Made by a program: the position numbers and the translations under genes. The notes under the pieces are model-generated. The model made no database searches, had not been told where the DNA came from, and saw nothing but the letters and a program-made list of their open reading frames with translations. Shown here piece by piece: positions 1 to 64,000 of a stretch of 64,000 nt of DNA. The DNA is from Sedimentibacter saalensis (GTDB lineage: Bacteria; Bacillota; Clostridia; Tissierellales; Sedimentibacteraceae): positions 62,001 through 126,000 of the forward strand of contig NZ_VLKH01000009.1 of the NCBI RefSeq assembly GCF_007830175.1, read 5' to 3'. The first letter of the stretch is position 1. Each line of letters starts with the position of its first letter.

Positions 1-1270
1 AAGGAACAACTGCTGTAAGTCCTTCTTTGTTCAATCCGCCCATTGACAAGTTATTGAATGTATTTCCGGAAAGAACTCCGCCTGATACTCCGGCAGAAGC
101 AAAACATTCTATACAAGTAATTTTAATTCTGTATAATTCAAGGATTTCTATTACTTCTTCATCAGTCATGATTCCTTCACGGATGTCATGTTCATAGTAT
201 GGCTGCAATACCTGTCCGAGTCTACCAATAGATAATCCTGACATTGCATCTTCATTTGTAACACCAAGATGACAACATACTGTCATTTGTATAGCTTCCC
301 AGAAGTTAGCAGGTTTCTTATGTGCAATATTGTGCATAACTTCTTTGATTTTTTCGTAATTAGCTTTTAATTCAGGATCTGTCTCAACAGAAGCAAGGTA
401 AGCTGCTTGTCTTGAATAGTTTTCACACCATTTGCTCAAACCCATTACAATTTCTTTCATGGCTGCATAGTAATATCCTCTGCTCATGCCAAGGATTCCG
501 TCATCTCCTGCTTCACCCATCACTTCAGCCATTTTTTCATCACATATTTCTAAGATTCTGTCAAAGCCATATTCTAAAGGAACATAGTAGTTTGATACTT
601 CACGTCCTTGTGCAATTGCAAAGGAGTCAAACATACAAACAACACTGTCCATTAAATCTCTATATTGTCCATATCCAGGTAATGTTCTTGAATATTTATC
701 ACTTATATCTTCTATGGAAATTCCTCTCCAAGGTTCAGATGTTTTAACAAGTACCGGAATTTCTTCTTTTCTCATACCGAATTTCTTAGCTAAAGAAATA
801 ATATTGCCATAGCTTTTAGTAACGTTTCCACCACCTGCGCCAACGATACTTACAGCATCAGCTTCATTCTCAGCAGGAGCATCAACTTCTGCCATCAAAG
901 CATCTGCTTGAGCAAGGAAAAAGCTTGACGTTGTCCAAGGGAAAGGGAATCCGCCTCTGACATTTTTTGTCTTGTTCATAACAATTTTTTCATAAGGCTG
1001 AATAGTCGGTGTCATGTGTGATAAAGCAGCTCCCATGGCTCTGGCTCTTCTGACTTCAATTAATTCGCCGTCATTTTCCCACCAGCTTCTGTTGTACCAG
1101 TATGGAACTTCCATATCTGCAGTAACTTTTAAGGTGTAATAAGTTTCCATTAATTTTTTTGAAGACTCTTTTGCTTCTGGTATTTCAGCTTCCAATTGCT
1201 CGTCAACTTGAGCAATGTCTATGCCGCGTGATTTTAAAACATCTTGTAATTTTGTTTCATTAGAACTCAT
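1..1270 (-). CDS. Glycyl-radical enzyme, arylacetate (4-hydroxyphenylacetate-type) decarboxylase family, N-terminal 423 residues; cut by window edge
   Basis: This is the first 423 codons of a pyruvate-formate-lyase-like glycyl-radical enzyme reading out of the window at base 1. It starts at ATG 1270, preceded by AAGGAGGAATTGTT. Stretches such as ADMEVPYWYNR, GFPFPWTTSSFF, FGMRKEEIPVLVK, EDAMSGLSIGRLGQ and ITCIECFASAGVSGG closely follow my memory of clostridial 4-hydroxyphenylacetate decarboxylase HpdB. The same family includes phenylacetate and indoleacetate decarboxylases, which make p-cresol, toluene or skatole from aromatic amino-acid breakdown products. The catalytic Cys and the Gly-radical motif lie outside the window, so substrate cannot be assigned. 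The activase and any small subunit would be expected further left. It could be another member of the decarboxylase clade, but it is clearly not PFL itself. Confidence 0.85.
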   Translation of the reverse strand, partial: MSSNETKLQDVLKSRGIDIAQVDEQLEAEIPEAKESSKKLMETYYTLKVTADMEVPYWYNRSWWENDGELIEVRRARAMGAALSHMTPTIQPYEKIVMNKTKNVRGGFPFPWTTSSFFLAQADALMAEVDAPAENEADAVSIVGAGGGNVTKSYGNIISLAKKFGMRKEEIPVLVKTSEPWRGISIEDISDKYSRTLPGYGQYRDLMDSVVCMFDSFAIAQGREVSNYYVPLEYGFDRILEICDEKMAEVMGEAGDDGILGMSRGYYYAAMKEIVMGLSKWCENYSRQAAYLASVETDPELKANYEKIKEVMHNIAHKKPANFWEAIQMTVCCHLGVTNEDAMSGLSIGRLGQVLQPYYEHDIREGIMTDEEVIEILELYRIKITCIECFASAGVSGGVLSGNTFNNLSMGGLNKEGLTAVVP

Positions 1271-1293
1271 AACAATTCCTCCTTGTTAAATTT

Positions 1294-1326
1294 AACTCAT
1301 TATACTGCTACCCAAAATTATGAGTT
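1294..1326 (-). promoter_or_regulatory. Possible operator and -10 box of the glycyl-radical enzyme gene
   Basis: The inverted repeat AACTCAT (1294-1300) / ATGAGTT (1320-1326) surrounds a minus-strand TATAAT (1299-1304), 24-56 bases upstream of the start codon. A third AACTCAT lies over the start codon itself (1264-1270). This placement suits a repressor or activator of the decarboxylase gene. The rest of 1327-1500 is A/T-rich with no gene that I can see. Confidence 0.35.
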
Positions 1327-1502
1327 AGTGAAAAGTGCACAGTTTTAAAAATTTTATTCTGTTTATTTTCTTCAAATTGTTTGATTTTCCAACAAATATT
1401 TACGTGTTTTCATGTTTGTTGACTAAATTTTCAAAACATTCTTGCAATCCATGAAATGAAAATATTTTATCAAAATTATATTGATGAAAAGCAAAAAATA
1501 AA

Positions 1503-1533
1503 AAAGATGTTCAGCATTTTACTAAACATCTTT
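1503..1533 (-). terminator. Rho-independent terminator after the clpC-like gene
   Basis: AAAGATGTT (1503-1511) pairs perfectly with AACATCTTT (1525-1533). On the minus strand it is followed by a T-rich tail at 1490-1502. It sits about 50 bases past the stop of the Clp gene. Confidence 0.7.
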
Positions 1534-1584
1534 CATTATTTGTTAATTAATTTCTGATAATTTTACCCGGCCCATATGTAATGC

Positions 1585-3942
1585 TTAAACATTTACATTA
1601 TCATACAATTTTTCGCAGCATTCAATGTTGCAACTTAAGTTGTCTATTACATAAAATACTACCTTTTCATCAATAAGCTTAACTATTATGCTGCTTCCCG
1701 GTGCAACATATTTTGATAAGAGCTCAGTAGCCAATGCATCTTCAAGTTCCAGCTTGACTGCACGTTTCAACGTCCTGGCACCCATTTTTAAATCGTTATG
1801 TTTCTCTACAATGTACTCTTTAACTGCATTTTCAATTACAAGGTTAATTCCATACAGCTTCTTGCACCTATTAGAAAGTTCATTTACAAGCAATGTCATA
1901 ATCTGTTTCATATCATCAATATTCAATGCATTAAACACTATGACATCATCAATTCTGTTAATGAATTCTGGTTTAAACGTTCGCTTTACTTCAGCCATGA
2001 CACTTGTTTTCATTTTCTCATAATTTTCTTGAGCGCTGTTTATACTTGTGAAACCAATAGTTTCAGGCACCATAATCCTATGAGCACCCACATTGGACGT
2101 CATAATTATAACAGTATTTTTAAAATTGATTTTTTTGCCTTTTGCATCTGTTAACTGACCGTCTTCCAATACTTGCAGCAAAATATTCAATACATCAGGA
2201 TGAGCTTTTTCAACCTCATCAAATAATATTACCGAGTATGGATTGCGCCTTACTAATTCACTCAATTGTCCTCCATCTTCAAAACCCACATACCCTGGAG
2301 GAGAACCTATCATTTTTGATATAGAATGAGACTCCATATATTCAGACATGTCTATTCGTATAAAAGACTGTTCTTTTTCAAACATAATATTTGATAACAC
2401 TTTGCTTAGCTCTGTCTTTCCAACACCAGTAGGTCCGAGAAACAGGAATGATCCAATGGGTTTATTCGGATTTTGTATTCCTGCTCTTCCACGCCTCATA
2501 GCCCTTGCTACTGCATCTACTGCTGATTTTTGTCCTATAATACGTTTATGAATAAGCATTTCTAACTTAAGAAGTTTTTCACTTTCTTTTTCTGTAAGAC
2601 TTTTTACCGGAATATTTGTCCAGTCAGATACCACATTAGCTATTTCTGTTTTATGAACAGTCAGTACATTTCCACCTGCATCTGGTGTATCAATAATTTT
2701 CAACCTCATTGCTGCAGCTGCCTCATCTATCAAATCAAAAGCTTTATCAGGCAATCTCCTGTCGTTAATGTAACGATTGGACATAACCACTGCTGCTTCA
2801 ACTGCTTCCGGCAAAATATATACGTTATGATAATCCTCATATTTTTTAAGAACCCCGTTGAGTATTGATATGGTTTCTTCAGTAGTAGGTTCTTCAACCA
2901 TTATTGGCTGAAATCTTCTTTCTAATGCAGCTTCCTTTTCTATGTACTTTCGATATTCTTCTAAAGTTGTTGCACCTATCAGTTGAATTTCTCCTCGTGC
3001 CAAGTATGGCTTCAATATATTAGAAGCATCAATAGCTCCTTCTGCACCACCAGCTCCAACAATTGTGTGAATTTCATCTAAAAACAGCAAAATATTGCCA
3101 GCCTCCAGTACTTCGCCCAAAATTTTTTTAAACCTTTCTTCAAATTCTCCCCTAAATTTACTGCCAGCAACAATCCCAGCCAAATCTAATGCAACTACTC
3201 TTTTACCCGCCATAGAAACAGGTGCCTTGTTTTTAGCAACAAGCATTGCAAGGCCTTCGACAATTGCAGTTTTTCCAACACCCGGTTCACCTATTAGACA
3301 AGGGTTATTTTTAGTTCTTCGTATTAATGTTTGCATCATTCTGCGTATTTCTTTTTCTCTTCCAATCAGAGGATCCAGTTTTTCGTCCCTGGCTAATGCA
3401 GTAAGGTCTCTGCTGTATTTATCCAGCGTTTCAGTTTTTTTACATGCAGCACCTTCATCATAGGATTCTTTAACCCTGTAGCCGGATTTATTTTCTTTCA
3501 TAGCCGAAATAATGTCTATGTATAATTTATGAGCTTCAACTCCCAATATTTTCATCAACTTTAGAGCCATATTATCTTTATCCTTTAGAATTGCTAAAAT
3601 AATATGTTCTGAACTTGTAGCTTGTGCATGGAACCAGTCTGCCTGACTGTGACTATTCTCTATTATTTTCATAACGGAAGGCGAGTAATCACGAACGACT
3701 CCAAATACCGGTGTCTCACCGGCAGGAATCCATTCTTTTATCATTTCAGTTATTATTTCATCAGCAACATCATTTTCACTAAGAATCCTTGAAACAAATC
3801 CAGTCTTTTCCCGGATAAGCCCCAGCAGAATGTGCTCAGATCCAATATTTATTTGTCCAAATTTTCCGGCTGATTCTGATGCTATGGTTAAAACATTGCT
3901 TGCGTCTTCAGTAAAATATGGTTTCAAAAACAATCCTCCCAA
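1585..3942 (-). CDS. clpC: ClpC/ClpA-type AAA+ unfoldase lacking the middle coiled-coil domain
   Basis: This is a 785-residue Hsp100 ATPase that would unfold substrates and feed them to ClpP. It has a Clp N-domain repeat (residues about 1-145), a first AAA module with Walker A GEPGVGKT and LFLDEIHTIVGAG, and a second module with GPTGVGKT and ILFDEVEKAHPDV. An IGF tripeptide in the second module (in PETIGFTSI) matches the ClpP-docking loop. Between the modules, DEAAAAMRLK runs after only some 35 residues into the DWTNIPV region, so the UVR-type M-domain of classical ClpC (about 50 residues) is missing. ctsR, mcsA and mcsB, the usual ClpC operon partners, are absent; the gene stands alone. By architecture it is ClpA-like with a ClpC-like sequence, so the symbol is approximate. 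Confidence 0.85.
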   Translation of the reverse strand: MGGLFLKPYFTEDASNVLTIASESAGKFGQINIGSEHILLGLIREKTGFVSRILSENDVADEIITEMIKEWIPAGETPVFGVVRDYSPSVMKIIENSHSQADWFHAQATSSEHIILAILKDKDNMALKLMKILGVEAHKLYIDIISAMKENKSGYRVKESYDEGAACKKTETLDKYSRDLTALARDEKLDPLIGREKEIRRMMQTLIRRTKNNPCLIGEPGVGKTAIVEGLAMLVAKNKAPVSMAGKRVVALDLAGIVAGSKFRGEFEERFKKILGEVLEAGNILLFLDEIHTIVGAGGAEGAIDASNILKPYLARGEIQLIGATTLEEYRKYIEKEAALERRFQPIMVEEPTTEETISILNGVLKKYEDYHNVYILPEAVEAAVVMSNRYINDRRLPDKAFDLIDEAAAAMRLKIIDTPDAGGNVLTVHKTEIANVVSDWTNIPVKSLTEKESEKLLKLEMLIHKRIIGQKSAVDAVARAMRRGRAGIQNPNKPIGSFLFLGPTGVGKTELSKVLSNIMFEKEQSFIRIDMSEYMESHSISKMIGSPPGYVGFEDGGQLSELVRRNPYSVILFDEVEKAHPDVLNILLQVLEDGQLTDAKGKKINFKNTVIIMTSNVGAHRIMVPETIGFTSINSAQENYEKMKTSVMAEVKRTFKPEFINRIDDVIVFNALNIDDMKQIMTLLVNELSNRCKKLYGINLVIENAVKEYIVEKHNDLKMGARTLKRAVKLELEDALATELLSKYVAPGSSIIVKLIDEKVVFYVIDNLSCNIECCEKLYDNVNV

Positions 3943-4045
3943 TTATATTAATTTTATATAATCTTCCTTCTTAATCAATTGTTTCCATCATTAACTTTAT
4001 TATTCTCATAACAAATAGACTGCAACATATTTTAACACATAAAAA

Positions 4046-4071
4046 AATGGCGTCGTATTCACTTCGCCATT
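4046..4071 (-). terminator. Terminator of the ATP synthase operon
   Basis: AATGGCG (4046-4052) pairs with CGCCATT (4065-4071). The minus-strand reading continues into a T run, starting only a few bases past the atpC stop. Confidence 0.8.
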
Positions 4072-4076
4072 GAGTG

Positions 4077-4493
4077 CTATAGTCCTGATGTATATTTCTT
4101 TTTTATTTTAAGACGTTCCATTGCTCTTGCTAAATTTGCTTTTGACATATAATATTCATATGTGCTCTGATCCTGGCGCATTTGTTCTTCTGCACGTTCT
4201 TTTGCTTCCAGCGCTCTTTGTTCATCAATTTCCTCCGGAAGTTCCACAGTATCCACAATCATAACTACTTTGTTATTAGAAATTTGAATATGGCCGGCAC
4301 CTGTAACTGCTATAATCCATTTGTCTTCAGCAGTTTGAATGCGTAATTCACCAACACTGACAGCTATAACAGCATCCTCATGATGAGCCAAAATACCCAT
4401 GGATCCATCTGTTGACGGCAATATTAACTGCTTTGATTGACCTTCGTAAAATATTTTATTAATGGCAATTATTTTCAACTCAAAGGAGCTCAT
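4077..4493 (-). CDS. atpC: F1Fo-ATP synthase epsilon subunit
   Basis: This 138-residue subunit has the epsilon beta-sandwich at its N-terminus (FELKIIAINKIFYEG, DGSMGILAHHEDAVIAV). A C-terminal helical hairpin begins near ELPEEIDEQRALEAKERAEE. In F1 it sits on gamma in the rotor and can restrain ATP hydrolysis. It is the last gene of the atp operon, 16 bases after atpD, with a terminator directly after it. Length and order are normal. Confidence 0.95.
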   Translation of the reverse strand: MSSFELKIIAINKIFYEGQSKQLILPSTDGSMGILAHHEDAVIAVSVGELRIQTAEDKWIIAVTGAGHIQISNNKVVMIVDTVELPEEIDEQRALEAKERAEEQMRQDQSTYEYYMSKANLARAMERLKIKKKYTSGL

Positions 4494-4509
4494 CTTATCA
4501 CCTCATTCG

Positions 4510-6782
<2,273 letters not shown>

Positions 6783-6785
6783 ATG

Positions 6786-8555
6786 CTACCACCTGCTTTT
6801 ATAATCGGATGATGCTTTTAATATTCTTTTCTCAAGGTCTTCACTCAGCACTTTTGTAGTTTCCAGCTCCTGAATGATATCGAGATGATACTGTTCGAAA
6901 AATTCCAACAATCCGTTCTTATATTCTTTAAAGCGTTTAGTATCAATGCCTGTCATACACTTCTTTGTTGCAGCACAAAGCAAAATAACCTGTTTTGCCA
7001 TGCTTAACGGTTCACATAACGGCTGTTTTAAAAGTTCCATCAATCCTTTTCCATAATTCAGCTGTGCAAATGTTGCTTCATCCAAGTCAGAACTGAACTG
7101 AGTGAAAACTTCCATTTCTCTGTACTGGGCAAGGTCGATACGAATGCTTCCTGAAGACTTTTTCATCGCTTTCGTCTGTGCTGCACCTCCTACACGAGAC
7201 ACAGAAAGTCCAACATTAACAGCAGGACGTTGTCCCGCAAAGAACAGGTCACTCTCCAAATAAATCTGACCGTCAGTAATTGATATAACATTTGTAGGAA
7301 TATATGCAGAAACATCATTTGCTTGTGTTTCAACAATTGGAAGCGCAGTTATGGAACCGCCGCCTAACTCGGGTACAAGTTTGCTGGACCTTTCCAGAAG
7401 TCTGGAATGCAAATAAAAAACATCTCCCGGATATGCCTCACGGCCTGGTGAACGTTCAAGTAAAAGAGAAAGAGATCTGTATGCTACCGCATGTTTAGTC
7501 AAATCATCATAGACTATCAATACATCCTTTCCCTTATACATAAAATATTCTGCCATTGAGGTACCTGCATATGGAGCAATATATTGCAAGGAAGCTGGAT
7601 CACTTGCAACTGATGATACAATGATTGTATAATCCATGGCGCCATGCTTTCTCAAGGTATTTTCTACCTTTGCAACTGTTGATGCCTTCTGTCCTATAGC
7701 TACATATATGCATATAACATTTTGTCCTTTTTGGTTTATAATAGTGTCAGTAGCAATGGTTGTCTTACCTGTCTGCCTGTCACCGATGATGAGTTCCCTC
7801 TGGCCGCGCCCTATGGGGAACATGGAATCAATTGCAAGAATTCCTGTTTGCAAAGGAGTATTGACTGATTTTCTGTCTACAATACTCGGCGCCTTGCATT
7901 CTATGGGCCGAAAATCTTCTGCTAGAATTTCTCCCCTTCCGTCTATGGGAGTTCCTAAAGCATCAACTACTCTACCTAAAAAATTTTCTCCTACAAAGAC
8001 ACCTGCTATTTTGCCTGTCCTGATTACACGTGAGCCTTCTTTTAAATCATTTTCACTTCCGAATAAAATGCATCCTATTTCATCAGACCGTATATCCTGA
8101 ACCATTCCTTTAACGCCTGATTCAAAAATTACTATTTCGCCAAACATTGCATGATCTATACCGTCTACTGCAACTATACCATCTCCGATACTTTTTACAA
8201 ATCCAATTTCCTTTTCTGTTTTTTCAAACTCCAAATTTTCAATTTTTGCTTTAAGCAAGGAAATTATCTCTTCAGAACTGGAGAAGTTTTTGTTGCTATC
8301 AAAAACTTCCTGCTTCACCTGGTTAAGAAGTCCACGCATGCTACAATCGTATTCCTGATTGCCGACACGTATTATAAATCCACCTAAGAGCTGAGGTTCT
8401 TCTACTAAATCAATTTTCATATCAGTAATATTTACTTCATATTTTTTTGACAAGAAATTTATGATTTTATTATACTGCCCTTCATCAGGCGCTGTTACAT
8501 ATGAAATAATGATAGAGAGCTTTTTCTTATTTTCATCTGCTGTCTTTTGTACCAT
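6786..8555 (-). CDS. atpA: F1Fo-ATP synthase alpha subunit with an N-terminal delta (OSCP) C-terminal domain: delta/alpha fusion
   Basis: The predicted protein has 589 residues, against about 500 for a normal alpha. Residues 1 to about 85 are not alpha sequence. They read like the C-terminal half of subunit delta: a strand pair starting KLSIIISYVTAP, a helix, then VEEPQLLGGFIIRVGNQ and DCSMRGLLNQVKQ, the family's terminal GG-x-R-x-G / D-x-S-x-x-G-x-L signature. A normal alpha then begins with its own N-terminal helix (EEIISLLKAKIENLE) and core (VKSIGDGIVAVDGID, P-loop GDRQTGKT, SVSRVGGAAQ). AGGTG lies 8 bases before ATG 8555, and the start overlaps atpF by 23 bases. No atpH lies between atpF and atpA, and the delta N-terminal helix bundle is found nowhere in the operon. 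Whether an internal start also makes plain alpha cannot be told from sequence. Confidence 0.93.
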   Translation of the reverse strand: MVQKTADENKKKLSIIISYVTAPDEGQYNKIINFLSKKYEVNITDMKIDLVEEPQLLGGFIIRVGNQEYDCSMRGLLNQVKQEVFDSNKNFSSSEEIISLLKAKIENLEFEKTEKEIGFVKSIGDGIVAVDGIDHAMFGEIVIFESGVKGMVQDIRSDEIGCILFGSENDLKEGSRVIRTGKIAGVFVGENFLGRVVDALGTPIDGRGEILAEDFRPIECKAPSIVDRKSVNTPLQTGILAIDSMFPIGRGQRELIIGDRQTGKTTIATDTIINQKGQNVICIYVAIGQKASTVAKVENTLRKHGAMDYTIIVSSVASDPASLQYIAPYAGTSMAEYFMYKGKDVLIVYDDLTKHAVAYRSLSLLLERSPGREAYPGDVFYLHSRLLERSSKLVPELGGGSITALPIVETQANDVSAYIPTNVISITDGQIYLESDLFFAGQRPAVNVGLSVSRVGGAAQTKAMKKSSGSIRIDLAQYREMEVFTQFSSDLDEATFAQLNYGKGLMELLKQPLCEPLSMAKQVILLCAATKKCMTGIDTKRFKEYKNGLLEFFEQYHLDIIQELETTKVLSEDLEKRILKASSDYKSRW

Positions 8556-9036
8556 CTAATTCACCTGCTTCGGTTAAGAACCTTTCATAGATTATCTTAT
8601 TGCTCTGTGGTGTAACATTTGCACCAATAATTTTAGTCGCAGTGTCCATTGCAAGATTAGCAATTTCTGTCTTCATCTTAAGAAGTTCTTTGCTATGTTG
8701 AGATTCAATATTTTTATGTGCATTGGCAATTATTTTTCCAGCCTCTTCATTTGCGCTTCTTATTATGTTGTCGTATTCTATTTTTGCTTGTGCTTTAGTT
8801 TCATCAATTATTTGTTTTGATAAATCGTTTGTAGTTTTTAAAGCATCTTCATATTCAATTTTCAATTTTAATGCATTGTCCTTAGTCAGATTAGCTTCTG
8901 CATACTGTTGTTCCAGCAAGCTCTTTCTTTTATCCAATATGTTGTTTATTGGATTAAACAAGAACTTTTTCATTAAGAAATAGAGAACAAGCAGATTTAT
9001 GATTGTGAACAAGAGATTGATATTTATTTTAAGCAA
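8533..9036 (-). CDS. atpF: F1Fo-ATP synthase b subunit (peripheral stalk)
   Basis: This 167-residue protein has one N-terminal membrane helix (residues about 5-25, INLLFTIINLLVLYFLM) and then a long charged coiled coil that links Fo to F1. The end (MKTEIANLAMDTATKIIGAN) is the usual delta-contacting region. Length is normal, so the missing delta N-terminal domain is not hidden here. It lies 30 bases after atpE and overlaps the fusion gene by 23 bases. Confidence 0.95.
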   Translation of the reverse strand: MLKININLLFTIINLLVLYFLMKKFLFNPINNILDKRKSLLEQQYAEANLTKDNALKLKIEYEDALKTTNDLSKQIIDETKAQAKIEYDNIIRSANEEAGKIIANAHKNIESQHSKELLKMKTEIANLAMDTATKIIGANVTPQSNKIIYERFLTEAGELDGTKDSR

Positions 9037-9066
9037 CGCTTTCTCCTACCTTTCTTTTTCTTAATG

Positions 9067-9318
<252 letters not shown>

Positions 9319-10005
9319 TTATTCAATTGCTTCTTTGATAAAAAGTGATGTTAAAAAAACAAAGACGTATGCTTGTATAAGCCCATCAAAGATATCAAAA
9401 TACAGACTAAAGGGAACCGGTATACCCACTGGTATTATGATTTTGATTAATTCCATAACTACAAAGGCTCCAAGCACATTCCCAAATAGTCGCATACATA
9501 GCGATAATGGACGAATAAATATTTCTAAAATATTTATTGGGGTAACAACAGCAACAGGTTCTGCAAAGCTTTTAAAGAATTTTTTCGGCCCCTTTTTTTG
9601 AAACTTAGCCGCTTCTGTCAAAACTATGCTCATTATGGCCAGTCCCAAAGTTACATTAAGATCCTTTGTGGGGGGCTTAAATCCAAAAAGAGCACTTGTA
9701 TTGGCTATTCCAAGAAAAATCAGAACCGTGGCCAAGTAAGGTACAAATTTCTTCCCATGTTCTCCAATTATGCCTTCAATCATATCTTGAAGCCCTACAA
9801 CAGCTGTTTCTAATATAAGCTGTTTCTTGCTGATGTTTTCTACCTTTAAATCCCTTGTAAGCAACATAGAAGCAATCAATAAAATTGCCATTATAACCCA
9901 TGTTACTACAACTGATTCAAGTACTTCTATTCCTCCAAGCACCGGGATAATCAGCACAGTCTCACAAGTAAGTTCATGCATTAATTCTTCTGCTAAATGA
10001 TTCAT
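9319..10005 (-). CDS. atpB: F1Fo-ATP synthase a subunit (ion channel)
   Basis: This 228-residue polytopic protein carries the essential Arg in RPLSLCMRLFGN, and near its end FDIFDGLIQAYVFVFLTSLFI. It forms the half-channels against the c-ring. It is the first gene of the operon (ATG 10005, with AGGAGGTGA directly before it). atpI, often found in front, is absent. The operon order is a-c-b-(delta/alpha)-gamma-beta-epsilon. Confidence 0.95.
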   Translation of the reverse strand: MNHLAEELMHELTCETVLIIPVLGGIEVLESVVVTWVIMAILLIASMLLTRDLKVENISKKQLILETAVVGLQDMIEGIIGEHGKKFVPYLATVLIFLGIANTSALFGFKPPTKDLNVTLGLAIMSIVLTEAAKFQKKGPKKFFKSFAEPVAVVTPINILEIFIRPLSLCMRLFGNVLGAFVVMELIKIIIPVGIPVPFSLYFDIFDGLIQAYVFVFLTSLFIKEAIE

Positions 10006-10334
10006 TCATTCACCTCCTTTTTGTATATTGATGCTTTCGTTTTTGTTAATTATTTATCATAATTGGTGATTCTTATGTATCATTTGCTTAAATAGTTTGA
10101 TTTTTACTTATTCTAAATAAATTCACCCGCTTATGCTTGTTTAACATATTAATATGTTTTATTATCTTTTAGTTAGTAAAGTTTGCACATATATTAATTT
10201 TATTTCACTTTTTTCAATTTTTTATTCTTTTTATATTTCATGTTACATAACAAACATGTTGATTTTCTTTTAACACAATCAATATAAAAAAGATGCTCCG
10301 CAACTCCGCTAGGGGGACCTTTATACAACAAAAA
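10006..10334. other. A/T-rich leader of the atp operon; no gene seen
   Basis: This non-coding stretch between atpB and the proS terminator must hold the atp promoter, but I see no convincing -35/-10 pair. A short G/C-richer patch at about 10292-10312 (GATGCTCCGCAACTCC and following) stands out against its A/T-rich surroundings and matches nothing I recognise. Confidence 0.4.
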
Positions 10335-10485
10335 TAGGGATGGCTGTGCCATCCCTAAGACTATTGACAAACCCTGACGATGTCATCCTGAACGATAGTG
10401 AAGGATCTCATCTTTACTGAAAACATGAGATTCTTCGGCTTCGCCTCAGAATGACAACGTCCAATTTTTTACTTTGCCATCCCTA
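10335..10485 (-). repeat. Dispersed palindromic repeat, copy A, between a full and a half copy of the proS terminator hairpin
   Basis: The core is 10382-10455, bounded by GTCATCCTGA and TCAGAATGAC, with the inner pair AAGGATCTCAT / ATGAGATTCTT. The flanks shared with other copies run 10358-10460. On the minus strand, after proS, come a half hairpin (10476-10485, GCCATCCCTA read on plus), the repeat, then the full hairpin TAGGGATGGC/GCCATCCCTA (10335-10357) followed by a T run, which is the working proS terminator. Confidence 0.8.
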
Positions 10486-10526
10486 TTATCGTTATCCAAA
10501 GTTATTAATATATTTTGTTGCTTATT

Positions 10527-11972
10527 TTAATAAGCTCTTGCAGCATATATCATGTGCTTTGCTTCCTTGCCGCATATGTGGCACTTGTCGCCTAAATTTT
10601 CCTGCTCAAAAGGAATGCATCTGATTGTTGCTCCTGTTTCTTCTTTCAGTTTGTCTTCACATTCTCTGCAGCCGCACCACATCATTTTTGCAAAACCAGG
10701 CTTGTTTGGAAGATCCTTTTTATACTGCTCGTAATCTTTCACAATGTATGTGTGAGCTTCTCTGTGTGCTTTAGCTTTTTCAAACATGTCTTTTTGCATT
10801 GTTTCAAGCATTGAAGACAGTGTTTCTTCTATGTTGTCCAGTGATATAGTTTCTTTTTCAAGCTTATCTCTTCTTACAGCCACAGCCTGATTGTTTTCAA
10901 TGTCTCTTGGTCCTATTTCAATACGGATTGGATATCCCTTCATTTCATATTGGTTGAATTTCCATCCTGGTGAATTTTCTGTGTCATCATCAAGCTCAAC
11001 TCTGATTCCTTTTGCTTTTAACTTGTCGAAAAGTTCATTTGATTTTTCCAGCACTCCTTCTTTTTTCTGAGCTATTGGAATAATAACAACCTGGACTGGT
11101 GCCATCTTTGGAGGAAGAACCAGACCTCTGTTGTCGGAGTGAACCATTATGAGTCCTCCTATAAGTCTTGTTGAAATACCCCATGATGTGTGGTATGGGA
11201 ATTCTTCCTTGCCTGTTCTTCCCTGGAATTTGATTTCAAAAGCCTTTGTAAAATGCTGGCCTAAGTTGTGTGATGTTCCTGCCTGAAGAGCCTGACCGTC
11301 ATGCATCAATGCTTCCATTGTGTATGTTGCATGAGCTCCTGCAAATTTTTCCTTTTCGCTTTTTTGTCCTACAACAACAGGCATTGCCATTAAATCTTCA
11401 GCAACCTGTCTATATATGTTAAGCATCTTGAGTGTTTCTTCTTGAGCTTCTTCTTCTGTTTCATGAAGTGTGTGACCTTCCTGCCATAAGAACTCTGAAG
11501 TTCTGAGGAATGGTCTTGTAGTTTTTTCCCATCTTACAACGCTGCACCACTGATTGTAAAGGTATGGCAGGTCTCTGTATGAACTGAGCCATTTCTTGTA
11601 CATGTGGCATATTATTGTTTCTGAAGTAGGTCTTATTACAAGTCTTTCTGCAAGTTCCTGACTTCCTCCGTGAGTAACCCATGCAACTTCAGGAGCGAAA
11701 CCTTCCACGTGCTCTTTTTCCTTTGTCAACAGACTTTCAGGAATCAAAAGAGGAAAATACATGTTCTTGTGCCCTGTAGCTTTGAACTTTTCATCTGCAT
11801 ATTCCTGAATTTTTTCCCACAAAGCATATCCGTAAGGTCTTATAACCATGAATCCCTTAACCGGTGAATAATCTACCAATTCATTTTTCAATATTACGTC
11901 TGTGTACCACCTGCTGAAGTCTTCTTCCATTGGCGTTATTTCTTTTACAAAATTCTTTTCTTGTTTAGCCAT
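10527..11972 (-). CDS. proS: Prolyl-tRNA synthetase, archaeal/eukaryote-like (ProS type 3)
   Basis: This class II synthetase charges tRNA-Pro. The 481-residue form starting [14 protein letters not shown] is chosen because AAAGGAG lies 5-6 bases before ATG 11972; an upstream in-frame ATG at 11987 lacks such a site. It has [14 protein letters not shown] (motif 1 region), [35 protein letters not shown] (motif 2) and [16 protein letters not shown] (motif 3). The C-terminus has a Cys-rich zinc-type end (CGCREC ... CHICG) and finishes with AARAY, the type 3 hallmark. The bacterial editing insertion is absent. It is preceded by a T-box leader. Confidence 0.96.
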
Positions 11973-11999
11973 AATTTCTCCTTTCATACACCTGCGTTA

Positions 12000-12262
12000 A
12001 TGTCCGCAGTCTCATTACAAATTTAAATTCCTTTTAAAATATAAAACCCGCCTCCATACAAGAGGCGGGTTAGTCCGCGGTACCACTCTAATTGCTTAAA
12101 TTATAAGCATCTCATTTAAATAAGGGTTTTGGCCCTTTGGGTTTTCCCAAAAACTCGGAGGCGGGTTCTCTACACAGAGGGACAAAAATCTTTCACCGGT
12201 GATTTTCTCTCTTGAGTCCATGTATAAATACTGATTCTCTTCATAGTCTAATATTCAACAAT
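12000..12262 (-). promoter_or_regulatory. T-box riboswitch leader of proS
   Basis: The T-box core AGAGTGGTACCGCGG reads on the minus strand at about 12075-12089. It is followed by a strong terminator, AACCCGCCTC (12045-12054) with GAGGCGGGTT (12062-12071). Uncharged tRNA-Pro should stabilise the antiterminator and permit proS transcription. The specifier codon could not be placed with confidence. An odd feature is that the leader holds another copy of the terminator 5' arm (plus-strand GGAGGCGGGTT at 12157-12167), which could also pair with the terminator 3' arm. Confidence 0.92.
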
Positions 12263-12269
12263 TAATATT

Positions 12270-12298
12270 ATAGTATATTAGTTTTTAATTTTTGTCAA
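12270..12298 (-). promoter_or_regulatory. Sigma-A-type promoter of the proS T-box leader
   Basis: On the minus strand, TTGACA (12293-12298) and TACTAT (12270-12275) are 17 bases apart. This places the RNA start just before the T-box leader. Confidence 0.6.
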
Positions 12299-12334
12299 CT
12301 TCAATTCATTATATTTTAAAATGAAAATGTTTCC

Positions 12335-12377
12335 TTGAAAATGTAATTCCATGAATGTATAATGTAATCAGTTACAT
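12335..12377 (+). promoter_or_regulatory. Promoter and palindromic operator of the 5'-nucleotidase gene
   Basis: TTGAAA (12335-12340), a 17-base spacer and TATAAT (12358-12363) form a near-ideal promoter. The perfect palindrome ATGTAA-TCAG-TTACAT (12362-12377) covers the expected start of transcription, a position suited to repression. Confidence 0.65.
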
Positions 12378-12399
12378 AATTTTACTTAGGAGGGAATTT

Positions 12400-14148
12400 A
12401 TGAAAAGAAAAGTATTGAGTTTGGTCATGATCAGTTTGCTGATTTTAAGCAGTTTCAGTTTTGCATTTGCAGCTGATGCTTCTACAACAATCACAATTTT
12501 TCATACCAATGACACTCATGCAAGACTTTTGAGCAACGACACAAACATCGGTTTTGCAAAAATTGCTACATTGGTTAAAGAAGCAAGGTTATCAGATCCA
12601 AACACCCTGTTGTTGGATGCGGGAGATACGCTTCACGGTATGCCTATAGTAAACATAAGCAAGGGTCAAAATGCAGTCAAAGTCCTTGAAGCGACAGGAT
12701 ATGATTACATGACTCTTGGAAACCACGACTTCAACTATGGACAGGAAAGACTTTTGGAACTCAAAAACATGAGCTCAGTTGGAATGTTGAGCGCAAATGT
12801 TCTTGACAAAGACGGCAAGTCACTGTTCACACCTTATGTAATTAAGGAAATCAACGGAGTAAAGGTTGGTATATTTGGACTTTCAACTCCGGAAACAGCG
12901 TACAAAACAAGCCCTGCAAATGTTGAAGGACTGACATTTGCTAACCCTGTTGAAACTGCTCAAAAAATTGTAAATGAAATCAAGGATCAGACAGATGTCA
13001 TCATAGGCATTGTACACCTTGGACTTGATGGAGGTTCTGAGTTCACTTCAGAAAGATTAGCAAAAGAAGTTGAAGGAATAGATGTATTAATTGACGGACA
13101 CAGCCACACGCTGCTTGAAAACGGTCAAGTTGTTAACAATACACTCATAGCTCAGACATTCGAACACGACAAAAATTTAGGAAAAGTAACAATTGAAGTA
13201 ACAGGCGGAAAAGTTGTGAACAAAACAGCAGCACTTATCAACGTAAGCAAGGTTGCTGAAGTTACCCCGGATCCTGAAGTTACAAAAATAATAGATGAAA
13301 TAAATGCTGAAAATGCAGAAGTATTTGCACAGGTTGTTGCAAAAACAGATGTATATCTTGACGGTGTAAGAGCAAATGTAAGAACAAGGGAAACAAACCT
13401 TGGAAACCTCTCAGCTGATGCTGTTAGAAAAGCTGCGGGTTCAGACATTGGTTTTGTTAACGGCGGAAATATAAGAGTTGATATTCAGCCTGGAGACATT
13501 ACATTTGGCAAGCTTGCTGAACTGTTCCCATTTGGAAACACAGTACAGGTTAAGAAAATCACAGGTGCAGACCTGTTAAAGGTTCTTGAAATATCAGTAC
13601 AGGCATATCCTGAAGCTCAGGGAGGATTTATGCAGGTAAGCGGAATGAGCTTTGAATTTGATCCTTCACAGCCTGCAGGTTCAAGAGTTGTGGGAGTTAA
13701 AGTAGGCGAAAGCGAACTTGATTTGTCAGCAGAATACACTGTTGCAATAAATGACTTCCTTGGAATAGGCGGAGACGGATATGAAGTTTTCAAGAACTAT
13801 CCTATTTACGGTGAAGTTGGAACTTATGAAGAAGTATTTGCAGATTATCTGAATACAAACGGAACTAAGGGAAGCGACGTTTCAGGAAGAATCACTGTTA
13901 AAGCAACAGCTCCTGCAGCAGAACCAACACCTGCTCCGGCACCTGTTGAGCCTGCTCCTGTTGTTGAGCCAGCACCAGCTCCTGCTCCTGCACAGACTGA
14001 AGTTTCATACATAGTTGTATCAGGAGATGTTTTGTGGAAAATAGCTGAAAAATACAACACTACATGGGAAGCTTTGGCTAAATACAACAATCTGAGCAAT
14101 CCGAACTTAATATTCCCGAACCAGGTAATAAAAGTACCGGCAAAGTAA
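12400..14148 (+). CDS. Secreted 5'-nucleotidase/2',3'-cyclic phosphodiesterase with C-terminal LysM
   Basis: This 582-residue exported enzyme likely scavenges extracellular nucleotides at the cell wall. The start at 12400 is chosen for AGGAGGG 6 bases upstream and a clean signal peptide (KRKVLSLVMISLLILSSF, cut near AFA-ADA). Domains in order: calcineurin-like metallophosphatase (TIFHTNDTHARL, DAGDTLHG, LGNHDFNYG, GHSHT); 5'-nucleotidase C-terminal substrate domain (NGGNIRVDI, IGGDGYEVF); a Pro/Ala-rich linker of about 35 residues; one LysM repeat (VSGDVLWKIAEKYNTTWEAL) for peptidoglycan binding. It has its own promoter and is monocistronic. Confidence 0.93.
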   Translation: MKRKVLSLVMISLLILSSFSFAFAADASTTITIFHTNDTHARLLSNDTNIGFAKIATLVKEARLSDPNTLLLDAGDTLHGMPIVNISKGQNAVKVLEATGYDYMTLGNHDFNYGQERLLELKNMSSVGMLSANVLDKDGKSLFTPYVIKEINGVKVGIFGLSTPETAYKTSPANVEGLTFANPVETAQKIVNEIKDQTDVIIGIVHLGLDGGSEFTSERLAKEVEGIDVLIDGHSHTLLENGQVVNNTLIAQTFEHDKNLGKVTIEVTGGKVVNKTAALINVSKVAEVTPDPEVTKIIDEINAENAEVFAQVVAKTDVYLDGVRANVRTRETNLGNLSADAVRKAAGSDIGFVNGGNIRVDIQPGDITFGKLAELFPFGNTVQVKKITGADLLKVLEISVQAYPEAQGGFMQVSGMSFEFDPSQPAGSRVVGVKVGESELDLSAEYTVAINDFLGIGGDGYEVFKNYPIYGEVGTYEEVFADYLNTNGTKGSDVSGRITVKATAPAAEPTPAPAPVEPAPVVEPAPAPAPAQTEVSYIVVSGDVLWKIAEKYNTTWEALAKYNNLSNPNLIFPNQVIKVPAK

Positions 14149-14151
14149 AAA

Positions 14152-14184
14152 ATGAAGAATTAAGAGTTAAGAATTAAGAATTAA
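14152..14184 (+). repeat. GAATTAAG-rich 3'-UTR repeat after the nucleotidase stop
   Basis: Tandem GAAGAATTAAGAGTTAAG-like units begin four bases after the stop codon. The same sequence, always in the sense of the gene, follows the stops of five other genes in the window (stops at 14445, 29590, 29698, 42183 and 44549). Confidence 0.75.
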
Positions 14185-14188
14185 ATGA

Positions 14189-14376
14189 AAACATCCGTTG
14201 ATAAAATCAACGGATGTTTGTTTTTATGAAAAAATAAATTGTTGACGTTGTCATTCTGAGGGCGACACGTAATAATCTCATGTTTTCAATAAAGATGAGA
14301 TCCTTCACTATCGTTCAGGATGACAGCGTCAGGGTTTATCAGTAGTCTGACATTAGTTAATAAAATTAACAGATGT
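14189..14376 (+). repeat. Dispersed palindromic repeat, copy B, between two versions of a terminator hairpin
   Basis: The first hairpin, ACATCCGTTGAT (14191-14202) with ATCAACGGATGT (14206-14217) and a T-rich tail, ends the nucleotidase transcript. The repeat core is 14250-14324 (GTCATTCTGAG to CAGGATGAC), and shared flank extends to 14348. A decayed second hairpin of the same design, with GTTAAT (14356-14361) and ATTAAC (14365-14370), follows. Confidence 0.8.
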
Positions 14377-14418
14377 ATATTTTAGTTCTATATGTTTAAC
14401 CTTCAAGGTTAAACTAAT

Positions 14419-14444
14419 AATTCTTCACTCTTCATTCTTCACTC
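14419..14444 (-). repeat. GAATTAAG/GAGTGAAG-rich 3'-UTR repeat after the metallophosphoesterase stop
   Basis: Read on the minus strand directly past the stop, the sequence is AATTAAGAGTGAAGAATGAA and onwards, the same sense-oriented repeat as at 14152. No clear hairpin follows. Confidence 0.65.
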
Positions 14445-15275
14445 TTAATTGTGATTACCCTTCAGGGTAATAACCGTCAGTTCCGGAGCTGCCATGAAGC
14501 GCATTGGAATTGTTGAAGTCCCAAGACCTATGTTCACATAAACCTTTGTTTGTCTAAAATTTTCAAAATCATAAAATCCCCTCACATATTTTTCTCCAAG
14601 GCTGGGCAAGTAGTTTGCGAAAGGAAGATTAACCTGTCCCCCATGGCTGTGTCCAGCTAACAATAAATCTATGCTGTATTCAAGCAGTCTATCAGCTACA
14701 TCCGGTTCATGACTGAGCACTATGTTGTACATGTCTTTATCCATGTTTCCTGAAATTACTGCAGGTTCATATTCTCCAAATATTGAATCATCCATTCCGA
14801 TGAAGTTTATGTTGTACTGGGGAAGTTCTTCTTTTTCGTTTATTAGCAGCTTGAAGCCGCTTTTTTCCATTATTTCCTTGTAGACTTTTTCTGCTCCGCC
14901 GCCATAATCGTGATTTCCGTAGACAGCATATTTTATGGGGGCATTTATTGAGCCTAAGATTTCCCAAATTTCATGAATATTTTCCTTGTTTTCATAATTG
15001 TTAAATTGGTCAATGAGATCTCCTGTGAAAACAACTATGTCTGGGTTTTCCTCATTTATCTTATCTATTGCGTTATTCAGATCATCAATGTCAAAATATT
15101 CAGAAATATGTGTATCTGAAAACTGCAGTATTTTTATTTCATCGTTTTTTAAATAATCTGTGTTGATTGTTTCATAGCGCACAGTCAGAAGCTCCGGCTC
15201 TATGAATCTTGCATATATGTAAATCATTATTAGAATTGTCATAAGTATTGATAATACACTCAAAAATTTTTTCAC
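14445..15275 (-). CDS. Membrane-anchored metallophosphoesterase (YkuE-like)
   Basis: This 276-residue protein has an uncleaved N-terminal anchor (FLSVLSILMTILIMIYIYA) and a calcineurin-like phosphoesterase fold outside the cell. The metal motifs are in order: FSDTHISEY, VVFTGDLID, YGNHDYGG, VLSHEPD and LAGHSHGGQVNLP. Homologues such as YkuE act on cell-surface phospholipid or lipid-carrier substrates; the exact substrate here is unknown. It follows veg on the same strand but has a terminator between them. Start ATG 15275. Confidence 0.85.
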   Translation of the reverse strand: MKKFLSVLSILMTILIMIYIYARFIEPELLTVRYETINTDYLKNDEIKILQFSDTHISEYFDIDDLNNAIDKINEENPDIVVFTGDLIDQFNNYENKENIHEIWEILGSINAPIKYAVYGNHDYGGGAEKVYKEIMEKSGFKLLINEKEELPQYNINFIGMDDSIFGEYEPAVISGNMDKDMYNIVLSHEPDVADRLLEYSIDLLLAGHSHGGQVNLPFANYLPSLGEKYVRGFYDFENFRQTKVYVNIGLGTSTIPMRFMAAPELTVITLKGNHN

Positions 15276-15335
15276 TTTATACTCCTAGGAAAGTTTCAAT
15301 TTTTAGTATATCAAACTTCAACAATAAAATAAAGC

Positions 15336-15357
15336 GAAACTTAAATGTTTAAGTTTC
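15336..15357 (-). terminator. Terminator of veg
   Basis: GAAACTTAAA (15336-15345) pairs with TTTAAGTTTC (15348-15357) over a two-base gap. The minus strand continues into a T-rich run. It is placed just past the veg stop. Confidence 0.65.
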
Positions 15358-15366
15358 ACTTCAATG

Positions 15367-15624
15367 CTACACAATGCGAGTTTCATTCTCATTGCATATG
15401 AAGAGCTCAACGTAATTTGTCAATATATCAATATAGTTAAACGATACAACTCTTTTTAATCCTTTGCTTTCCACCCTTACGGTAAAAATAGACGGGTATG
15501 TTTCAGCTATAACCCCTTCGCTTATAAGAGGCTTGCTTTTGCCTTTTTTTATTTTGAATTTAACTTTCTGTCCTACACAGCCTTCAACAATTCCCTTTAC
15601 TCTTGTTACAGAACTCACTGTCAA
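15367..15624 (-). CDS. veg: Veg family protein
   Basis: This 85-residue small protein has the Veg fold pattern: RVKGIVEGCVGQKVKFKIKK, then GVIAETYPSIFTVRV and SFNYIDILTNYVEL. B. subtilis Veg influences biofilm matrix gene expression, but the molecular role of the family is poorly known. The start is TTG (15622-15624) with AGGTGA five bases upstream; no ATG fits. In many Clostridia veg lies just before ispE. Here ispE is nearby (17460) but on the other strand, with corA between them. Confidence 0.85.
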   Translation of the reverse strand: MTVSSVTRVKGIVEGCVGQKVKFKIKKGKSKPLISEGVIAETYPSIFTVRVESKGLKRVVSFNYIDILTNYVELFICNENETRIV

Positions 15625-15740
15625 AAAATCACCTTCTATACTATATTATATGAAAAGTGGTGAAATATAATTCATTTGCTTTTATCTTAACCATTTACAT
15701 AAAATTTATTCTATTTTTCTTTAATTTGCGTATAATTGTC

Positions 15741-15769
15741 TTGCAAAACAGATTAAAATAGACTATTAT
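15741..15769 (+). promoter_or_regulatory. Promoter of the corA leader
   Basis: TTGCAA (15741-15746) and TATTAT (15764-15769) are 17 bases apart. Transcription would begin near 15776, giving a leader of about 150 bases before corA. Confidence 0.5.
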
Positions 15770-15809
15770 AATAAAGGCAATTAATCATATAAAAAAGGAT
15801 GTGAAAGTA

Positions 15810-15899
15810 ATGGATGAGGTCCCTACGGTCAAGTCTATAAAATTGTTAAAAACAACTGAATACTTCTCTATTACTGATTTGATTTCAATTTGGCAATAG
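15810..15899 (+). CDS. Possible 29-residue leader peptide upstream of corA
   Basis: A short frame runs from ATG 15810 (GTG 15801 is in frame too) to TAG 15897. An AAGG site lies 11 bases upstream, rather far. Its stop codon lies inside the 3' arm of a perfect 9-bp hairpin, TTCTCTATT (15864-15872) with AATAGAGAA (15895-15903), located just before the corA ribosome site. Ribosomes finishing the peptide would melt the hairpin. Salmonella corA and mgtA have regulatory leader peptides, which is the only support from outside. The frame is tentative. Confidence 0.35.
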   Translation: MDEVPTVKSIKLLKTTEYFSITDLISIWQ

Positions 15900-15929
15900 A
15901 GAAAATCTATTATTAAATTGAGGTGAAAA

Positions 15930-16865
15930 ATGCTTGATATATTCAAAACCATTGACGACACTTTATTCAAGCTTGAAGAAATCGAGGACGGTGCTTGGAT
16001 CAACCTTGTAGAGCCAACTGCAGAAGAACTGGACAGAATCGAGGATGAGCTGGGTGTTGACAGAGATTACTTAAGAGCTGCTCTGGATGAGGAAGAAAGT
16101 GCACGTTTAGAAAGCGAAAACGATCAGGTTTTAATTTTAGTGGATACTCCATATGTCGAGAAAACGGATGATCATATTATTTATGAGACACTTCCTCTTG
16201 GAATTATAATAACTGAAAATAACATCATAACCGTATGCTTGAAAAATTCCATTGTACTGGATCAGTTTGAGAAAAATTCAATACGTACATTCTACACATA
16301 CAAAAAATACCGTTTTTTGTATCAGATATTGTATAAAAATGCTCAGAGGTATTTATTGTACCTGAGACAAATTGACAGGATGAGCAGTTTTATTGAAAAA
16401 CAGCTTCATGAATCAATGAAAAACAAAGAGCTGATTCAGCTTCTTGACCTAGAAAAATCATTGGTTTATATTACAACTTCCTTGAGGGCCAACCAGGTTG
16501 TGCTTGAAAAGATATTAAGAATCAACATCATCAAGAAATATTCCGAAGACGAGGATTTGCTTGAAGATGTTCTAATCGAAAATAAACAGGCCATAGAAAT
16601 GGCTAACATATACTCAGGAATATTAAGCGGTACCATGGATGCATTTGCTTCCATAATATCAAACAACCTGAACATAGTAATGAAACTATTGACTTCAATA
16701 ACAATATTGATGGCAATTCCGACCATGTTTTCAAGTTTCTTTGGAATGAACATGATAAATATGCCATTTGCAAACTCCCCTTTCGGATTCTGGATAATTC
16801 TTGGGGCGTCAGTAGTTTCTGCTGCTACAGTTGGTTTCATACTTGTGAAAAAGAATCTGTTTTAA
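15930..16865 (+). CDS. corA: CorA-family magnesium/divalent cation channel
   Basis: This 311-residue protein has a large acidic cytoplasmic domain (residues 1 to about 240) and a long stalk helix. Two C-terminal membrane helices are joined by the selectivity signature FGMNMINMP, the family GMN motif. It would form a pentameric Mg2+ (or Co2+/Ni2+) channel. GAGGTG lies before ATG 15930. The charged C-terminal tail is short (VKKNLF). A possible leader peptide and hairpin precede it, and a terminator follows. Confidence 0.93.
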   Translation: MLDIFKTIDDTLFKLEEIEDGAWINLVEPTAEELDRIEDELGVDRDYLRAALDEEESARLESENDQVLILVDTPYVEKTDDHIIYETLPLGIIITENNIITVCLKNSIVLDQFEKNSIRTFYTYKKYRFLYQILYKNAQRYLLYLRQIDRMSSFIEKQLHESMKNKELIQLLDLEKSLVYITTSLRANQVVLEKILRINIIKKYSEDEDLLEDVLIENKQAIEMANIYSGILSGTMDAFASIISNNLNIVMKLLTSITILMAIPTMFSSFFGMNMINMPFANSPFGFWIILGASVVSAATVGFILVKKNLF

Positions 16866-16887
16866 TTTAAATATTTCAAAAATTAAT

Positions 16888-16930
16888 AACACCCGATTTT
16901 CTGCAGTTACACACTAGAAAACCGGGTGTT
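16888..16930 (+). terminator. Terminator of corA
   Basis: AACACCCGATTTTCT (16888-16902) and AGAAAACCGGGTGTT (16916-16930) pair with one mismatch. ATTCTTTTAG follows. Confidence 0.75.
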
Positions 16931-16935
16931 ATTCT

Positions 16936-17459
16936 TTTAGCATTTCACTTTCTGTGTTTGGAGGACTCACCTCTTCCATTCATCTGTTGTTAACATTTGT
17001 TTTACATCATCCGATAATTTAATACCTCAACATTCAGGAAATTCAATTTGTTTTAAGTTTGTAAATAAACTACTTAAACTCATAATCTTTAATTGATATT
17101 AATCTTAATCTTTTGTGTAAATTTAAATATTTTTACTTTAAAGCCTAAATCTTGATTAAAAATCATTTAATTTTTGATCCAATAGCTTTATTTAAATTAA
17201 TTTTAAATCTAAACTGCCGATATTAATTTATATCTATTAAATCTTTACTAAATTTAAACCATTAACTTAATACTTAAAACCATGAATTTTATTGAAGCTA
17301 AATATTAGAAAATATGTAAAACATATGTTGTATTATATTTATACCCGACATTTTATTTTTTAAACATTGGTTTTGAAAAAATTGAAATTAATTTTAAATT
17401 CATTGTTAATAGATTGTGTTTGCTATATAATGTTCATATTATATTTATGTGAGGTTCCT
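16936..17459. other. Very A/T-rich spacer before ispE; no gene seen
   Basis: About 520 bases are dominated by TTTAAAT, AATTTAAA and TTAAT words, with no credible frame apart from an unneeded upstream extension of ispE. It may hold the ispE promoter. I find no hairpin of note and no repeat shared with elsewhere. Confidence 0.4.
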
Positions 17460-18329
17460 ATGTTGAAGTTGAAATCATATGCAAAAATAAACCTTTTTCT
17501 TGATATTGAAGGAAGGCGCCAAGACGGTTACCATCTTATAAAGACAGTGATGCAGTCAATCGACCTTTACGATGAAATTACCATTGATTCAATTGCTGAA
17601 GACAAAATAGAAATTGAATGCAGCAATCCTTTAATTCCAACAGACCAAAGAAACACTTGCTGGAAATCAGCTGATATTATAAAAACACTGTATAATATCA
17701 AGTACGGAGTTAAAATTAGAATCAAAAAGCAAATTCCATCAGAAGCTGGTCTAGCAGGAGGAAGCAGTAACTGCGCAGCTGTAATTGAGGGACTTAACAA
17801 ACTGTGGAGATTAAACATGTCCCAGGATGAAATGCTTAACATTGGACTAAAGGTTGGCGCTGATGTACCATTCTGCATTCTTGGAGGAACTTACCTTGCT
17901 GAAGGCATTGGTGAAAAATTAAGCAGGCTTAATGATTTTAAGTGGGAAAATATATTGATTATAAAACCTGATTTTTCAATGTCTACGGCATTTGTTTACA
18001 AAAATCTTCTTCCGCAGGATTACAATTCATTCAAAGAAAACAAAATAATTGAATTTATAAACTCCGGTGAATTTTACAATGCTGCAATATCGACTTCAAA
18101 CACCCTTGAAAAAGTTGTTGAAAAATTTCATCCTGAAATTAAAGATATTATTAACTTATTGCTTGAAAATAAGGCTGTAGCAGCACGAATGACAGGAAGC
18201 GGCTCAGCAGTACTTGGTTTTTTTGAAAGCGAACAAAGTCTAGAAGAAGCATATAATAACATTGTAAAAGAATTTCCCCATACATTTAAAACAAAAACAA
18301 CTCTAAAAGGCATCGAAATTTGTGATTAA
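17460..18329 (+). CDS. ispE: 4-diphosphocytidyl-2-C-methyl-D-erythritol kinase
   Basis: This 289-residue GHMP kinase of the non-mevalonate (MEP) isoprenoid pathway phosphorylates CDP-methylerythritol at the 2-position. Motifs: SYAKINLFLDIEGRRQDGYH at the N-terminus, the glycine-rich ATP loop PSEAGLAGGSSNCAAV, GADVPFCILGGT, and ARMTGSGSAVLGFF at the C-terminus. The start at 17460 is chosen for GAGGT six bases upstream and its match to the family N-terminus; the open frame runs 31 codons further up without support. Confidence 0.96.
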   Translation: MLKLKSYAKINLFLDIEGRRQDGYHLIKTVMQSIDLYDEITIDSIAEDKIEIECSNPLIPTDQRNTCWKSADIIKTLYNIKYGVKIRIKKQIPSEAGLAGGSSNCAAVIEGLNKLWRLNMSQDEMLNIGLKVGADVPFCILGGTYLAEGIGEKLSRLNDFKWENILIIKPDFSMSTAFVYKNLLPQDYNSFKENKIIEFINSGEFYNAAISTSNTLEKVVEKFHPEIKDIINLLLENKAVAARMTGSGSAVLGFFESEQSLEEAYNNIVKEFPHTFKTKTTLKGIEICD

Positions 18330-18377
18330 ATTGTTGCGGTATGGGTATTAGCTTAATGACGAATGCGAGGGATGTAT

Positions 18378-18914
18378 ATGAAAAAAATCATAATTTTAGC
18401 ACTAATAATAGCTTTAATTGCTTCAGGATGCTCCGAAAAAAATGAGACTGAAGAAAATAAAAACACGAGCACTCAAAAACAGGAAAATCCACAGACTTCC
18501 GAAGATGCAATAATAGCCCCCGATTTTGAACTTGAATCTCTGGACGGCACGACAATTAAACTCAGTGAAATGAGAGACAAAAATGTAATAATAAATTTCT
18601 GGGCTACATGGTGCGGGTACTGCGTTATTGAAATGCCTGACCTTCAAAAACTTCAAGAAACATATAAGGACGATTTGCTCGTTTTAACTGTGAATGTTGG
18701 TGAGTCAAAAGAAATTGTTCAGAAGTTCATGGAAGAAAACAACTTAAATCTAACTGTAGTACTGGATAAGGACATGGCTGTGTCGAACAATTACGGCATA
18801 CGCTCATATCCTACAACAATTGCAGTAAATAAAAAGGGAGAAGCCGTAAGAGGTTATGTAGGAATGCTTACTTACGAACAGATGGAACTTCTTTACGATT
18901 ATTTTGAAGAATAA
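18378..18914 (+). CDS. TlpA/ResA-like thiol-disulfide lipoprotein
   Basis: This 178-residue lipoprotein has the signal KKIIILALIIALIASGC (lipid-modified Cys), a Glu/Asn/Gln-rich linker, then a thioredoxin fold: APDFELESLDG, FWATWCGYCVIEMP (active-site WCGYC), and the cis-Pro motif YGIRSYPTTIAV. It would act outside the membrane as a thiol-disulfide oxidoreductase. The start is set by GAGGGATGT before ATG 18378. It follows ispE by 48 bases but is unrelated in function. No partner CcdA is in the window. Confidence 0.9.
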   Translation: MKKIIILALIIALIASGCSEKNETEENKNTSTQKQENPQTSEDAIIAPDFELESLDGTTIKLSEMRDKNVIINFWATWCGYCVIEMPDLQKLQETYKDDLLVLTVNVGESKEIVQKFMEENNLNLTVVLDKDMAVSNNYGIRSYPTTIAVNKKGEAVRGYVGMLTYEQMELLYDYFEE

Positions 18915-18950
18915 CATGACTATTGATTACAACATAATTTTTCACAAAAT

Positions 18951-19115
18951 GTAAGGGCGGATCTTGTGGACGTCACTGAAAAAGTCCTTCCTGTCATCCT
19001 GAACGATAGTGAAGGATCTCATCTTTGTTGAAAATATGAGATTCTTCGGCTATGCCTCAGAATGACAGTGAATAAATGTATAGTTTTTCAGTGGCCTCAT
19101 CTTGTGTCCGCCCGT
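18951..19115 (+). repeat. G/C-rich hairpin repeat (family 2) split by an inserted MITE
   Basis: The ends GTAAGGGCGGATCTTGTG (18951-18968) and ATCTTGTGTCCGCCCG (19099-19114) join into an intact family-2 hairpin, GGGCGGA/TCCGCCC, if the insert is removed. Confidence 0.8.
18969..19098. mobile_element. 130-bp MITE-like insertion with 8-bp target duplication, carrying copy C of palindromic repeat 1
   Basis: The termini are GACGTCACTGAAAAAGTC and, inverted at the other end, GAGGCCACTGAAAAACTA. The 8-bp ATCTTGTG occurs on both sides (18961-18968 and 19099-19106). The inside is the 74-bp repeat-1 core (18993-19066, GTCATCCTGA to CAGAATGAC). There is no coding capacity, so mobilisation would need a transposase encoded elsewhere. 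Confidence 0.8.
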
Positions 19116-19179
19116 ATTATTAAACTCAACCCTACATCATTGAAACAACTTTGTTATGAGACTGACATGGCTATGCATG

Positions 19180-20367
19180 TTATTTTTTTGCTTCTTTTAT
19201 TTCCTTTATTAAAAGAGGCAGAATTTCTCTTACGTCTCCTACTATGCAGTAGTTTGCAACCTTGAATATCGGCGCATCAGGATCAATGTTTATTGCAACT
19301 ATTGTCTCTATATCTGCAAGTCCTGCAAGATGCTGAATTGCTCCGGAAATTCCGCATGCTATATATACTTTTGGAGCAACTGTCTTGCCTGTCTGTCCAA
19401 CCTGTTGACTGTAGGGCATCCATCCCTGATCAACTACAGGCCTTGAAGACCCTAATGCTCCTCCGAGGGCATCTGCAAGTTCCTGTGCAAGCTGTATATT
19501 TTTTGCACTTCCTATTCCTCTTCCCACACTTACAATAATATCTGCATCGGAAAGATTTGCTCCTTCTTCATTGTCAATGTTTCTGATTTTTTTTACAAAA
19601 CTTTCTATTGGTGAAGGAACAGGTAGTATTGTTATTTTTCCTGTTTTTGTATAGTCTGGTAAAAGGGGCTTGAAAACTTTTGGTCTTACTGTAGCCATTT
19701 GTGGGCGGTTGTTTGGGCACACTATGGTTGCCATGAGGTTTCCACCAAATGCTGGCCTTGTCTGGAGAAGAAGTCTTTCTTCCTTGTCAGCTTCAAGCAC
19801 AGTGCAATCTGCAGTAAGTCCTGTTCTCAATGTGGATGAAATGTGTGGAGCTAAAGACCTTCCGTTTGATGTTGCACCTATTAAGACTATTTCAGGCTTA
19901 TACTCTTGAATAAGCTGTATCATCATTTCTCCATACACATGATCGTTGAAATCATCCAACCATTCTGCTTCCATAACCAGAACTTCATCAGCTCCATATG
20001 CACAAAGTTCCTGTGCAAGATTTTTTATGTTGTTACCAATGAGTACCGCAGTAACAGGCACATCTAAATTTTTCGAAAGATCTCTTGCCTTTCCCAGGAG
20101 TTCAAGTGAAACTGTCTTTAACTTCCCATATCTTTGCTCGGCGAAAACCCATATTCCTCTGTAAGAGCTTAAATCTTTTTGAACAATATCATCTCTTACA
20201 AAATTAATTGCACTAAACTTGCAGCTATCAGAACATGAACCGCACAATGTACATTTTTCATTTATGTCTGCTTTTTTATCCTTAATTTCAATTGCTCCAA
20301 ATGGGCATGCTCCCACACACTTCTTGCAGCCAACACATTTTTCTTTAATTATGTTTATGTTTGCCAT
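19180..20367 (-). CDS. etfA: Electron-transfer flavoprotein alpha subunit with N-terminal ferredoxin domain (LctC/CarE type)
   Basis: This 395-residue subunit begins with a two-cluster ferredoxin module (CVGCKKCVGACPFGAI, then CTLCGSCSDSCKFSAI, residues about 11-55), followed by the EtfA fold. The C-terminal FAD domain has GRGIGSAKN, GSSRPVVDQGWMP and CGISGAIQHLAG. Ferredoxin-fused EtfA is known from bifurcating complexes such as lactate dehydrogenase/Etf and caffeyl-CoA reductase/Etf. Here it is the last gene of the dehydrogenase-etfB-etfA operon, one base after etfB. Likely role: splitting electrons between NAD and ferredoxin. Confidence 0.94.
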   Translation of the reverse strand: MANINIIKEKCVGCKKCVGACPFGAIEIKDKKADINEKCTLCGSCSDSCKFSAINFVRDDIVQKDLSSYRGIWVFAEQRYGKLKTVSLELLGKARDLSKNLDVPVTAVLIGNNIKNLAQELCAYGADEVLVMEAEWLDDFNDHVYGEMMIQLIQEYKPEIVLIGATSNGRSLAPHISSTLRTGLTADCTVLEADKEERLLLQTRPAFGGNLMATIVCPNNRPQMATVRPKVFKPLLPDYTKTGKITILPVPSPIESFVKKIRNIDNEEGANLSDADIIVSVGRGIGSAKNIQLAQELADALGGALGSSRPVVDQGWMPYSQQVGQTGKTVAPKVYIACGISGAIQHLAGLADIETIVAINIDPDAPIFKVANYCIVGDVREILPLLIKEIKEAKK

Positions 20368-20368
20368 A

Positions 20369-21151
20369 TTATGATTCCTTCCCCATCAATATTTCAGCTA
20401 ACTTCTTCGATTGTTCGAAAGGTGTTCCCAATAGGTAGATACTGTTCACATCATGAACAGGAACAAATGTCTTTCTAACTTGTGTTGGTGAACCCTTGAG
20501 GCCTGATCTGTTTTCATCAGCTGCTGCATCCTTTGATGTAACAATTTCAATTTCCGCACTTTTAGCATTTCTCATGCTTTTTATAGAAGGAAGCCTTGGC
20601 ATGTTTATTTCCTTCACAACTGTTATGAGGGCTGGAAGCTTTATTTCTATTTCTTCATAACCGTCATCTGTTATTTTCATGCAGCGCATAAAGCTGCAGT
20701 TTAATTCAATAATTTTGCTTATGTCTGTTGCATAGGCAATTCCCAATGTCTTTGCAAGGCTTGGTCCCACTTGGGCAGTGTCTCCATCTGTTGCCTGTTT
20801 TCCGCATATAATAAGATCATATTCTCCGATTTTTAGAGCTCCTCTGCTCAGGGCATAGGATGTTGCAAGAGTGTCTGCTCCGGCAAATTTTCTGTCAGTT
20901 AAAAGCATTGCCTTGTCTATTTTAAGTGAAATTGCTTCTCTGAGCATTTCAGTGGCCGCTGGTATCCCCATGGAAAGGCCGTAAACTTCAGCACCGTATT
21001 TTTCCTTTATGCGCACAGCTTCTTCAATGGCATAAGTGTCAAATGGATTTATGATAGATGCTACATTTTCTCTTATTATTGTATTTGTTGAGGGATCCAT
21101 TTTTACTTCATTGGTTCCCGGAACTTGCTTTATGCATACAATTATTTTCAT
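20369..21151 (-). CDS. etfB: Electron-transfer flavoprotein beta subunit
   Basis: This 260-residue EtfB has the N-terminal motif KIIVCIKQVPGTNEVKMDP, FDTYAIEEAVRIKEKYG, the family segment CGKQATDGDTAQVGP and LPALITVVKEINMPRLPS. It pairs with the ferredoxin-fused EtfA and holds the bifurcating FAD in homologous complexes. Its start overlaps the upstream dehydrogenase stop by one base (TAATG), so the two are translationally coupled. Confidence 0.95.
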   Translation of the reverse strand: MKIIVCIKQVPGTNEVKMDPSTNTIIRENVASIINPFDTYAIEEAVRIKEKYGAEVYGLSMGIPAATEMLREAISLKIDKAMLLTDRKFAGADTLATSYALSRGALKIGEYDLIICGKQATDGDTAQVGPSLAKTLGIAYATDISKIIELNCSFMRCMKITDDGYEEIEIKLPALITVVKEINMPRLPSIKSMRNAKSAEIEIVTSKDAAADENRSGLKGSPTQVRKTFVPVHDVNSIYLLGTPFEQSKKLAEILMGKES

Positions 21152-22761
21152 TATATGTCCTCCCCTTTTTCATATGGAAACACAGCGCCTCTGTTTAATA
21201 GCTGATCAGGGTCAAATAATTTTTTTATACTTCTCATTTCATCCAGCTCTTCATAGCTGTACATTTTCTGAAGGAAAGGAACCTTAAGCTTTCCAACCCC
21301 GTGTTCAGCAGAAACAGCTCCTCCCATGGCAGCAATTTTTTCAGCCCATGTGAGATACAGTTCCTTACCTTTTTTATATTCTTCCATGTTTCTTGGAATT
21401 GTGTTCACATGGAGGTGGTTGTTGCCTACGTGACCAAATATGACAGCATGAAGATTATTTTTTTGGATGTCTTCATTGTACATTTTCATCAGTTCTTTCA
21501 GCTTGTCATCAGGAACGGACATGTCTGTCCCAAGCTTAGTAATTCTTGAGTCAGTTTTCTTGGCAATATCTATTTGCATGTTCACGCATTCAGGGCATGC
21601 ATGCCTGAAACTGTGAAGTTTTTCAAGGCTTGTTGCATTGTTTGCAACCCAGGTTGCATCTCCATCTCCTCCAAGTTTTTCTATACAAGTTCCAAGGCTA
21701 TCAATTCCACTCCATATTTCGTCATCAGAATCGCTTTCAATTTCTATGTAGACAGCTGTATGATATCCGTCCTTAATTTCCTGTATGGCTGCAAAGGCAG
21801 GATTTGTTTTTTGCTGCACTTTAAGCATTTCCAGTGCATTGTGGCTAAAAAATTCAATGGCTGAAGGTTTTAAGCTAAGCGTCTTCATATCTTCAAAAAT
21901 CTTCTCTCCCCGGGCTGCACGCACCAGATCAAGAGCCTTGTCCTCATCCGGCATGAAGACAGTAACTCCCCAGTTTGCTCCTTGCTTTTTATTCAGTTCA
22001 ATTTCTATTTCGCTTATTATTCCAAGAGTTCCGTCCGAACCTATGAACAAATCAATCATGTCCATGTCAGGCTTGTTGTAGTATCCGGAAGTGTTTTTCC
22101 TCACATGAGGCATCTTGTATTTTGGAAGTTCTCCCTTAATTGTTCTTCCGCTCTTTGTGACCAGCTGGAAGTGTCCATCTCTTGCCATGTACTGTCCTCT
22201 TTTTAGGCTCAGCACATCTCCGTCTGCGAGAACAACACGAAGTGATTCAACGTGATCCCTGGTTGAACCATATCTGAAGCTTTTTGCTCCGGATGCGTTG
22301 CATGCAGCCATCCCTCCTATGGAAGCAGAAATTTCTGTTGGATCCGTAGAATAAAACCACTGATTTTTTTCCATATTATTAAGTGCTTCTCTTGATTGCT
22401 CATCCCAGTCCATAGTCACAAATGATTTGTTAGCGAGATATTTTCTCACTTCCGTCAAAAGAACACCTGGCTGAACCCTCAGGAAAAAGCGATCATTTTC
22501 ATGGTCATATCTTGCTCCTGTAACTTTGTTCATCTTGCTGAGATTTATGATGTGGCCGCCAAAAGGAACGGCAGAAGCAGCAAGTCCCGTTCTCGCTCCC
22601 TGTGTTGTTATTTCCATGTTTTTATAAGCACATTCCTTTAGGGAATGTATGATTTCTTCTTCTGTCTTTGGAAATGAAATGCTCTGTGCGGTTCCTGTCT
22701 GACGTGATTCGTCCCTCAGGTACTCACTGTACATTTCAGCAAAGGTATTATAATTTTCCAT
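21151..22761 (-). CDS. FAD-linked 2-hydroxyacid dehydrogenase (GlcD/LctD-like), partner of EtfAB
   Basis: This 536-residue protein has an FAD-binding type-4 domain (ITTQGARTGLAASAVPFGG, PTEISASIGGMAACNASGAK, GSDGTLGIISEIEIEL) and an FAD-oxidase C-terminal domain ending with the HGVGK motif (GGAVSAEHGVGKLKVPFL). The operon order dehydrogenase-etfB-etfA, with a GntR/FadR-type regulator gene just upstream, resembles bifurcating lactate dehydrogenases of acetogens. I recall LctD as about 465 residues. The extra length here is mainly in the middle of the FAD domain (about residues 120-240), so the true substrate could be another 2-hydroxyacid. Confidence 0.85.
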   Translation of the reverse strand: MENYNTFAEMYSEYLRDESRQTGTAQSISFPKTEEEIIHSLKECAYKNMEITTQGARTGLAASAVPFGGHIINLSKMNKVTGARYDHENDRFFLRVQPGVLLTEVRKYLANKSFVTMDWDEQSREALNNMEKNQWFYSTDPTEISASIGGMAACNASGAKSFRYGSTRDHVESLRVVLADGDVLSLKRGQYMARDGHFQLVTKSGRTIKGELPKYKMPHVRKNTSGYYNKPDMDMIDLFIGSDGTLGIISEIEIELNKKQGANWGVTVFMPDEDKALDLVRAARGEKIFEDMKTLSLKPSAIEFFSHNALEMLKVQQKTNPAFAAIQEIKDGYHTAVYIEIESDSDDEIWSGIDSLGTCIEKLGGDGDATWVANNATSLEKLHSFRHACPECVNMQIDIAKKTDSRITKLGTDMSVPDDKLKELMKMYNEDIQKNNLHAVIFGHVGNNHLHVNTIPRNMEEYKKGKELYLTWAEKIAAMGGAVSAEHGVGKLKVPFLQKMYSYEELDEMRSIKKLFDPDQLLNRGAVFPYEKGEDI

Positions 22762-22780
22762 TGGTCCTCCGCTTATATGA

Positions 22781-22801
22781 TTGAATTAATTTAGTTAACT
22801 G
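22781..22801 (-). promoter_or_regulatory. Probable GntR-regulator operator upstream of the dehydrogenase operon
   Basis: On the minus strand this reads CAGTTAACTAAATTAATTCA. A near-identical sequence, CAGTTAACTGAATTAATCAA, lies upstream of the gntR gene itself at 23784-23803. Shared sites at the two promoters suggest one regulator with autoregulation. Confidence 0.55.
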
Positions 22802-22869
22802 ATTGAAGAAAGTTTAGCACAATTACTAGATGCTGTCAATGATATTAAGTGTAAAAATAACAAACAAAA

Positions 22870-22889
22870 AAACAGATCATTGTCTGTTT
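22870..22889 (-). terminator. Terminator of the GntR regulator gene
   Basis: AAACAGA (22870-22876) pairs with TCTGTTT (22883-22889). The minus-strand reading runs into TTTTTTTGTTTG. Confidence 0.65.
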
Positions 22890-22915
22890 ATATGTTGATA
22901 TGGTTTTTCAATACC

Positions 22916-22992
22916 GTAGGGGAGGACTTCATGTCCTCCCGCAAATTTTACTATTGAATTATAATACGGGCGGATACAAGATCCGCCCCTAC
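22916..22992. repeat. Composite double-hairpin repeat (family 2), complete copy
   Basis: The ends are GTAGGGG and CCCCTAC. Two hairpins lie inside, GGGAGGAC.../GTCCTCCC and GGGCGGAT/ATCCGCCC, with an A/T-rich spacer. Related copies lie at 18951, 26535, 26683 (decayed), 41831 and 47000. Confidence 0.8.
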
Positions 22993-23040
22993 AACTCGTT
23001 GAAAATTCAGTTTGTCAAGTCTGAAGATTTCGTCTGCTTG

Positions 23041-23748
23041 TTATTTATTTTTGTAAAACCTGTATGGCCTTTCCATGTGCTCCTGCATGTTTTCTCTTGC
23101 CTGTTCAGGTTTTTGATCCCGTATGGACTCATATACTCTTTCGTGGAGATTCACTGTGAGCTTGCGGTCTTCCACAGGAAGGTTGTATATAGTTTCAACC
23201 ATTTGCTTCTTCATGAGAATGTTCAAAGTTTCCATAAGCTTGAAACACATGTCGTTGCCTGAACACTTAACTACCTGCTGGTGAAAATCATAATCCAGTC
23301 TTGCAAAGATTTCGTAGTCTTCATTTATGTGTTCCTTGTGGTTTTTTATGATTTCTTCAAGAACATGCAAATCTTCCTCTGATCTGTTCCTTGCTGCAGC
23401 TTCAGCCATGGCAATCTGAATTGCACGTCTTAGTTCAAACAACTCAAGCTCCGTGGTTTTTTCAAACATCAACATATAAATAAGCGGCATGTAGCTGTCA
23501 GTCATGTCCGGCTTGTTGATTCTTATTCCCTTGCGGGGACTTACGGTAACAATGCCCAGAAACTCCAGCACTCTCAAGGCTTCCCTAAGGGTTGGCCTGC
23601 TTACATTGAGCATCTTAGTCAGTTCAGGCTCACTGTATAGCTTATCTCCATATTCAATCTTGTTTTCATGTATGCTGTTAAGTATTCCTTCAACTATCTG
23701 CATATATGCTTTCTTGCTCTTAACTGGATTTAAGCTGATATTTTCCAT
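23041..23748 (-). CDS. GntR-family (FadR/LldR subfamily) transcription regulator
   Basis: This 235-residue protein has an N-terminal winged helix (YGDKLYSEPELTKMLNVSRP, then TLREALRVLEFLGIVTV) and a C-terminal all-helical FCD ligand domain with metal-type His residues (LDYDFHQQVVKCSGN, HERVYESI). FCD regulators sense small organic acids such as lactate or glycolate. Its position directly upstream of the dehydrogenase/Etf operon, with a shared operator, makes it the likely regulator of that operon. Confidence 0.92.
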   Translation of the reverse strand: MENISLNPVKSKKAYMQIVEGILNSIHENKIEYGDKLYSEPELTKMLNVSRPTLREALRVLEFLGIVTVSPRKGIRINKPDMTDSYMPLIYMLMFEKTTELELFELRRAIQIAMAEAAARNRSEEDLHVLEEIIKNHKEHINEDYEIFARLDYDFHQQVVKCSGNDMCFKLMETLNILMKKQMVETIYNLPVEDRKLTVNLHERVYESIRDQKPEQARENMQEHMERPYRFYKNK

Positions 23749-23783
23749 ATTCTTCTCCGGATTAATTTTTCCTTAGTATACCA

Positions 23784-23803
23784 CAGTTAACTGAATTAAT
23801 CAA
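23784..23803 (-). promoter_or_regulatory. Probable operator upstream of the gntR gene (autoregulation)
   Basis: CAGTTAACTGAATTAATCAA lies about 35 bases before the gntR start. It shares its first half and spacing with the site at 22781-22801. Confidence 0.5.
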
Positions 23804-23836
23804 TTGCCGCAAGAACAACTCCTGCGGCAATAAAAA

Positions 23837-24862
23837 TTATTTTATAATTTCTTTTAGACATTTTATGGTGAAATCAATGTCTTCTCTTGAAACTCCTATG
23901 TGGCATACAAAACGGTATTCTCCGCCTTCTTCGCCGTTTATTTTTATGTTTTTCTCATAGAGCTTTTCAACAAGTGTATTGCTTGAAACTATTTCTTCGC
24001 TGATTTCAAAGAACACCATGTCTATGTCGAGCCTGTCAGTTACAACCTTTACTCCGTCAATCTTTGAAAGTTCTTCAGCCATGTATTTTGCATTCTTGTG
24101 GTCTTCTTCAAGTCTTTCTGTCATTTTTTCCAGCGCAATTATTCCGGCAGCTGCAAGTATTCCAACCTGTCTCATTCCGCCGCCCATTAATTTTCTGTTT
24201 TTTCTTGCCCTGTCTATGAATGATTTGCTTCCTGCAAGCATTGACCCTGCCGGAGCCGCCAGACCCTTAGAAAGACAAAACATAACTGTGTCGGCACATG
24301 CAGCAAGTTCCTTAACATCGACTCCCAATGATATTGCAGCATTGAACAGTCTTGCTCCATCCATGTGAACAGGAAGTGAATGTCTTTCTGCTATATTTTT
24401 TATTTCTTTCATTGTTTCAAGAGGAACAACAGCCCCGCAGCCATGAGCATTTTCCACGCATATGAGTCCTGTTTCAGGTTCATGTATGTCATCGACTCTT
24501 ATTGCTTTTTCCACATCCTGGGGATTCATGGCTCCATTTTGAGTTTCAAGAGTACGAAGCTGGACACCTGCTATTACTGCAGAAGCTCCTACTTCATGAA
24601 CAACAATGTGGTTGTTTTTACCTATAATGACTTCCTGTCCTCTTCTTGCATGAGTAAAAAGAGCAAGCTGATTTCCAAAAGTTCCGCTTGGAACAAAGAT
24701 TGCCGCTTCCTTGCCAACTTTTTCAGCTGCCAGCTTTTCAAGCTTGTTTATTGTTGGATCGTCCCCGTAAACATCGTCACCGACCTCAGCATTTGCCATT
24801 GCCTGTCTCATTTCATCTGTTGGCATTGTTACAGTATCGCTTCTCAAATCAATAAATTTCAT
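23837..24862 (-). CDS. ltaE: Low-specificity L-threonine aldolase
   Basis: This 341-residue PLP enzyme splits threonine or allo-threonine into glycine and acetaldehyde. Motifs: KFIDLRSDTVTMPTDEMRQA at the N-terminus, GDDVYGDDPT, PSGTFGNQ, VHMDGARLFNAA and FCLSKGLAAPAGSMLAG (PLP Lys in SKG). The start at 24862 is chosen for GAGGATGA upstream and the family N-terminus; the frame stays open for 40 unsupported codons upstream, overlapping folD. With folD and fchA in front, it could supply glycine-derived one-carbon units. Confidence 0.94.
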   Translation of the reverse strand: MKFIDLRSDTVTMPTDEMRQAMANAEVGDDVYGDDPTINKLEKLAAEKVGKEAAIFVPSGTFGNQLALFTHARRGQEVIIGKNNHIVVHEVGASAVIAGVQLRTLETQNGAMNPQDVEKAIRVDDIHEPETGLICVENAHGCGAVVPLETMKEIKNIAERHSLPVHMDGARLFNAAISLGVDVKELAACADTVMFCLSKGLAAPAGSMLAGSKSFIDRARKNRKLMGGGMRQVGILAAAGIIALEKMTERLEEDHKNAKYMAEELSKIDGVKVVTDRLDIDMVFFEISEEIVSSNTLVEKLYEKNIKINGEEGGEYRFVCHIGVSREDIDFTIKCLKEIIK

Positions 24863-24873
24863 TTTATCATCCT

Positions 24874-25734
24874 CTATTCTATATTGTTGTTTATTTGTCT
24901 GCATGCTTTCACAACGTGCTTTGCCAGTACAGCTGTTGTTACAGAACCCACTCCTGCAGGTACCGGTGTTATGAGTCCGCACTTTTCAATGCAATCTGTT
25001 GTGTTTACATCACCTGTCATGTTTCCTTGGCTGTCGACGTTTATACCAACATCAATTACTGCTGCCCCTTCTTTTACAAAGTCAGATGTTACCATGTTTG
25101 ATTTTCCTATGGCTGCAATTAAAATGTCCGCCTTTGCAGCAACATCAGGCAAGTTTTCTGTCTTTGAATGGCATATGGTAACTGATGCATTTTCTTTCAA
25201 TAAAAGCATGGCAGCAGGCTTTCCTACAACCATGGATCTTCCAAGAACTACAGCATTTTTGCCTTTCAAGGGAACATTGTAGTGCTTAAGAATTTCAATT
25301 GCTGCAGTAGGTGTACATGGAGGAAATCCTGTTTCATCACCTTCCAAAACCTTTGCCACATTAATTGGGTTGAAGCAATCAATGTCCTTTTCAGGACTTA
25401 TAATAAATTTAACGTCATTTTCATTTATTTGTTTTGGAAGAGGTCTGAACAAAAGTATTCCATGTACAGTTTCATCACCGTCAACCTTTTTTAATTCCTG
25501 TGCAAAATCATCCTGGCTTATATCTGCAGAGAGTTCCAGAACCTCGCATTCTATTTTGCAGGAATTCATTCTTTTAACAGCTGCTCTTTCGTAAGACAAG
25601 TCGTCTTCTCTTTCGCCAACTCTTACGATTTTAAGTTTTGGAAAAATGTTTTTTCCCTTGAACTGTTCTACTTCTTTTTTAACTTCTTCTGTTATTTTAT
25701 CTGCAACGGGCTTTCCTTTTGCCAATAGTCCCAT
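24874..25734 (-). CDS. folD: FolD-family methylenetetrahydrofolate dehydrogenase, probably without cyclohydrolase activity
   Basis: This 286-residue protein has the family's KDIDCFNPINVAKVL, PPCTPTAAIEIL, VLGRSMVVGKPAAMLLL (dinucleotide site) and GVGSVTTAVLAKHVV. In the folate site, the segment DLSYERAAVKRM aligns with Y-V-x-x-K-x-K of bifunctional FolD, but the catalytic Lys (E. coli K54) is Ala here. The Gln of GILVQLPLP is replaced (GILLFRPLP). The Asp (KDxD) is kept. Loss of Lys and Gln predicts a dehydrogenase that cannot hydrolyse methenyl-THF. The next gene upstream, fchA, would supply that step. Confidence 0.92.
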   Translation of the reverse strand: MGLLAKGKPVADKITEEVKKEVEQFKGKNIFPKLKIVRVGEREDDLSYERAAVKRMNSCKIECEVLELSADISQDDFAQELKKVDGDETVHGILLFRPLPKQINENDVKFIISPEKDIDCFNPINVAKVLEGDETGFPPCTPTAAIEILKHYNVPLKGKNAVVLGRSMVVGKPAAMLLLKENASVTICHSKTENLPDVAAKADILIAAIGKSNMVTSDFVKEGAAVIDVGINVDSQGNMTGDVNTTDCIEKCGLITPVPAGVGSVTTAVLAKHVVKACRQINNNIE

Positions 25735-25749
25735 ATTATTCTCCTATAA

Positions 25750-26382
25750 TTAATTGCTCAATATTTCAATTACCCTTTCATAAACCTCATCGGCTTTTTC
25801 ATTGCCGTCCTTGAGAAGTTTTTTTGAACTTTCCAGATTGTTTTTAACATATTCTTCATCTGTTATGGAATTCAGATTTATGAGTACATTAAGATACGCG
25901 CTGTTTATGGCAGCCTTCAAACACTGTATACCAACGCCCACATCGCTTACTATTGTCTTCGTACAAATTTCTATGAGCTCTTCATGAAGAAGTATTCCTT
26001 CGTATGAAAGCTTCAATGTTTCCAAAGGTGCTTCACACGCTTCTTTAAGGCACTTCTGAAGAGTTTCTTCCTTTATTTTTTGTTCCTGCTCTGTTTCTTT
26101 GGGCATGATATATGCTCTTGACAAAGGTTCAAAGCTTTTTGCATCTTTTTCCACCAGATCCAGCAGTTCGTTTCTTAATATGTCTGCTCTTCTTAAAATA
26201 TCCATGTGCTGTTCTTCAAACTGCAGCAATTTTTTCTTACCAACGGAATAGTTTACAACCATTGAATTAAGGGCAGCTCCTAAAGCACCTGCAAGTGCTG
26301 CAGCTCCCCCTCCCCCTGGAACAGGTTTTTTTGCTGCAAGCTCATCTGCAAAATCCCTGCATGACAATTCAGTTAACACCAT
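25750..26382 (-). CDS. fchA: Methenyltetrahydrofolate cyclohydrolase (FchA, formiminotransferase-cyclodeaminase family)
   Basis: This 210-residue all-helical protein has the family start (RDFADELAAKKPVPGGGGAA, then LAGALGAALNSMVVNYSVGK) and ends like other FchA proteins (GNEKADEVYERVIEIL). It converts methenyl-THF to formyl-THF in clostridial one-carbon metabolism. It is the first gene of fchA-folD-threonine aldolase (15- and 11-base gaps). It matches the loss of cyclohydrolase residues in the neighbouring FolD. Confidence 0.93.
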   Translation of the reverse strand: MVLTELSCRDFADELAAKKPVPGGGGAAALAGALGAALNSMVVNYSVGKKKLLQFEEQHMDILRRADILRNELLDLVEKDAKSFEPLSRAYIMPKETEQEQKIKEETLQKCLKEACEAPLETLKLSYEGILLHEELIEICTKTIVSDVGVGIQCLKAAINSAYLNVLINLNSITDEEYVKNNLESSKKLLKDGNEKADEVYERVIEILSN

Positions 26383-26718
26383 ATCACCTCGCTAATATAT
26401 AATACACAAATATCATTACCATTTTATTATAATATAGCATTTTTAAAAAGTCATCATAAATCATGAACAGATATTCTTTTATAAAAAAGACCAGCACCAC
26501 TGCCATTCAGTTGATACCAATTTTTTTCAATAATGCAGGGTAGGACTGCCGTCCCCCCCAAATATAACAATATTTTGAATTAATAACACTCGGGCGGACA
26601 CAAGATCCGCCCATACGAACTATTTAATTAACATATAGCGGTGAATCAGAAATCCCGGATATTTTTTGATTTAATAAAACAGGCAGACACTGAATCTGCC
26701 CTTACAATTAGTGGAAAG
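26383..26718. other. Intergenic stretch with two family-2 repeat copies; no gene seen
   Basis: A diverged composite hairpin copy lies at 26535-26617 (GGGTAGGAC ... GGGCGGACACAAGATCCGCCC split over its loop). A more decayed half copy (GGCAGACACTGAATCTGCC) is near 26683-26702. No terminator of fchA's convergent neighbour stands out. Confidence 0.6.
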
Positions 26719-27270
26719 CTATTTATCGTTGTACACAGCAAAATGAATGTGGTCTTCCCACACCCCGTTTATTTCAAGATAGCGTTTTGAAAATCCTTCC
26801 TGTTCAAATTTAAGTTTTTCCATAACCTTCAACGACCTCTGATTCCTTGGCACCACATTGACTTCTATTCTGTGGAGTCCGAAATCGTCAAACATTATTT
26901 GAACTGTCTTTTCTATTGCTTCTGTCATATAACCCTTGTTTATTTCATCCTTATCTAATTTGTATCCCAAAAAACAAGATTTGAAATTTCCCATTATAAT
27001 ATTGCTGTAGCAAACATTGCCTATGATTTTATTGTCTTCTTTTTTTATAATCCAGAAGCGCACAAGGCTGTTGTTCTTAAATGTGTTGTATTCATAGTTA
27101 AGCTGTCTTTTATGATATGAAAGGGTATAAAAATCTCTAGTTCTTTTTGGCTCCCACTCACTTAAGAAATTATGATTCCTCTTGTAATATTCAAGAACCT
27201 CTCTGCCGTATACAGGTTTTAAAATTTTTAAGTACAGTCTTTCCGTTTCATATCGCGTCTGTTTAAACAT
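26719..27270 (-). CDS. GNAT acetyltransferase, RimJ/RimL-like
   Basis: This 183-residue protein starts with the family's TERLYLKIL. It carries GYKLDKDEINKGYMTEAI (acetyl-CoA loop), HRIEVNVVPRNQRSLKVMEK and LKFEQEGF. Relatives acetylate N-termini of ribosomal proteins or small molecules; the substrate here is unknown. Single gene, ATG 27270, divergent from the MFS gene. Confidence 0.88.
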   Translation of the reverse strand: MFKQTRYETERLYLKILKPVYGREVLEYYKRNHNFLSEWEPKRTRDFYTLSYHKRQLNYEYNTFKNNSLVRFWIIKKEDNKIIGNVCYSNIIMGNFKSCFLGYKLDKDEINKGYMTEAIEKTVQIMFDDFGLHRIEVNVVPRNQRSLKVMEKLKFEQEGFSKRYLEINGVWEDHIHFAVYNDK

Positions 27271-27355
27271 TAAATCACTCCCCTTAAGACTATTACAATT
27301 TTATATTTCATCTGCTCATAAGTCAACTTATTTTGCTTTACTAAGCATTTTATTT

Positions 27356-28561
27356 GTGATAGTATACATTATTATAGCTGACTTCAGGGGGTGGGAAAAA
27401 ATCAAAAGAAAAAATATATTTCTCATATTCACATTATTTTATTTGTACTTCATCATGGCTCTTTTTGAAAGTTCCAAAGGAAACTTTGTTCCGTTTTTTC
27501 TTGAAGAATTCAAAATAACCAATGCTGAATTAAGCCTTGTGCTTTCTCTGAACACAGTGGGGTGTGTAATAGGAAGTTTTCTTGGAGGATATTTTTGTGA
27601 AAAATTCGGACATAAATTTGTGTACATAGCAGGTTCGGTCTTATCAACCATCGGTGTATTAATTGCACCTTTTACTTCAAACATATTTATGCTTGGACTT
27701 TTCAATTTCATATTCGGAATCGGGCGTTCAGCCATATCCGTGGGAGTAGACTCCATGGTTCCTGTTTTGTCAATAGGATTTGAATCCATATTGATGAACA
27801 TAACCCATTTTACATACGGTCTTGGAAGTTTTGCAGGACAAAATGCCTATGGAAACTTTCTTACACAAGGAGTGGAATGGAGGAGAATATATCTGTTCCT
27901 GGGGATATTCTATGTTGTATCGGTAATATTAAGTTTGATTGTAAAAACACCAAGCATCAAGGTAATAAAAAGCGAAGATTCACCAATGAAGAACAAAATG
28001 TACAAGGAGCCATTGATATACATGTTCATGTTTGCCATAACATTTGGACTGGTGACAGAAGCTGTTATCAATACATGGTTTATAAGCTACATAAGAAGCT
28101 CTTACAGTCTTGATCCTGCAGCAGCAGCAAAATATGCTTCAATATTTTTTCTGATGTTTGCTATGGGAAGGCTTTTAGGCGGGTTCATAGTGAATAAAAT
28201 AGGAGATTCAAAGGGGCTGCAGATGTTTTTGCTTGCAGGTGCCGTGTGTATTTTGGCAGGTCTTAAATTAAAAAGTGAAGGAATTATGCTCATCGCCATG
28301 TCAGGATTTTTTATTTCAATAACATTCCCAACAATGATGGTCATAATCAATTCCATATTTAAACAGAAATCATCTCTTGCCATTGGTTATTCAGTGACAT
28401 TAAGCAACATTTTATATGTCATCATATTTAATCTGACAGGATATTTAAATGATTTGCTTGGAACATACGCTGCATTTTACGTCGCACCTGTTTCTATGAT
28501 AGGATGTTTGACAATGCTCATATTAATAAACAAAAAAGTTAAAAATGAAAATTATGTATAG
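27356..28561 (+). CDS. MFS-family transporter
   Basis: This carrier of about 400 residues has twelve predicted membrane segments and the MFS loop GGYFCEKFGHKF (after TM2). A weaker repeat, GRLLGGFIVNKIGDSKG, lies in the second half. The substrate is not recognisable. The start is uncertain: the frame opens at GTG 27356, but the only strong ribosome site (AGGGGGTGGG, 27386-27395) lies inside it. That site points to an ATC codon at 27401 (protein then starting with KRKNIFLIF); the first in-frame ATG would cut into TM1. asnA follows 15 bases later, so the two may be an operon. Confidence 0.8.
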   Translation: MIVYIIIADFRGWEKIKRKNIFLIFTLFYLYFIMALFESSKGNFVPFFLEEFKITNAELSLVLSLNTVGCVIGSFLGGYFCEKFGHKFVYIAGSVLSTIGVLIAPFTSNIFMLGLFNFIFGIGRSAISVGVDSMVPVLSIGFESILMNITHFTYGLGSFAGQNAYGNFLTQGVEWRRIYLFLGIFYVVSVILSLIVKTPSIKVIKSEDSPMKNKMYKEPLIYMFMFAITFGLVTEAVINTWFISYIRSSYSLDPAAAAKYASIFFLMFAMGRLLGGFIVNKIGDSKGLQMFLLAGAVCILAGLKLKSEGIMLIAMSGFFISITFPTMMVIINSIFKQKSSLAIGYSVTLSNILYVIIFNLTGYLNDLLGTYAAFYVAPVSMIGCLTMLILINKKVKNENYV

Positions 28562-28576
28562 AAAATCGGAGGAAAT

Positions 28577-29590
28577 ATGTCTTTAGAAAACCTTATAATT
28601 CCAGAAAACTACACCAGTAAACTTTCACTGCTGGAAACTCAAATTGCAATCAAAAAAATAAAAGATTTTTTTGAAGGCGAACTTTCAAAAAACCTGTCAC
28701 TCATAAGAGTATCAGCACCACTTATGGTGCGACCTGAATCAGGACTTAACGATGACCTGAACGGCATTGAAAGAGCAGTTCGCTTCGATATGCTTGATAC
28801 AAAGTATGATGTTGAAATTGTACAGTCTCTTGCAAAATGGAAAAGAAATGCTCTGGGAAGCTACCGCTTTGACACATATACAGGGCTTTACACAGACATG
28901 AATGCCATCAGACGTGATGAAGATTTGGATAATATCCATTCTATTTATGTTGACCAATGGGACTGGGAAAAAATCATAAAGAAAACTGATCGCAGCAAAG
29001 ATACACTCAAGTATGTTGTTACCCAGATTTACAATGTTTTCAGATCTACAGAAAAATACCTAGAAAGTTTGTATCCGTTCCTGAGGAATGAACTTCCTTC
29101 AGAAATTCATTTTATAACTACCCAGGAACTTCTTGACCTTTATCCGGACAAAACTCCAAAGGAAAGAGAATACCTGATTACAAAAGAAAAGAAAGCTGTA
29201 TTTTTAATGGAAGTTGGAAAAAAACTGTCTGACGGAAAAATACATGACGGCCGTGCAGCCGACTATGACGACTGGTCATTAAACGGCGACATATTGTTTT
29301 ATTTTTCAACTCTCGACATTGCACTTGAGCTTTCATCAATGGGTATAAGAGTTGACAAGGACGCACTTCTTTCTCAGCTTGAAGAAAGAAATCAAATGCA
29401 CAAGTCTAAATTTCCGTTCCATCAGGATGTCATCAATGAGAGAGTTCCTTTTACCATCGGCGGCGGCATCGGACAGTCAAGAATATGCATGTTCTTCCTT
29501 CAGAAGGCCCACATAGGTGAAGTTCAGTCATCTGTATGGCCTGAAAACATGATAGAGCTGTGCAAGAAAAATGAAATACACCTTTTGTAA
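28577..29590 (+). CDS. asnA: Aspartate-ammonia ligase (ammonia-dependent asparagine synthetase A)
   Basis: This 337-residue class-II-synthetase-like enzyme makes asparagine from aspartate, ammonia and ATP. Motifs: LIRVSAPLMVRPESGLNDDL, VEIVQSLAKWKR, GLYTDMNAIRRDE, YVDQWDWEK, DGRAADYDDW and FTIGGGIGQSRICMFFL. CGGAGG lies before ATG 28577. Co-directional with the MFS gene. Confidence 0.96.
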   Translation: MSLENLIIPENYTSKLSLLETQIAIKKIKDFFEGELSKNLSLIRVSAPLMVRPESGLNDDLNGIERAVRFDMLDTKYDVEIVQSLAKWKRNALGSYRFDTYTGLYTDMNAIRRDEDLDNIHSIYVDQWDWEKIIKKTDRSKDTLKYVVTQIYNVFRSTEKYLESLYPFLRNELPSEIHFITTQELLDLYPDKTPKEREYLITKEKKAVFLMEVGKKLSDGKIHDGRAADYDDWSLNGDILFYFSTLDIALELSSMGIRVDKDALLSQLEERNQMHKSKFPFHQDVINERVPFTIGGGIGQSRICMFFLQKAHIGEVQSSVWPENMIELCKKNEIHLL

Positions 29591-29593
29591 AGA

Positions 29594-29697
29594 AATGAAG
29601 AATTAAGAGTGAAGAATTAAGAATTAAAGGAAAGGCATTGTGCTTAAGCACAATGCCTTCAATCATTTTTAACTCTTAATTTTTAATTCTTAATTAC
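29594..29697. terminator. Bidirectional terminator framed by two 3'-UTR repeats
   Basis: A perfect 28-base palindrome (AAGGCATTGTGCTT and its complement) lies at about 29631-29658, between the convergent asnA and membrane-protein genes. On its left (29594-29627) and right (29669-29697) lie GAATTAAG-rich repeats, each in the sense of the gene it follows. Confidence 0.85.
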
Positions 29698-30357
29698 CTA
29701 CATATGTAGGCGTCTTTTTATTTCAGCGCGCAATTTTTGTTCCTCGAATATGAGTATTGTAGATAATGAAATTATGCTTGTCACTATGCACAACAGCGAA
29801 GGAAACAATGATTTTACCAGCCCCATCAGTATGAATATAACCGGAATTATTCCGAACAATCCGTCTATTATTATGTAAAGGATGTAATCTTCAACGTGAA
29901 GATTTCTGACCTTTGATATGATCGCCATGGATATTATGGCAAACACACATGCAAGTGGAATAACATATGTTATGGACCATCCTCTCCATCCCGTTATCAA
30001 ATCCCACAGAATTGTTATTACAGAAATAATCATTACCTGGTATACAAGGTTCTTCGGAATGTTGTTTCTTTTGTTTATGGCTGTAATCAGGCTGGCCCAT
30101 ACTGACCCCAGGCCGCCCAGCACGAACAATGACCATGCTCCCCTTTGAGGAAAAAGAATATTAAATGCTACAGACACTGTGGCTATTACTATTGAAGCAA
30201 GCAGCATTATTTTAAAGAACAACCCATGTTCTCTGTATACAAACGATATGGTTGGAAATACTTCATCAGTGGGGTCTCCCTTTATTGCTTCCTGACAAAG
30301 AGGGCAATATTTTCGATTTCCCACTACATTTACTTTACAGTTATTACAATATTTCAT
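29698..30357 (-). CDS. Zinc-ribbon multi-spanning membrane protein (DUF6320-like)
   Basis: This 219-residue protein has an N-terminal zinc ribbon (CNNCKVNVVGNRKYCPLC, residues 4-21) followed by about six membrane helices. I believe it matches DUF6320, whose function is unknown. It is the third gene of a tightly packed set with an alpha/beta hydrolase and a condensation-fold acyltransferase, nine bases after the latter. A role in a shared membrane or lipid-modifying process is inference only. Confidence 0.7.
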   Translation of the reverse strand: MKYCNNCKVNVVGNRKYCPLCQEAIKGDPTDEVFPTISFVYREHGLFFKIMLLASIVIATVSVAFNILFPQRGAWSLFVLGGLGSVWASLITAINKRNNIPKNLVYQVMIISVITILWDLITGWRGWSITYVIPLACVFAIISMAIISKVRNLHVEDYILYIIIDGLFGIIPVIFILMGLVKSLFPSLLCIVTSIISLSTILIFEEQKLRAEIKRRLHM

Positions 30358-30366
30358 AAAGCACTC

Positions 30367-31638
30367 CTATTCTTCATCAACTTTGTTGGATGCTATGTCA
30401 ACGGGTATACCCATGTCAGTAAGTGTTTTAAAAAAACGCCTTTGAATTTCCGTACTAACGAAAGCAGAAGTAAAACTTATTCTCAATATGTTTTCGTAGG
30501 AGCATACACAAGCCTGAAGCTTGTTTGTGCTTACAAAAATATCAAAGGATGAAATGAATGGTTTTATTTCATCGGGCATGTTTACCTTTCCCACATTTGA
30601 CAATGTTGAAGTATAGCTTCTGTCAACAAAGCTGTTTGCAATTTTAAGAAAAAAGTCCTTTACTGACAAAGGGATGGCCCTCAATAAATAATTGTGTTCA
30701 AGAGAAGCCAAAGAGTTTATCCTTCTTCCAAGGTGTTCCGGAGTCAGGTTTTCCCTGAAACTGTTTTTTAAAGCTTCTATAACTTCCTCTATTTCGTTGC
30801 CCCCTCCCGAAAAATTATAATCAACATTTATTACCCCGAAGAAATTTCTGGCTGTCTGGGAATAATAATAATTTCTCAGGTTTACCGGTATGCTTAGAAC
30901 AACAGGTCTTTTCTTTAGTCTTGCAGGGATTTCATCGTTAATTGCAATCATTAATATTGCAGCTAAAAATATGGTAAGAGATGTGTTGTATTCCTTTACC
31001 TTTGCAAGTATTGAATCAACAGGAATAACACCTTCTATAATTCGTATTCTGTATTCAGGCAGCTTCAACCCCCTTATTCTAAAAGCCTTCTGACTTTTTT
31101 TGCCATTAGATGTACTTGTCTTGGAATAATATTTTTGAAAGCTGTCGTCCATTTTCTGTGTTCTGGAAGCATCGCTCAACAATACAGGAACATGTTCCTT
31201 AAATTGGCCTTCGTGCTTTATGGTTATGTAATGAAAAACAAGAGTTTTGAAAAACTGCAGCGCACCGGCACCGTCAGACAATGCGTGATATACCTCAAAG
31301 CTTATGCGTTTTTTAAAGTACATAACCCTGAAAAGAAGCGTCTTGTTGTTTTTATCGTACAATGTCGAGCACGGAGGAAGATTTTCCTCAGTTACAACTG
31401 CCTTGAAGTGGCTTTTTTCAAAATAATACCAGAACAAGCCGCTTTTTATTATGGACTTGTAAAGAGGAAATGTTTCAATTGTAATGTCAAGGGCGCTCTG
31501 AAGTGCATTTTTGTCAACATTTTCATACAGTTCGCATGCAAATCTGAACACCTTTGTATCGCTGTTTTTGCTGTTTGGGGGAAATATTTTTGCAGCATTG
31601 TCCAGCTTGCTCCATTCTGATACTCTTTTATTCTTCAA
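30367..31638 (-). CDS. Condensation-domain/alcohol acetyltransferase-like protein
   Basis: This 423-residue protein has the CoA-dependent acyltransferase fold pattern, with the active-site HxxxDG as HALSDGAGALQFF (about residue 138) and a C-terminal SNVGKVNMPDEI that resembles the DFGWG-region turn. Relatives include alcohol acetyltransferases and PapA-type enzymes. Its start overlaps the upstream hydrolase stop by 11 bases. Substrates are unknown; an O-acylated lipid or polyketide-like product would fit. Confidence 0.75.
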   Translation of the reverse strand: MKNKRVSEWSKLDNAAKIFPPNSKNSDTKVFRFACELYENVDKNALQSALDITIETFPLYKSIIKSGLFWYYFEKSHFKAVVTEENLPPCSTLYDKNNKTLLFRVMYFKKRISFEVYHALSDGAGALQFFKTLVFHYITIKHEGQFKEHVPVLLSDASRTQKMDDSFQKYYSKTSTSNGKKSQKAFRIRGLKLPEYRIRIIEGVIPVDSILAKVKEYNTSLTIFLAAILMIAINDEIPARLKKRPVVLSIPVNLRNYYYSQTARNFFGVINVDYNFSGGGNEIEEVIEALKNSFRENLTPEHLGRRINSLASLEHNYLLRAIPLSVKDFFLKIANSFVDRSYTSTLSNVGKVNMPDEIKPFISSFDIFVSTNKLQACVCSYENILRISFTSAFVSTEIQRRFFKTLTDMGIPVDIASNKVDEE

Positions 31639-32557
31639 CGTTACTCACCTCATCTAAAAAGCGGTTTATTATTTCATAGCAAATCTTCACCTGCGGAAAG
31701 CTGGGAGGAAGAGCAAAAAATCCGTGGAGGGCATCCTTGATTCGGAATATTTCAACTTTATTTCCGGCAGCTCGAAGTTTCCTTCCGTATTCCTCTCCTT
31801 CATCTCTGAGAGGGCAAAATTCAGCCGTTATTATAAGCGTTTCAGGCTGATCTGATAAATCATCTGCAAGTAGTGGAGCAAAATAAGGATTTGAATAATC
31901 GCTGTCATTTGATTTATATAATTCCATGTAATCACATACTCTTTTGGATGTGAGAAGGTAATCAGTTCCATTTAAATGAACAGACTGAAATGGTGATGTT
32001 TCACTGTGATTGTTGTAAGTGGAAGGATATATCAATATCTGCTTTTTAATGCTGAATTCCTTCCTTTCCCTGGCCATGAGGGACAATGCAGCAGCTAAGT
32101 TGCCTCCTGCGCTGTCTCCTATTATGGTGATTTCTTTAAAATTGTTTTCTTCCTTAGTTATAAAGGCTTTCGCTGCCTGATAACAGTCTTCCAGCCCTGC
32201 AGGAAACGGATGTTCAGGAGCAAGCCTGTAATCCACTGAAACGACGTTGTGATTTGTTATTCTTGCCATGTTGGCGCACACTTTGCTGTAAGAATCTATG
32301 TTTCCTGTAACCCATCCTCCTCCATGGAAAAAAAGAAGCATGGGATAATCTCCTTCCTTTTCAGGAGAAAAAATTCTCACAGGTATGCTGTGATTTTCAG
32401 AATCAACCTCACAGTCCCATGTCTTGAAGAACGGCTTAAGGTAGTGCCTGTGAGTAATATTTACAAAATTCCTTTGAAGCTCATAATTTTTTTTAACATC
32501 TATGTCTTTGTAGGACAATGCCTTAAGGGCAGCTCTTACAACCTTATTTATTGCCAT
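31628..32557 (-). CDS. Alpha/beta hydrolase of the hormone-sensitive-lipase family
   Basis: This 309-residue esterase has the oxyanion motif FFHGGGWVTGN, nucleophile IIGDSAGGNLAAAL, acid in EFCPLRDEG and His in DALHGFFALPP. It is the first gene of the hydrolase-acyltransferase-membrane-protein set. It may release or transfer acyl groups for the neighbouring acyltransferase. No signal peptide, so cytoplasmic. Confidence 0.88.
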   Translation of the reverse strand: MAINKVVRAALKALSYKDIDVKKNYELQRNFVNITHRHYLKPFFKTWDCEVDSENHSIPVRIFSPEKEGDYPMLLFFHGGGWVTGNIDSYSKVCANMARITNHNVVSVDYRLAPEHPFPAGLEDCYQAAKAFITKEENNFKEITIIGDSAGGNLAAALSLMARERKEFSIKKQILIYPSTYNNHSETSPFQSVHLNGTDYLLTSKRVCDYMELYKSNDSDYSNPYFAPLLADDLSDQPETLIITAEFCPLRDEGEEYGRKLRAAGNKVEIFRIKDALHGFFALPPSFPQVKICYEIINRFLDEVSNVEE

Positions 32558-32679
32558 AATTACCTCATATTATTATTTTACATCATTATATATATAAAAA
32601 TAATAGGTGTCTACATTTCTTTTAAAATTTGATAAAGTAGTCTCATTGCTTACATGGAGAAAATCATTTCCTTTTTTGG

Positions 32680-32707
32680 TTGACTTTTGTTTATAATATA
32701 TTAAAAT
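32680..32707 (+). promoter_or_regulatory. Promoter of rubredoxin gene
   Basis: TTGACT (32680-32685) and TAAAAT (32702-32707) are 16 bases apart, about 35 bases before the start codon. Confidence 0.5.
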
Positions 32708-32741
32708 AATAAGTGAACAAAATATAATTTAGGAGGAAACT

Positions 32742-32900
32742 ATGCAAAAATACGTATGCGACGCTTGTGGTTATGTTTATGATCCAGCCGAAGGAGATCC
32801 AGACAACGGAATCGCTCCTGGAACATCATTTGATGCTTTGCCGGATGATTGGGTTTGCCCATTGTGCGGTGTAGGCAAAGATATGTTTTCACCAGAATAA
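32742..32900 (+). CDS. rub: Rubredoxin
   Basis: This 52-residue electron carrier has the two iron knuckles CDACGY (residues 6-11) and CPLCGV (39-44), plus the family's [15 protein letters not shown] and [19 protein letters not shown] precedes ATG 32742. It can pass electrons to FprA or rubrerythrin-type O2/peroxide reductases; an FprA gene lies at 38949-40124. It is a single gene with its own promoter and terminator. Confidence 0.97.
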
Positions 32901-32913
32901 AATATTTGTTTAT

Positions 32914-32935
32914 AAAGATGGCGTAAGCCATCTTT
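32914..32935. terminator. Terminator between rubredoxin and pirin genes
   Basis: AAAGATGGC (32914-32922) pairs with GCCATCTTT (32927-32935) over a GTAA loop. It serves the rubredoxin gene and possibly the convergent pirin gene. Confidence 0.7.
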
Positions 32936-32936
32936 A

Positions 32937-33773
32937 TTAATGTGTTATGAATGTTCCTTCTTCAAGCTCCTTGAAAGCTTGATTAAGCTGTTCTCTTGTG
33001 TTCATTACAATGGGTCCTCCCCATGCTACAGGTTCTTTTAGAGGCTTTGCTGCATGCAGGAAAAATCTTATTTCACTGTCAGAAGCCTTTACTTTAAACT
33101 CATCACCTTCACCAAACAACAATGCTCTCCTGCTTTTAACAAGTTCTTCTGATGTGCCGAAAAAGCCTTCACCCTCGACTATATAAACAAACAAAGTATT
33201 ATCACTGTCAATCTTCAAGTTCCATACAGCATTTGGTTTCAAAGAAACATCCAGATAAAGCATTTTTACATAATTGCCAAATACAGTGCTGGTATTTTCC
33301 TTATAATCACCTGAAATCACCCTTATTTCTGCATTGTTTTCATGAACAACCGGCACCATGTCATTTGTAATATCACAGTAAGCAGGTTCCGTCATTTTAT
33401 CCTTTGCAGGAAGATTAAGCCATAGCTGAGTGCCAAGCATTCTGTCTGATGCCTGTGGCATTTCCTGATGCATTATTCCTCTTCCTGCAGTCATCCATTG
33501 ACAACATCCGTCCTTTATGCTCCCTTTGTTCCCAAGGCTGTCACCATGTTCTATATCTCCATTTATAAGATATGTTATAGTCTCAATTCCTCTGTGCGGA
33601 TGCCACGGAAATCCTTTGATGTAATCCTCCGGATTTGTTGAATCAAACGCATCAAGCATCAAAAACGGATCAAAATCCTCAACGTCCTTATGTCCTATTA
33701 CCCTTACCAATCTTACTCCTGCACCATCGACAGCCCTGGCTCCTTCAACGGTCTTTTTAATCTCTCTTATCAT
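32937..33773 (-). CDS. Pirin family protein (bicupin)
   Basis: This 278-residue protein has the pirin N-terminal cupin motif HPHRGIETITYLINGDIEHG with GAGRGIMHQEMP, and a C-terminal cupin with the typical WGGPIVMNTREQLNQAF ending. Some pirins are quercetin dioxygenases, others regulators; which applies is unknown. The start at 33773 is chosen for TTGGAGGCGAC immediately upstream. The frame opens 13 codons earlier. Confidence 0.9.
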   Translation of the reverse strand: MIREIKKTVEGARAVDGAGVRLVRVIGHKDVEDFDPFLMLDAFDSTNPEDYIKGFPWHPHRGIETITYLINGDIEHGDSLGNKGSIKDGCCQWMTAGRGIMHQEMPQASDRMLGTQLWLNLPAKDKMTEPAYCDITNDMVPVVHENNAEIRVISGDYKENTSTVFGNYVKMLYLDVSLKPNAVWNLKIDSDNTLFVYIVEGEGFFGTSEELVKSRRALLFGEGDEFKVKASDSEIRFFLHAAKPLKEPVAWGGPIVMNTREQLNQAFKELEEGTFITH

Positions 33774-33832
33774 GTCGCCTCCAAATTTTTCATTTTTATA
33801 AATGATACCCAATTACTGTGCAGATAAACAAA

Positions 33833-33855
33833 AACAGCATGCTATGCATGCTGTT
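33833..33855 (-). terminator. Terminator of mnmA
   Basis: AACAGCATGC (33833-33842) pairs with GCATGCTGTT (33846-33855). The minus-strand tail is TTTTTG. Confidence 0.75.
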
Positions 33856-33860
33856 GATTG

Positions 33861-34937
33861 TTAAATTATTGTTCCGCCGCCTATTACAATGTCTCCATCA
33901 TAAAAAACAGCTGCCTGTCCGGGAGTTATTGCTCTTTGCTTATCTTTGAACTCCACAAGTATTTTATCATCATCAACAGGATGAAGAGTAGCCTCAGTTT
34001 CCATTTGGCTGTACCTTGTCTTCACCATTGCCTTCATTGGTGCAGTGAGTTTTTCTACAGCAATCATGTTAATGTCTGAAGCCGTCAACCTGTTTGAATA
34101 CAAGTCTTTTTCGTCTCCAATGGTAACAGTGTTCATATTCTTGTTTTTGCTTACTACATAAGCAGGTTTTCCGAAAGCAACCCCAAGACCCTTTCTTTGT
34201 CCAACGGTGTAATGGATGATGCCCTGATGCTGTCCAATAACCTTACCTTCCATGTCAACGAAGTTTCCACGTGGGGATTCAACACCCATTATATTTTCAA
34301 GAAATCCGGCATAATCTCCGTCTTTAACAAAGCATATGTCCTGGCTGTCAGGCTTCCTTGCGTTTATGAGATCTCTTTCTTCTGCAATTTTTCGAACGTC
34401 TGTTTTGTACATTCCTCCAAGAGGCAGAAGCGTCCTGGACAAATCATGCTGAGAAAGAACGTAAAGGACGTAGCTTTGGTCCTTTGAAGCATCAACGGCT
34501 TTTTTAAGCAAATATCTTCCGCTTCCTTTGTCCAGTTCAATTTGTGCGTAATGACCAGTTGCTATATAATCTTTTTCCATTAAAATTGCTCTTTGGATAA
34601 GTTTTGAAAACTTTATATATCTATTGCAGTCTATGCACGGATTAGGCGTGTTTCCCATTTCATAGCTATGAGCAAACTTATGCATAACTTCTTCCTTGAA
34701 TTTTTCTCCGAAGTTGAAAACAAAATGCTCTATACCAATCTTGTAGCATACCCTTCTTGCATCCTCCACATCCTCTAAGGAGCAGCAAGTTCTTGTTCTG
34801 CATGAGGTTTCTACATCTTCATTTGAAAAGAGTTTTAACGTAGCACCGCATATGTCGTAACCCTGGTCCCTCAAAAGTACTGCGGCAACTGAGCTGTCAA
34901 CCCCGCCGCTCATGGCAACCATTACTTTTTTATTCAT
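33861..34937 (-). CDS. mnmA: tRNA-specific 2-thiouridylase
   Basis: This 358-residue enzyme makes 2-thiouridine at the wobble base of tRNA-Lys/Glu/Gln. It has the PP-loop AMSGGVDSSVAAVLL, the family Cys NPCIDCNRYIKF and the second catalytic Cys in SQDICFV. An extra Cys-rich stretch, SCRTRTCCSLEDVEDAR (about residues 45-61), takes the place of the usual WD...C-x-E segment; I believe this marks a separate clostridial subgroup. No cysteine desulfurase is adjacent. Confidence 0.94.
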   Translation of the reverse strand: MNKKVMVAMSGGVDSSVAAVLLRDQGYDICGATLKLFSNEDVETSCRTRTCCSLEDVEDARRVCYKIGIEHFVFNFGEKFKEEVMHKFAHSYEMGNTPNPCIDCNRYIKFSKLIQRAILMEKDYIATGHYAQIELDKGSGRYLLKKAVDASKDQSYVLYVLSQHDLSRTLLPLGGMYKTDVRKIAEERDLINARKPDSQDICFVKDGDYAGFLENIMGVESPRGNFVDMEGKVIGQHQGIIHYTVGQRKGLGVAFGKPAYVVSKNKNMNTVTIGDEKDLYSNRLTASDINMIAVEKLTAPMKAMVKTRYSQMETEATLHPVDDDKILVEFKDKQRAITPGQAAVFYDGDIVIGGGTII

Positions 34938-34956
34938 TAATATCTCCTATTCTAAA

Positions 34957-34980
34957 AAACAGGACATTTCTGTCCTGTTT
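34957..34980 (-). terminator. Terminator of tatC
   Basis: AAACAGGACA (34957-34966) pairs with TGTCCTGTTT (34971-34980). The minus strand continues TTTTTAG. Confidence 0.75.
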
Positions 34981-35028
34981 AAAAGTTCTTTATTACATTA
35001 TATAGCTGTATGTTTTTAATGTCAATTG

Positions 35029-35787
35029 TTAATCTTCCTCTTTGTCTTCTGCCTTCTTCTTATTTGTCTTTTCTATCAATGTGGAGAGAATTATTCCAAC
35101 TTCAAACAAAAGAAGCATTGGAGCTGCCAACAGCGTCTGTGTTATTACATCAGGCGGCGTTAATATTGCAGCTACTACAAATATGGCAAGAATGAAGTAT
35201 TTTCTGTTAGCCTTAAGGAACTCAACTTTAACTATTCTGAATTTTGTCAAAATTACCATTATTATTGGAAGCTCAAATATCAGTCCAAAGGACAACAATG
35301 TTCTTATAACGAAACTCAGATAATTTTCAAAGCTTATCATTTCCTGTATCTCATCAATCTGGAATCCCATGAAGAATCTGAGCATTATAGGCATAACTAC
35401 CATGTAGGAAAAAACAATTCCGACTATAAAAAATATTCCGCCTACAAACAACGAAACGGCAATAGTTCTTTTTTCGTTCTTCTTAAGCCCCGGGCTTATA
35501 AACATCCATAACTGAAGAATCAAAAATGGTGCAGCTATGACAAATCCGCCTATTACAGCTATTTTCACATAGGACATCAGAAGCTCTGCAGGTGCTATAA
35601 AGACAAATTGGATTTCTGGAACTATTCCTATTATATCCTTGACTACAAACTCAGAAAAATTATAGCATCCCAAAATAGCAACCAATAGCACTATGCTTGA
35701 ATAAACAAGCCTTTTTCTCAGTTCAGTCAGATGTTCGACCAGTGTTAAATTTTTTACATCTTCTACTTTTTCTTTTCTTCTTATCAT
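35029..35787 (-). CDS. tatC: Sec-independent protein translocase TatC
   Basis: This 252-residue polytopic protein has the N-terminal LVEHLTELRKRLVYS, the conserved loop segment FISPGLKKNEK and six membrane helices ending near LLLFEVGIILSTL. It is the twin-arginine signal receptor. The matching tatA is at 57177, beside a Tat-type lipoprotein selenoprotein; no tatB is seen, as in minimal TatAC systems. The C-terminal tail is charged (KKKAEDKEED). Confidence 0.95.
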   Translation of the reverse strand: MIRRKEKVEDVKNLTLVEHLTELRKRLVYSSIVLLVAILGCYNFSEFVVKDIIGIVPEIQFVFIAPAELLMSYVKIAVIGGFVIAAPFLILQLWMFISPGLKKNEKRTIAVSLFVGGIFFIVGIVFSYMVVMPIMLRFFMGFQIDEIQEMISFENYLSFVIRTLLSFGLIFELPIIMVILTKFRIVKVEFLKANRKYFILAIFVVAAILTPPDVITQTLLAAPMLLLFEVGIILSTLIEKTNKKKAEDKEED

Positions 35788-35874
35788 AATTTACCTTCAA
35801 GTTAAGCTTGTATTTGCATAAAATATATTTTACCTTTATAGTCTATGTTTGTCAACAAAATATCATTTTAATTA

Positions 35875-36789
35875 TTAGTATAATTCTTCCAGCGACTTAA
35901 TTATGCAGTACAAAACATGATTGACCGGTGTTGGAATGTTAAGTTTTTTCCCAAGTTCAATAACTGTGCCTGCGAAATAATCAACTTCAGTCTTGCGTCT
36001 TGCTTCCACATCCTGTAGCATGGATGTCCTTCCTGAAGGAGAAAAATTATTCATTAATGTTACAAAGTCTTCTATGTCTTCTTCCCGAAGGTCAATATTT
36101 GAAGCTTTGGCTATTAATAGAACCTCCGTCATGGCTTCCCGGAAAAGAGTAAGGTTTGTACCTATTTTTGTCACTTTGCCGTAAGGGGCTTTCGTAACAG
36201 CCGTTACCTGGTTTACTCCGACATTCAGCATGAACTTTTTCCATATCATTCTGATCATGTCCGGAAATACAATGTTTTTAATTCCGGAATCGTTGAAGCA
36301 TTCCTGCACTGCCTTCACTTCAGGAGACAATACTGTATTGTCGGCCTCACCGAAATGAATTTCACCGTCTTCTGTGTTTACAACTCCATTTTCAACTCTT
36401 TGGGCATCAATTTTCATGGACAGTCCATAGAGAACCTTGTTGTTTGGATATGCTGAATGAATTCTGGTTCTTGCAGTCACGCCGTTTAAAAATGTAATTA
36501 AAATAGTGTTGTCATCAATAAAACTTCTAACATCTTCTATGGCTTCCTCAAGCTGATAATTTTTTACGCAGAATATTAAAAGATCAAATTTTACATCAAG
36601 ATCTCCCTTTGACAGCACATTTGTGTGAAATGTTTTTCCGTTTAAGGTGAACCCTTGTTTAAGCAGTCTTTCTTTTCGTGAAGCATCAGATATAACGGCA
36701 AAATTATTGCCGAAGTGATTGTTAAGTATATTGCCGTATACAGTTCCTACGGCTCCCATTCCTATTAAAGCAACATTTTCAATCTTCAT
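35875..36789 (-). CDS. panE: Ketopantoate reductase (PanE/ApbA family)
   Basis: This 304-residue NADPH-binding protein has the Rossmann start IENVALIGMGAVGTVYGNIL, the family's VKNYQLEEAI and WKKFMLNVGVNQVTA, and the C-terminal GRTSMLQDVEARRKTEVDYF, then AGTVIELGKKLNIPTPVN. It would reduce 2-dehydropantoate to pantoate for CoA synthesis. No panB or panC is adjacent, and the family contains other 2-ketoacid reductases, so the symbol is likely but not certain. Confidence 0.85.
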   Translation of the reverse strand: MKIENVALIGMGAVGTVYGNILNNHFGNNFAVISDASRKERLLKQGFTLNGKTFHTNVLSKGDLDVKFDLLIFCVKNYQLEEAIEDVRSFIDDNTILITFLNGVTARTRIHSAYPNNKVLYGLSMKIDAQRVENGVVNTEDGEIHFGEADNTVLSPEVKAVQECFNDSGIKNIVFPDMIRMIWKKFMLNVGVNQVTAVTKAPYGKVTKIGTNLTLFREAMTEVLLIAKASNIDLREEDIEDFVTLMNNFSPSGRTSMLQDVEARRKTEVDYFAGTVIELGKKLNIPTPVNHVLYCIIKSLEELY

Positions 36790-36893
36790 ATTAAACTCCC
36801 TTTGCTGATATTTAATATATTATAATCAAATTAGCAACATATGGCAATCGTTTTAAGGTTAATTAAAAATTTAACTTTCTCTATAAATATTAA

Positions 36894-36928
36894 AGCAGCG
36901 AATCTTTCAATAATGAAAGTTCGCTGCT
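36894..36928 (-). terminator. Terminator of speDE operon
   Basis: AGCAGCGAA plus TCTTTCA on the left pairs with TGAAAG plus TTCGCTGCT on the right (36894-36928). It begins six bases beyond the speE stop. Confidence 0.75.
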
Positions 36929-36934
36929 AGATAG

Positions 36935-37786
36935 CTATATATTTTGTTCAAGCATTTCAAGCACGTAGTTTGGAAGTGCAAATGCTCCTTTGTGAAGAGC
37001 ACTGTTGTAGTACTTTGTTTTTATAAGGAGCTTGTTCCATGCTTCTTCATCCATATGGTTTATGGGGTCGTACTTCTTTGAAGCAAACCCAAACAGCCAG
37101 TGACCTGAGCCATAAGTAGGAATATGTGCCTGGTATACTTTAGCCACAGGGAACACCTTCTTGATTTTTTCGTGAGCACGCTGCATTGCCGCTGCTTCCC
37201 TTGCATAGTATGGGCTTTCATGCTGATTCACAAGAATTCCATCTTCTTTCAGAGCCTTGAAACAATTTTCGTAAAAATCAACCGTAAAAAGTTCCATTCC
37301 CGGGCCAACAGGATCTGTTGAATCTACTATTATCAGGTCATATTCATTTTCTTTGGTCTTTACAAACTTCAAACCATCCTCGAAATATAAATTGACTTTT
37401 TCATGGCTCAATTTACATGCTGTTTGTGGAATATGGTCCACACACACATCAACAACCATTTTGTCGATTTCAACCATGTCTATTCTTTCAACCGTATTGT
37501 AGCGTGTGAGTTCCCTTACTGTTCCTCCGTCTCCTGCTCCGATTACAAGAATTTTTTTAATGTTTGGATTAACGGACATGGGTACATGTGTTATCATTTC
37601 ATGATATACGAACTCATCCTTTTCAGTGAGCATAATATATCCGTCTATAACCAGCACTTTCCCAAACTCCGGAGTTTGGAAAACATCAATTTTTTGAAAA
37701 TCGCTCTGCACGCTTTCAATCTGTTCGTCCACCCTGATGGTGAATCTTACATCTTTAGTGTGCTCTTCTGTAAACCATAATTCCAT
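36935..37786 (-). CDS. speE: Spermidine synthase
   Basis: This 283-residue aminopropyltransferase adds the propylamine of decarboxylated AdoMet to putrescine. Motifs: ELWFTEEHTKDVRFTIRVDE, VLVIDGYIMLTEKDEFVYHE, ILVIGAGDGGTVREL (AdoMet site) and DLIIVDSTDPVGPG with the catalytic Asp. It follows speD with no gap, forming a two-gene polyamine operon. Confidence 0.96.
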   Translation of the reverse strand: MELWFTEEHTKDVRFTIRVDEQIESVQSDFQKIDVFQTPEFGKVLVIDGYIMLTEKDEFVYHEMITHVPMSVNPNIKKILVIGAGDGGTVRELTRYNTVERIDMVEIDKMVVDVCVDHIPQTACKLSHEKVNLYFEDGLKFVKTKENEYDLIIVDSTDPVGPGMELFTVDFYENCFKALKEDGILVNQHESPYYAREAAAMQRAHEKIKKVFPVAKVYQAHIPTYGSGHWLFGFASKKYDPINHMDEEAWNKLLIKTKYYNSALHKGAFALPNYVLEMLEQNI

Positions 37787-38623
37787 TTATTTATCCTCCT
37801 GAAAAATATTCATTCCGCTGAAAATTTCAATCATTTCTTTCCTCAAGCTGTCTGAAATTTCAAGCCTTTTCTTAGGAGCAAGCTCATTGACATCCTTGTT
37901 AAAAAGATAGTTCTGCAAATCAATGTCCTTTATGAGCATCTTTGTATGAAATGTATTTGACTGAAACACATTTATATCTATGGCGTCATACTTTTTCAAA
38001 GTTTCCTTGTCAATATAATCCTGAATAGATTTTATATCGTGGTCTATGAAAAACTTTTTGCCTGAAACATCTCTTGTAAAACCTCTGACACGGTAATCTA
38101 TTGTGATTATATCAGAATCAAAACTGTCAATAAGATAATCCAATGCATTAAGAGGTGAAATCTGCCCGCACGTAGAAACATCTATGTCAACTCGGAATGT
38201 TGATATGGCATTTTCAGGATGATGCTCCGGGTAAGAATGAACGGTTACATGACTTTTGTCCAAATGGGCATGTATTGTTTCATGCTCCAATTTCTTCTTT
38301 TCTCCGATGATACCTTGATTACATGATTCATCTATTTCTTCCGGGGTCAATGCTCCTTCCGCAATCAGAATATTAACCGAAGCGCCTTGAGGATCATAGT
38401 CCTGCTTGGAAATATTCAGAATGTGTGCTCCTATAACATCCGTTACATTGCACAATATTTTCGTAAGCCTTTCAGAATTATATTGCTCATCAATATATTC
38501 TATATACTCCTTTTGTTCTCTCTCGCTTTTGGCATAGCAAACATCGTAAATGTTAAAGCTAAGAGATTTAGTAAGATTATTAAAGCCATACAATGCCAGC
38601 TTTTTTTCCAACCCTAACACCAC
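37787..38623 (-). CDS. speD: S-adenosylmethionine decarboxylase proenzyme, E. coli (class 1A) type
   Basis: This proenzyme of about 275 residues cleaves itself before Ser in [17 protein letters not shown] to make the pyruvoyl cofactor. Other conserved parts: [53 protein letters not shown] and [10 protein letters not shown]. It is the long E. coli-like form, not the short Thermotoga/Bacillus one. The start is a GTG at 38623 (AAAGGTAG upstream), or a TTG four codons in; no ATG fits. Confidence 0.95.
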
Positions 38624-38784
38624 TACCTTTCTTTTTTCAATTTACCTAAAATATTCCAAAGAATAATATTCTTTAGAATTAATTATTACATTATAAACTA
38701 TTGTTTTTAGTATAGCAATATTTTTGTTTATGCTAATTTAATCTGACTTACATTTTATAGTGGATATCCTTTATTTGCAAAAAA

Positions 38785-38950
38785 AACGTCCGAAAGGACG
38801 TCAGCTTGATGACAAATTATATATAGAACGTTGTCATTCTGAGAGCGCAGCTCGAAGAATCTCATGTTTTCAATAAAGATGAGATCCTTCACTATCGTTC
38901 AGGATGACAGCGTCAGGGTTTGTCAATAGTCTGACGTCCGAAAAGACGTT
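38785..38950 (-). repeat. Dispersed palindromic repeat, copy D, between two copies of the fprA terminator hairpin
   Basis: On the minus strand after fprA come hairpin ACGTC/GACGT (38934-38950, overlapping the stop codon), the shared right flank, the repeat core (38833-38908, GTCATTCTGAG to CAGGATGAC on plus), and then a second hairpin ACGTCC/GGACGT (38785-38801) with a run of eight T. The two hairpins are near-identical and unique to this locus. The rest of 38624-38784 is A/T-rich with no gene. Confidence 0.8.
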
Positions 38951-40124
38951 ATATTAGGTTTTTCCCAAATTCCCTGCATCTTTCAAGTGAATCAGAATCC
39001 GGGTTCCAAAGTTCTTTTATTCCTTCAGAAACCACTTCAAATTTTGCTTCCTTAAGTTCATCATAGATGATTTTCACTGATTCGCCGCTCCAGCCGTAGG
39101 AACCGAACGCTGCAGCCTTCTTTCCCGTAAACTTGAGGCCTTTAATCATCTCAAGAATACCTGCCGTTGCAGATAAAATACCATTATTTATTGTAGAGGA
39201 ACCCACCAGAATCATTTTCGATTTGAAAATTTCCGTAACTATGTCATTTTTATCCCTCTTTGCACAGTTATACAATTTCACATTCACAGACGGATCCTTT
39301 GCTCTTATTCCTTCAGCAATTGCTTCTGCCATTCTGCGGGTTGCGTTCCACATGGTATCATAAATTATTGTAACTTGATTTTCCTGGTATGAATCAGCCC
39401 ACTCCAGGTACTTTTCAGCAATCTGCAGAGGATTATCTCTCCATATTATCCCGTGGCTGGGGCAAATCATGTTCACAGGGATTTTCATATTAAGCACTTC
39501 ATTGATTTTAGCAGTTACAAACTTAGAAAAAGGTGTCAGGATATTTGCATAGTATTTTATGGCTTCATCATAAAGTTCATCCTGATCAACAAGATTGTTG
39601 TACATGAGCTCAGAAGCATAGTGCTGACCGAATGCATCGTTGCTGAACAAAATGTTTTCACCAGACATGTACGTCATCATTGAATCAGGCCAGTGAAGCA
39701 TTCTTGCCTCCACAAACACAAGCTTGTTTTTTCCTATGTCCAGAGTGTCCCCGGTTTTAACTTCAACAAAATTAAAATCCTTGTGGTGGAGTCCCTTGAT
39801 TATTTTTGCTCCGTTTTTTGTGCAGTATACAGGAGTGTTGGGTATTTCCTTCATGAGTTCAAGAAGAGCACCTGCATGGTCAACTTCTGAATGATTCATT
39901 ATTATGTAATCAATTTTGTCCAGCTCAATTTCCTTTTTTAGGTTATTAACAAACTCTTTTGCATATGGTTCCCATACTGTATCTATGAGCACTGTTTTTT
40001 CGTCTCTTATTAAATATGAATTGTATGATGAGCCTTTGTGTGTTGAATATTCATCGCCATGAAAGCGATTAAGTTCCCAGTCTATTTTTCCGACCCAGTC
40101 TACTTTATCAGTTATTTTAAACAT
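38949..40124 (-). CDS. fprA: FprA-type A flavoprotein (flavodiiron O2/NO reductase)
   Basis: This 391-residue protein has a metallo-beta-lactamase-like diiron domain (MNHSEVDHAGALLEL gives H-x-E-x-D-H; LHWPDSMMTYM, FSNDAFGQHYA, CPSHGIIWRD) and a C-terminal flavodoxin domain (IIYDTMWNATRRMAEAI, GSSTINNG, AAFGSYGWSGE). It reduces O2 or NO in anaerobes, fed by rubredoxin. It stands at the end of a cluster with cupin, hemerythrin and Hcp genes, all on the same strand. Confidence 0.95.
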   Translation of the reverse strand: MFKITDKVDWVGKIDWELNRFHGDEYSTHKGSSYNSYLIRDEKTVLIDTVWEPYAKEFVNNLKKEIELDKIDYIIMNHSEVDHAGALLELMKEIPNTPVYCTKNGAKIIKGLHHKDFNFVEVKTGDTLDIGKNKLVFVEARMLHWPDSMMTYMSGENILFSNDAFGQHYASELMYNNLVDQDELYDEAIKYYANILTPFSKFVTAKINEVLNMKIPVNMICPSHGIIWRDNPLQIAEKYLEWADSYQENQVTIIYDTMWNATRRMAEAIAEGIRAKDPSVNVKLYNCAKRDKNDIVTEIFKSKMILVGSSTINNGILSATAGILEMIKGLKFTGKKAAAFGSYGWSGESVKIIYDELKEAKFEVVSEGIKELWNPDSDSLERCREFGKNLI

Positions 40125-40184
40125 ATTTCCTCCTTATAATTTCAAGGAAGAACCTCCTGTAAAAGGAGATTCTTCCCATAATTT

Positions 40185-40529
40185 TTATCCTATTTCCTGA
40201 GCAAATTTTGTGTTGTTTGGTTTAGGAGTTAATGTGACAAAAATGGATAGGTCTTCTTCAACACTTGGTATTCCAAAGGATTCCTTTCCCTTGGCAAGAA
40301 CTGCCGAGCCTTTTTGGATCTTCTGAACTTCCTCTCCAACCTGCACTTCACCTTTTCCTTGAATAACTATGAATATCAAATCTGAATTTTCATGCTGGTG
40401 GTTTGGAAGTGACTGTCCTGGCTTAAAGTTAAGAACAAAGCTCAATACATTTTCATCTTCAAATACTATTTTTTTAGTAAACTGATTGTCGTTAAAAACA
40501 ATGCTGCTTTCCGTATTTCTATAATTCAT
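40185..40529 (-). CDS. Small cupin-domain protein
   Basis: This 114-residue single-domain cupin has motif 1 as PGQSLPNHQHENSDLIFIVIQG and motif 2 near FGIPSVEEDLSIFVTLTP. It is a possible metal-binding sensor or enzyme with no known partner. The start at 40529 is chosen for CTGGAGGAAAAC directly upstream; the frame opens 14 codons earlier. It lies between fprA and the hemerythrin gene in the redox-defence cluster. Confidence 0.8.
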   Translation of the reverse strand: MNYRNTESSIVFNDNQFTKKIVFEDENVLSFVLNFKPGQSLPNHQHENSDLIFIVIQGKGEVQVGEEVQKIQKGSAVLAKGKESFGIPSVEEDLSIFVTLTPKPNNTKFAQEIG

Positions 40530-40582
40530 GTTTTCCTCCAGATATTTTTTCTTATTATCTGCAATAAACATGAAATTATTTT

Positions 40583-41140
40583 TTAAGCCAGGTATTTCTT
40601 CTCCAGATTTTCTAACATATCAATATAATGTTTCTGTATTCCTTGTTTTTCTGCTTCATTTTCAAATTCTTCAGACTTTTTGTTTATTTCTTCCATCACA
40701 TCTGCAGGAAGATTGTTTTCTCCAAACTTGTATACTGCATCATTTTCTTTGTTTATGTGTCTTGTAAGAAGAGAAGCATATCCAATGGCGTTGCTTATTA
40801 CATCAAGCTTGCTTTCTTCGTCTCCGTTTTTTACTCTGTGAAGTGCTTCTGTAAGATCATTCATGTAAAGTCTTCCGTAATCATGCTCAACCAGCATTCC
40901 ATGAGTGATCAGATTTTCTCCCAGCTTTCCAAGTTTAAGCTGCATTTCCTTGAAAAGAAACTTTTCTTCCTTTCCATGGTGATGGGCATCTGCATATTTC
41001 CTTACGAAATCAATCATGTTGTTGAAATCATCATAATTTATTTCTCCGCCATTTAAGATGTTCATGCATGCCTTACGGACAACCTTTAGCATTCTGAGTA
41101 TATTGTCATGTTCCTTTACCATTAATTCAACACTGTTCAT
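40583..41140 (-). CDS. Hemerythrin-like diiron protein
   Basis: This 185-residue helical-bundle protein has iron-ligand-like motifs: KEHDNILRML, YADAHHHGKEEKFLF, HGMLVEHDYGRLY and LLTRHINKENDAVY. It likely binds O2 or NO or repairs Fe-S clusters (hemerythrin/YtfE-type). It overlaps nothing but is only three bases from the next gene upstream (41143), so the two are co-translated. GGAGG sits before its start. Confidence 0.9.
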   Translation of the reverse strand: MNSVELMVKEHDNILRMLKVVRKACMNILNGGEINYDDFNNMIDFVRKYADAHHHGKEEKFLFKEMQLKLGKLGENLITHGMLVEHDYGRLYMNDLTEALHRVKNGDEESKLDVISNAIGYASLLTRHINKENDAVYKFGENNLPADVMEEINKKSEEFENEAEKQGIQKHYIDMLENLEKKYLA

Positions 41141-41142
41141 TT

Positions 41143-41748
41143 TTACCTCCTGGAAATTTTACTTGTTGTTTCGTCTATTTTCTCATAATTTAAATTTGCT
41201 TTTTCAACCAGTCCTTTTATGAATTCATCTCTCAATGAATAATATACGGCAATGTCTCCTTTTGCAGCTTCCCAGAATCTGCTGTGTACGCATTCATATC
41301 TTTTCCAAACTGCTTCATTTTCATCCTGCGATATAACCCCTAATGCATGGTCGCAGGGCATTCCGTCAAGAAGTGTGTCATTAATTGATTTAAATGCTTC
41401 TTCAACTGATGAATTTTCATTTAGTGCAGAAGCTTTCACTCCGTTGTTGTAGAAAATGTCCTTCAATGTTTTTATTGAATCTGAATTCTTATTGATTATT
41501 TGGGTTACTGAAATCGCCAGTTTGTTTTCAACCTTTATGATTTGATCCTGAAGCCAGCCATGAATGTTTGATGTGTCTATAACCTGATCAAGTTCTTTTA
41601 AGTCCCCGTCACCAAACTCACTGTAGAGATCTTTTCTAAGATTTAATCCTTTTTCTTCTGAGAAATCCAGTATTTCTTCAACTATGTTGTTTTGAATTTT
41701 AATTTTATTGTACAGCCAAAAGTGTATTGGCCCTAAAAATGCGCTCAT
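41143..41748 (-). CDS. Uncharacterised 201-residue protein co-encoded with hemerythrin
   Basis: I do not recognise a named family, though the opening SAFLGPIHFWLYNKIKIQ looks like a conserved clostridial protein. It is predicted helical and soluble. Notable conserved-looking spots are GPIHFWLY, DGMPCDHALGV and RYECVHSRFWEAAKGD, which contain His, Cys and Trp and could bind a metal or heme. Its gene is directly upstream of and coupled to the hemerythrin gene, so a role in O2/NO sensing or iron-centre repair is a guess from context. Confidence 0.6.
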   Translation of the reverse strand: MSAFLGPIHFWLYNKIKIQNNIVEEILDFSEEKGLNLRKDLYSEFGDGDLKELDQVIDTSNIHGWLQDQIIKVENKLAISVTQIINKNSDSIKTLKDIFYNNGVKASALNENSSVEEAFKSINDTLLDGMPCDHALGVISQDENEAVWKRYECVHSRFWEAAKGDIAVYYSLRDEFIKGLVEKANLNYEKIDETTSKISRR

Positions 41749-41772
41749 ACTTCCTCCAATTTTTCCTATTTA

Positions 41773-41809
41773 TAATAATGAGCATGAATTAATCATGCTC
41801 AGATTATTA
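41773..41809 (-). terminator. Probable terminator of the DUF1858/hcp unit
   Basis: TGAGCATG (41779-41786) pairs with CATGCTCA (41794-41801), extended by AATAAT/ATTATT. It lies past a family-2 repeat that follows the small redox gene. Confidence 0.55.
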
Positions 41810-41830
41810 TCAAACCCTATTCTGTAAATT

Positions 41831-41881
41831 GTAGGGGCGGATCTTGTATCCGCCCGCGGGAGGGCAGTAACCATCCCCTAC
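41831..41881. repeat. Composite double-hairpin repeat (family 2), compact copy
   Basis: This starts GTAGGGG and ends CCCCTAC, with inner GGGCGGAT.../ATCCGCCC and GGGAGGG/(A)CCATCCCC parts. It sits seven bases past the stop of the small redox protein gene. Confidence 0.8.
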
Positions 41882-41887
41882 ATATAA

Positions 41888-42094
41888 TTATTCTGCTGAT
41901 TTAAGGTAATTATTCAGCTGATTTAGTAAATCATCAACATTGAAACCGTGAACCATTGCTGCTTCTTCAATTGTTTCCATTTGTGAAGAAGGGCAGCCCA
42001 GGCAGTGCATGCCGGCGTTCATCAATATTTCTGCAAGTCCTCTGTCCATCTGAAGAACTTCGCCTATATACATTCCTTTTGTAACTTCTTTCAT
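41888..42094 (-). CDS. DUF1858 hybrid-cluster-protein-associated redox disulfide protein
   Basis: This 68-residue protein has the family signature YIGEVLQMDRGLAEILMNAG, then MHCLGCPSS (CxxC). The domain is known from fusions and neighbourhoods of hybrid cluster protein and the ScdA/YtfE iron-repair family. Here it lies 88 bases past hcp. It likely donates or accepts a thiol pair in the same NO-defence pathway. Confidence 0.88.
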   Translation of the reverse strand: MKEVTKGMYIGEVLQMDRGLAEILMNAGMHCLGCPSSQMETIEEAAMVHGFNVDDLLNQLNNYLKSAE

Positions 42095-42133
42095 ATAGTC
42101 TCCTTTTCCGTTTATTAATTATAATTTGCCCAT

Positions 42134-42180
42134 TTGACAATTAATTATTAACTCATCACTCTTAATTCTTAATTTTTATT
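42134..42180 (-). repeat. GAATTAAG-rich 3'-UTR repeat after hcp
   Basis: Directly past the hcp stop the minus strand reads AAAAATTAAGAATTAAGAGT and on, the same sense-oriented repeat as after five other genes. Confidence 0.7.
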
Positions 42181-42182
42181 TA

Positions 42183-43820
42183 TTATCCTAAAAATATTTT
42201 CAAATCATCTTCAACAGTTCCTATTCCAGCTATTCCGAATGTATCAACCAATACTTTAGCTACGTTTGGTGAAAGGAATGCAGGAAGTGTAGGTCCTAAA
42301 TGAATGTTCTTAACTCCCAGGTACAACAGTGAAAGAAGAACTATAACTGCTTTTTGCTCATACCATGCAATGTTGTAAGCTATAGGAAGCTCATTAACAT
42401 CGTCAAGTCCGAACACTTCTTTCAGTTTAAGTGCAATCAATGCCAATGAATATGAGTCGTTGCATTGTCCTGCATCAAGAACTCTTGGAATTCCACCGAT
42501 ATCTCCTAAATCTAACTTGTTGTACTTGTATTTAGCACAGCCTGCTGTCAATATTACAGCATCCTTTGGAAGTGCCTGTGCAAATTCAGTGTAGTAGTTT
42601 CTTGATTTTGCTCTTCCGTCACATCCTGCCATAACGAAGAACTTCTTGATTGCTCCTGATTTAACTGCATCAATAACTTTATCAGCCAGTGCAAATACCT
42701 GTTCGTGAGCAAATCCTCCGATTATTGATCCTGTTTCAATTTCTGTAGGAGCAGGGCATTTCTTTGCAAGTTCGATGATTTCTGAGAAATCCTTCTTGTC
42801 TCCTGAGAAGCCTTCAAAGTGTTTGCATCCTGGATATCCTGCAGCTCCTGTTGTGAACAATCTGTCCTTGTAGCTGTCTTTAGGAGGAACTATACAGTTT
42901 GTAGTCATAAGAATTGGTCCGTTGAATGACTCGAATTCTTCTTTTTGTTTCCACCATGCATTTCCGTAGTTTCCTACTAAGTGTTTGTATTTTTTCAAAT
43001 GTGGATAGTAGTGAGCTGGAAGCATTTCTGAATGTGTGTAAACATCAACTCCGGTGCCTTCAGTCTGAATTAAAAGTGCTTCAAGGTCTTTAAGGTCATG
43101 GCCTGAAACAAGGATTCCAGGGTTTGTTCCAACACCAATGTTTACCTTTGTAATTTCAGGGTTGCCGTATGTGGTTGTGTTAGCCTTGTCCAAAAGTGCC
43201 ATTCCATTTACGCCGAATTTTCCTGTTTCCATTGTAAGTGCAACAAGTTCATCAGCTGTCAATGTATTGTCAAGGAGTTTAGCCAAAGTTTCCTGCATGA
43301 AGGCATTTACTGAAACATCGTTGAATCCTAAAGCATTTGCATGCTTAACGTATGCTGACATACCTTTTAATCCGTAAGTGATGAGTTCTCTTAAGCTTCT
43401 TACATCTTCATTTTCAGTTGCAAGTACACCAACTGTCATTGCTTTTTTGTCAAACTCATTTTCATCTTCTGATGTCCATAAAGCAGCTTCGCTTAAGTTT
43501 TCTTTATTTGTTAATTTATTTAATAAGTCATTTTTAACTTTTAATGTCATTTTTACTCTGTCATAAAATACATCATCATCAAAGTTTGCATTTGTGATTG
43601 TTGTAAACAAGTTCAATGTAATCAGGAAATCTACATCTGATTCAATTTCTTTTCCTTCTTTTCTTAATCTTGTAGTTACTTCAGATAATCCTTTTGATGT
43701 ATATATAAGTAGGTCTTGCATTCTTGCTGTTTCAGGTTTCTTTCCGCATACTCCGACTTTTGTACAGCCTGTGCATCCGGCAGTTTCTTGACATTGATAA
43801 CAAAACATTGCATTTTCCAT
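42183..43820 (-). CDS. hcp: Hybrid cluster protein (hydroxylamine/NO reductase), class I
   Basis: This 545-residue iron-sulfur protein has the N-terminal Cys motif [20 protein letters not shown] and C-terminal hybrid-cluster ligands around [49 protein letters not shown] and [11 protein letters not shown]. The last is followed by a conserved Glu-Gln region ([20 protein letters not shown]). It removes NO or hydroxylamine. A 14-bp palindrome, GTAACATATGTTAC, lies 70 bases upstream. GGAGGAATT precedes the start. Confidence 0.97.
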
Positions 43821-43889
43821 TTTTTAATTCCTCCAGATTTTTTTAGTTTGTTTGTAGGTACATCATAAAATAAAACCAGCACTTTTTCT

Positions 43890-43903
43890 GTAACATATGT
43901 TAC
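43890..43903 (-). promoter_or_regulatory. Palindromic operator upstream of hcp (CRP/FNR-type geometry)
   Basis: GTAACATATGTTAC is a perfect 14-base palindrome between a TATAAAAT-like box (minus strand) and the hcp start. Hcp genes are commonly controlled by NO-responsive CRP/FNR-family HcpR proteins; no such gene is in the window. Confidence 0.5.
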
Positions 43904-44063
43904 CAACATAAAATTTTTACCTTTACCGATAATTTTATACCCTGATTTATTTGAGCTAATCTTTTTTCTTCATATTAGTAATTATTAAATGTATTCAAGC
44001 TTGACACCCGCAGAGTTTTAATGTATGTTTTATTTACTAATCAAATGAATATTGGAGGTATTT

Positions 44064-44336
44064 ATGGAATTCAAACATGAAAAAAGCAGAATATTCCTTA
44101 ACAACGAAGAAGGAAAAACAATTGCGGAAGTAACATTTCCGGAAACTTCTGATAACACTGTAGACATAAACCATACATTCGTGGATGGCTCTTTGAGAGG
44201 ACAGGGCGTAGCAGATAAACTTCTGTCGGAACTGGCTCAGGAACTTAAAAGCAAAAATAAAAAAGCAGTTGCAACCTGCTCTTACGCTGTGGGCTGGTTT
44301 GAAAAGCATCCTGAATATGAGGATTTGTTAAAATAA
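44064..44336 (+). CDS. Small GNAT-like acetyltransferase (YjdJ type)
   Basis: This 90-residue single-domain protein has the family's TFVDGSLRGQGVADKLLSEL (acetyl-CoA loop) and ATCSYAVGWFEKHPEY. Such short GNATs (GCN5-related, Acetyltransf_CG) acetylate unknown targets. The start at 44064 is chosen for TTGGAGGTATTT directly before ATG; the frame opens four codons earlier inside that ribosome site. It is divergent from hcp. Confidence 0.85.
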   Translation: MEFKHEKSRIFLNNEEGKTIAEVTFPETSDNTVDINHTFVDGSLRGQGVADKLLSELAQELKSKNKKAVATCSYAVGWFEKHPEYEDLLK

Positions 44337-44361
44337 GATACGATTAATATTTTTGATTAAA

Positions 44362-44522
44362 AAAGGCTTTGTACAAAAACATAAAGTATTTGGCATTGTC
44401 ATTCTGAGAGCTTGCTCGAAGAATCTCATGTTTTTAACAAAGATGAGATCCTTCACTATCGTTCAGGATGACACCTTCGGGATTAGTCAATAGTCAAAGG
44501 CTTTGTGCATGCACAAAGCCTT
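44362..44522 (+). repeat. Dispersed palindromic repeat, copy E, between a half and a full copy of a terminator hairpin
   Basis: After the GNAT gene come a half hairpin AAAGGCTTTGT (44362-44372), the repeat core 44398-44472 (GTCATTCTGAG to CAGGATGAC), a variant flank, then the full hairpin AAGGCTTTGTGC/GCACAAAGCCTT (44497-44522) followed by CGTTTTT. The arrangement is the same as at copy A. Confidence 0.8.
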
Positions 44523-44525
44523 CGT

Positions 44526-44548
44526 TTTTAATTCTTAATTCTTAATTG
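44526..44548 (-). repeat. GAATTAAG-rich 3'-UTR repeat after the glutathione peroxidase gene
   Basis: Past the stop the minus strand reads AATTAAGAATTAAGAATTAA, a short copy of the gene-oriented 3' repeat. Confidence 0.65.
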
Positions 44549-45133
44549 TTACAGACAGCCTTGTGAGAAATCCGGATGACACACAATTTCAACTTCCTCG
44601 CCGGATATTAATCTTGCAACATGTTCATCGATTTCTTCAGGAGTTATGTTTGGAGCAAATCTTCCTACAACTTCTCCATCCTTGTCAATTAAAAATTTTG
44701 TAAAGTTCCATCTGATATCATCATCTGCTATGCCCGGTGTGTACTGAGCAACTTTTTCATAAAAATCTAAAGTTTCCTTGTTTCTATATTCAACAGCTGC
44801 AGTCTTCAAATATTTATACAATGGTTCTTGATTTTCGCCATTAACTTCAATTTTTGAAAACTGTTTGAAATCAACTCCAAAGTTCAACCTGCAAAAACCA
44901 ACTATTTCTTCATTGGTTCCCGGTGCCTGACCTAAAAACTGATTGCTTGGAAAGTCGAGGATTTCGAAACCGTCATTTTTATATTTACCATATAGCTTTT
45001 CCAGTCCATCGTATTGCTTTGTAAAGCCGCATCCTGTTGCACCGTTTACAACAAGCAATACTTTTCCTTCATATTCTGATAAAGATACTTCTTTATCTTC
45101 TGCATCTTTTACTTTAAAATCATATATTTTCAT
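44549..45133 (-). CDS. Glutathione-peroxidase-family thiol peroxidase, extended form
   Basis: This 194-residue protein has the peroxidatic Cys in VNGATGCGFTKQYDGLEKLY, the Gln in LDFPSNQFLGQAPG and the Trp-Asn in RWNFTKFLID. It uses Cys rather than Sec. It is about 30 residues longer than bacterial homologues: an extra helix-like stretch (YRNKETLDFYEKVAQYTPGI) before the WNF motif and a Cys-containing tail (CHPDFSQGCL). The tail cysteines could serve as resolving thiols. Reduction is probably by thioredoxin. Confidence 0.9.
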   Translation of the reverse strand: MKIYDFKVKDAEDKEVSLSEYEGKVLLVVNGATGCGFTKQYDGLEKLYGKYKNDGFEILDFPSNQFLGQAPGTNEEIVGFCRLNFGVDFKQFSKIEVNGENQEPLYKYLKTAAVEYRNKETLDFYEKVAQYTPGIADDDIRWNFTKFLIDKDGEVVGRFAPNITPEEIDEHVARLISGEEVEIVCHPDFSQGCL

Positions 45134-45239
45134 TTATTCCTCCTAAAATTTAAGTACATTTATTATGATTCTTATATACCCGTTTTCTTGACACTTAAGC
45201 AACAAATTTATATTTTATGATTCGACCTCTTCAACATCG

Positions 45240-45268
45240 TTGAAACAGTACGAAATTTCTGTTATACT
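45240..45268 (+). promoter_or_regulatory. Promoter of the amidohydrolase gene
   Basis: TTGAAA (45240-45245) and TATACT (45263-45268) are 17 bases apart, about 80 bases before the start codon. Confidence 0.6.
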
Positions 45269-45347
45269 GAATTTATATGGAAACATTTGACTGAAGATTT
45301 CTGCAGTGTTTATTATAAATGCAAAATTTCTATAAGGAGATGATATT

Positions 45348-46949
45348 TTGAAAACAATTTTGAAAAACGGAAAGTTTTATGTTGAAAAAAATGTTTTTAA
45401 AGAAGCAGTGCTGATTGAAGACGACATTATTAAACAAGTAGGCTCACATGAAGATATACTTAAAAACAGTGCAGACAAAATAATAGATCTTGATGGCAAG
45501 ACTGTAATTCCTGGTTTAAACGACAGCCACATGCATATTTCACTTGTTGGAGATGCTATGACTTCATGCAATTTGACATTTGCAAAATCAATTGATGAAA
45601 TAATTAGTATCGGCAAAAACTTCATCCGTTTAAATCCTGGTCTCAAGGCACTCAAGGGAAGAGGATGGAATCAGGATAATTTTCAAGAAGGAGAAAAACG
45701 AAATTTAAACCGCTTTGATCTTGATAAAATTTCAACTGACATTCCGGTTGTGTTCGAAAGAGTTTGCAGCCATATAGTATCAGGCAACACAAAAGCATTG
45801 GAAGTTCTTGGAGTTGACGAAAACACATTTGTTGACGGAGGAGTGGTTGAACTTGGACCTGACGGCAAACCAAACGGAGTGTTCAACGAAAATGCAACAC
45901 GTTTAATTAAGGAGGCAATTCCTAAAAAAGAAATTCAAGACAAAGAAAATGAATTTTTGAAAGCTGTGTCTTATGCAGTAAGCATGGGGCTAACATCCAT
46001 TCAATCCTGTGACATAATGGAATCAGACTTTCAAATTATGTTTGACTTAATCAGCAGCATTTATAAAAATAAAAAAACGAAACTCAGGTATAGTCATCAG
46101 TTTAATTTTCAGAAAATTGAGGACTTTGAAAAATATCTGGATACAGAATTTAAAACAGGTGTATATGATGAAAAATACCTTTCCAGAGGTGCTTTAAAGC
46201 TTTTCAAGGATGGTTCCTTGGGTGGAAGAACAGCTTTGATGATAAACCCATACTTTGATGCTCCTGACACAAAGGGAGTTGCAGCTTTAAGCGATGAACA
46301 ACTCAATAATTTGTGTGATTTAGCTTCAAAAAACAACATAAGGGTAGTAACCCACGCCATAGGAGACGGTGCAGTTGAAAGCGTCATAAATGCATATGAA
46401 AAAACAATGAAAGGCTTGAAAAATCCACTTCGCCACGGCATTGTTCACTGCCAGATTACAAGCATGGAACAGCTTAGAAGAATTGCAAATCTTAACATAC
46501 CTGTAATGTACCAACCTATATTTTTGGATTGCGACTTGAAAGTTGTTGAATCAAGAGTCGGAAAAGAATTGGCCTCCACATCATATGCCTTTAACACGCT
46601 TAAAAATCTTGGAGCAGCAATAAGTTTCGGAACAGACTCCCCTGTTGAAGATTTAAATCCATTTAACAACATATACTGCGCAGTAACAAGGCAGGGAATG
46701 GACTTGAAACCTGAGGGAGGATTTAATCCGGTTGAAAAAATGGACGTTTGTGATTGTGTTGATGCATATACTATTGGCAGTGCATTTAATGAATTTAAGG
46801 AATTCTCAAAGGGAAGAATCAAGGAAGGCTTTCTTGCCGACCTGGTTGTTATAGACAGAGACATTTTCACTGTAGATCACAATGAAATAAAAGATATAAG
46901 AGCAGAAAAAACAATGATAGGCGGAGAATTTGTATTTGAAAGAAGCTAG
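45348..46949 (+). CDS. Amidohydrolase of the YtcJ family
   Basis: This 533-residue metal-dependent hydrolase has VIPGLNDSHMHISLVG (first metal His pair), GRGWNQDNF, KLFKDGSLGGRTALM, VVTHAIGDGAVESVI, RHGIVHCQ and the C-terminal FGTDSPVEDLNPFNNIYCAV, where the Asp is the last ligand. Relatives act on N-formyl or aryl-amide substrates; no specific one can be named. Translation starts at TTG 45348, seven bases after AAGGAGA. Cytoplasmic, single gene. Confidence 0.9.
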   Translation: MKTILKNGKFYVEKNVFKEAVLIEDDIIKQVGSHEDILKNSADKIIDLDGKTVIPGLNDSHMHISLVGDAMTSCNLTFAKSIDEIISIGKNFIRLNPGLKALKGRGWNQDNFQEGEKRNLNRFDLDKISTDIPVVFERVCSHIVSGNTKALEVLGVDENTFVDGGVVELGPDGKPNGVFNENATRLIKEAIPKKEIQDKENEFLKAVSYAVSMGLTSIQSCDIMESDFQIMFDLISSIYKNKKTKLRYSHQFNFQKIEDFEKYLDTEFKTGVYDEKYLSRGALKLFKDGSLGGRTALMINPYFDAPDTKGVAALSDEQLNNLCDLASKNNIRVVTHAIGDGAVESVINAYEKTMKGLKNPLRHGIVHCQITSMEQLRRIANLNIPVMYQPIFLDCDLKVVESRVGKELASTSYAFNTLKNLGAAISFGTDSPVEDLNPFNNIYCAVTRQGMDLKPEGGFNPVEKMDVCDCVDAYTIGSAFNEFKEFSKGRIKEGFLADLVVIDRDIFTVDHNEIKDIRAEKTMIGGEFVFERS

Positions 46950-46965
46950 CTAAATGAAAAAAACA

Positions 46966-47079
46966 AAGCATCCCAGATGCTCATAATATTGACACCACCG
47001 TAGGGGCGGACCTCGTGTCCGCCCGGGGCAATTAATTCATTTAATGACTTTGCCTTCAGCCTAAGCATCCCAGATGCTT
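46966..47079 (+). repeat. Family-2 hairpin repeat between two copies of a terminator hairpin
   Basis: Hairpin AGCATC-CCA-GATGCT lies at 46967-46981. The repeat GTAGGGGCGGACCTCGTGTC with its arm is at 47000-47024. An identical hairpin, AAGCATC-CCA-GATGCTT, at 47063-47079 is followed by TATTTTT. It separates the convergent amidohydrolase and ABC genes. This is the same local terminator duplication as for repeat-1 copies, but around a different repeat. Confidence 0.8.
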
Positions 47080-47084
47080 TATTT

Positions 47085-48818
47085 TTATGTCCATGTTAGA
47101 TTTTCAAGCTTCATATGATTTTTGTACCACTGGTCATTTTTCAGAAGCATTTCAGGTGTTCCAATATTTTTTACCCTTCCTGCTTCAAGTATTACAATTT
47201 TGTCTGATGCTGCCATTGATGACAGGCGGTGGGATATTGTGAGTATTGTTCTGTTTTCACATGCTTTTTCAAGAACAGAAACTATTTTTTCTTCAGTTAC
47301 CTGATCAAGATTTGCTGTAATTTCATCAAGTATCAATATGGGAGGATTATTTACCAGTGCTCTTGCTATAGACAAAAGCTGTCTTTGGCCCTGGGAAAAA
47401 ATATTTTCATTTTGAACAACAGTGCTGCATCCTTGTTCGAATCCCTCCACATATTCCAGTAGTCCTACCATGTTCAAGGCATTTTTTATCTGATCCATTG
47501 TAATGTCACTGTCTCCAAGGCTTACCTGATCTGCAACAGTTCCCTTTATCATATGAAAGTTCTGCTCAACATAACCAAATATTTTCCTCTTGTCTTTGTT
47601 TTGTATTTGAAAAACATCTGTTCCATTAATTGTGATGCTTCCTTCAGTAGGTTTCAACAGACCGACAATCAGCTTAAAAAGAGTGGACTTTCCAACCCCT
47701 GTTCTTCCAGTGAATGTTACTTTTTCAAAAGAATTAATTTGAAAGTTAATGTCTTTTAAAACTTCATTTCCTTTGTCATAGGCAAATGATACATTGTTGA
47801 ATCTTATATCAACGTTGTTTATATCAAAATTAAATATTTCTTTTGTTTCTTTTATGTCTTCCTCTTCTCTTAAAAATTCGTCGACCCTTTTAACGCCGGA
47901 CAATGATTTTTGTATGCTTTGAAGCTCCATTCCCAGATTTTCCACAGGTGTGAACAGACTGGATATTAAATCTATGCTTGCTGCTGCCATACCTACGGAA
48001 ATACCTAGATAATCAAGTTCCTTAGAACACATAACTGCAATAAAAGCAATAACTGCAGCACGGATTATCCTAATTATTGGTGAAAATATTGAATCATAAA
48101 AGTTTACCTTTTCCAGGGTTTCATAATTGTTTTCAAGTATTAAGCCATACTTGTCTTCCATGTAACTTTCTTTGGAAAATGACTTTATCATGAAGATGTT
48201 TTTGAAGCTTTCAGCAATATGGTTGTTGACTTCCCCCACCTGCTTCCTGTTTTCAATTTGAGCCCCCAGCATTTTCTTTTGAAAAAATCTAGTTATAAAA
48301 TAAATTACCGGCAACAGCAAGAGGGCTATTATTCCAAGGCCTCTGCTTAAATAAAAAACAGAAATCAGCACTCCGATTATTTTAAACAAATCTATAGCCA
48401 TTCCGGCTATTCCTGAAGTAAACATTGAACTTACTGCATCCACATCATTTATTAATCTAGAAGATATTTGTCCGGATTCATTTTTTGAAAAATAAGAAGC
48501 GCTGATTTTTTCAAGTTTTTCCATCATCAAAAGACGAATATCCGTGGTTATATTCTGACCCAACACTGTCAGAACTGCTTCCCTAAAAAAATTAACAACA
48601 CCTGTAGCAAAAATAACCATTACATAAATAACTGCCGTAAAAATAAGTTTGTCTTCAGTTTTCAGCGTAAAATTGTAATCTATCAATTTTTTCATCAGCA
48701 AAGGAGGAACGACATTTAAAATTGTTGCAGCAGCAACAAGCAACAAAAGCAATGCTATGTAGATTTTGTTTTTCTTTGCAGTGCCAATAACTGAATTTTT
48801 CACATTATATTTTTTCAT
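47085..48818 (-). CDS. ABC exporter half-transporter (consensus catalytic Glu, atypical signature)
   Basis: This 577-residue protein has six membrane helices in the N-terminal half and an ATPase domain with Walker A GRTGVGKS, signature FSQGQRQLLSIARAL (not LSGGQ) and Walker B LILDEITANLD. It forms a heterodimer with the product of the overlapping upstream gene. AGGTG lies eight bases before ATG 48818; an in-frame ATG at 48836 is less well placed. Substrate unknown (lipid, peptide or drug). Confidence 0.9.
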   Translation of the reverse strand: MKKYNVKNSVIGTAKKNKIYIALLLLLVAAATILNVVPPLLMKKLIDYNFTLKTEDKLIFTAVIYVMVIFATGVVNFFREAVLTVLGQNITTDIRLLMMEKLEKISASYFSKNESGQISSRLINDVDAVSSMFTSGIAGMAIDLFKIIGVLISVFYLSRGLGIIALLLLPVIYFITRFFQKKMLGAQIENRKQVGEVNNHIAESFKNIFMIKSFSKESYMEDKYGLILENNYETLEKVNFYDSIFSPIIRIIRAAVIAFIAVMCSKELDYLGISVGMAAASIDLISSLFTPVENLGMELQSIQKSLSGVKRVDEFLREEEDIKETKEIFNFDINNVDIRFNNVSFAYDKGNEVLKDINFQINSFEKVTFTGRTGVGKSTLFKLIVGLLKPTEGSITINGTDVFQIQNKDKRKIFGYVEQNFHMIKGTVADQVSLGDSDITMDQIKNALNMVGLLEYVEGFEQGCSTVVQNENIFSQGQRQLLSIARALVNNPPILILDEITANLDQVTEEKIVSVLEKACENRTILTISHRLSSMAASDKIVILEAGRVKNIGTPEMLLKNDQWYKNHMKLENLTWT

Positions 48819-50547
48819 TGTCATCACCTGCAGCACTTTGTAAATTGTATATTTCCTTGTATATGGGATTGTTCTTCATCATATTCTCATGGGTTGAAAA
48901 TTCATAAGATTTGTCTTTGTTCATAAACAGCACATTATTAGTTTTTTCAAAAATGGCAATCCTGTGAGAAATTAAAATAATTAGGCTGTCCTGATATTTT
49001 GCTTTAATGTTTTCAATTATTTTTTCTTCCGTCTTCATGTCAACGGCCGAAAAAGGGTCATCCAGTATGATAATTTTATTTTTGTTTATAAGAGTTCTTG
49101 CCAGAGCTATTCTTCCCTGCTGCCCTCCGCTTAACCTTATTCCTCCGTTGCCCACTCTTGTATTTTGTCCCTCTGACATTTCAATCATGTCCTGATCGAA
49201 GCATACATCTTTTAAAACTTCTTCAATTTCCACTTTGATTCCAAGGGTTATGTTGTTGTATATGGTGTCTGACAAAAGCTGTGGCTTGTGGCTCAAATAT
49301 GATATCATTTCACTTCTCTCCGGTGCAGAATAGTCCTTTAATTCCCTTCCATTAATCTTGATGCTCCCACCGTATGAATAAAGGCCCAGAAATGCTATTC
49401 CAAGAGTAGATTTTCCGCATGCAACAGGCCCTGTTATACCTATTATTTCTCCTTGTCTTCCTTCAAATGTAATATTCTCAATTATATTCTCTTCAGTTCC
49501 CGGATATCTGAAAAATAATTTATCAACAGTCAATGTTATATTTTCTTTTGTTGTGAACATCTTCTTTTCATCTTGTTTATATTCTGTCAGATAATCTTTT
49601 ATTCTGTTCCATGAAGGCCGTGATTTTTGAACTGTATTGAAGAGTTTTGCTGCCTTGCTTGCTTTTATGGCCAAATCTCCGAACATTGCAGCATATGCAG
49701 TAAAAGTTCCAATTGTCCAGCTACCTCTTATAACCATATTTCCACCCATGTAAATTACAATAATAATTCCTGACATGGCTATGGCATTATAAATTGGATG
49801 CATGGAATTTTCAAGGAGATTAGCTTTAACAGTCTTGTTCTTAAGGTCATTTATTTCTTTTTCATAATTTTTTCTGTTTGTTTCTTCCATGCCGCTTATT
49901 CTGAAAAGCATTGCATTTTCAATCGTGCTGTAAGTAACTTCAGCAACCTCACTGCTTTTTTTTCTATAATCCATAGAATACTTGTATATTTTAACTTTAA
50001 GTTTTTCGGCAAGAAGCATTGCTACAGGTATAAATACAATTGATAACAATGTTAATTTTACATCATAAAAAAGCATGGATACAAAATACGCTGCCATCAT
50101 TACACCGGTGTCAAAAACCTCGGTTGTAAACTTACGCATTCCTTCCACACAAAATTCCACATCGGATACAGCTCTTGTCATTAGGTTTCCTGCATTTTCT
50201 TTGTCCAGCTTTTCAGCAGTTTCATGCATTATGTTATTGTAAATCATAAAGCGCATTACAGCACTGGTGCGGTTGGCAAAACGCCGTATGTAAAAACGTT
50301 TGAAGTATCTGAAAATCTGTATGACCGCAATTATTGATATAAATTTAACAGAAGAAAAAATTACTTGTTCCAATTTTCCGTCTGCAATGGAATCTATGAG
50401 TTTTCCTTGGAATACAGGACCCAAAACCATTGATACATTGTAGGCAAGTCCAAAAATTAAGATGCACGTGACAGCAAATTTTTCTTTTTTCCAATAATTA
50501 ATCAGCTTGTTTGGTTCTTTCATTGGTTCAATTTTAATTTTACTCAT
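48805..50547 (-). CDS. ABC exporter half-transporter (Walker B Asp in place of Glu)
   Basis: This 580-residue membrane ATPase has Walker A GPVACGKSTLG, signature LSGGQQGRIALARTL and Walker B IIILDDPFSAVD, in which the catalytic Glu is Asp. With the FSQGQ signature in its partner, one of the two composite ATP sites is degenerate, the pattern of asymmetric heterodimers such as TM287/288. The stop overlaps the next gene's start by 14 bases. Confidence 0.9.
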   Translation of the reverse strand: MSKIKIEPMKEPNKLINYWKKEKFAVTCILIFGLAYNVSMVLGPVFQGKLIDSIADGKLEQVIFSSVKFISIIAVIQIFRYFKRFYIRRFANRTSAVMRFMIYNNIMHETAEKLDKENAGNLMTRAVSDVEFCVEGMRKFTTEVFDTGVMMAAYFVSMLFYDVKLTLLSIVFIPVAMLLAEKLKVKIYKYSMDYRKKSSEVAEVTYSTIENAMLFRISGMEETNRKNYEKEINDLKNKTVKANLLENSMHPIYNAIAMSGIIIVIYMGGNMVIRGSWTIGTFTAYAAMFGDLAIKASKAAKLFNTVQKSRPSWNRIKDYLTEYKQDEKKMFTTKENITLTVDKLFFRYPGTEENIIENITFEGRQGEIIGITGPVACGKSTLGIAFLGLYSYGGSIKINGRELKDYSAPERSEMISYLSHKPQLLSDTIYNNITLGIKVEIEEVLKDVCFDQDMIEMSEGQNTRVGNGGIRLSGGQQGRIALARTLINKNKIIILDDPFSAVDMKTEEKIIENIKAKYQDSLIILISHRIAIFEKTNNVLFMNKDKSYEFSTHENMMKNNPIYKEIYNLQSAAGDDNEKI

Positions 50548-50933
50548 ATTATGGCCTCTCTTATGTATAAATGAATAATATCACAGTGTAATGTTTATTA
50601 CAACTTTTATTGCATATGAAATATTGTTATGAAATTCTCATGATTTGTACAAAAATTTAGTCAATTAACCATTTTATTCATCATAATAGATACATAAAAC
50701 ACTCAGAAACAGCAACATATGTTTAATGAAACGATAAAATATTGAAAAATGTGGAATTTGAAAACCATTTCGCAAATCTATTTGTAAGGGGCAAATGTTA
50801 TTTAATTAACTTTCTGTTAAATAAATGTAAAATATAATATTTTTTTATGGAAAAATTTTAATTCCCTGCTTTTTGAAAGATAAAAACCAACATACTAATT
50901 AATTATTATGAAGTTTTTTTCATTATATTATAA
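50548..50933. other. A/T-rich spacer upstream of the ncRNA candidate; no gene seen
   Basis: No frame with a ribosome site, no shared repeat and no strong hairpin was found in this 386-base stretch. It probably contains the promoter of the ABC operon on the minus strand. Confidence 0.4.
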
Positions 50934-50962
50934 TTGAACACTGCTGTATTATATGCTATAAT
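50934..50962 (+). promoter_or_regulatory. Strong promoter of the non-coding RNA candidate
   Basis: TTGAAC (50934-50939), a 17-base spacer and consensus TATAAT (50957-50962). Transcription would begin near 50969, about 450 bases before the symporter start. Confidence 0.65.
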
Positions 50963-50968
50963 CTAAAA

Positions 50969-51275
50969 GCAAACGTTATTTATTGTTTGTTTTCTCAAAA
51001 CATACGGGAGGAACTATGATGCAGTTACACTTTTGAGAATAGACAAAATTATGCGGAACCGCCTGTCTGACTATACGCTACCATAATTCTAATTCTCACC
51101 TTTACTTTTCCTTTTACACTTCTATTAATGTTCTTTGTTCTGCGCTATGGAGTTACCACCCAAAGCTGTTGCCGCAGCTTGCAGCAAATGTTAGAACATA
51201 CTTTACGGCAAAACACTTCATTACATGATGAAGCCTTGCTTTTTGGCAGACTGCATAATTTATGATTTTGCAATA
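50969..51275 (+). ncRNA. Candidate structured non-coding RNA or long leader
   Basis: This region is clearly richer in G+C than its A/T-rich flanks, has no long frame and has many paired segments. GAGAAT (51035-51040) pairs with ATTCTC (51092-51097) and encloses AGACA (51041-51045)/TGTCT (51064-51068). ATGTTCT (51128-51134) pairs with AGAACAT (51193-51199) and encloses AAGCTG/CAGCTT (51163-51180). CTTCAT/ATGAAG follows near 51217-51233. It may be an independent RNA (raiA-type would be my first test, from size only) or a regulatory leader of the symporter gene. The 3' end is not defined. A six-codon frame with a good ribosome site (ATG 51016) lies inside and may be chance. Confidence 0.5.
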
Positions 51276-51422
51276 TTTAAATGACTCTCGTTGTATTTCG
51301 CATTTATACCAAAGCTTGTTTTTGACGGGAAAACATTTGTTTTTTCAGTCTTTATTAAAATTTTGTTTTTTTAAATTATTATTGGTAAAAATATTAACAC
51401 AAATTAAATTTTGGAGGTATTT

Positions 51423-52772
51423 ATGGAAACAATAATGAACATTAACAACACCATTAACGGTATTGTGTGGGGACCACCTATTCTAGTTTTAATTGTTGGA
51501 GCAGGACTCTTCCTGTCAGCAAAAACCGGATTTTTTTCAATTTTTAAACTTGGTTATATCCTAAAAAATACACTGTTAAAAATGTTCTCTAAAGAAAACA
51601 AAGGTGAAGGAGAAGTAACAGCATTCCAGGCAGTAGCTACAGCTTTGGCTGCTACAGTAGGAACAGGAAACATAGCCGGAGTAGCAACAGCTATTGCAGC
51701 AGGCGGACCAGGTGCAGTTTTCTGGATGTGGTTGGCAGCAATCTTAGGTATGACTACAAAGTTTGCTGAGGTTGTACTGGCAGTTAACTTCAGAGAAAAA
51801 ACTGAAGACGGCCGTTTCGTGGGCGGACCAATGTACTACATCACAAACGGACTGGGATGGAAATGGCTTGCAGTGTTGTTTGCATTATTTGGAGCATTCG
51901 CAGCATTCGGTATAGGCAACATGGTTCAATCCAACTCAGTAGCAGCTGCTCTACAGTCTTCATTCAATCTTAATCCTTGGGTAACAGGTATAGTATTAGC
52001 AGTTGTAACAGCACTGGTTATTATAGGCGGAATTAAAAGAATTGGTGCTTTTACTGAAAAATTAGTTCCTTTTATGGCAGCTATTTATATACTCGGTGGA
52101 CTTGCTATTATAGTTATTAATGCAGCTAAGATTCCAGCAGCATTTGCTTTGATATTCTCAAGCGCATTCACAGGAAAAGCTGCTGTAGGCGGATTTGCCG
52201 GAGCTACAATTTCTCAGGCAATAAGATTTGGTATTGCTCGTGGAGTATTTACAAATGAAGCAGGCTTAGGTAGTGCACCTATAGCTCATGCTGCTGCTAC
52301 AACAGACCATCCTGTACGTCAAGGTTTATGGGGAGTATTTGAAGTATTTGCAGACACATTAGTAATATGCTCAATTACAGCACTTGCAATAGTAACTTCA
52401 GGTGTTTGGGAATCAGGTGCTACAGGTGCTGCTCTTACTACATCAGCTTTTGAGCAGGCAATTCCCGGCGGCGGATACATTGTTTCAATAGGTATAGTAT
52501 TGTTTGCATTTTCAACTATTGTTGGTTGGGAGTATTACGGAGAAAGATGTGCTGAATACTTGTTTGGACCAAAAGCAAACATGATATACAGAATAATTTG
52601 GATTCCGTTTGTATTGGTAGGAGCTATAGGCGGACTTGAATTTGTATGGTCATTGGCTGATACATTAAATGGTTTGATGGCAATTCCAAACTTAATAGGT
52701 GTTCTTGCATTAAGCGGAACTGTATTCAAGCTTACAAAGGAATTCTTTGCTAAAGAAAAAGTAAGCAAATAA
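51423..52772 (+). CDS. Alanine/glycine:cation symporter (AGCS family)
   Basis: This 449-residue carrier has about eleven membrane helices. The family signature runs FQAVATALAATVGTGNIAGV and on through GPGAVFWMWLAA; others are KTEDGRFVGGPMYYITNGL and GVFTNEAGLGSAPIAHAAA. It imports alanine or glycine with Na+ or H+. The start at 51423 is chosen for TTTGGAGGTATTT. The 440 bases upstream include a structured RNA candidate. A strong terminator follows. Confidence 0.94.
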   Translation: METIMNINNTINGIVWGPPILVLIVGAGLFLSAKTGFFSIFKLGYILKNTLLKMFSKENKGEGEVTAFQAVATALAATVGTGNIAGVATAIAAGGPGAVFWMWLAAILGMTTKFAEVVLAVNFREKTEDGRFVGGPMYYITNGLGWKWLAVLFALFGAFAAFGIGNMVQSNSVAAALQSSFNLNPWVTGIVLAVVTALVIIGGIKRIGAFTEKLVPFMAAIYILGGLAIIVINAAKIPAAFALIFSSAFTGKAAVGGFAGATISQAIRFGIARGVFTNEAGLGSAPIAHAAATTDHPVRQGLWGVFEVFADTLVICSITALAIVTSGVWESGATGAALTTSAFEQAIPGGGYIVSIGIVLFAFSTIVGWEYYGERCAEYLFGPKANMIYRIIWIPFVLVGAIGGLEFVWSLADTLNGLMAIPNLIGVLALSGTVFKLTKEFFAKEKVSK

Positions 52773-52781
52773 TAACACATA

Positions 52782-52813
52782 AAAAATGCTAATCCTTTCG
52801 GATTAGCATTTTT
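52782..52813. terminator. Bidirectional terminator between the symporter and SLH-protein genes
   Basis: AAAAATGCTAATCC (52782-52795) and GGATTAGCATTTTT (52800-52813) pair perfectly over a TTTC loop, giving a T run on both strands. Confidence 0.85.
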
Positions 52814-52820
52814 ATTTGAT

Positions 52821-54485
52821 TTAATCAATTACTTTAATTTCGATTACGCCGTTGTATTCTTTATCAGCTTTGTCTTCGTCAACTGCTGTAAAGTTAATAG
52901 TTACCAACTCATCATCTCCATTGGAATCATCAACCGGCACATATTTCAAATTAAGGATTTTATTTAACTTATATTCTGTACCAGCTACAACATTTTTATA
53001 ACTGTCGCTGTCCCCATCCAAGTCAATCATTAATTTGCCCTGGTCAGGAAGTTCAAATGTTACATAATCAATTGAGTCAAACACTGTTTGTGTGAAAATC
53101 TTTCCTCTTTCAGTCAAGCCATCAAGTTCATCTTTAAAATCTATAACCAAATCTTCATCTTCATCAACAGAAAGTTTTAATGTCTTGATTTCCTGAACTT
53201 CTTTTACTGTGATTCTGATCATTCCTGAATAAGAATCTTCTCCGTCTTTTGCAGTGTATTGTATGTCTACTACGCCACTGAAGTCCTGAGCAGGAACAAA
53301 TACTATATTGTCAAATTCACTGTCATCATAGAAATTACTTTCACTTGCTTTTACATCTTTTGTATCTAAAAGGTCTCCGTCACCGTTATAATCAAAGTAT
53401 AAAGTTCCCTTTTTATCGCTAGGCTGAACAAATTTCACTTCATCCATGTTGCTGTCAAGGTCGTCTTCAAATTCTTTTGCAGTGTTTTCATTAGTTGTAT
53501 ACTTGATTAAAGCAAGATCTTCATGTCCATCATCAACAACTGTTATTATAATCTTGCCTGAATAATGTTTGCCATCATCATCATATGCATGGTAGCTGAC
53601 ATTTACTGTGCCGCTGAAATCGCTCTTTGGAACAAATGTTATTTTTTCAAGCAAATTGCCGGAACCATCTAAATAATATTTTGTGTTTTCTGTTACCAAA
53701 TCGTTCTCGTTGCTGTTGGCATTATATTCATAATAAAGTGTGCCGTTTTTTGGATAATCAAATTTTACATATTCTATATCTGAATTAAAATCTTCAAGAA
53801 TATCTTCAATTGAATCCTTAAAGTTATTATCTGTTGATGTAAATGGAAGAACTTCATCTTCGTCTATTTTAAATTTAATATCGTCGATTTCATCATCTTC
53901 AACTTCGCCTTCATCTTCGTCATCTTCATAATCATTTTCGCCTGTCATCATGTAATGAAGCATCAATGCGATATCTTTTCTTTTTGCAAATTTATTCAGT
54001 TCGTTTTCATCAAACAATACGTCTAAGTCATCTTCTTCAATATCAAGATCATCATCCACCAACTGCTCTGCTCTCTCAATGAGCCATATTGCTTCTTGAA
54101 TTGTAACAGGTTTGTTTGGTTTGAAATACTTTCCATCTCCCTTTGCAATACCAAGCTCCTTAGCAGCTTTTACAGGTCCGTAAAAGTATTCATCTTTAGC
54201 TATATCAAGAAAGTTTTCACCTAACTCTTCATTGCTAATTTGAATATTAAAGGCTCTTACAATCATAACGATAACATCCCCACGTTTTACATTACCTTCT
54301 AAACCGTAATCACCATGTCCGTTCCCTTTCATTATTTCCTTTTCAATCAGTGATTCAACAGCAATTTTATAGTTTTTTTCATCTCTGACTTTTTTATTCC
54401 CCGGTGTAGCAAATGCTGCTGTGGTAAATATCATGCTCAATACAACCACCAATGCTAATACTCTTAGCATACTTTTGTTTTTCAT
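52821..54485 (-). CDS. Secreted, very acidic S-layer-homology (SLH) protein with repeated beta-sandwich domains
   Basis: This 554-residue protein has a signal peptide (SMLRVLALVVVLSMIFTTAA) and then SLH-type repeats (KIAVESLIEKEIMKGNGHGD; FYGPVKAAKELGIAKGDGKY) that would bind secondary cell-wall polymer. A Glu/Asp-rich linker follows (NDYEDDEDEGEVEDDEIDD). At least three repeats of about 110 residues share the pattern YVKF-P-GTLY-DY-G and FVP-DFSG-V-I-Y-A-DG, like cadherin/Ig-type tandem domains. Many Asp-rich loops suggest Ca2+ binding. Function unknown; probably a cell-surface structural protein. Confidence 0.85.
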   Translation of the reverse strand: MKNKSMLRVLALVVVLSMIFTTAAFATPGNKKVRDEKNYKIAVESLIEKEIMKGNGHGDYGLEGNVKRGDVIVMIVRAFNIQISNEELGENFLDIAKDEYFYGPVKAAKELGIAKGDGKYFKPNKPVTIQEAIWLIERAEQLVDDDLDIEEDDLDVLFDENELNKFAKRKDIALMLHYMMTGENDYEDDEDEGEVEDDEIDDIKFKIDEDEVLPFTSTDNNFKDSIEDILEDFNSDIEYVKFDYPKNGTLYYEYNANSNENDLVTENTKYYLDGSGNLLEKITFVPKSDFSGTVNVSYHAYDDDGKHYSGKIIITVVDDGHEDLALIKYTTNENTAKEFEDDLDSNMDEVKFVQPSDKKGTLYFDYNGDGDLLDTKDVKASESNFYDDSEFDNIVFVPAQDFSGVVDIQYTAKDGEDSYSGMIRITVKEVQEIKTLKLSVDEDEDLVIDFKDELDGLTERGKIFTQTVFDSIDYVTFELPDQGKLMIDLDGDSDSYKNVVAGTEYKLNKILNLKYVPVDDSNGDDELVTINFTAVDEDKADKEYNGVIEIKVID

Positions 54486-54602
54486 TTTTTTCCCTCCATT
54501 TTATACAATATATTTAAATTATATTTCTGTATCAAGGTTGTAACACAGATACATTATAATTTTCGTACTATTAGAAAGTTTTTTGGGGGTAACATATAAA
54601 TA

Positions 54603-55304
54603 TTAGAATTCAATGGAATCATTGTTCATGTCAACCAGAAATCTCTTTACTTTTCCGTTGAATCTTTTTATTACCAAATTTTCTATTTCATCCATGGATT
54701 TTTTTAATGTTGAATCTTCGTTGTATTCAAAGCCAACCAATTGAAAAAATACATTGCTGCTTTCATTTGTAAGCTTCCCAAGCTCGCTTTGCCTCCACAC
54801 CCACTTTAACGTCTGCACTACATTGCCGCTGGTAAAAACAAGCTCTCCTTCAGGAACATCCTCATATTCTTCGGCGCCGAAAGGTAGAAAAATGTCGCCT
54901 TTTCTGCTGTATCTTACTTCAAGGTCCTGGTGTATATCCCTGAGGTCATGTCCTCCCAATGATATGCCGTTTTCTATGGAAACTGCGTTACATAAATCAA
55001 CCAGTGCATTAATGACAGGAAGCTGACCTCCCTTGATTATCCTTTTAAACATCGCTTCAACAGAAGGAGGATATTTGTTGGGATTTATTCCTGATTTTAT
55101 CATCACATCTCTGTACAACTCAACATTGTGAAGGCTTCTGAGGTTTTCAGGCTTAATTTCTTCTCTCATTTTGTTTTCTGCTTGTCTTAATCTTTCTTCA
55201 TCTGCAAAAGTTGTTTCAGAATTTTCAATGTTTTCTCCTATTAAAATTCCAAACTTAATGTCTTTGTTCAATTCAAATACTGATTTATCAACGGTGTATT
55301 TCAT
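54603..55304 (-). CDS. B3/B4-domain protein (PheT-like tRNA-binding/editing domain)
   Basis: This 233-residue stand-alone B3/B4 domain has the family signature LYRDVMIKSGINPNKYPPSV (residues about 63-82), followed by ISLGGHDLRDIHQDLEVRYS. In PheT this domain edits mischarged Tyr-tRNA; free-standing versions are common in Clostridia and their role is not settled. Single gene with a minus-strand ribosome site (GGAGATAGTT before ATG 55304). Confidence 0.85.
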   Translation of the reverse strand: MKYTVDKSVFELNKDIKFGILIGENIENSETTFADEERLRQAENKMREEIKPENLRSLHNVELYRDVMIKSGINPNKYPPSVEAMFKRIIKGGQLPVINALVDLCNAVSIENGISLGGHDLRDIHQDLEVRYSRKGDIFLPFGAEEYEDVPEGELVFTSGNVVQTLKWVWRQSELGKLTNESSNVFFQLVGFEYNEDSTLKKSMDEIENLVIKRFNGKVKRFLVDMNNDSIEF

Positions 55305-55477
55305 AACTATCTCCTAATTAAGTATTAAGCAAATGTTTCCAGCATGCTGATAACATTATAATACTTTTTAAGCATTACACAACCTTTTTTAAAATATAAA
55401 ATTTGATTTTTTAAAAATTCGGTCATTTAAGGGATATATTTTGTTGTTTTGAAAATAATATTGTAGGAGGTGTTTAT

Positions 55478-56014
55478 ATGAATTTTTCAACAAAAGAAAG
55501 ATATTTGCTTGAAGACCAGAAAAACCATGAAAAACTTTGTATTCAGAAGTATGCTAATTACGCCAATTTAGCCTCAGACCCAGCTCTTAAAAACATTTTT
55601 AAGCAGAATGGTCAAATTGAACAAGAACATTACAATACAATTGACCAGCTTCTTAAAGGACAGATGCCTGCTGTGGGACAGCAAAGCGGAGGTCAGCAGC
55701 AGTCCGGTGGTATGCAATCTAAAGGTATGCAGTCACAAGGACAACAAAACAGCTCTTCACAGAATATGATTTTCCAAAACACTAATCAGTCTGGTTCACA
55801 GGGCAGCGGAAGTATGAATACAAACGACAGAGATCTTTGTACAGATATGCTCATGACTGAAAAATATGTTTCAGGAGCATATAACACTGCAATTTTTGAA
55901 TTCAGAGACACACAGGTAAGAAACATCCTTAACCACATTCAAAAAGAAGAACAACAGCACGGAGAATCAATTTTCAAATATATGGAAAGCAACGGTATGT
56001 ACAACGTGCAATAA
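55478..56014 (+). CDS. CotF-family spore coat protein
   Basis: This 178-residue protein has two helical ferritin-like halves (TKERYLLEDQKNHEKLCIQK, and DRDLCTDMLMTEKYVSGAYN) joined by a Gln/Gly/Ser/Met-rich linker (about residues 62-115). CotF-type proteins are deposited in the spore coat. AGGAGGTGTTTAT precedes ATG 55478. It supports a spore-forming host. Expression would be sporulation-specific, but I could not place a mother-cell sigma promoter. Confidence 0.9.
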   Translation: MNFSTKERYLLEDQKNHEKLCIQKYANYANLASDPALKNIFKQNGQIEQEHYNTIDQLLKGQMPAVGQQSGGQQQSGGMQSKGMQSQGQQNSSSQNMIFQNTNQSGSQGSGSMNTNDRDLCTDMLMTEKYVSGAYNTAIFEFRDTQVRNILNHIQKEEQQHGESIFKYMESNGMYNVQ

Positions 56015-56039
56015 AAAAAGTGGCATTGCCACTTTTTTT
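56013..56039 (+). terminator. Terminator of the CotF-like gene
   Basis: AAAAAAAGTGGC and GCCACTTTTTTT pair over a three-base loop directly after the stop. Confidence 0.85.
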
Positions 56040-56316
56040 ATTGCAGCATCCCTTCACATAATTTCACTAAAATAAAATATATCAATAAACCTTTATAAAT
56101 CCTATTATACTGTGTTTATGATTTTATATTAACGAATAATTAACCATATTATTCCTTTCTAATCATTTATTAACATTTTAAATTGTAATCCAATTATAAA
56201 ATAAAGTAATGTAAAATTGACTTTGTTATTATTTTAATTATTCTTGACAAATGTTGAAAACTCAATATTTTGTTCATATTTCAACGTTACAGAACGCGTT
56301 CACCCAAAAATATATC
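56040..56316. other. A/T-rich spacer; no gene seen
   Basis: This 277-base stretch has no credible frame. The promoter of the selenoprotein gene follows. Confidence 0.4.
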
Positions 56317-56369
56317 TTGAACTTTCATACACTCGATGCTAAACTATTAATGAAGACAAACATTGTCTT
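56317..56369 (+). promoter_or_regulatory. Promoter and hairpin/operator of the selenoprotein gene
   Basis: TTGAAC (56317-56322) and TAAACT (56340-56345) are 17 bases apart. A perfect inverted repeat AAGACAA-ACA-TTGTCTT (56353-56369) covers the expected transcript start. It could be an operator or a 5' hairpin. Confidence 0.5.
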
Positions 56370-56399
56370 ACATATTATAATTATATCGGGAGAAATAAT

Positions 56400-57083
56400 A
56401 TGACAGAAAACAAACAAATTTCAAGGAAGGATTTTCTTAAGGGAATGGGCCTTACTGTAGCAGGCGTTGCAGTAACAGGATCTCTTGCAGGAGTTTTAAC
56501 AGGATGTTCAACTAAGGAAGCCGAAGCACCAGCACCAGCAGCTGTTGCAGCGGCAGTAGATACATCACAGGCTCCAGCATGGCCATTTAAATATGAGAAA
56601 ATCGACGTAGCAACAGCACAGGAAAAAGCTTATGCAGGCTATAAAGAAAAAGGTGGCTGAGGCAGCGGCGTAGCCGAAGGGTTCTTCGGTACATTAGCTG
56701 AACAGGTTGGATATCCATTCAATCAATACCCAGCACAAATGTTTACAAACTATGGAGCAGGTTTCACTCAAGCATCTTTATGTGGTTCACTGGGATGTGC
56801 TGCAGCATGTATTGGTTCAGTATGTGATGCAGATACAGCAAAAGCAATATTAGGAGAATTGGAAAACTGGTACAAGGAAGCAGAACTTCCAATGTATCAG
56901 CCAGAAAATCTTAATTTGCCAACAACTGTAGCAGGTTCAATATTGTGTTCAGACTCTGTAGGAAACTTCATGGCAAAATCAGGATATGCAATGGGTGACC
57001 CTGAAAGAAAATCTCGTTGTGCAGGTGTTGCTGCTGACGTTACAGGAAAAATGGTAGAGCTTTTAAATGCTAAATTAGCTTAA
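56400..57083 (+). CDS. C_GCAxxG_C_C-family redox protein: Tat-type lipoprotein with UGA-encoded selenocysteine
   Basis: Frame 56400-57083 gives 227 residues if the TGA at 56658-56660 is read as Sec87. Sequence on both sides belongs to one family: KEKGG-U-GSGVAEGFFGTLA, then ASLCGSLGCAAACIGSVC (Cys 128, 133, 137, 142), and Cys 183 and 207, fitting C_GCAxxG_C_C proteins, whose first conserved Cys falls on the UGA. The N-terminus has a twin-arginine-like SRKDFLK (residues 8-14, Arg-Lys) and a lipobox LTGC (Cys36), then an Ala/Pro-rich linker. A SECIS-like hairpin follows the UGA. tatA lies 93 bases downstream. The electron partner and function are unknown. Ending at the UGA would leave only a lipoprotein leader, so read-through is favoured. 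Confidence 0.88.
56661..56692 (+). promoter_or_regulatory. Bacterial SECIS-like element
   Basis: CCGAAG (56674-56679) and CTTCGG (56684-56689) form a perfect stem with a GGUU loop. The stem is extended by GTA (56670-56672) and TAC (56690-56692) around one bulged G. The first loop G is 20 bases past the UGA, within the usual distance for SelB-binding SECIS. Confidence 0.8.
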
Positions 57084-57085
57084 TA

Positions 57086-57109
57086 AAAACGAGGAGCAAT
57101 CCTCGTTTT
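57086..57109 (+). terminator. Terminator of the selenoprotein gene
   Basis: AAAACGAGGA (57086-57095) and TCCTCGTTTT (57100-57109) pair over a GCAA loop, directly after the stop. Confidence 0.85.
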
Positions 57110-57176
57110 ATTAATAATACTTGATTAAAATTGATAAATGATTTACAATGTACATATATAAAGTAGGAGGTACTCT

Positions 57177-57368
57177 ATGGGTAGAATTGGAGCAACAGAG
57201 CTTATATTAATATTAGCTATTGCGCTTATAATATTTGGTCCTTCCAAGCTTCCTGAAGTTGGAAAATCTTTAGGAGAAGCATTGGGACAATTTAAGGCTC
57301 ACGCTAATAAGGTTTCAGATAATGCAGCTGCTGAAACTAAGAAAGATGATGAAAATAAAGATATATAA
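57177..57368 (+). CDS. tatA: Twin-arginine translocase TatA
   Basis: This 63-residue protein has one membrane helix ([20 protein letters not shown] with the FGP hinge), then the amphipathic helix [19 protein letters not shown] and a charged tail. AGGAGGT precedes ATG 57177. It forms the Tat pore with TatC (35029-35787). It directly follows a gene for a Tat-type lipoprotein, which suggests that protein is a main cargo. Confidence 0.95.
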
Positions 57369-57410
57369 GCCAATATATGTACTTATTTGAATTAATATAT
57401 TTGATAAATT

Positions 57411-57431
57411 CCTCAGTTGAAAAATTGGGGT
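57411..57431 (+). terminator. Terminator of tatA
   Basis: CCTCAGTT (57411-57418) and AATTGGGG (57424-57431) pair with two G-U pairs. TTTTTTATTTTT follows. Confidence 0.7.
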
Positions 57432-57477
57432 TTTTTATTTTTATAAGCATGTGAAAATTATTTTATAAATTAACTCT

Positions 57478-57506
57478 TGACAAATCATATGGATTCTAAT
57501 AATATG
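57478..57506 (+). promoter_or_regulatory. Promoter of the ilvBN T-box leader
   Basis: TTGACA (57478-57483) and TAATAT (57501-57506) are 17 bases apart, just before the leader. Confidence 0.65.
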
Positions 57507-57526
57507 GGATAAATTTAAAACATGCC

Positions 57527-57735
57527 ATGAAAAAGAGGAGTAAGTACAAATGCTCACAGAGAGTGAAGTCCACAGGCTGAAAGATTTCACAGTTGAATTT
57601 GTATTGAAGGTAGCTTTGGAGCATTTAATCTGAAGTAGCAGTAGGATTAAACGGTTATTCCGTTATAATAACAAGAGCCTTTATGGAAATTTGGTGGTAC
57701 CGCGGGAATTCTCGTCCTTATGTGAGAATTCCCGC
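57527..57735 (+). promoter_or_regulatory. T-box riboswitch leader of ilvBN
   Basis: The T-box core GGTGGTACCGCGG (57693-57705) overlaps the terminator GCGGGAATTCTC (57702-57713) / GAGAATTCCCGC (57724-57735), followed by TTTTTG. Stem I is closed by AAATGCTC and GAGCATTT. A branched-chain amino-acid tRNA is the expected ligand from the gene controlled. I could not fix the specifier codon. Confidence 0.93.
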
Positions 57736-57770
57736 TTTTTGTTTACAAAAAAAAAGAAAGAGGTAAGCGT

Positions 57771-59414
57771 ATGAAAATGAAAGCATCAGAAGCAATCGTA
57801 AAATGTTTTGAAGCAGAAAACGTAGACTTGGTATTCGGATATCCCGGCGGAGCAGTCCTCCCCCTTTATGAAGCCCTTCGTAATTCTGCCGTCAAACACA
57901 TACTTGTAAGACAGGAACAATCAGCAGCACATATGGCAAGCGGTTATGGACGAGCTCTATGCAAAGTTGGAGTATGTATTGCCACTTCAGGTCCAGGTGC
58001 CACAAATTTAATAACAGGAATTGCAACGGCTTATATGGATTCAATACCTCTTGTTGTTATAACAGGTCAGGTAAACTCATCAACTATCGGAAGAGACATG
58101 TTTCAGGAAGCTGACATCATCGGAGCAACTCAATGTTTCACAAAAAACAGCTACCTTGTAAAGCATGCTAGTGAACTTCCGCGAATACTGAAAGAAGCTT
58201 TTTATATTGCTTCCACCGGAAGGAAGGGCCCTGTGCTTATAGACATTCCCCGTGATATTCAAGAGACTGCAATTGACTTTTCTTACCCTGAAACAGTTAA
58301 CATAAGAGGATACAAGCCTACACTTAGCGGCAACGCAAAACAAATCAAAAAAGCTGTTGAACTGATAAACAAATCCCAACGGCCGATAATTTGTATAGGC
58401 GGAGGCATCAGGTCTGCCCAGGCTTTTAATGAACTTAACATGTTTGTTGAAAAAACAGGAATTCCGGTTGTGTGCACCCTTATGGGAGTAGACTCTTTTT
58501 CTAACACAAGCCCTTATTTTGCAGGACTCATAGGATCTCACGGCTATCCCTTTGCAAACAGGATGATAAATGATTCTGATTTGCTCATAGTTATTGGAGC
58601 ACGTTTTGCAGACCGGTCCACATCAATGATGAAGAAGTCCTTTAACAGTAATATTATTCACATTGATATTGACCCGGCGGAAATAGGAAAAAATTTTGAA
58701 ACAGCTGTCCCCATTGTAGGAAATGCAAAGGACATACTGACTGATTTATTAGAATGGGATTACAGCTTAAACACTGCTGAATGGGTTAGCGCTTCACAAC
58801 ACATGCGCAAAGACTACATGGATAAAATTTACTCCCATGATACAACCATGAATCCAAGGCTGTTAATCAAGAAAATTTCTGACTTTCTTGGAGAAAAAGG
58901 AACATGGGTTGCTGATGTAGGTCTTAATCAAATATGGGCAGCCCACAGCTTTTCAGCAGGTTTAAACAAGAGATTCTTTACTTCCGGAGGTCTGGGCACA
59001 ATGGGTTATAGTCTTCCTGCTGCCATAGGTGCAAAAATGGCATTAAATGAAGAACTCGTAATTGCTTCCATGGGAGACGGGGGCTTTCAAATGCTCATGA
59101 GCGACATTGCTGTTGCCAGAGAACACAACGTTGGTGTAAAATTCATTATTTTTAACAATGGAAAACTTGGCATGGTAAGGGAACTTCAAAAAAATTCCTA
59201 CGGGAATCAGTCATACTTCGGTATAGAGTTCGGGTTCAATCCTGATTTTATGAAAATTGCAGATGCCTACTGCATCAAATCCATGAAAATTTCAGACAAT
59301 GGAGAAATTGACGAAGCAATTAAGGAAATGTTCAAGACCAATGAACCATTTGTGCTTGAATGCATTGTAGATCCTGAAATTTCTTCAGTACCGCGTTTAG
59401 GAGGCAGATCATGA
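57771..59414 (+). CDS. ilvB: Acetolactate synthase large (catalytic) subunit
   Basis: This 547-residue thiamine-diphosphate enzyme catalyses the first common step of valine/leucine/isoleucine synthesis. Motifs: FGYPGGAVLPLYEAL with RQEQSAAHMASGYGRA (cofactor Glu), TSGPGATNLITGIATAYMDS, and GDGGFQMLMSDIAVAREHN (Mg-ThDP motif). It overlaps ilvN by four bases and is controlled by a T-box. GAGGT lies before ATG 57771. Confidence 0.95.
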   Translation: MKMKASEAIVKCFEAENVDLVFGYPGGAVLPLYEALRNSAVKHILVRQEQSAAHMASGYGRALCKVGVCIATSGPGATNLITGIATAYMDSIPLVVITGQVNSSTIGRDMFQEADIIGATQCFTKNSYLVKHASELPRILKEAFYIASTGRKGPVLIDIPRDIQETAIDFSYPETVNIRGYKPTLSGNAKQIKKAVELINKSQRPIICIGGGIRSAQAFNELNMFVEKTGIPVVCTLMGVDSFSNTSPYFAGLIGSHGYPFANRMINDSDLLIVIGARFADRSTSMMKKSFNSNIIHIDIDPAEIGKNFETAVPIVGNAKDILTDLLEWDYSLNTAEWVSASQHMRKDYMDKIYSHDTTMNPRLLIKKISDFLGEKGTWVADVGLNQIWAAHSFSAGLNKRFFTSGGLGTMGYSLPAAIGAKMALNEELVIASMGDGGFQMLMSDIAVAREHNVGVKFIIFNNGKLGMVRELQKNSYGNQSYFGIEFGFNPDFMKIADAYCIKSMKISDNGEIDEAIKEMFKTNEPFVLECIVDPEISSVPRLGGRS

Positions 59415-59896
59415 GCGAAAACAAAAAAATATTGTTGTCAATACTTGTTGAAAACTATTCAGGAACTTTAAGCAAGGTAGCCGGACTTTTTACCAGAAGA
59501 GGATACAATATTGACAGCCTTAATGTAGCAGAAACACAGGATCCTAAAATTTCAAGGATTACAGTAACCGTAACCGGCGACTCATATGTAATAGAACAAA
59601 TAACTAAACAACTTCATAAGCTTATCAATGTTATTAAAATTTCAATACTTTCATCTGAGTCCTCCGTACAGCGTGAGCTTATGATGATAAAAGTGAATTC
59701 TGAAGGACAAAAAAGGTCTGAATTAGTGCAGATAGTGAATATTTTCAAAGCAAACATAATTGATGTGCAACATAAAAACTTAATTGTTTCAATAAGCGGA
59801 GATGAAGACAAAAACAATGCTTTTCTAGAACTTCTTAAACCATTTGGCATTGTGGAAATGACAAGAACAGGCCCTACTGCTCTTGAAAGAGGATAA
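59411..59896 (+). CDS. ilvN: Acetolactate synthase small (regulatory) subunit
   Basis: This 161-residue protein has an N-terminal ACT domain (LSILVENYSGTLSKVAGLFT, RRGYNIDSLNVAETQDP) that binds valine, and the family C-terminal domain (RELMMIKVNSEGQKRSELVQ, FGIVEMTRTGPTALERG). It activates IlvB and gives feedback control. ATGA overlap with ilvB. Confidence 0.95.
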   Translation: MSENKKILLSILVENYSGTLSKVAGLFTRRGYNIDSLNVAETQDPKISRITVTVTGDSYVIEQITKQLHKLINVIKISILSSESSVQRELMMIKVNSEGQKRSELVQIVNIFKANIIDVQHKNLIVSISGDEDKNNAFLELLKPFGIVEMTRTGPTALERG

Positions 59897-59897
59897 A

Positions 59898-59927
59898 AAG
59901 GAAATCTCAGAACGCTGAGATTTCCTT
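59898..59927. terminator. Bidirectional terminator overlapping the 3' end of nnrD
   Basis: AAGGAAATCTCAG (59898-59910) and CTGAGATTTCCTT (59915-59927) pair over AACG. The right arm encodes the last residues of the convergent nnrD gene, and the nnrD stop (59907-59909) is in the left arm. Confidence 0.75.
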
Positions 59928-60824
59928 AAATGCTTCCGGCAGGTACTTGATTATGTCCCCTGCAATAAGCGAATATTCACCAACATTTTTTGCAGCAATG
60001 TCTCCTGCTAGGCCGTGAATGAATACAGCAGCCATAAGAGCATGTTTAATATCTATTTGTTGCCCAATAAACGATGTTATGATACCGGTCAACACATCTC
60101 CGCTTCCTGCAGTTGCCATTCCCGGATTACCTGTGGTATTTATAAAAATGCTGCCATCCGGACATGATATTAAACTCCGTGCTCCCTTAAGCACAAGGTA
60201 TGCATTGTAAAACAAAGAAAAACTTCTTGCAGTTTCAATTATATTTTCTCTAATTTCTGCAACACCCTTATTTAACAGCCTCGCCATTTCTCCGTAATGA
60301 GGGGTTAATACAATTTCTTGGCGATGATTTTTTAATTTTTCAAGATTTAATAAATTTATGCCTTCAGCATCAAGTACCAGTGGATTTAAACATTCATCCA
60401 GAAGGCTGTTCAAGATTTTTTCATAATTGAACAAATTAGTACATCCTGAACCTGTTGAAACCACATCTGCAAATGAAAGAACTTCCCTGCTGAATTCGTC
60501 AAAATACAATCTTTCTTCATTGAAGGGATGTGTGATTGCTTCAAGAGACATTGTTTCAACAACATTGTATATTGAAGCAGGAATAAACCCTTTAACCAGC
60601 CCTGATCCGCTCCTTAATGCAGCGTTTAGGTTAAGAACTGCAGCTCCAGCCATTCCTTTTGAACCTGATACAAAAGCAGCTTTTCCGTATGTTCCTTTGT
60701 GGGAATCTCTCTTCCTCTTAGTTATAATTTCTCTCACATCATGAATTGTAATTAATTTTGCGTCATTGTTCTTCAATTGTGACGGTTCAACAAAATCCTC
60801 AATTCCTAAAATGAATTTATCCAT
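59907..60824 (-). CDS. nnrD: ADP/ATP-dependent NAD(P)H-hydrate dehydratase
   Basis: This 305-residue ribokinase-like repair enzyme restores NAD(P)H from its hydrates. Motifs: KGTYGKAAFVSGSKGMAGAA, VVSTGSGCTN, LVLDAEGINLL, VLTPHYGEMARLL and the catalytic NTTGNPGMATAGSGDVLTGI. The epimerase (NnrE) domain often fused in front is missing; the 30-residue N-terminal stretch is too short. Convergent with ilvN. Confidence 0.93.
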   Translation of the reverse strand: MDKFILGIEDFVEPSQLKNNDAKLITIHDVREIITKRKRDSHKGTYGKAAFVSGSKGMAGAAVLNLNAALRSGSGLVKGFIPASIYNVVETMSLEAITHPFNEERLYFDEFSREVLSFADVVSTGSGCTNLFNYEKILNSLLDECLNPLVLDAEGINLLNLEKLKNHRQEIVLTPHYGEMARLLNKGVAEIRENIIETARSFSLFYNAYLVLKGARSLISCPDGSIFINTTGNPGMATAGSGDVLTGIITSFIGQQIDIKHALMAAVFIHGLAGDIAAKNVGEYSLIAGDIIKYLPEAFKEISAF

Positions 60825-60911
60825 TGCTCTCCTACCCTTTGTTTGTTGACATTTTCTTTCAATTATTATATCTTAAATTATAAGTAAAATCAAATTAAAC
60901 AGGAGGTTTAC

Positions 60912-61997
60912 ATGGCACAATTCAAGTGTTCTTCATGCAAAACTACTGCACCTTTAAGCACATTGTCCTTTAAGTGCAGCTGCGGCGGTCTTTACGAACT
61001 GGATTTTTCTACGCCGAAGTTTTCCATGAATTTAATAGATACAAAAGAGTTCAATATTTTTAGGTACAGAGCTTTCATGCCTTTAGATAATGATTTGTGG
61101 AAACAGATTACTCTTGGAGAAGGACTGACTTCAATCATACACTACAGCGAAAATTTGTACGTGAAGCTTGATTATGCAATGCCAACTCTTTCCTTTAAAG
61201 ACAGAGGAGCAGCCGTTCTTGTATGGCTCTTGAAAACCATAGGAGTTAAAAAGGTTGTGCAGGACAGCAGCGGAAATGCCGGAAACTCTGTTGCAGCCTA
61301 TTGTGCCCGAGCAGGTATTGAATGCGAAATATTTGTTCCTAAAGGCACATCTCCCAAAAAAATCAAAATGATAGAATCCCATGGAGCAACCGTGACTGTA
61401 TTTGACGGTACAAGGGATGAAACTGCAGATGCGTGCAGAAAAAAAGCAGCTGAGGAAAATATCTACTATGCTAACCATGTTTACAACCCCATGTTTTATC
61501 AGGGAACAAAGACATACATCTATGAAGTTTATGAACAGCTTGGAAAAATTCCAGACAATTTGTTTATACCTGTAGGAAACGGAACACTGCTTATTGGATG
61601 CCGCCTTGCCTTGATGGAGCTATATGAAGCAGGGTTAATTAAGAAACTTCCGAAAATTTTTATAGTCCAAAGCGAGAAGTGCGCTCCTCTTTTCAATGCA
61701 ACGGATACTCCTCTTGAAATAGTACCCCATAACACATATGCTGAAGGGATTGCAGTTGGAAAGCCCATGCGTGGAAAAGAAATACTAAACAGCACTTATG
61801 CAGGAGTTCAGGAAATAATTCTTGCTCCTGAGGAAAAAATACTGCCTGCAAGAAGTGAACTTGCTTTGGGAGGATTTTTTGTGGAACACACTACTGCAGC
61901 AACTTATGCAGCATACACAGATTATATTTCAAAACACCGCCTTGAAGGAAATTCACTTATACCTCTTTGCGGTGCCGGACTTAAAAGCGAAAAGTAA
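60912..61997 (+). CDS. thrC: Threonine synthase-like PLP enzyme
   Basis: This 361-residue fold-type II PLP enzyme has an N-terminal zinc ribbon (CSSCKTTAPL, CSCGG), the PLP Lys in LSFKDRGAAVL, the phosphate/Asn loop QDSSGNAGNSVAAYCARAG, and VGNGTLLIG for the PLP phosphate. It converts O-phosphohomoserine to threonine in the family's best-known members. No hom/thrB is adjacent; other PLP lyases share this architecture. AGGAGG lies before ATG 60912. Confidence 0.85.
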   Translation: MAQFKCSSCKTTAPLSTLSFKCSCGGLYELDFSTPKFSMNLIDTKEFNIFRYRAFMPLDNDLWKQITLGEGLTSIIHYSENLYVKLDYAMPTLSFKDRGAAVLVWLLKTIGVKKVVQDSSGNAGNSVAAYCARAGIECEIFVPKGTSPKKIKMIESHGATVTVFDGTRDETADACRKKAAEENIYYANHVYNPMFYQGTKTYIYEVYEQLGKIPDNLFIPVGNGTLLIGCRLALMELYEAGLIKKLPKIFIVQSEKCAPLFNATDTPLEIVPHNTYAEGIAVGKPMRGKEILNSTYAGVQEIILAPEEKILPARSELALGGFFVEHTTAATYAAYTDYISKHRLEGNSLIPLCGAGLKSEK

Positions 61998-62008
61998 TTT
62001 CATAATAA

Positions 62009-62030
62009 AAGAAGCACTTATGTGCTTCTT
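62009..62030. terminator. Bidirectional terminator between thrC and usp
   Basis: AAGAAGCAC (62009-62017) pairs with GTGCTTCTT (62022-62030), with T-rich tails on both strands. Confidence 0.75.
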
Positions 62031-62034
62031 AATT

Positions 62035-62475
62035 TTATTCAAGTACAATAAATACCGGGCAAGGAGAATCAGAAATTACCCTTTGTGTAACCGAACCAAC
62101 AAAGAATCTTTTAACCTTTGAGAATCCTCTTCTGCCCATTACAATCAAATCAAATTTTCCGTCTTCTGCAGCTGCAAGAATTTCTTCGTAGGGTTGTCCT
62201 GTAACAATCAATTTTTCGACTGCCACTCCGTTCAAATCAAGTCCTTCAAGGAAGGAATCCACGAATTTTGTACCTGTAGCAATCATTTTTTCTTTCATTT
62301 CTTTGAAGTCATATTCCATGTAAATACCGTACTTTGTATGGCCTACAGTGTCAGGAATATATATAACATGAATAAATGTAAGTTCACTGTTGAACAATTT
62401 TGCCAATTCCACACCCTTTTCTGCCGCTTTCTGTGATGCAGCAGAACCGTCAATTGGAACAAGAATTTTTTTCAT
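62035..62475 (-). CDS. Universal stress protein (UspA family)
   Basis: This 146-residue Rossmann-like protein has the Usp start KKILVPIDGSAASQKAAEKG and the ATP-binding motif G-2x-G-9x-G-S: VMGRRGFSKVKRFFVGSVTQ. It likely binds ATP and aids stress survival. The start at 62475 is chosen for GGGAGGTACCTAT directly upstream; the frame opens nine codons earlier. Confidence 0.93.
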   Translation of the reverse strand: MKKILVPIDGSAASQKAAEKGVELAKLFNSELTFIHVIYIPDTVGHTKYGIYMEYDFKEMKEKMIATGTKFVDSFLEGLDLNGVAVEKLIVTGQPYEEILAAAEDGKFDLIVMGRRGFSKVKRFFVGSVTQRVISDSPCPVFIVLE

Positions 62476-62646
62476 ATAGGTACCTCCCTTTTTTAAAATC
62501 ATTTTTCCATTGTATTATATATATACCTACATTTTTCAATTGTAAACATATTCATGAAAAATTATGTTGGTAAGTAACAAATCAGGACTCCTTGAAAATA
62601 TCTGAAGCATATGTTATAATCAGTTAAACTATTTTGGGAGGATGTC

Positions 62647-63039
62647 ATGATACACGAATCCGGAGAAGATTACTTAGAAACCATACTCATGCTTCACAAT
62701 AAGAACGGTTATGTGAGATCAATAGATATAGCCAATGAGTTGAATTACACAAAACCAAGCATAAGCCGTGCTGTGAGCATTTTAAAAAATTCGAACTACA
62801 TAACAGTGGATAAAAACGGCCATATCCTTCTTACTGACCTTGGCAGAGAAACTGCCGAAAGAATTTATGAACGTCACAATGTCATTGCAGAATTTATGAT
62901 TGCATCTCTTGGAATATCAAGAGAAACTGCCGAAAAAGAATCCTGCAGAATTGAGCACATAGTAAGCGAGGAAACTTTTCAAAAAATGAAAGAATATATA
63001 AAAACTCCTGCGAAATATGAACAGACACTTGTCAAGTAG
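62647..63039 (+). CDS. mntR: DtxR/MntR-family metal-dependent regulator
   Basis: This 130-residue protein has an N-terminal winged helix (SGEDYLETILMLHNKNGYVR, IDIANELNYTKPSISRAVSI) and a dimerisation/metal domain with the ligands of the MntR/IdeR group (ERHNVIAEFM, ESCRIEHIVSEET). It senses Mn2+ or Fe2+. Its stop codon TAG is made by the first bases of the adjoining IS remnant (inverted repeat from 63036), so the C-terminus may have been altered, though length is near the MntR norm. feoB lies beyond the remnant. Confidence 0.88.
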   Translation: MIHESGEDYLETILMLHNKNGYVRSIDIANELNYTKPSISRAVSILKNSNYITVDKNGHILLTDLGRETAERIYERHNVIAEFMIASLGISRETAEKESCRIEHIVSEETFQKMKEYIKTPAKYEQTLVK

Positions 63040-63061
63040 ACAGGTAATTTAATTAAAACGT

Positions 63062-63189
63062 TATGCACATATGGATGTATGGTTTCGATATTCTAAAGGA
63101 GCCATGCATCCTAGTCTTTTTTGAAATCTTTTTTCATTGTAAAACTCAATATACTTAACTATTTTCTCCTTTAATTCTTCAAGTGTTTT
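63062..63189 (-). pseudogene. C-terminal fragment of an IS3-family OrfB transposase
   Basis: In the minus-strand frame offset from OrfA, this region translates to LEELKEKIVKYIEFYNEKRF followed by QKRLGCMAPLEYRNH, the typical end of IS150-type integrase-core transposases (YIxFYNxxRxQxxLxxxxPxEYR). The DDE core is absent. Confidence 0.75.
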
Positions 63190-63433
63190 GAACTTTACCT
63201 ATTACATATTCTTCAACTACTGACAATTTAAATTCTTTGCTATATGAACTATTTCTATTTGATGTTTCAAATGCACTAGGTCCATGTTCTTTATATCTTA
63301 GATACCAACGACGTACAGATGCTTCATCAGCTTCGACTGATTTCGCAATACTTTCAAAGCTACCATTACCTTTTTCATAATTCTTACATGCTTGAATCTT
63401 AATTTCTTTACTATGTTTAGTTTTTCTGCCCAT
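63179..63433 (-). pseudogene. IS3-family OrfA (helix-turn-helix) fragment
   Basis: About 84 residues start MGRKTKHSKEIKIQACKNYE, with ESIAKSVEADEASVRRWYLR (HTH). The frame then breaks soon after SSYSKEFKLSVVEEYVIGK, where the second HTH of OrfA should be. A ribosome site, TTGGAGGT, lies before ATG 63433. Non-functional as a transposase. Confidence 0.75.
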
Positions 63434-63523
63434 AAAAAATACCTCCAAGTAGATAATCTAATTTTAATTAATTAGACTGTCTACTTTGGAAGTATCATAT
63501 CAATAACAGGAGTTTATTTTTAT

Positions 63524-64000
63524 TTATGCTTTTGCTTCAGCCTTTTTTCCGTATAGACTGAATTTGTTGTATATCATAAATCCAATAGCAACAAGAAATA
63601 ATGCTGTGAAAATTATTAGTACAATATCACCATTTACAACAGCACCTTCAGCTGCTTCTTCCATAATAGATATATCAAGAACTTTTCTTTCTGTTGCAGA
63701 AGTACCTCTTAGTAAAAAACTTCCAACTGTGTTTACAAGGAAGGAAAGTACATATGCCAATCCGGTCTGATATCCTATGGCAATCAAAGTCCATTTCCAG
63801 TTGCCCATCTCATTTCTAATTGCTCCTATGGCAGCAAAGCAAGGTGCTGCAAGAAGAGTGAACACCATGAATGCAAAAGCTGTAACTTGTGTAAATTCAA
63901 TTGGAATAACACTTCCAACCGATGCAAATGTTGCTACAACAACTTCTTTAGCAATGAGGCCTGTAATTGAAGCAACGCTTGCTGCCCATGAATCTCCAAA
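63524..64000 (-). CDS. feoB: Ferrous iron transporter FeoB, C-terminal 158 residues; cut by window edge
   Basis: The frame is open from base 64000 to the stop at 63524. FGDSWAASVASITGLIAKEV, VVATFASVGSV, then AFMVFTLLAAPCFAAIGAIR, NEMGNWKWTLIAIGYQTGLA and YVLSFLVNTVG match the last Gate/FeoB-C membrane segments of FeoB. A further helix and a basic tail (YGKKAEAKA) end the protein. The G-domain and most of the membrane part lie outside the window. The MntR-type regulator nearby could control it. Confidence 0.92.
   Translation of the reverse strand, partial: FGDSWAASVASITGLIAKEVVVATFASVGSVIPIEFTQVTAFAFMVFTLLAAPCFAAIGAIRNEMGNWKWTLIAIGYQTGLAYVLSFLVNTVGSFLLRGTSATERKVLDISIMEEAAEGAVVNGDIVLIIFTALFLVAIGFMIYNKFSLYGKKAEAKA

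Follow-up and report, generated by a model that had tools for sequence, protein, structure and literature searches.

We analysed a 64,000-nucleotide stretch of Sedimentibacter saalensis DNA (hereafter, the window), which contained an F-type ATP synthase operon of seven genes on the minus strand. In order, the operon encoded subunits a (228 residues), c (74), and b (167), a fusion of the C-terminal domain (CTD) of delta with alpha (589), gamma (295), beta (462), and epsilon (138). All seven genes were intact: atpB (9319..10005; PF00119), atpE (9067..9291; PF00137), atpF (8533..9036; PF00430, 76.2 bits; TIGR01144, 80.2 bits), which started with TTG and overlapped the next gene, the fusion gene itself, atpG (5895..6782; PF00231 and TIGR01146), atpD (4510..5898; TIGR01039), and atpC (4077..4493; PF02823 and PF00401). 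There was no atpH in the seven-gene operon. The 167-residue AtpF consisted of b only; with the b-delta fusion model NF009961 (cut-off, 328), which we take to be of mycobacterial origin, it scored 38.4 bits. Subunit c had neither a glutamine in helix 1 nor a serine after the ion-binding glutamate, both of which we assume to be marks of sodium rings; on these weak indications, the coupling ion may be a proton rather than sodium.

The fusion gene (window:6786-8555, minus strand) was a single open reading frame whose ATG start overlapped the 3' end of atpF. The b-binding CTD of delta was present in the 589-residue protein, with residues 3–83 (8307..8549) matching positions 93–171 of the 172-position Pfam OSCP profile (PF00213) at 35.2 bits (cut-off, 22.3; E = 1.7e-8), and positions 1–92 of the profile, representing the N-terminal helical bundle of delta, were left without coverage in this protein. 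Residues 1–9 (MVQKTADEN; 8529..8555) resembled the start of full delta-alpha fusions and are likely to be a remnant of the beginning of the delta N-terminal domain. The OSCP part was followed by the Pfam domains ATP-synt_ab_N, ATP-synt_ab, and ATP-synt_ab_C, and a complete alpha subunit extended from residue 94 (6786..8276), with residues 94–586 aligned to positions 4–498 of the 503 positions of TIGR00962 (atpA) at 746.9 bits (cut-off, 484.45). The score for the N-type or alternate F1F0 ATPase alpha (TIGR03324) was 610.4 bits, below the curated cut-off of 750.5. In an AF2 model of the protein, residues 11–87 formed a strand-helix-strand-strand-strand-helix arrangement with a pLDDT of about 85 over most of its length, in agreement with the OSCP match, and the N-terminal helix of alpha was placed at residues 94–106, within the segment of linker and helix at residues 91–109 (8229..8285). 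The mean pLDDT of the model was 65.2, and much of the nucleotide-binding domain was poorly modelled.

The assembly that contains the window measured 3.83 Mb, with 99.22% completeness and 6.49% contamination. A whole-genome OSCP search gave no second match, and no complete delta was thus found elsewhere in the genome; a 'stop inside' flag from this search sat immediately 5' of the fusion ATG. The genome (G000) contained one alpha above the F-type cut-off. A frame error or a chance match was ruled out: the frame recurred in a second genome of the genus (G003; locus L030, on the same contig as L067/UBA6113), with an identical length of 589 residues and an identical gene order, and in the metagenomic proteins P0001–P0004, which had the length and architecture of the window protein. 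These results confirmed that the delta-CTD-alpha fusion is a real gene. They bear out the original prediction, which had described an operon without atpH and a complete alpha preceded by the delta CTD with the delta N-terminal domain missing, and which had named the OSCP similarity of the extension, a complete atpH elsewhere, and a frame break between the two parts as the points to be checked. Between the window and G003, dN/dS was 0.245 for residues 1–88, 0.135 for residues 14–83, and 0.065 for alpha. The values for the delta part indicated that it is maintained by purifying selection.

Elsewhere in the window, an ETF alpha protein with a ferredoxin domain was encoded near an FAD-linked oxidase (window:19180-22761(-); Pfam), an arrangement that we take to be that of electron-bifurcating dehydrogenases, and a Prismane/CO dehydrogenase family protein was found at window:42183-43820(-) (Pfam).

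Translation starts within the fusion gene

F-type enzymes contain three alpha subunits per F1, and each alpha made from the fusion gene would carry a delta docking domain, unless it were cut or started inside. The original prediction had offered two outcomes, namely three delta-like domains per F1 or an internal start that also yields plain alpha. If an internal start or proteolysis supplied plain alpha, there could be one fused copy per F1 and one stalk. The window gene had an in-frame ATG at residue 73 (SD energy, -4.3) and an in-frame GTG at residue 80 (-3.1) that could serve this purpose, both inside the delta domain. When starts near alpha were defined as ATG or GTG with an SD energy of -4 kcal/mol or lower within -15 to +6 codons of the alpha start, 91 of 102 rows with split genes (which may hold duplicates) had such a start, but neither the window nor G003 had one. 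Other lineages gave some support to plain alpha, with SD-backed starts near alpha in 6 of 17 distinct CTD-only genes and 2 of 8 full fusions (23 and 9 rows, respectively, when duplicates are included), the strongest being L166 and L167. Within the window gene, an SD-like GAAGAG preceded TTG100, but a synonymous change in G003 altered this motif; over residues 85–115, synonymous divergence between the two genes was high (dS of 0.67 on 17 synonymous sites). An internal alpha start is thus not supported by the sequences of the window lineage, and a mixture of fused and plain alpha appears improbable. Between the two outcomes originally offered, the comparison favours three delta-like domains per F1.

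In L166 and L167 (from G100 and G399), a strong SD sequence and an ATG lay right at the alpha start, and these genes may therefore yield plain alpha in addition to the fused form.

Relatives and spread of the fused forms

A search with the N-terminal 95 residues of the window protein retrieved eight proteins, five of them CTD-only fusions (588–589 residues) and three complete delta-alpha fusions (669–671 residues). A scan of 84,980 species, each represented by one genome, gave 60 loci, which were divided by frame and by the length of the extension ahead of alpha into seven full fusions (L068 from Caproiciproducens galactitolivorans, L069, L071–L073, L084, and L086), seven CTD-only fusions (L067, L070, L088–L091, and L094), and 46 loci with a separate delta frame, which included the fetched loci of Mediterraneibacter, Roseburia, and Coprococcus. 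The full, CTD-only, and double classes used throughout were assigned by extension length; our custom delta profile gave no match in the fused L084, L088, L090, L091, L094, L128, L134, and L142, and the Pfam OSCP score of the fusion in G319 fell below the cut-off. The full fusions, such as L068, indicate that fusion alone does not entail loss of the N-terminal bundle.

Two genomes of the window's genus, G020 and G017, possessed a second operon beside a conventional one, and in this operon alpha was preceded by two tandem delta CTDs (L031:3342-5519 on the minus strand in G020; L032:6629-8794 on the plus strand in G017). The protein P0011 had the same form. In the G017 operon, each of alpha, gamma, and beta was interrupted by an in-frame stop. 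P0009, a metagenomic protein like the G017 copy over the part compared, had no stop in alpha. Each repeat contained the N-terminal helix of alpha, so the duplication probably came after the fusion. In the AF2 model of P0011, a set of helices and strands occurred twice, at low confidence (mean pLDDT, 58.9; pTM, 0.33). A search with a double-domain protein found 721 related proteins at an E value of 1e-3 or better; among the best 120 of these, 116, including that of Acetivibrio saccincola (601 residues), had an extension of CTD-only length. We recognised no description of natural full delta-alpha fusions or of tandem docking domains in the open-licence PMC literature.

Several other delta-like proteins were noted in the course of the searches. 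P0010 was a double-domain fusion on a 23-Mb contig and is perhaps a bacterial contamination of a eukaryotic assembly. In G143, a separate delta of 299 residues (L228:5665-6561(+)) comprised the N-terminal domain and two CTDs and lay next to a plain alpha; it might hold two stalks. Short stand-alone proteins resembling the delta CTD (109–171 residues) were encoded in addition to a full delta in G124 (L230:7072-8099 and 11513-11848), G205, G239, and G294. The stretches read from G124 and G239 contained no further gene that we recognised as belonging to an ATP synthase, and the genes in G124 adjoined AAA- and VWA-like genes, recognised by eye. Short frames corresponding to the N-terminal half of OSCP only were found in one genus (L229:6093-6584 in G252; also G327, G351, G442, and G463), and the G252 stretch, the only one of this group inspected, contained no other recognised ATP synthase gene.

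In an even sample of the phylum, 334 of 398 genomes had an OSCP match. CTD-only fusions were present in at least 16 of the 398, belonging to ten families (G000, G100, G120, G163, G180, G212, G240, G266, G291, G314, G319, G367, G375, G387, G399, and G421), with the frame in G291 cut by the contig end, and a full fusion was identified in one (G494). The count of carriers is a lower bound from the genomes with unbroken profile matches and 26 chosen genomes that were followed up. Five of the 17 carriers (G240, G319, G375, G421, and G494) also had a conventional synthase, as judged from the presence of two a subunits and of a full-length delta in a frame of its own. Subunit a was searched for in 12 of the 17; in seven of these 12, for which delta had been searched as well, the fused synthase was the only F-type enzyme found. 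Within the window's genus, an alpha above the F-type cut-off was found in 12 of 25 genomes, two with the window form only, two with conventional and double-domain operons, and eight with a separate delta. The enzyme was thus patchy in the genus, and many of the assemblies were incomplete.

The window's genome also encoded two gene pairs that resembled the A and B subunits of V-type ATPases by length and pairing, which is not a family call. If these represent V-type enzymes, the F-type enzyme could be dispensable, decaying or limited to hydrolysis, with the deletion in delta a harmless drift, and the 13 genomes of the genus with no alpha above the F-type cut-off would agree with this. However, the unbroken state of the operon, the low dN/dS of both parts of the fusion, the large number of related fusions, and the seven carriers in which no other F-type enzyme was found all argue against decay, which we regard as highly improbable.

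Order of events in the alpha trees

In a careful alpha tree, seven CTD-only and four full rows formed an 11-row clade with support of 100/99, and the window was nested among full fusions. Constraining the window lineage, P0005, and L070 to a single clade was rejected (p-AU = 2.5e-6), so the tree requires at least two transitions between full and CTD-only fusions; grouping the window lineage with P0005 was not rejected (p = 0.22). If these changes were all losses, this part of the tree would include two or more losses of the N-terminal domain; regain is formally possible. The MVQKTADE at the start of the window protein resembled the MIQKAIDY at the start of the full fusion P0006, and L070 retained a longer likeness to the first helix of delta. 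The CTD-only forms may have arisen by in-frame internal deletions, of about 82 codons in the window (671 minus 589), that kept the start overlapping atpF.

A wider tree of 108 rows, built by a quick method and rooted at the midpoint, placed the forms in the order split, full, CTD-only, and double from the outermost inward. Two further CTD-only groups (f49; f29, f48, f67, f98, f128, and f138) lay elsewhere among the split forms. Parsimony gave seven changes, four of which were forced by well-supported branches. This tree omits twenty metagenomic CTD-only rows and scores the G017 copy (L032) as double despite its in-frame stops. When the careful tree was rooted on the other fused branch, the split forms were one clade inside the group, unlike in the quick tree. 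As the split forms nest inside the group there, re-splitting of a fusion is possible. The case for a split-first order within the group draws on the quick tree and on the fact that genes outside the group are generally split.

Number of stalks and comparison with known enzymes

Ueno et al. (2025) removed residues 2–104 of delta from the Bacillus PS3 enzyme and fused the rest to alpha (PMC12229609). Cryo-EM of the resulting deltaDeltaN-alpha FoF1 revealed up to three stalks and a subunits; relative to gamma, a was raised 2.2-fold and b 1.8-fold, corresponding to about two stalks on average (PMC12229609). H+/ATP was 5.8 versus 3.0, and the equilibrium pmf was approximately halved, but three-stalk particles were rare, proton pumping was reduced, and the stalks came off easily (PMC12229609). 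The authors argued that the N-terminal domain of delta, sitting on the pseudo-threefold axis of F1, restricts the stalks to one (PMC12229609).

The window protein closely resembled this construct. In a Foldseek search of its full-length model against solved structures, ranks 1–3 were the three delta-alpha chains of the engineered enzyme (PDB 9jc1), and the best match of a profile of the N-terminal region was 9jc1 chain I (E = 4.7e-16), with an alignment that crossed from the C-terminal helix of delta over the linker and into alpha without a gap. In both proteins, 54 residues separated the conserved aspartate of delta from the GDGI of alpha, and the spacing was 50–57 residues in 152 of the 167 fused rows measured (duplicates included). 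The linker of the window protein is compatible in length with the solved triple-stalk structure. The best 50 entries from VIA-align, in which most rows test residues 89–589 only, did not include 9jc1. Judged from its sequence, with the CTD and alpha in one frame and no separate delta, the window protein fits the deltaDeltaN-alpha fused FoF1 architecture.

With a docking domain on each alpha and an empty threefold axis, F1 would have room for more than one b2-a unit, and extra units would multiply the ions translocated per turn and raise the number of ions per ATP. The N-terminal bundle may have been lost since three tethered bundles could not all sit on the threefold axis. We put at roughly 60% the probability that the natural enzyme has a docking site of its own on each alpha, can bind more than one stalk, and has a raised ion/ATP ratio. 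This reading is favoured because the N-terminal domain, to which the limit of one stalk was ascribed (PMC12229609), is absent here. By analogy, ATP synthesis by the natural enzyme would probably be possible at a smaller ion gradient than is common. Counting against several stalks, the genes for a, b, and c each occur once in the operon, in the usual order, and extra a and b would therefore have to come from translation.

The lone a and b genes of the operon would also suit a single-stalk enzyme. The delta domain would then be on all three alpha subunits with one b2-a unit bound, either because synthesis of a and b is not raised above the ordinary level or because a subunits crowd the c-ring, and the fusion would only secure the stator. 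Full delta-alpha fusions, which would have to tolerate three copies of delta, are compatible with such spare sites, as is the easy detachment of the engineered stalks (PMC12229609). In that enzyme, however, vacant sites were filled, with approximately two a and b2 per gamma (PMC12229609), and the repeated change to the CTD-only form and the duplicated docking domain would be hard to explain if extra sites were useless. We consider a single stalk with spare sites rather unlikely and prefer the multi-stalk reading.

A broader proposal is that the one-stator rule has been broken several times in nature, through delta-alpha fusion, deletion of the N-terminal domain, and, in one branch, duplication of the docking domain, giving at least three docking sites per F1, several stalks, and a multiplied ion/ATP ratio. 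Repeated origin of the change is suggested by the trees, but these disagree on the split forms, and the proposal as a whole is consequently put forward tentatively, at a little under even odds. The accepted rule is one stalk and one a subunit per enzyme, with an ion/ATP ratio determined by the c-ring. If the proposal were true, genomes that encode a conventional synthase beside a fused one would have two gears, for strong and weak ion gradients. Carrier cells may live on small ion gradients; RnfC is encoded in the window's genome. The fusion gene, its intermediates, and the two-synthase genomes provide concrete natural enzymes and controls for the prediction made from the engineered enzyme (PMC12229609).

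The original prediction had held that a covalent link replaces the missing bundle. The engineered equivalent does so (PMC12229609), and the overall interpretation is partly supported. What had not been foreseen is that an F1 with three docking domains can accommodate additional stalks and that natural cases were already in print. The authors of the engineered enzyme noted the same natural architecture in Acidaminococcus fermentans and similar features in UniProt G4Q3K6 and A0A1I2C5T3, and they described a multi-stalk structure in A. fermentans as 'highly likely' and awaiting verification (PMC12229609). This kind of protein is thus not new, as these authors had already noted natural cases. New here are the split and full-fusion relatives, the repeated appearance of the CTD-only form, the duplicated domain, the breadth of occurrence, and the two-synthase genomes.

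Among known systems, the b-delta fusion of NF009961 is like the window protein in joining a delta domain to another stator subunit, but delta is on b there, whereas b is separate in the window operon. The full fusions of Caproiciproducens galactitolivorans YR-4 (L068, a 677-residue frame) and P0006–P0008 were among the closest alpha relatives of the window. P0006–P0008 had the same 54-residue spacing from delta to GDGI, and the start codons of L068 and L069 overlapped the end of atpF as in the window; unlike the window protein, L068 and P0006–P0008 kept the delta N-terminal domain. According to their published description (PMC12229609), the fusions of A. fermentans, G4Q3K6, and A0A1I2C5T3 share the architecture of the window protein. 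The engineered PS3 enzyme likewise has the delta CTD (residues 105–178) ahead of alpha, with the N-terminal domain gone and no separate delta. Its stalk number is a measured one, whereas several stalks are predicted for the window enzyme. The PS3 enzyme is an artificial construct in which a short linker was inserted and the C-terminal domain of epsilon deleted, whereas the window enzyme has a natural linker and keeps both epsilon domains.
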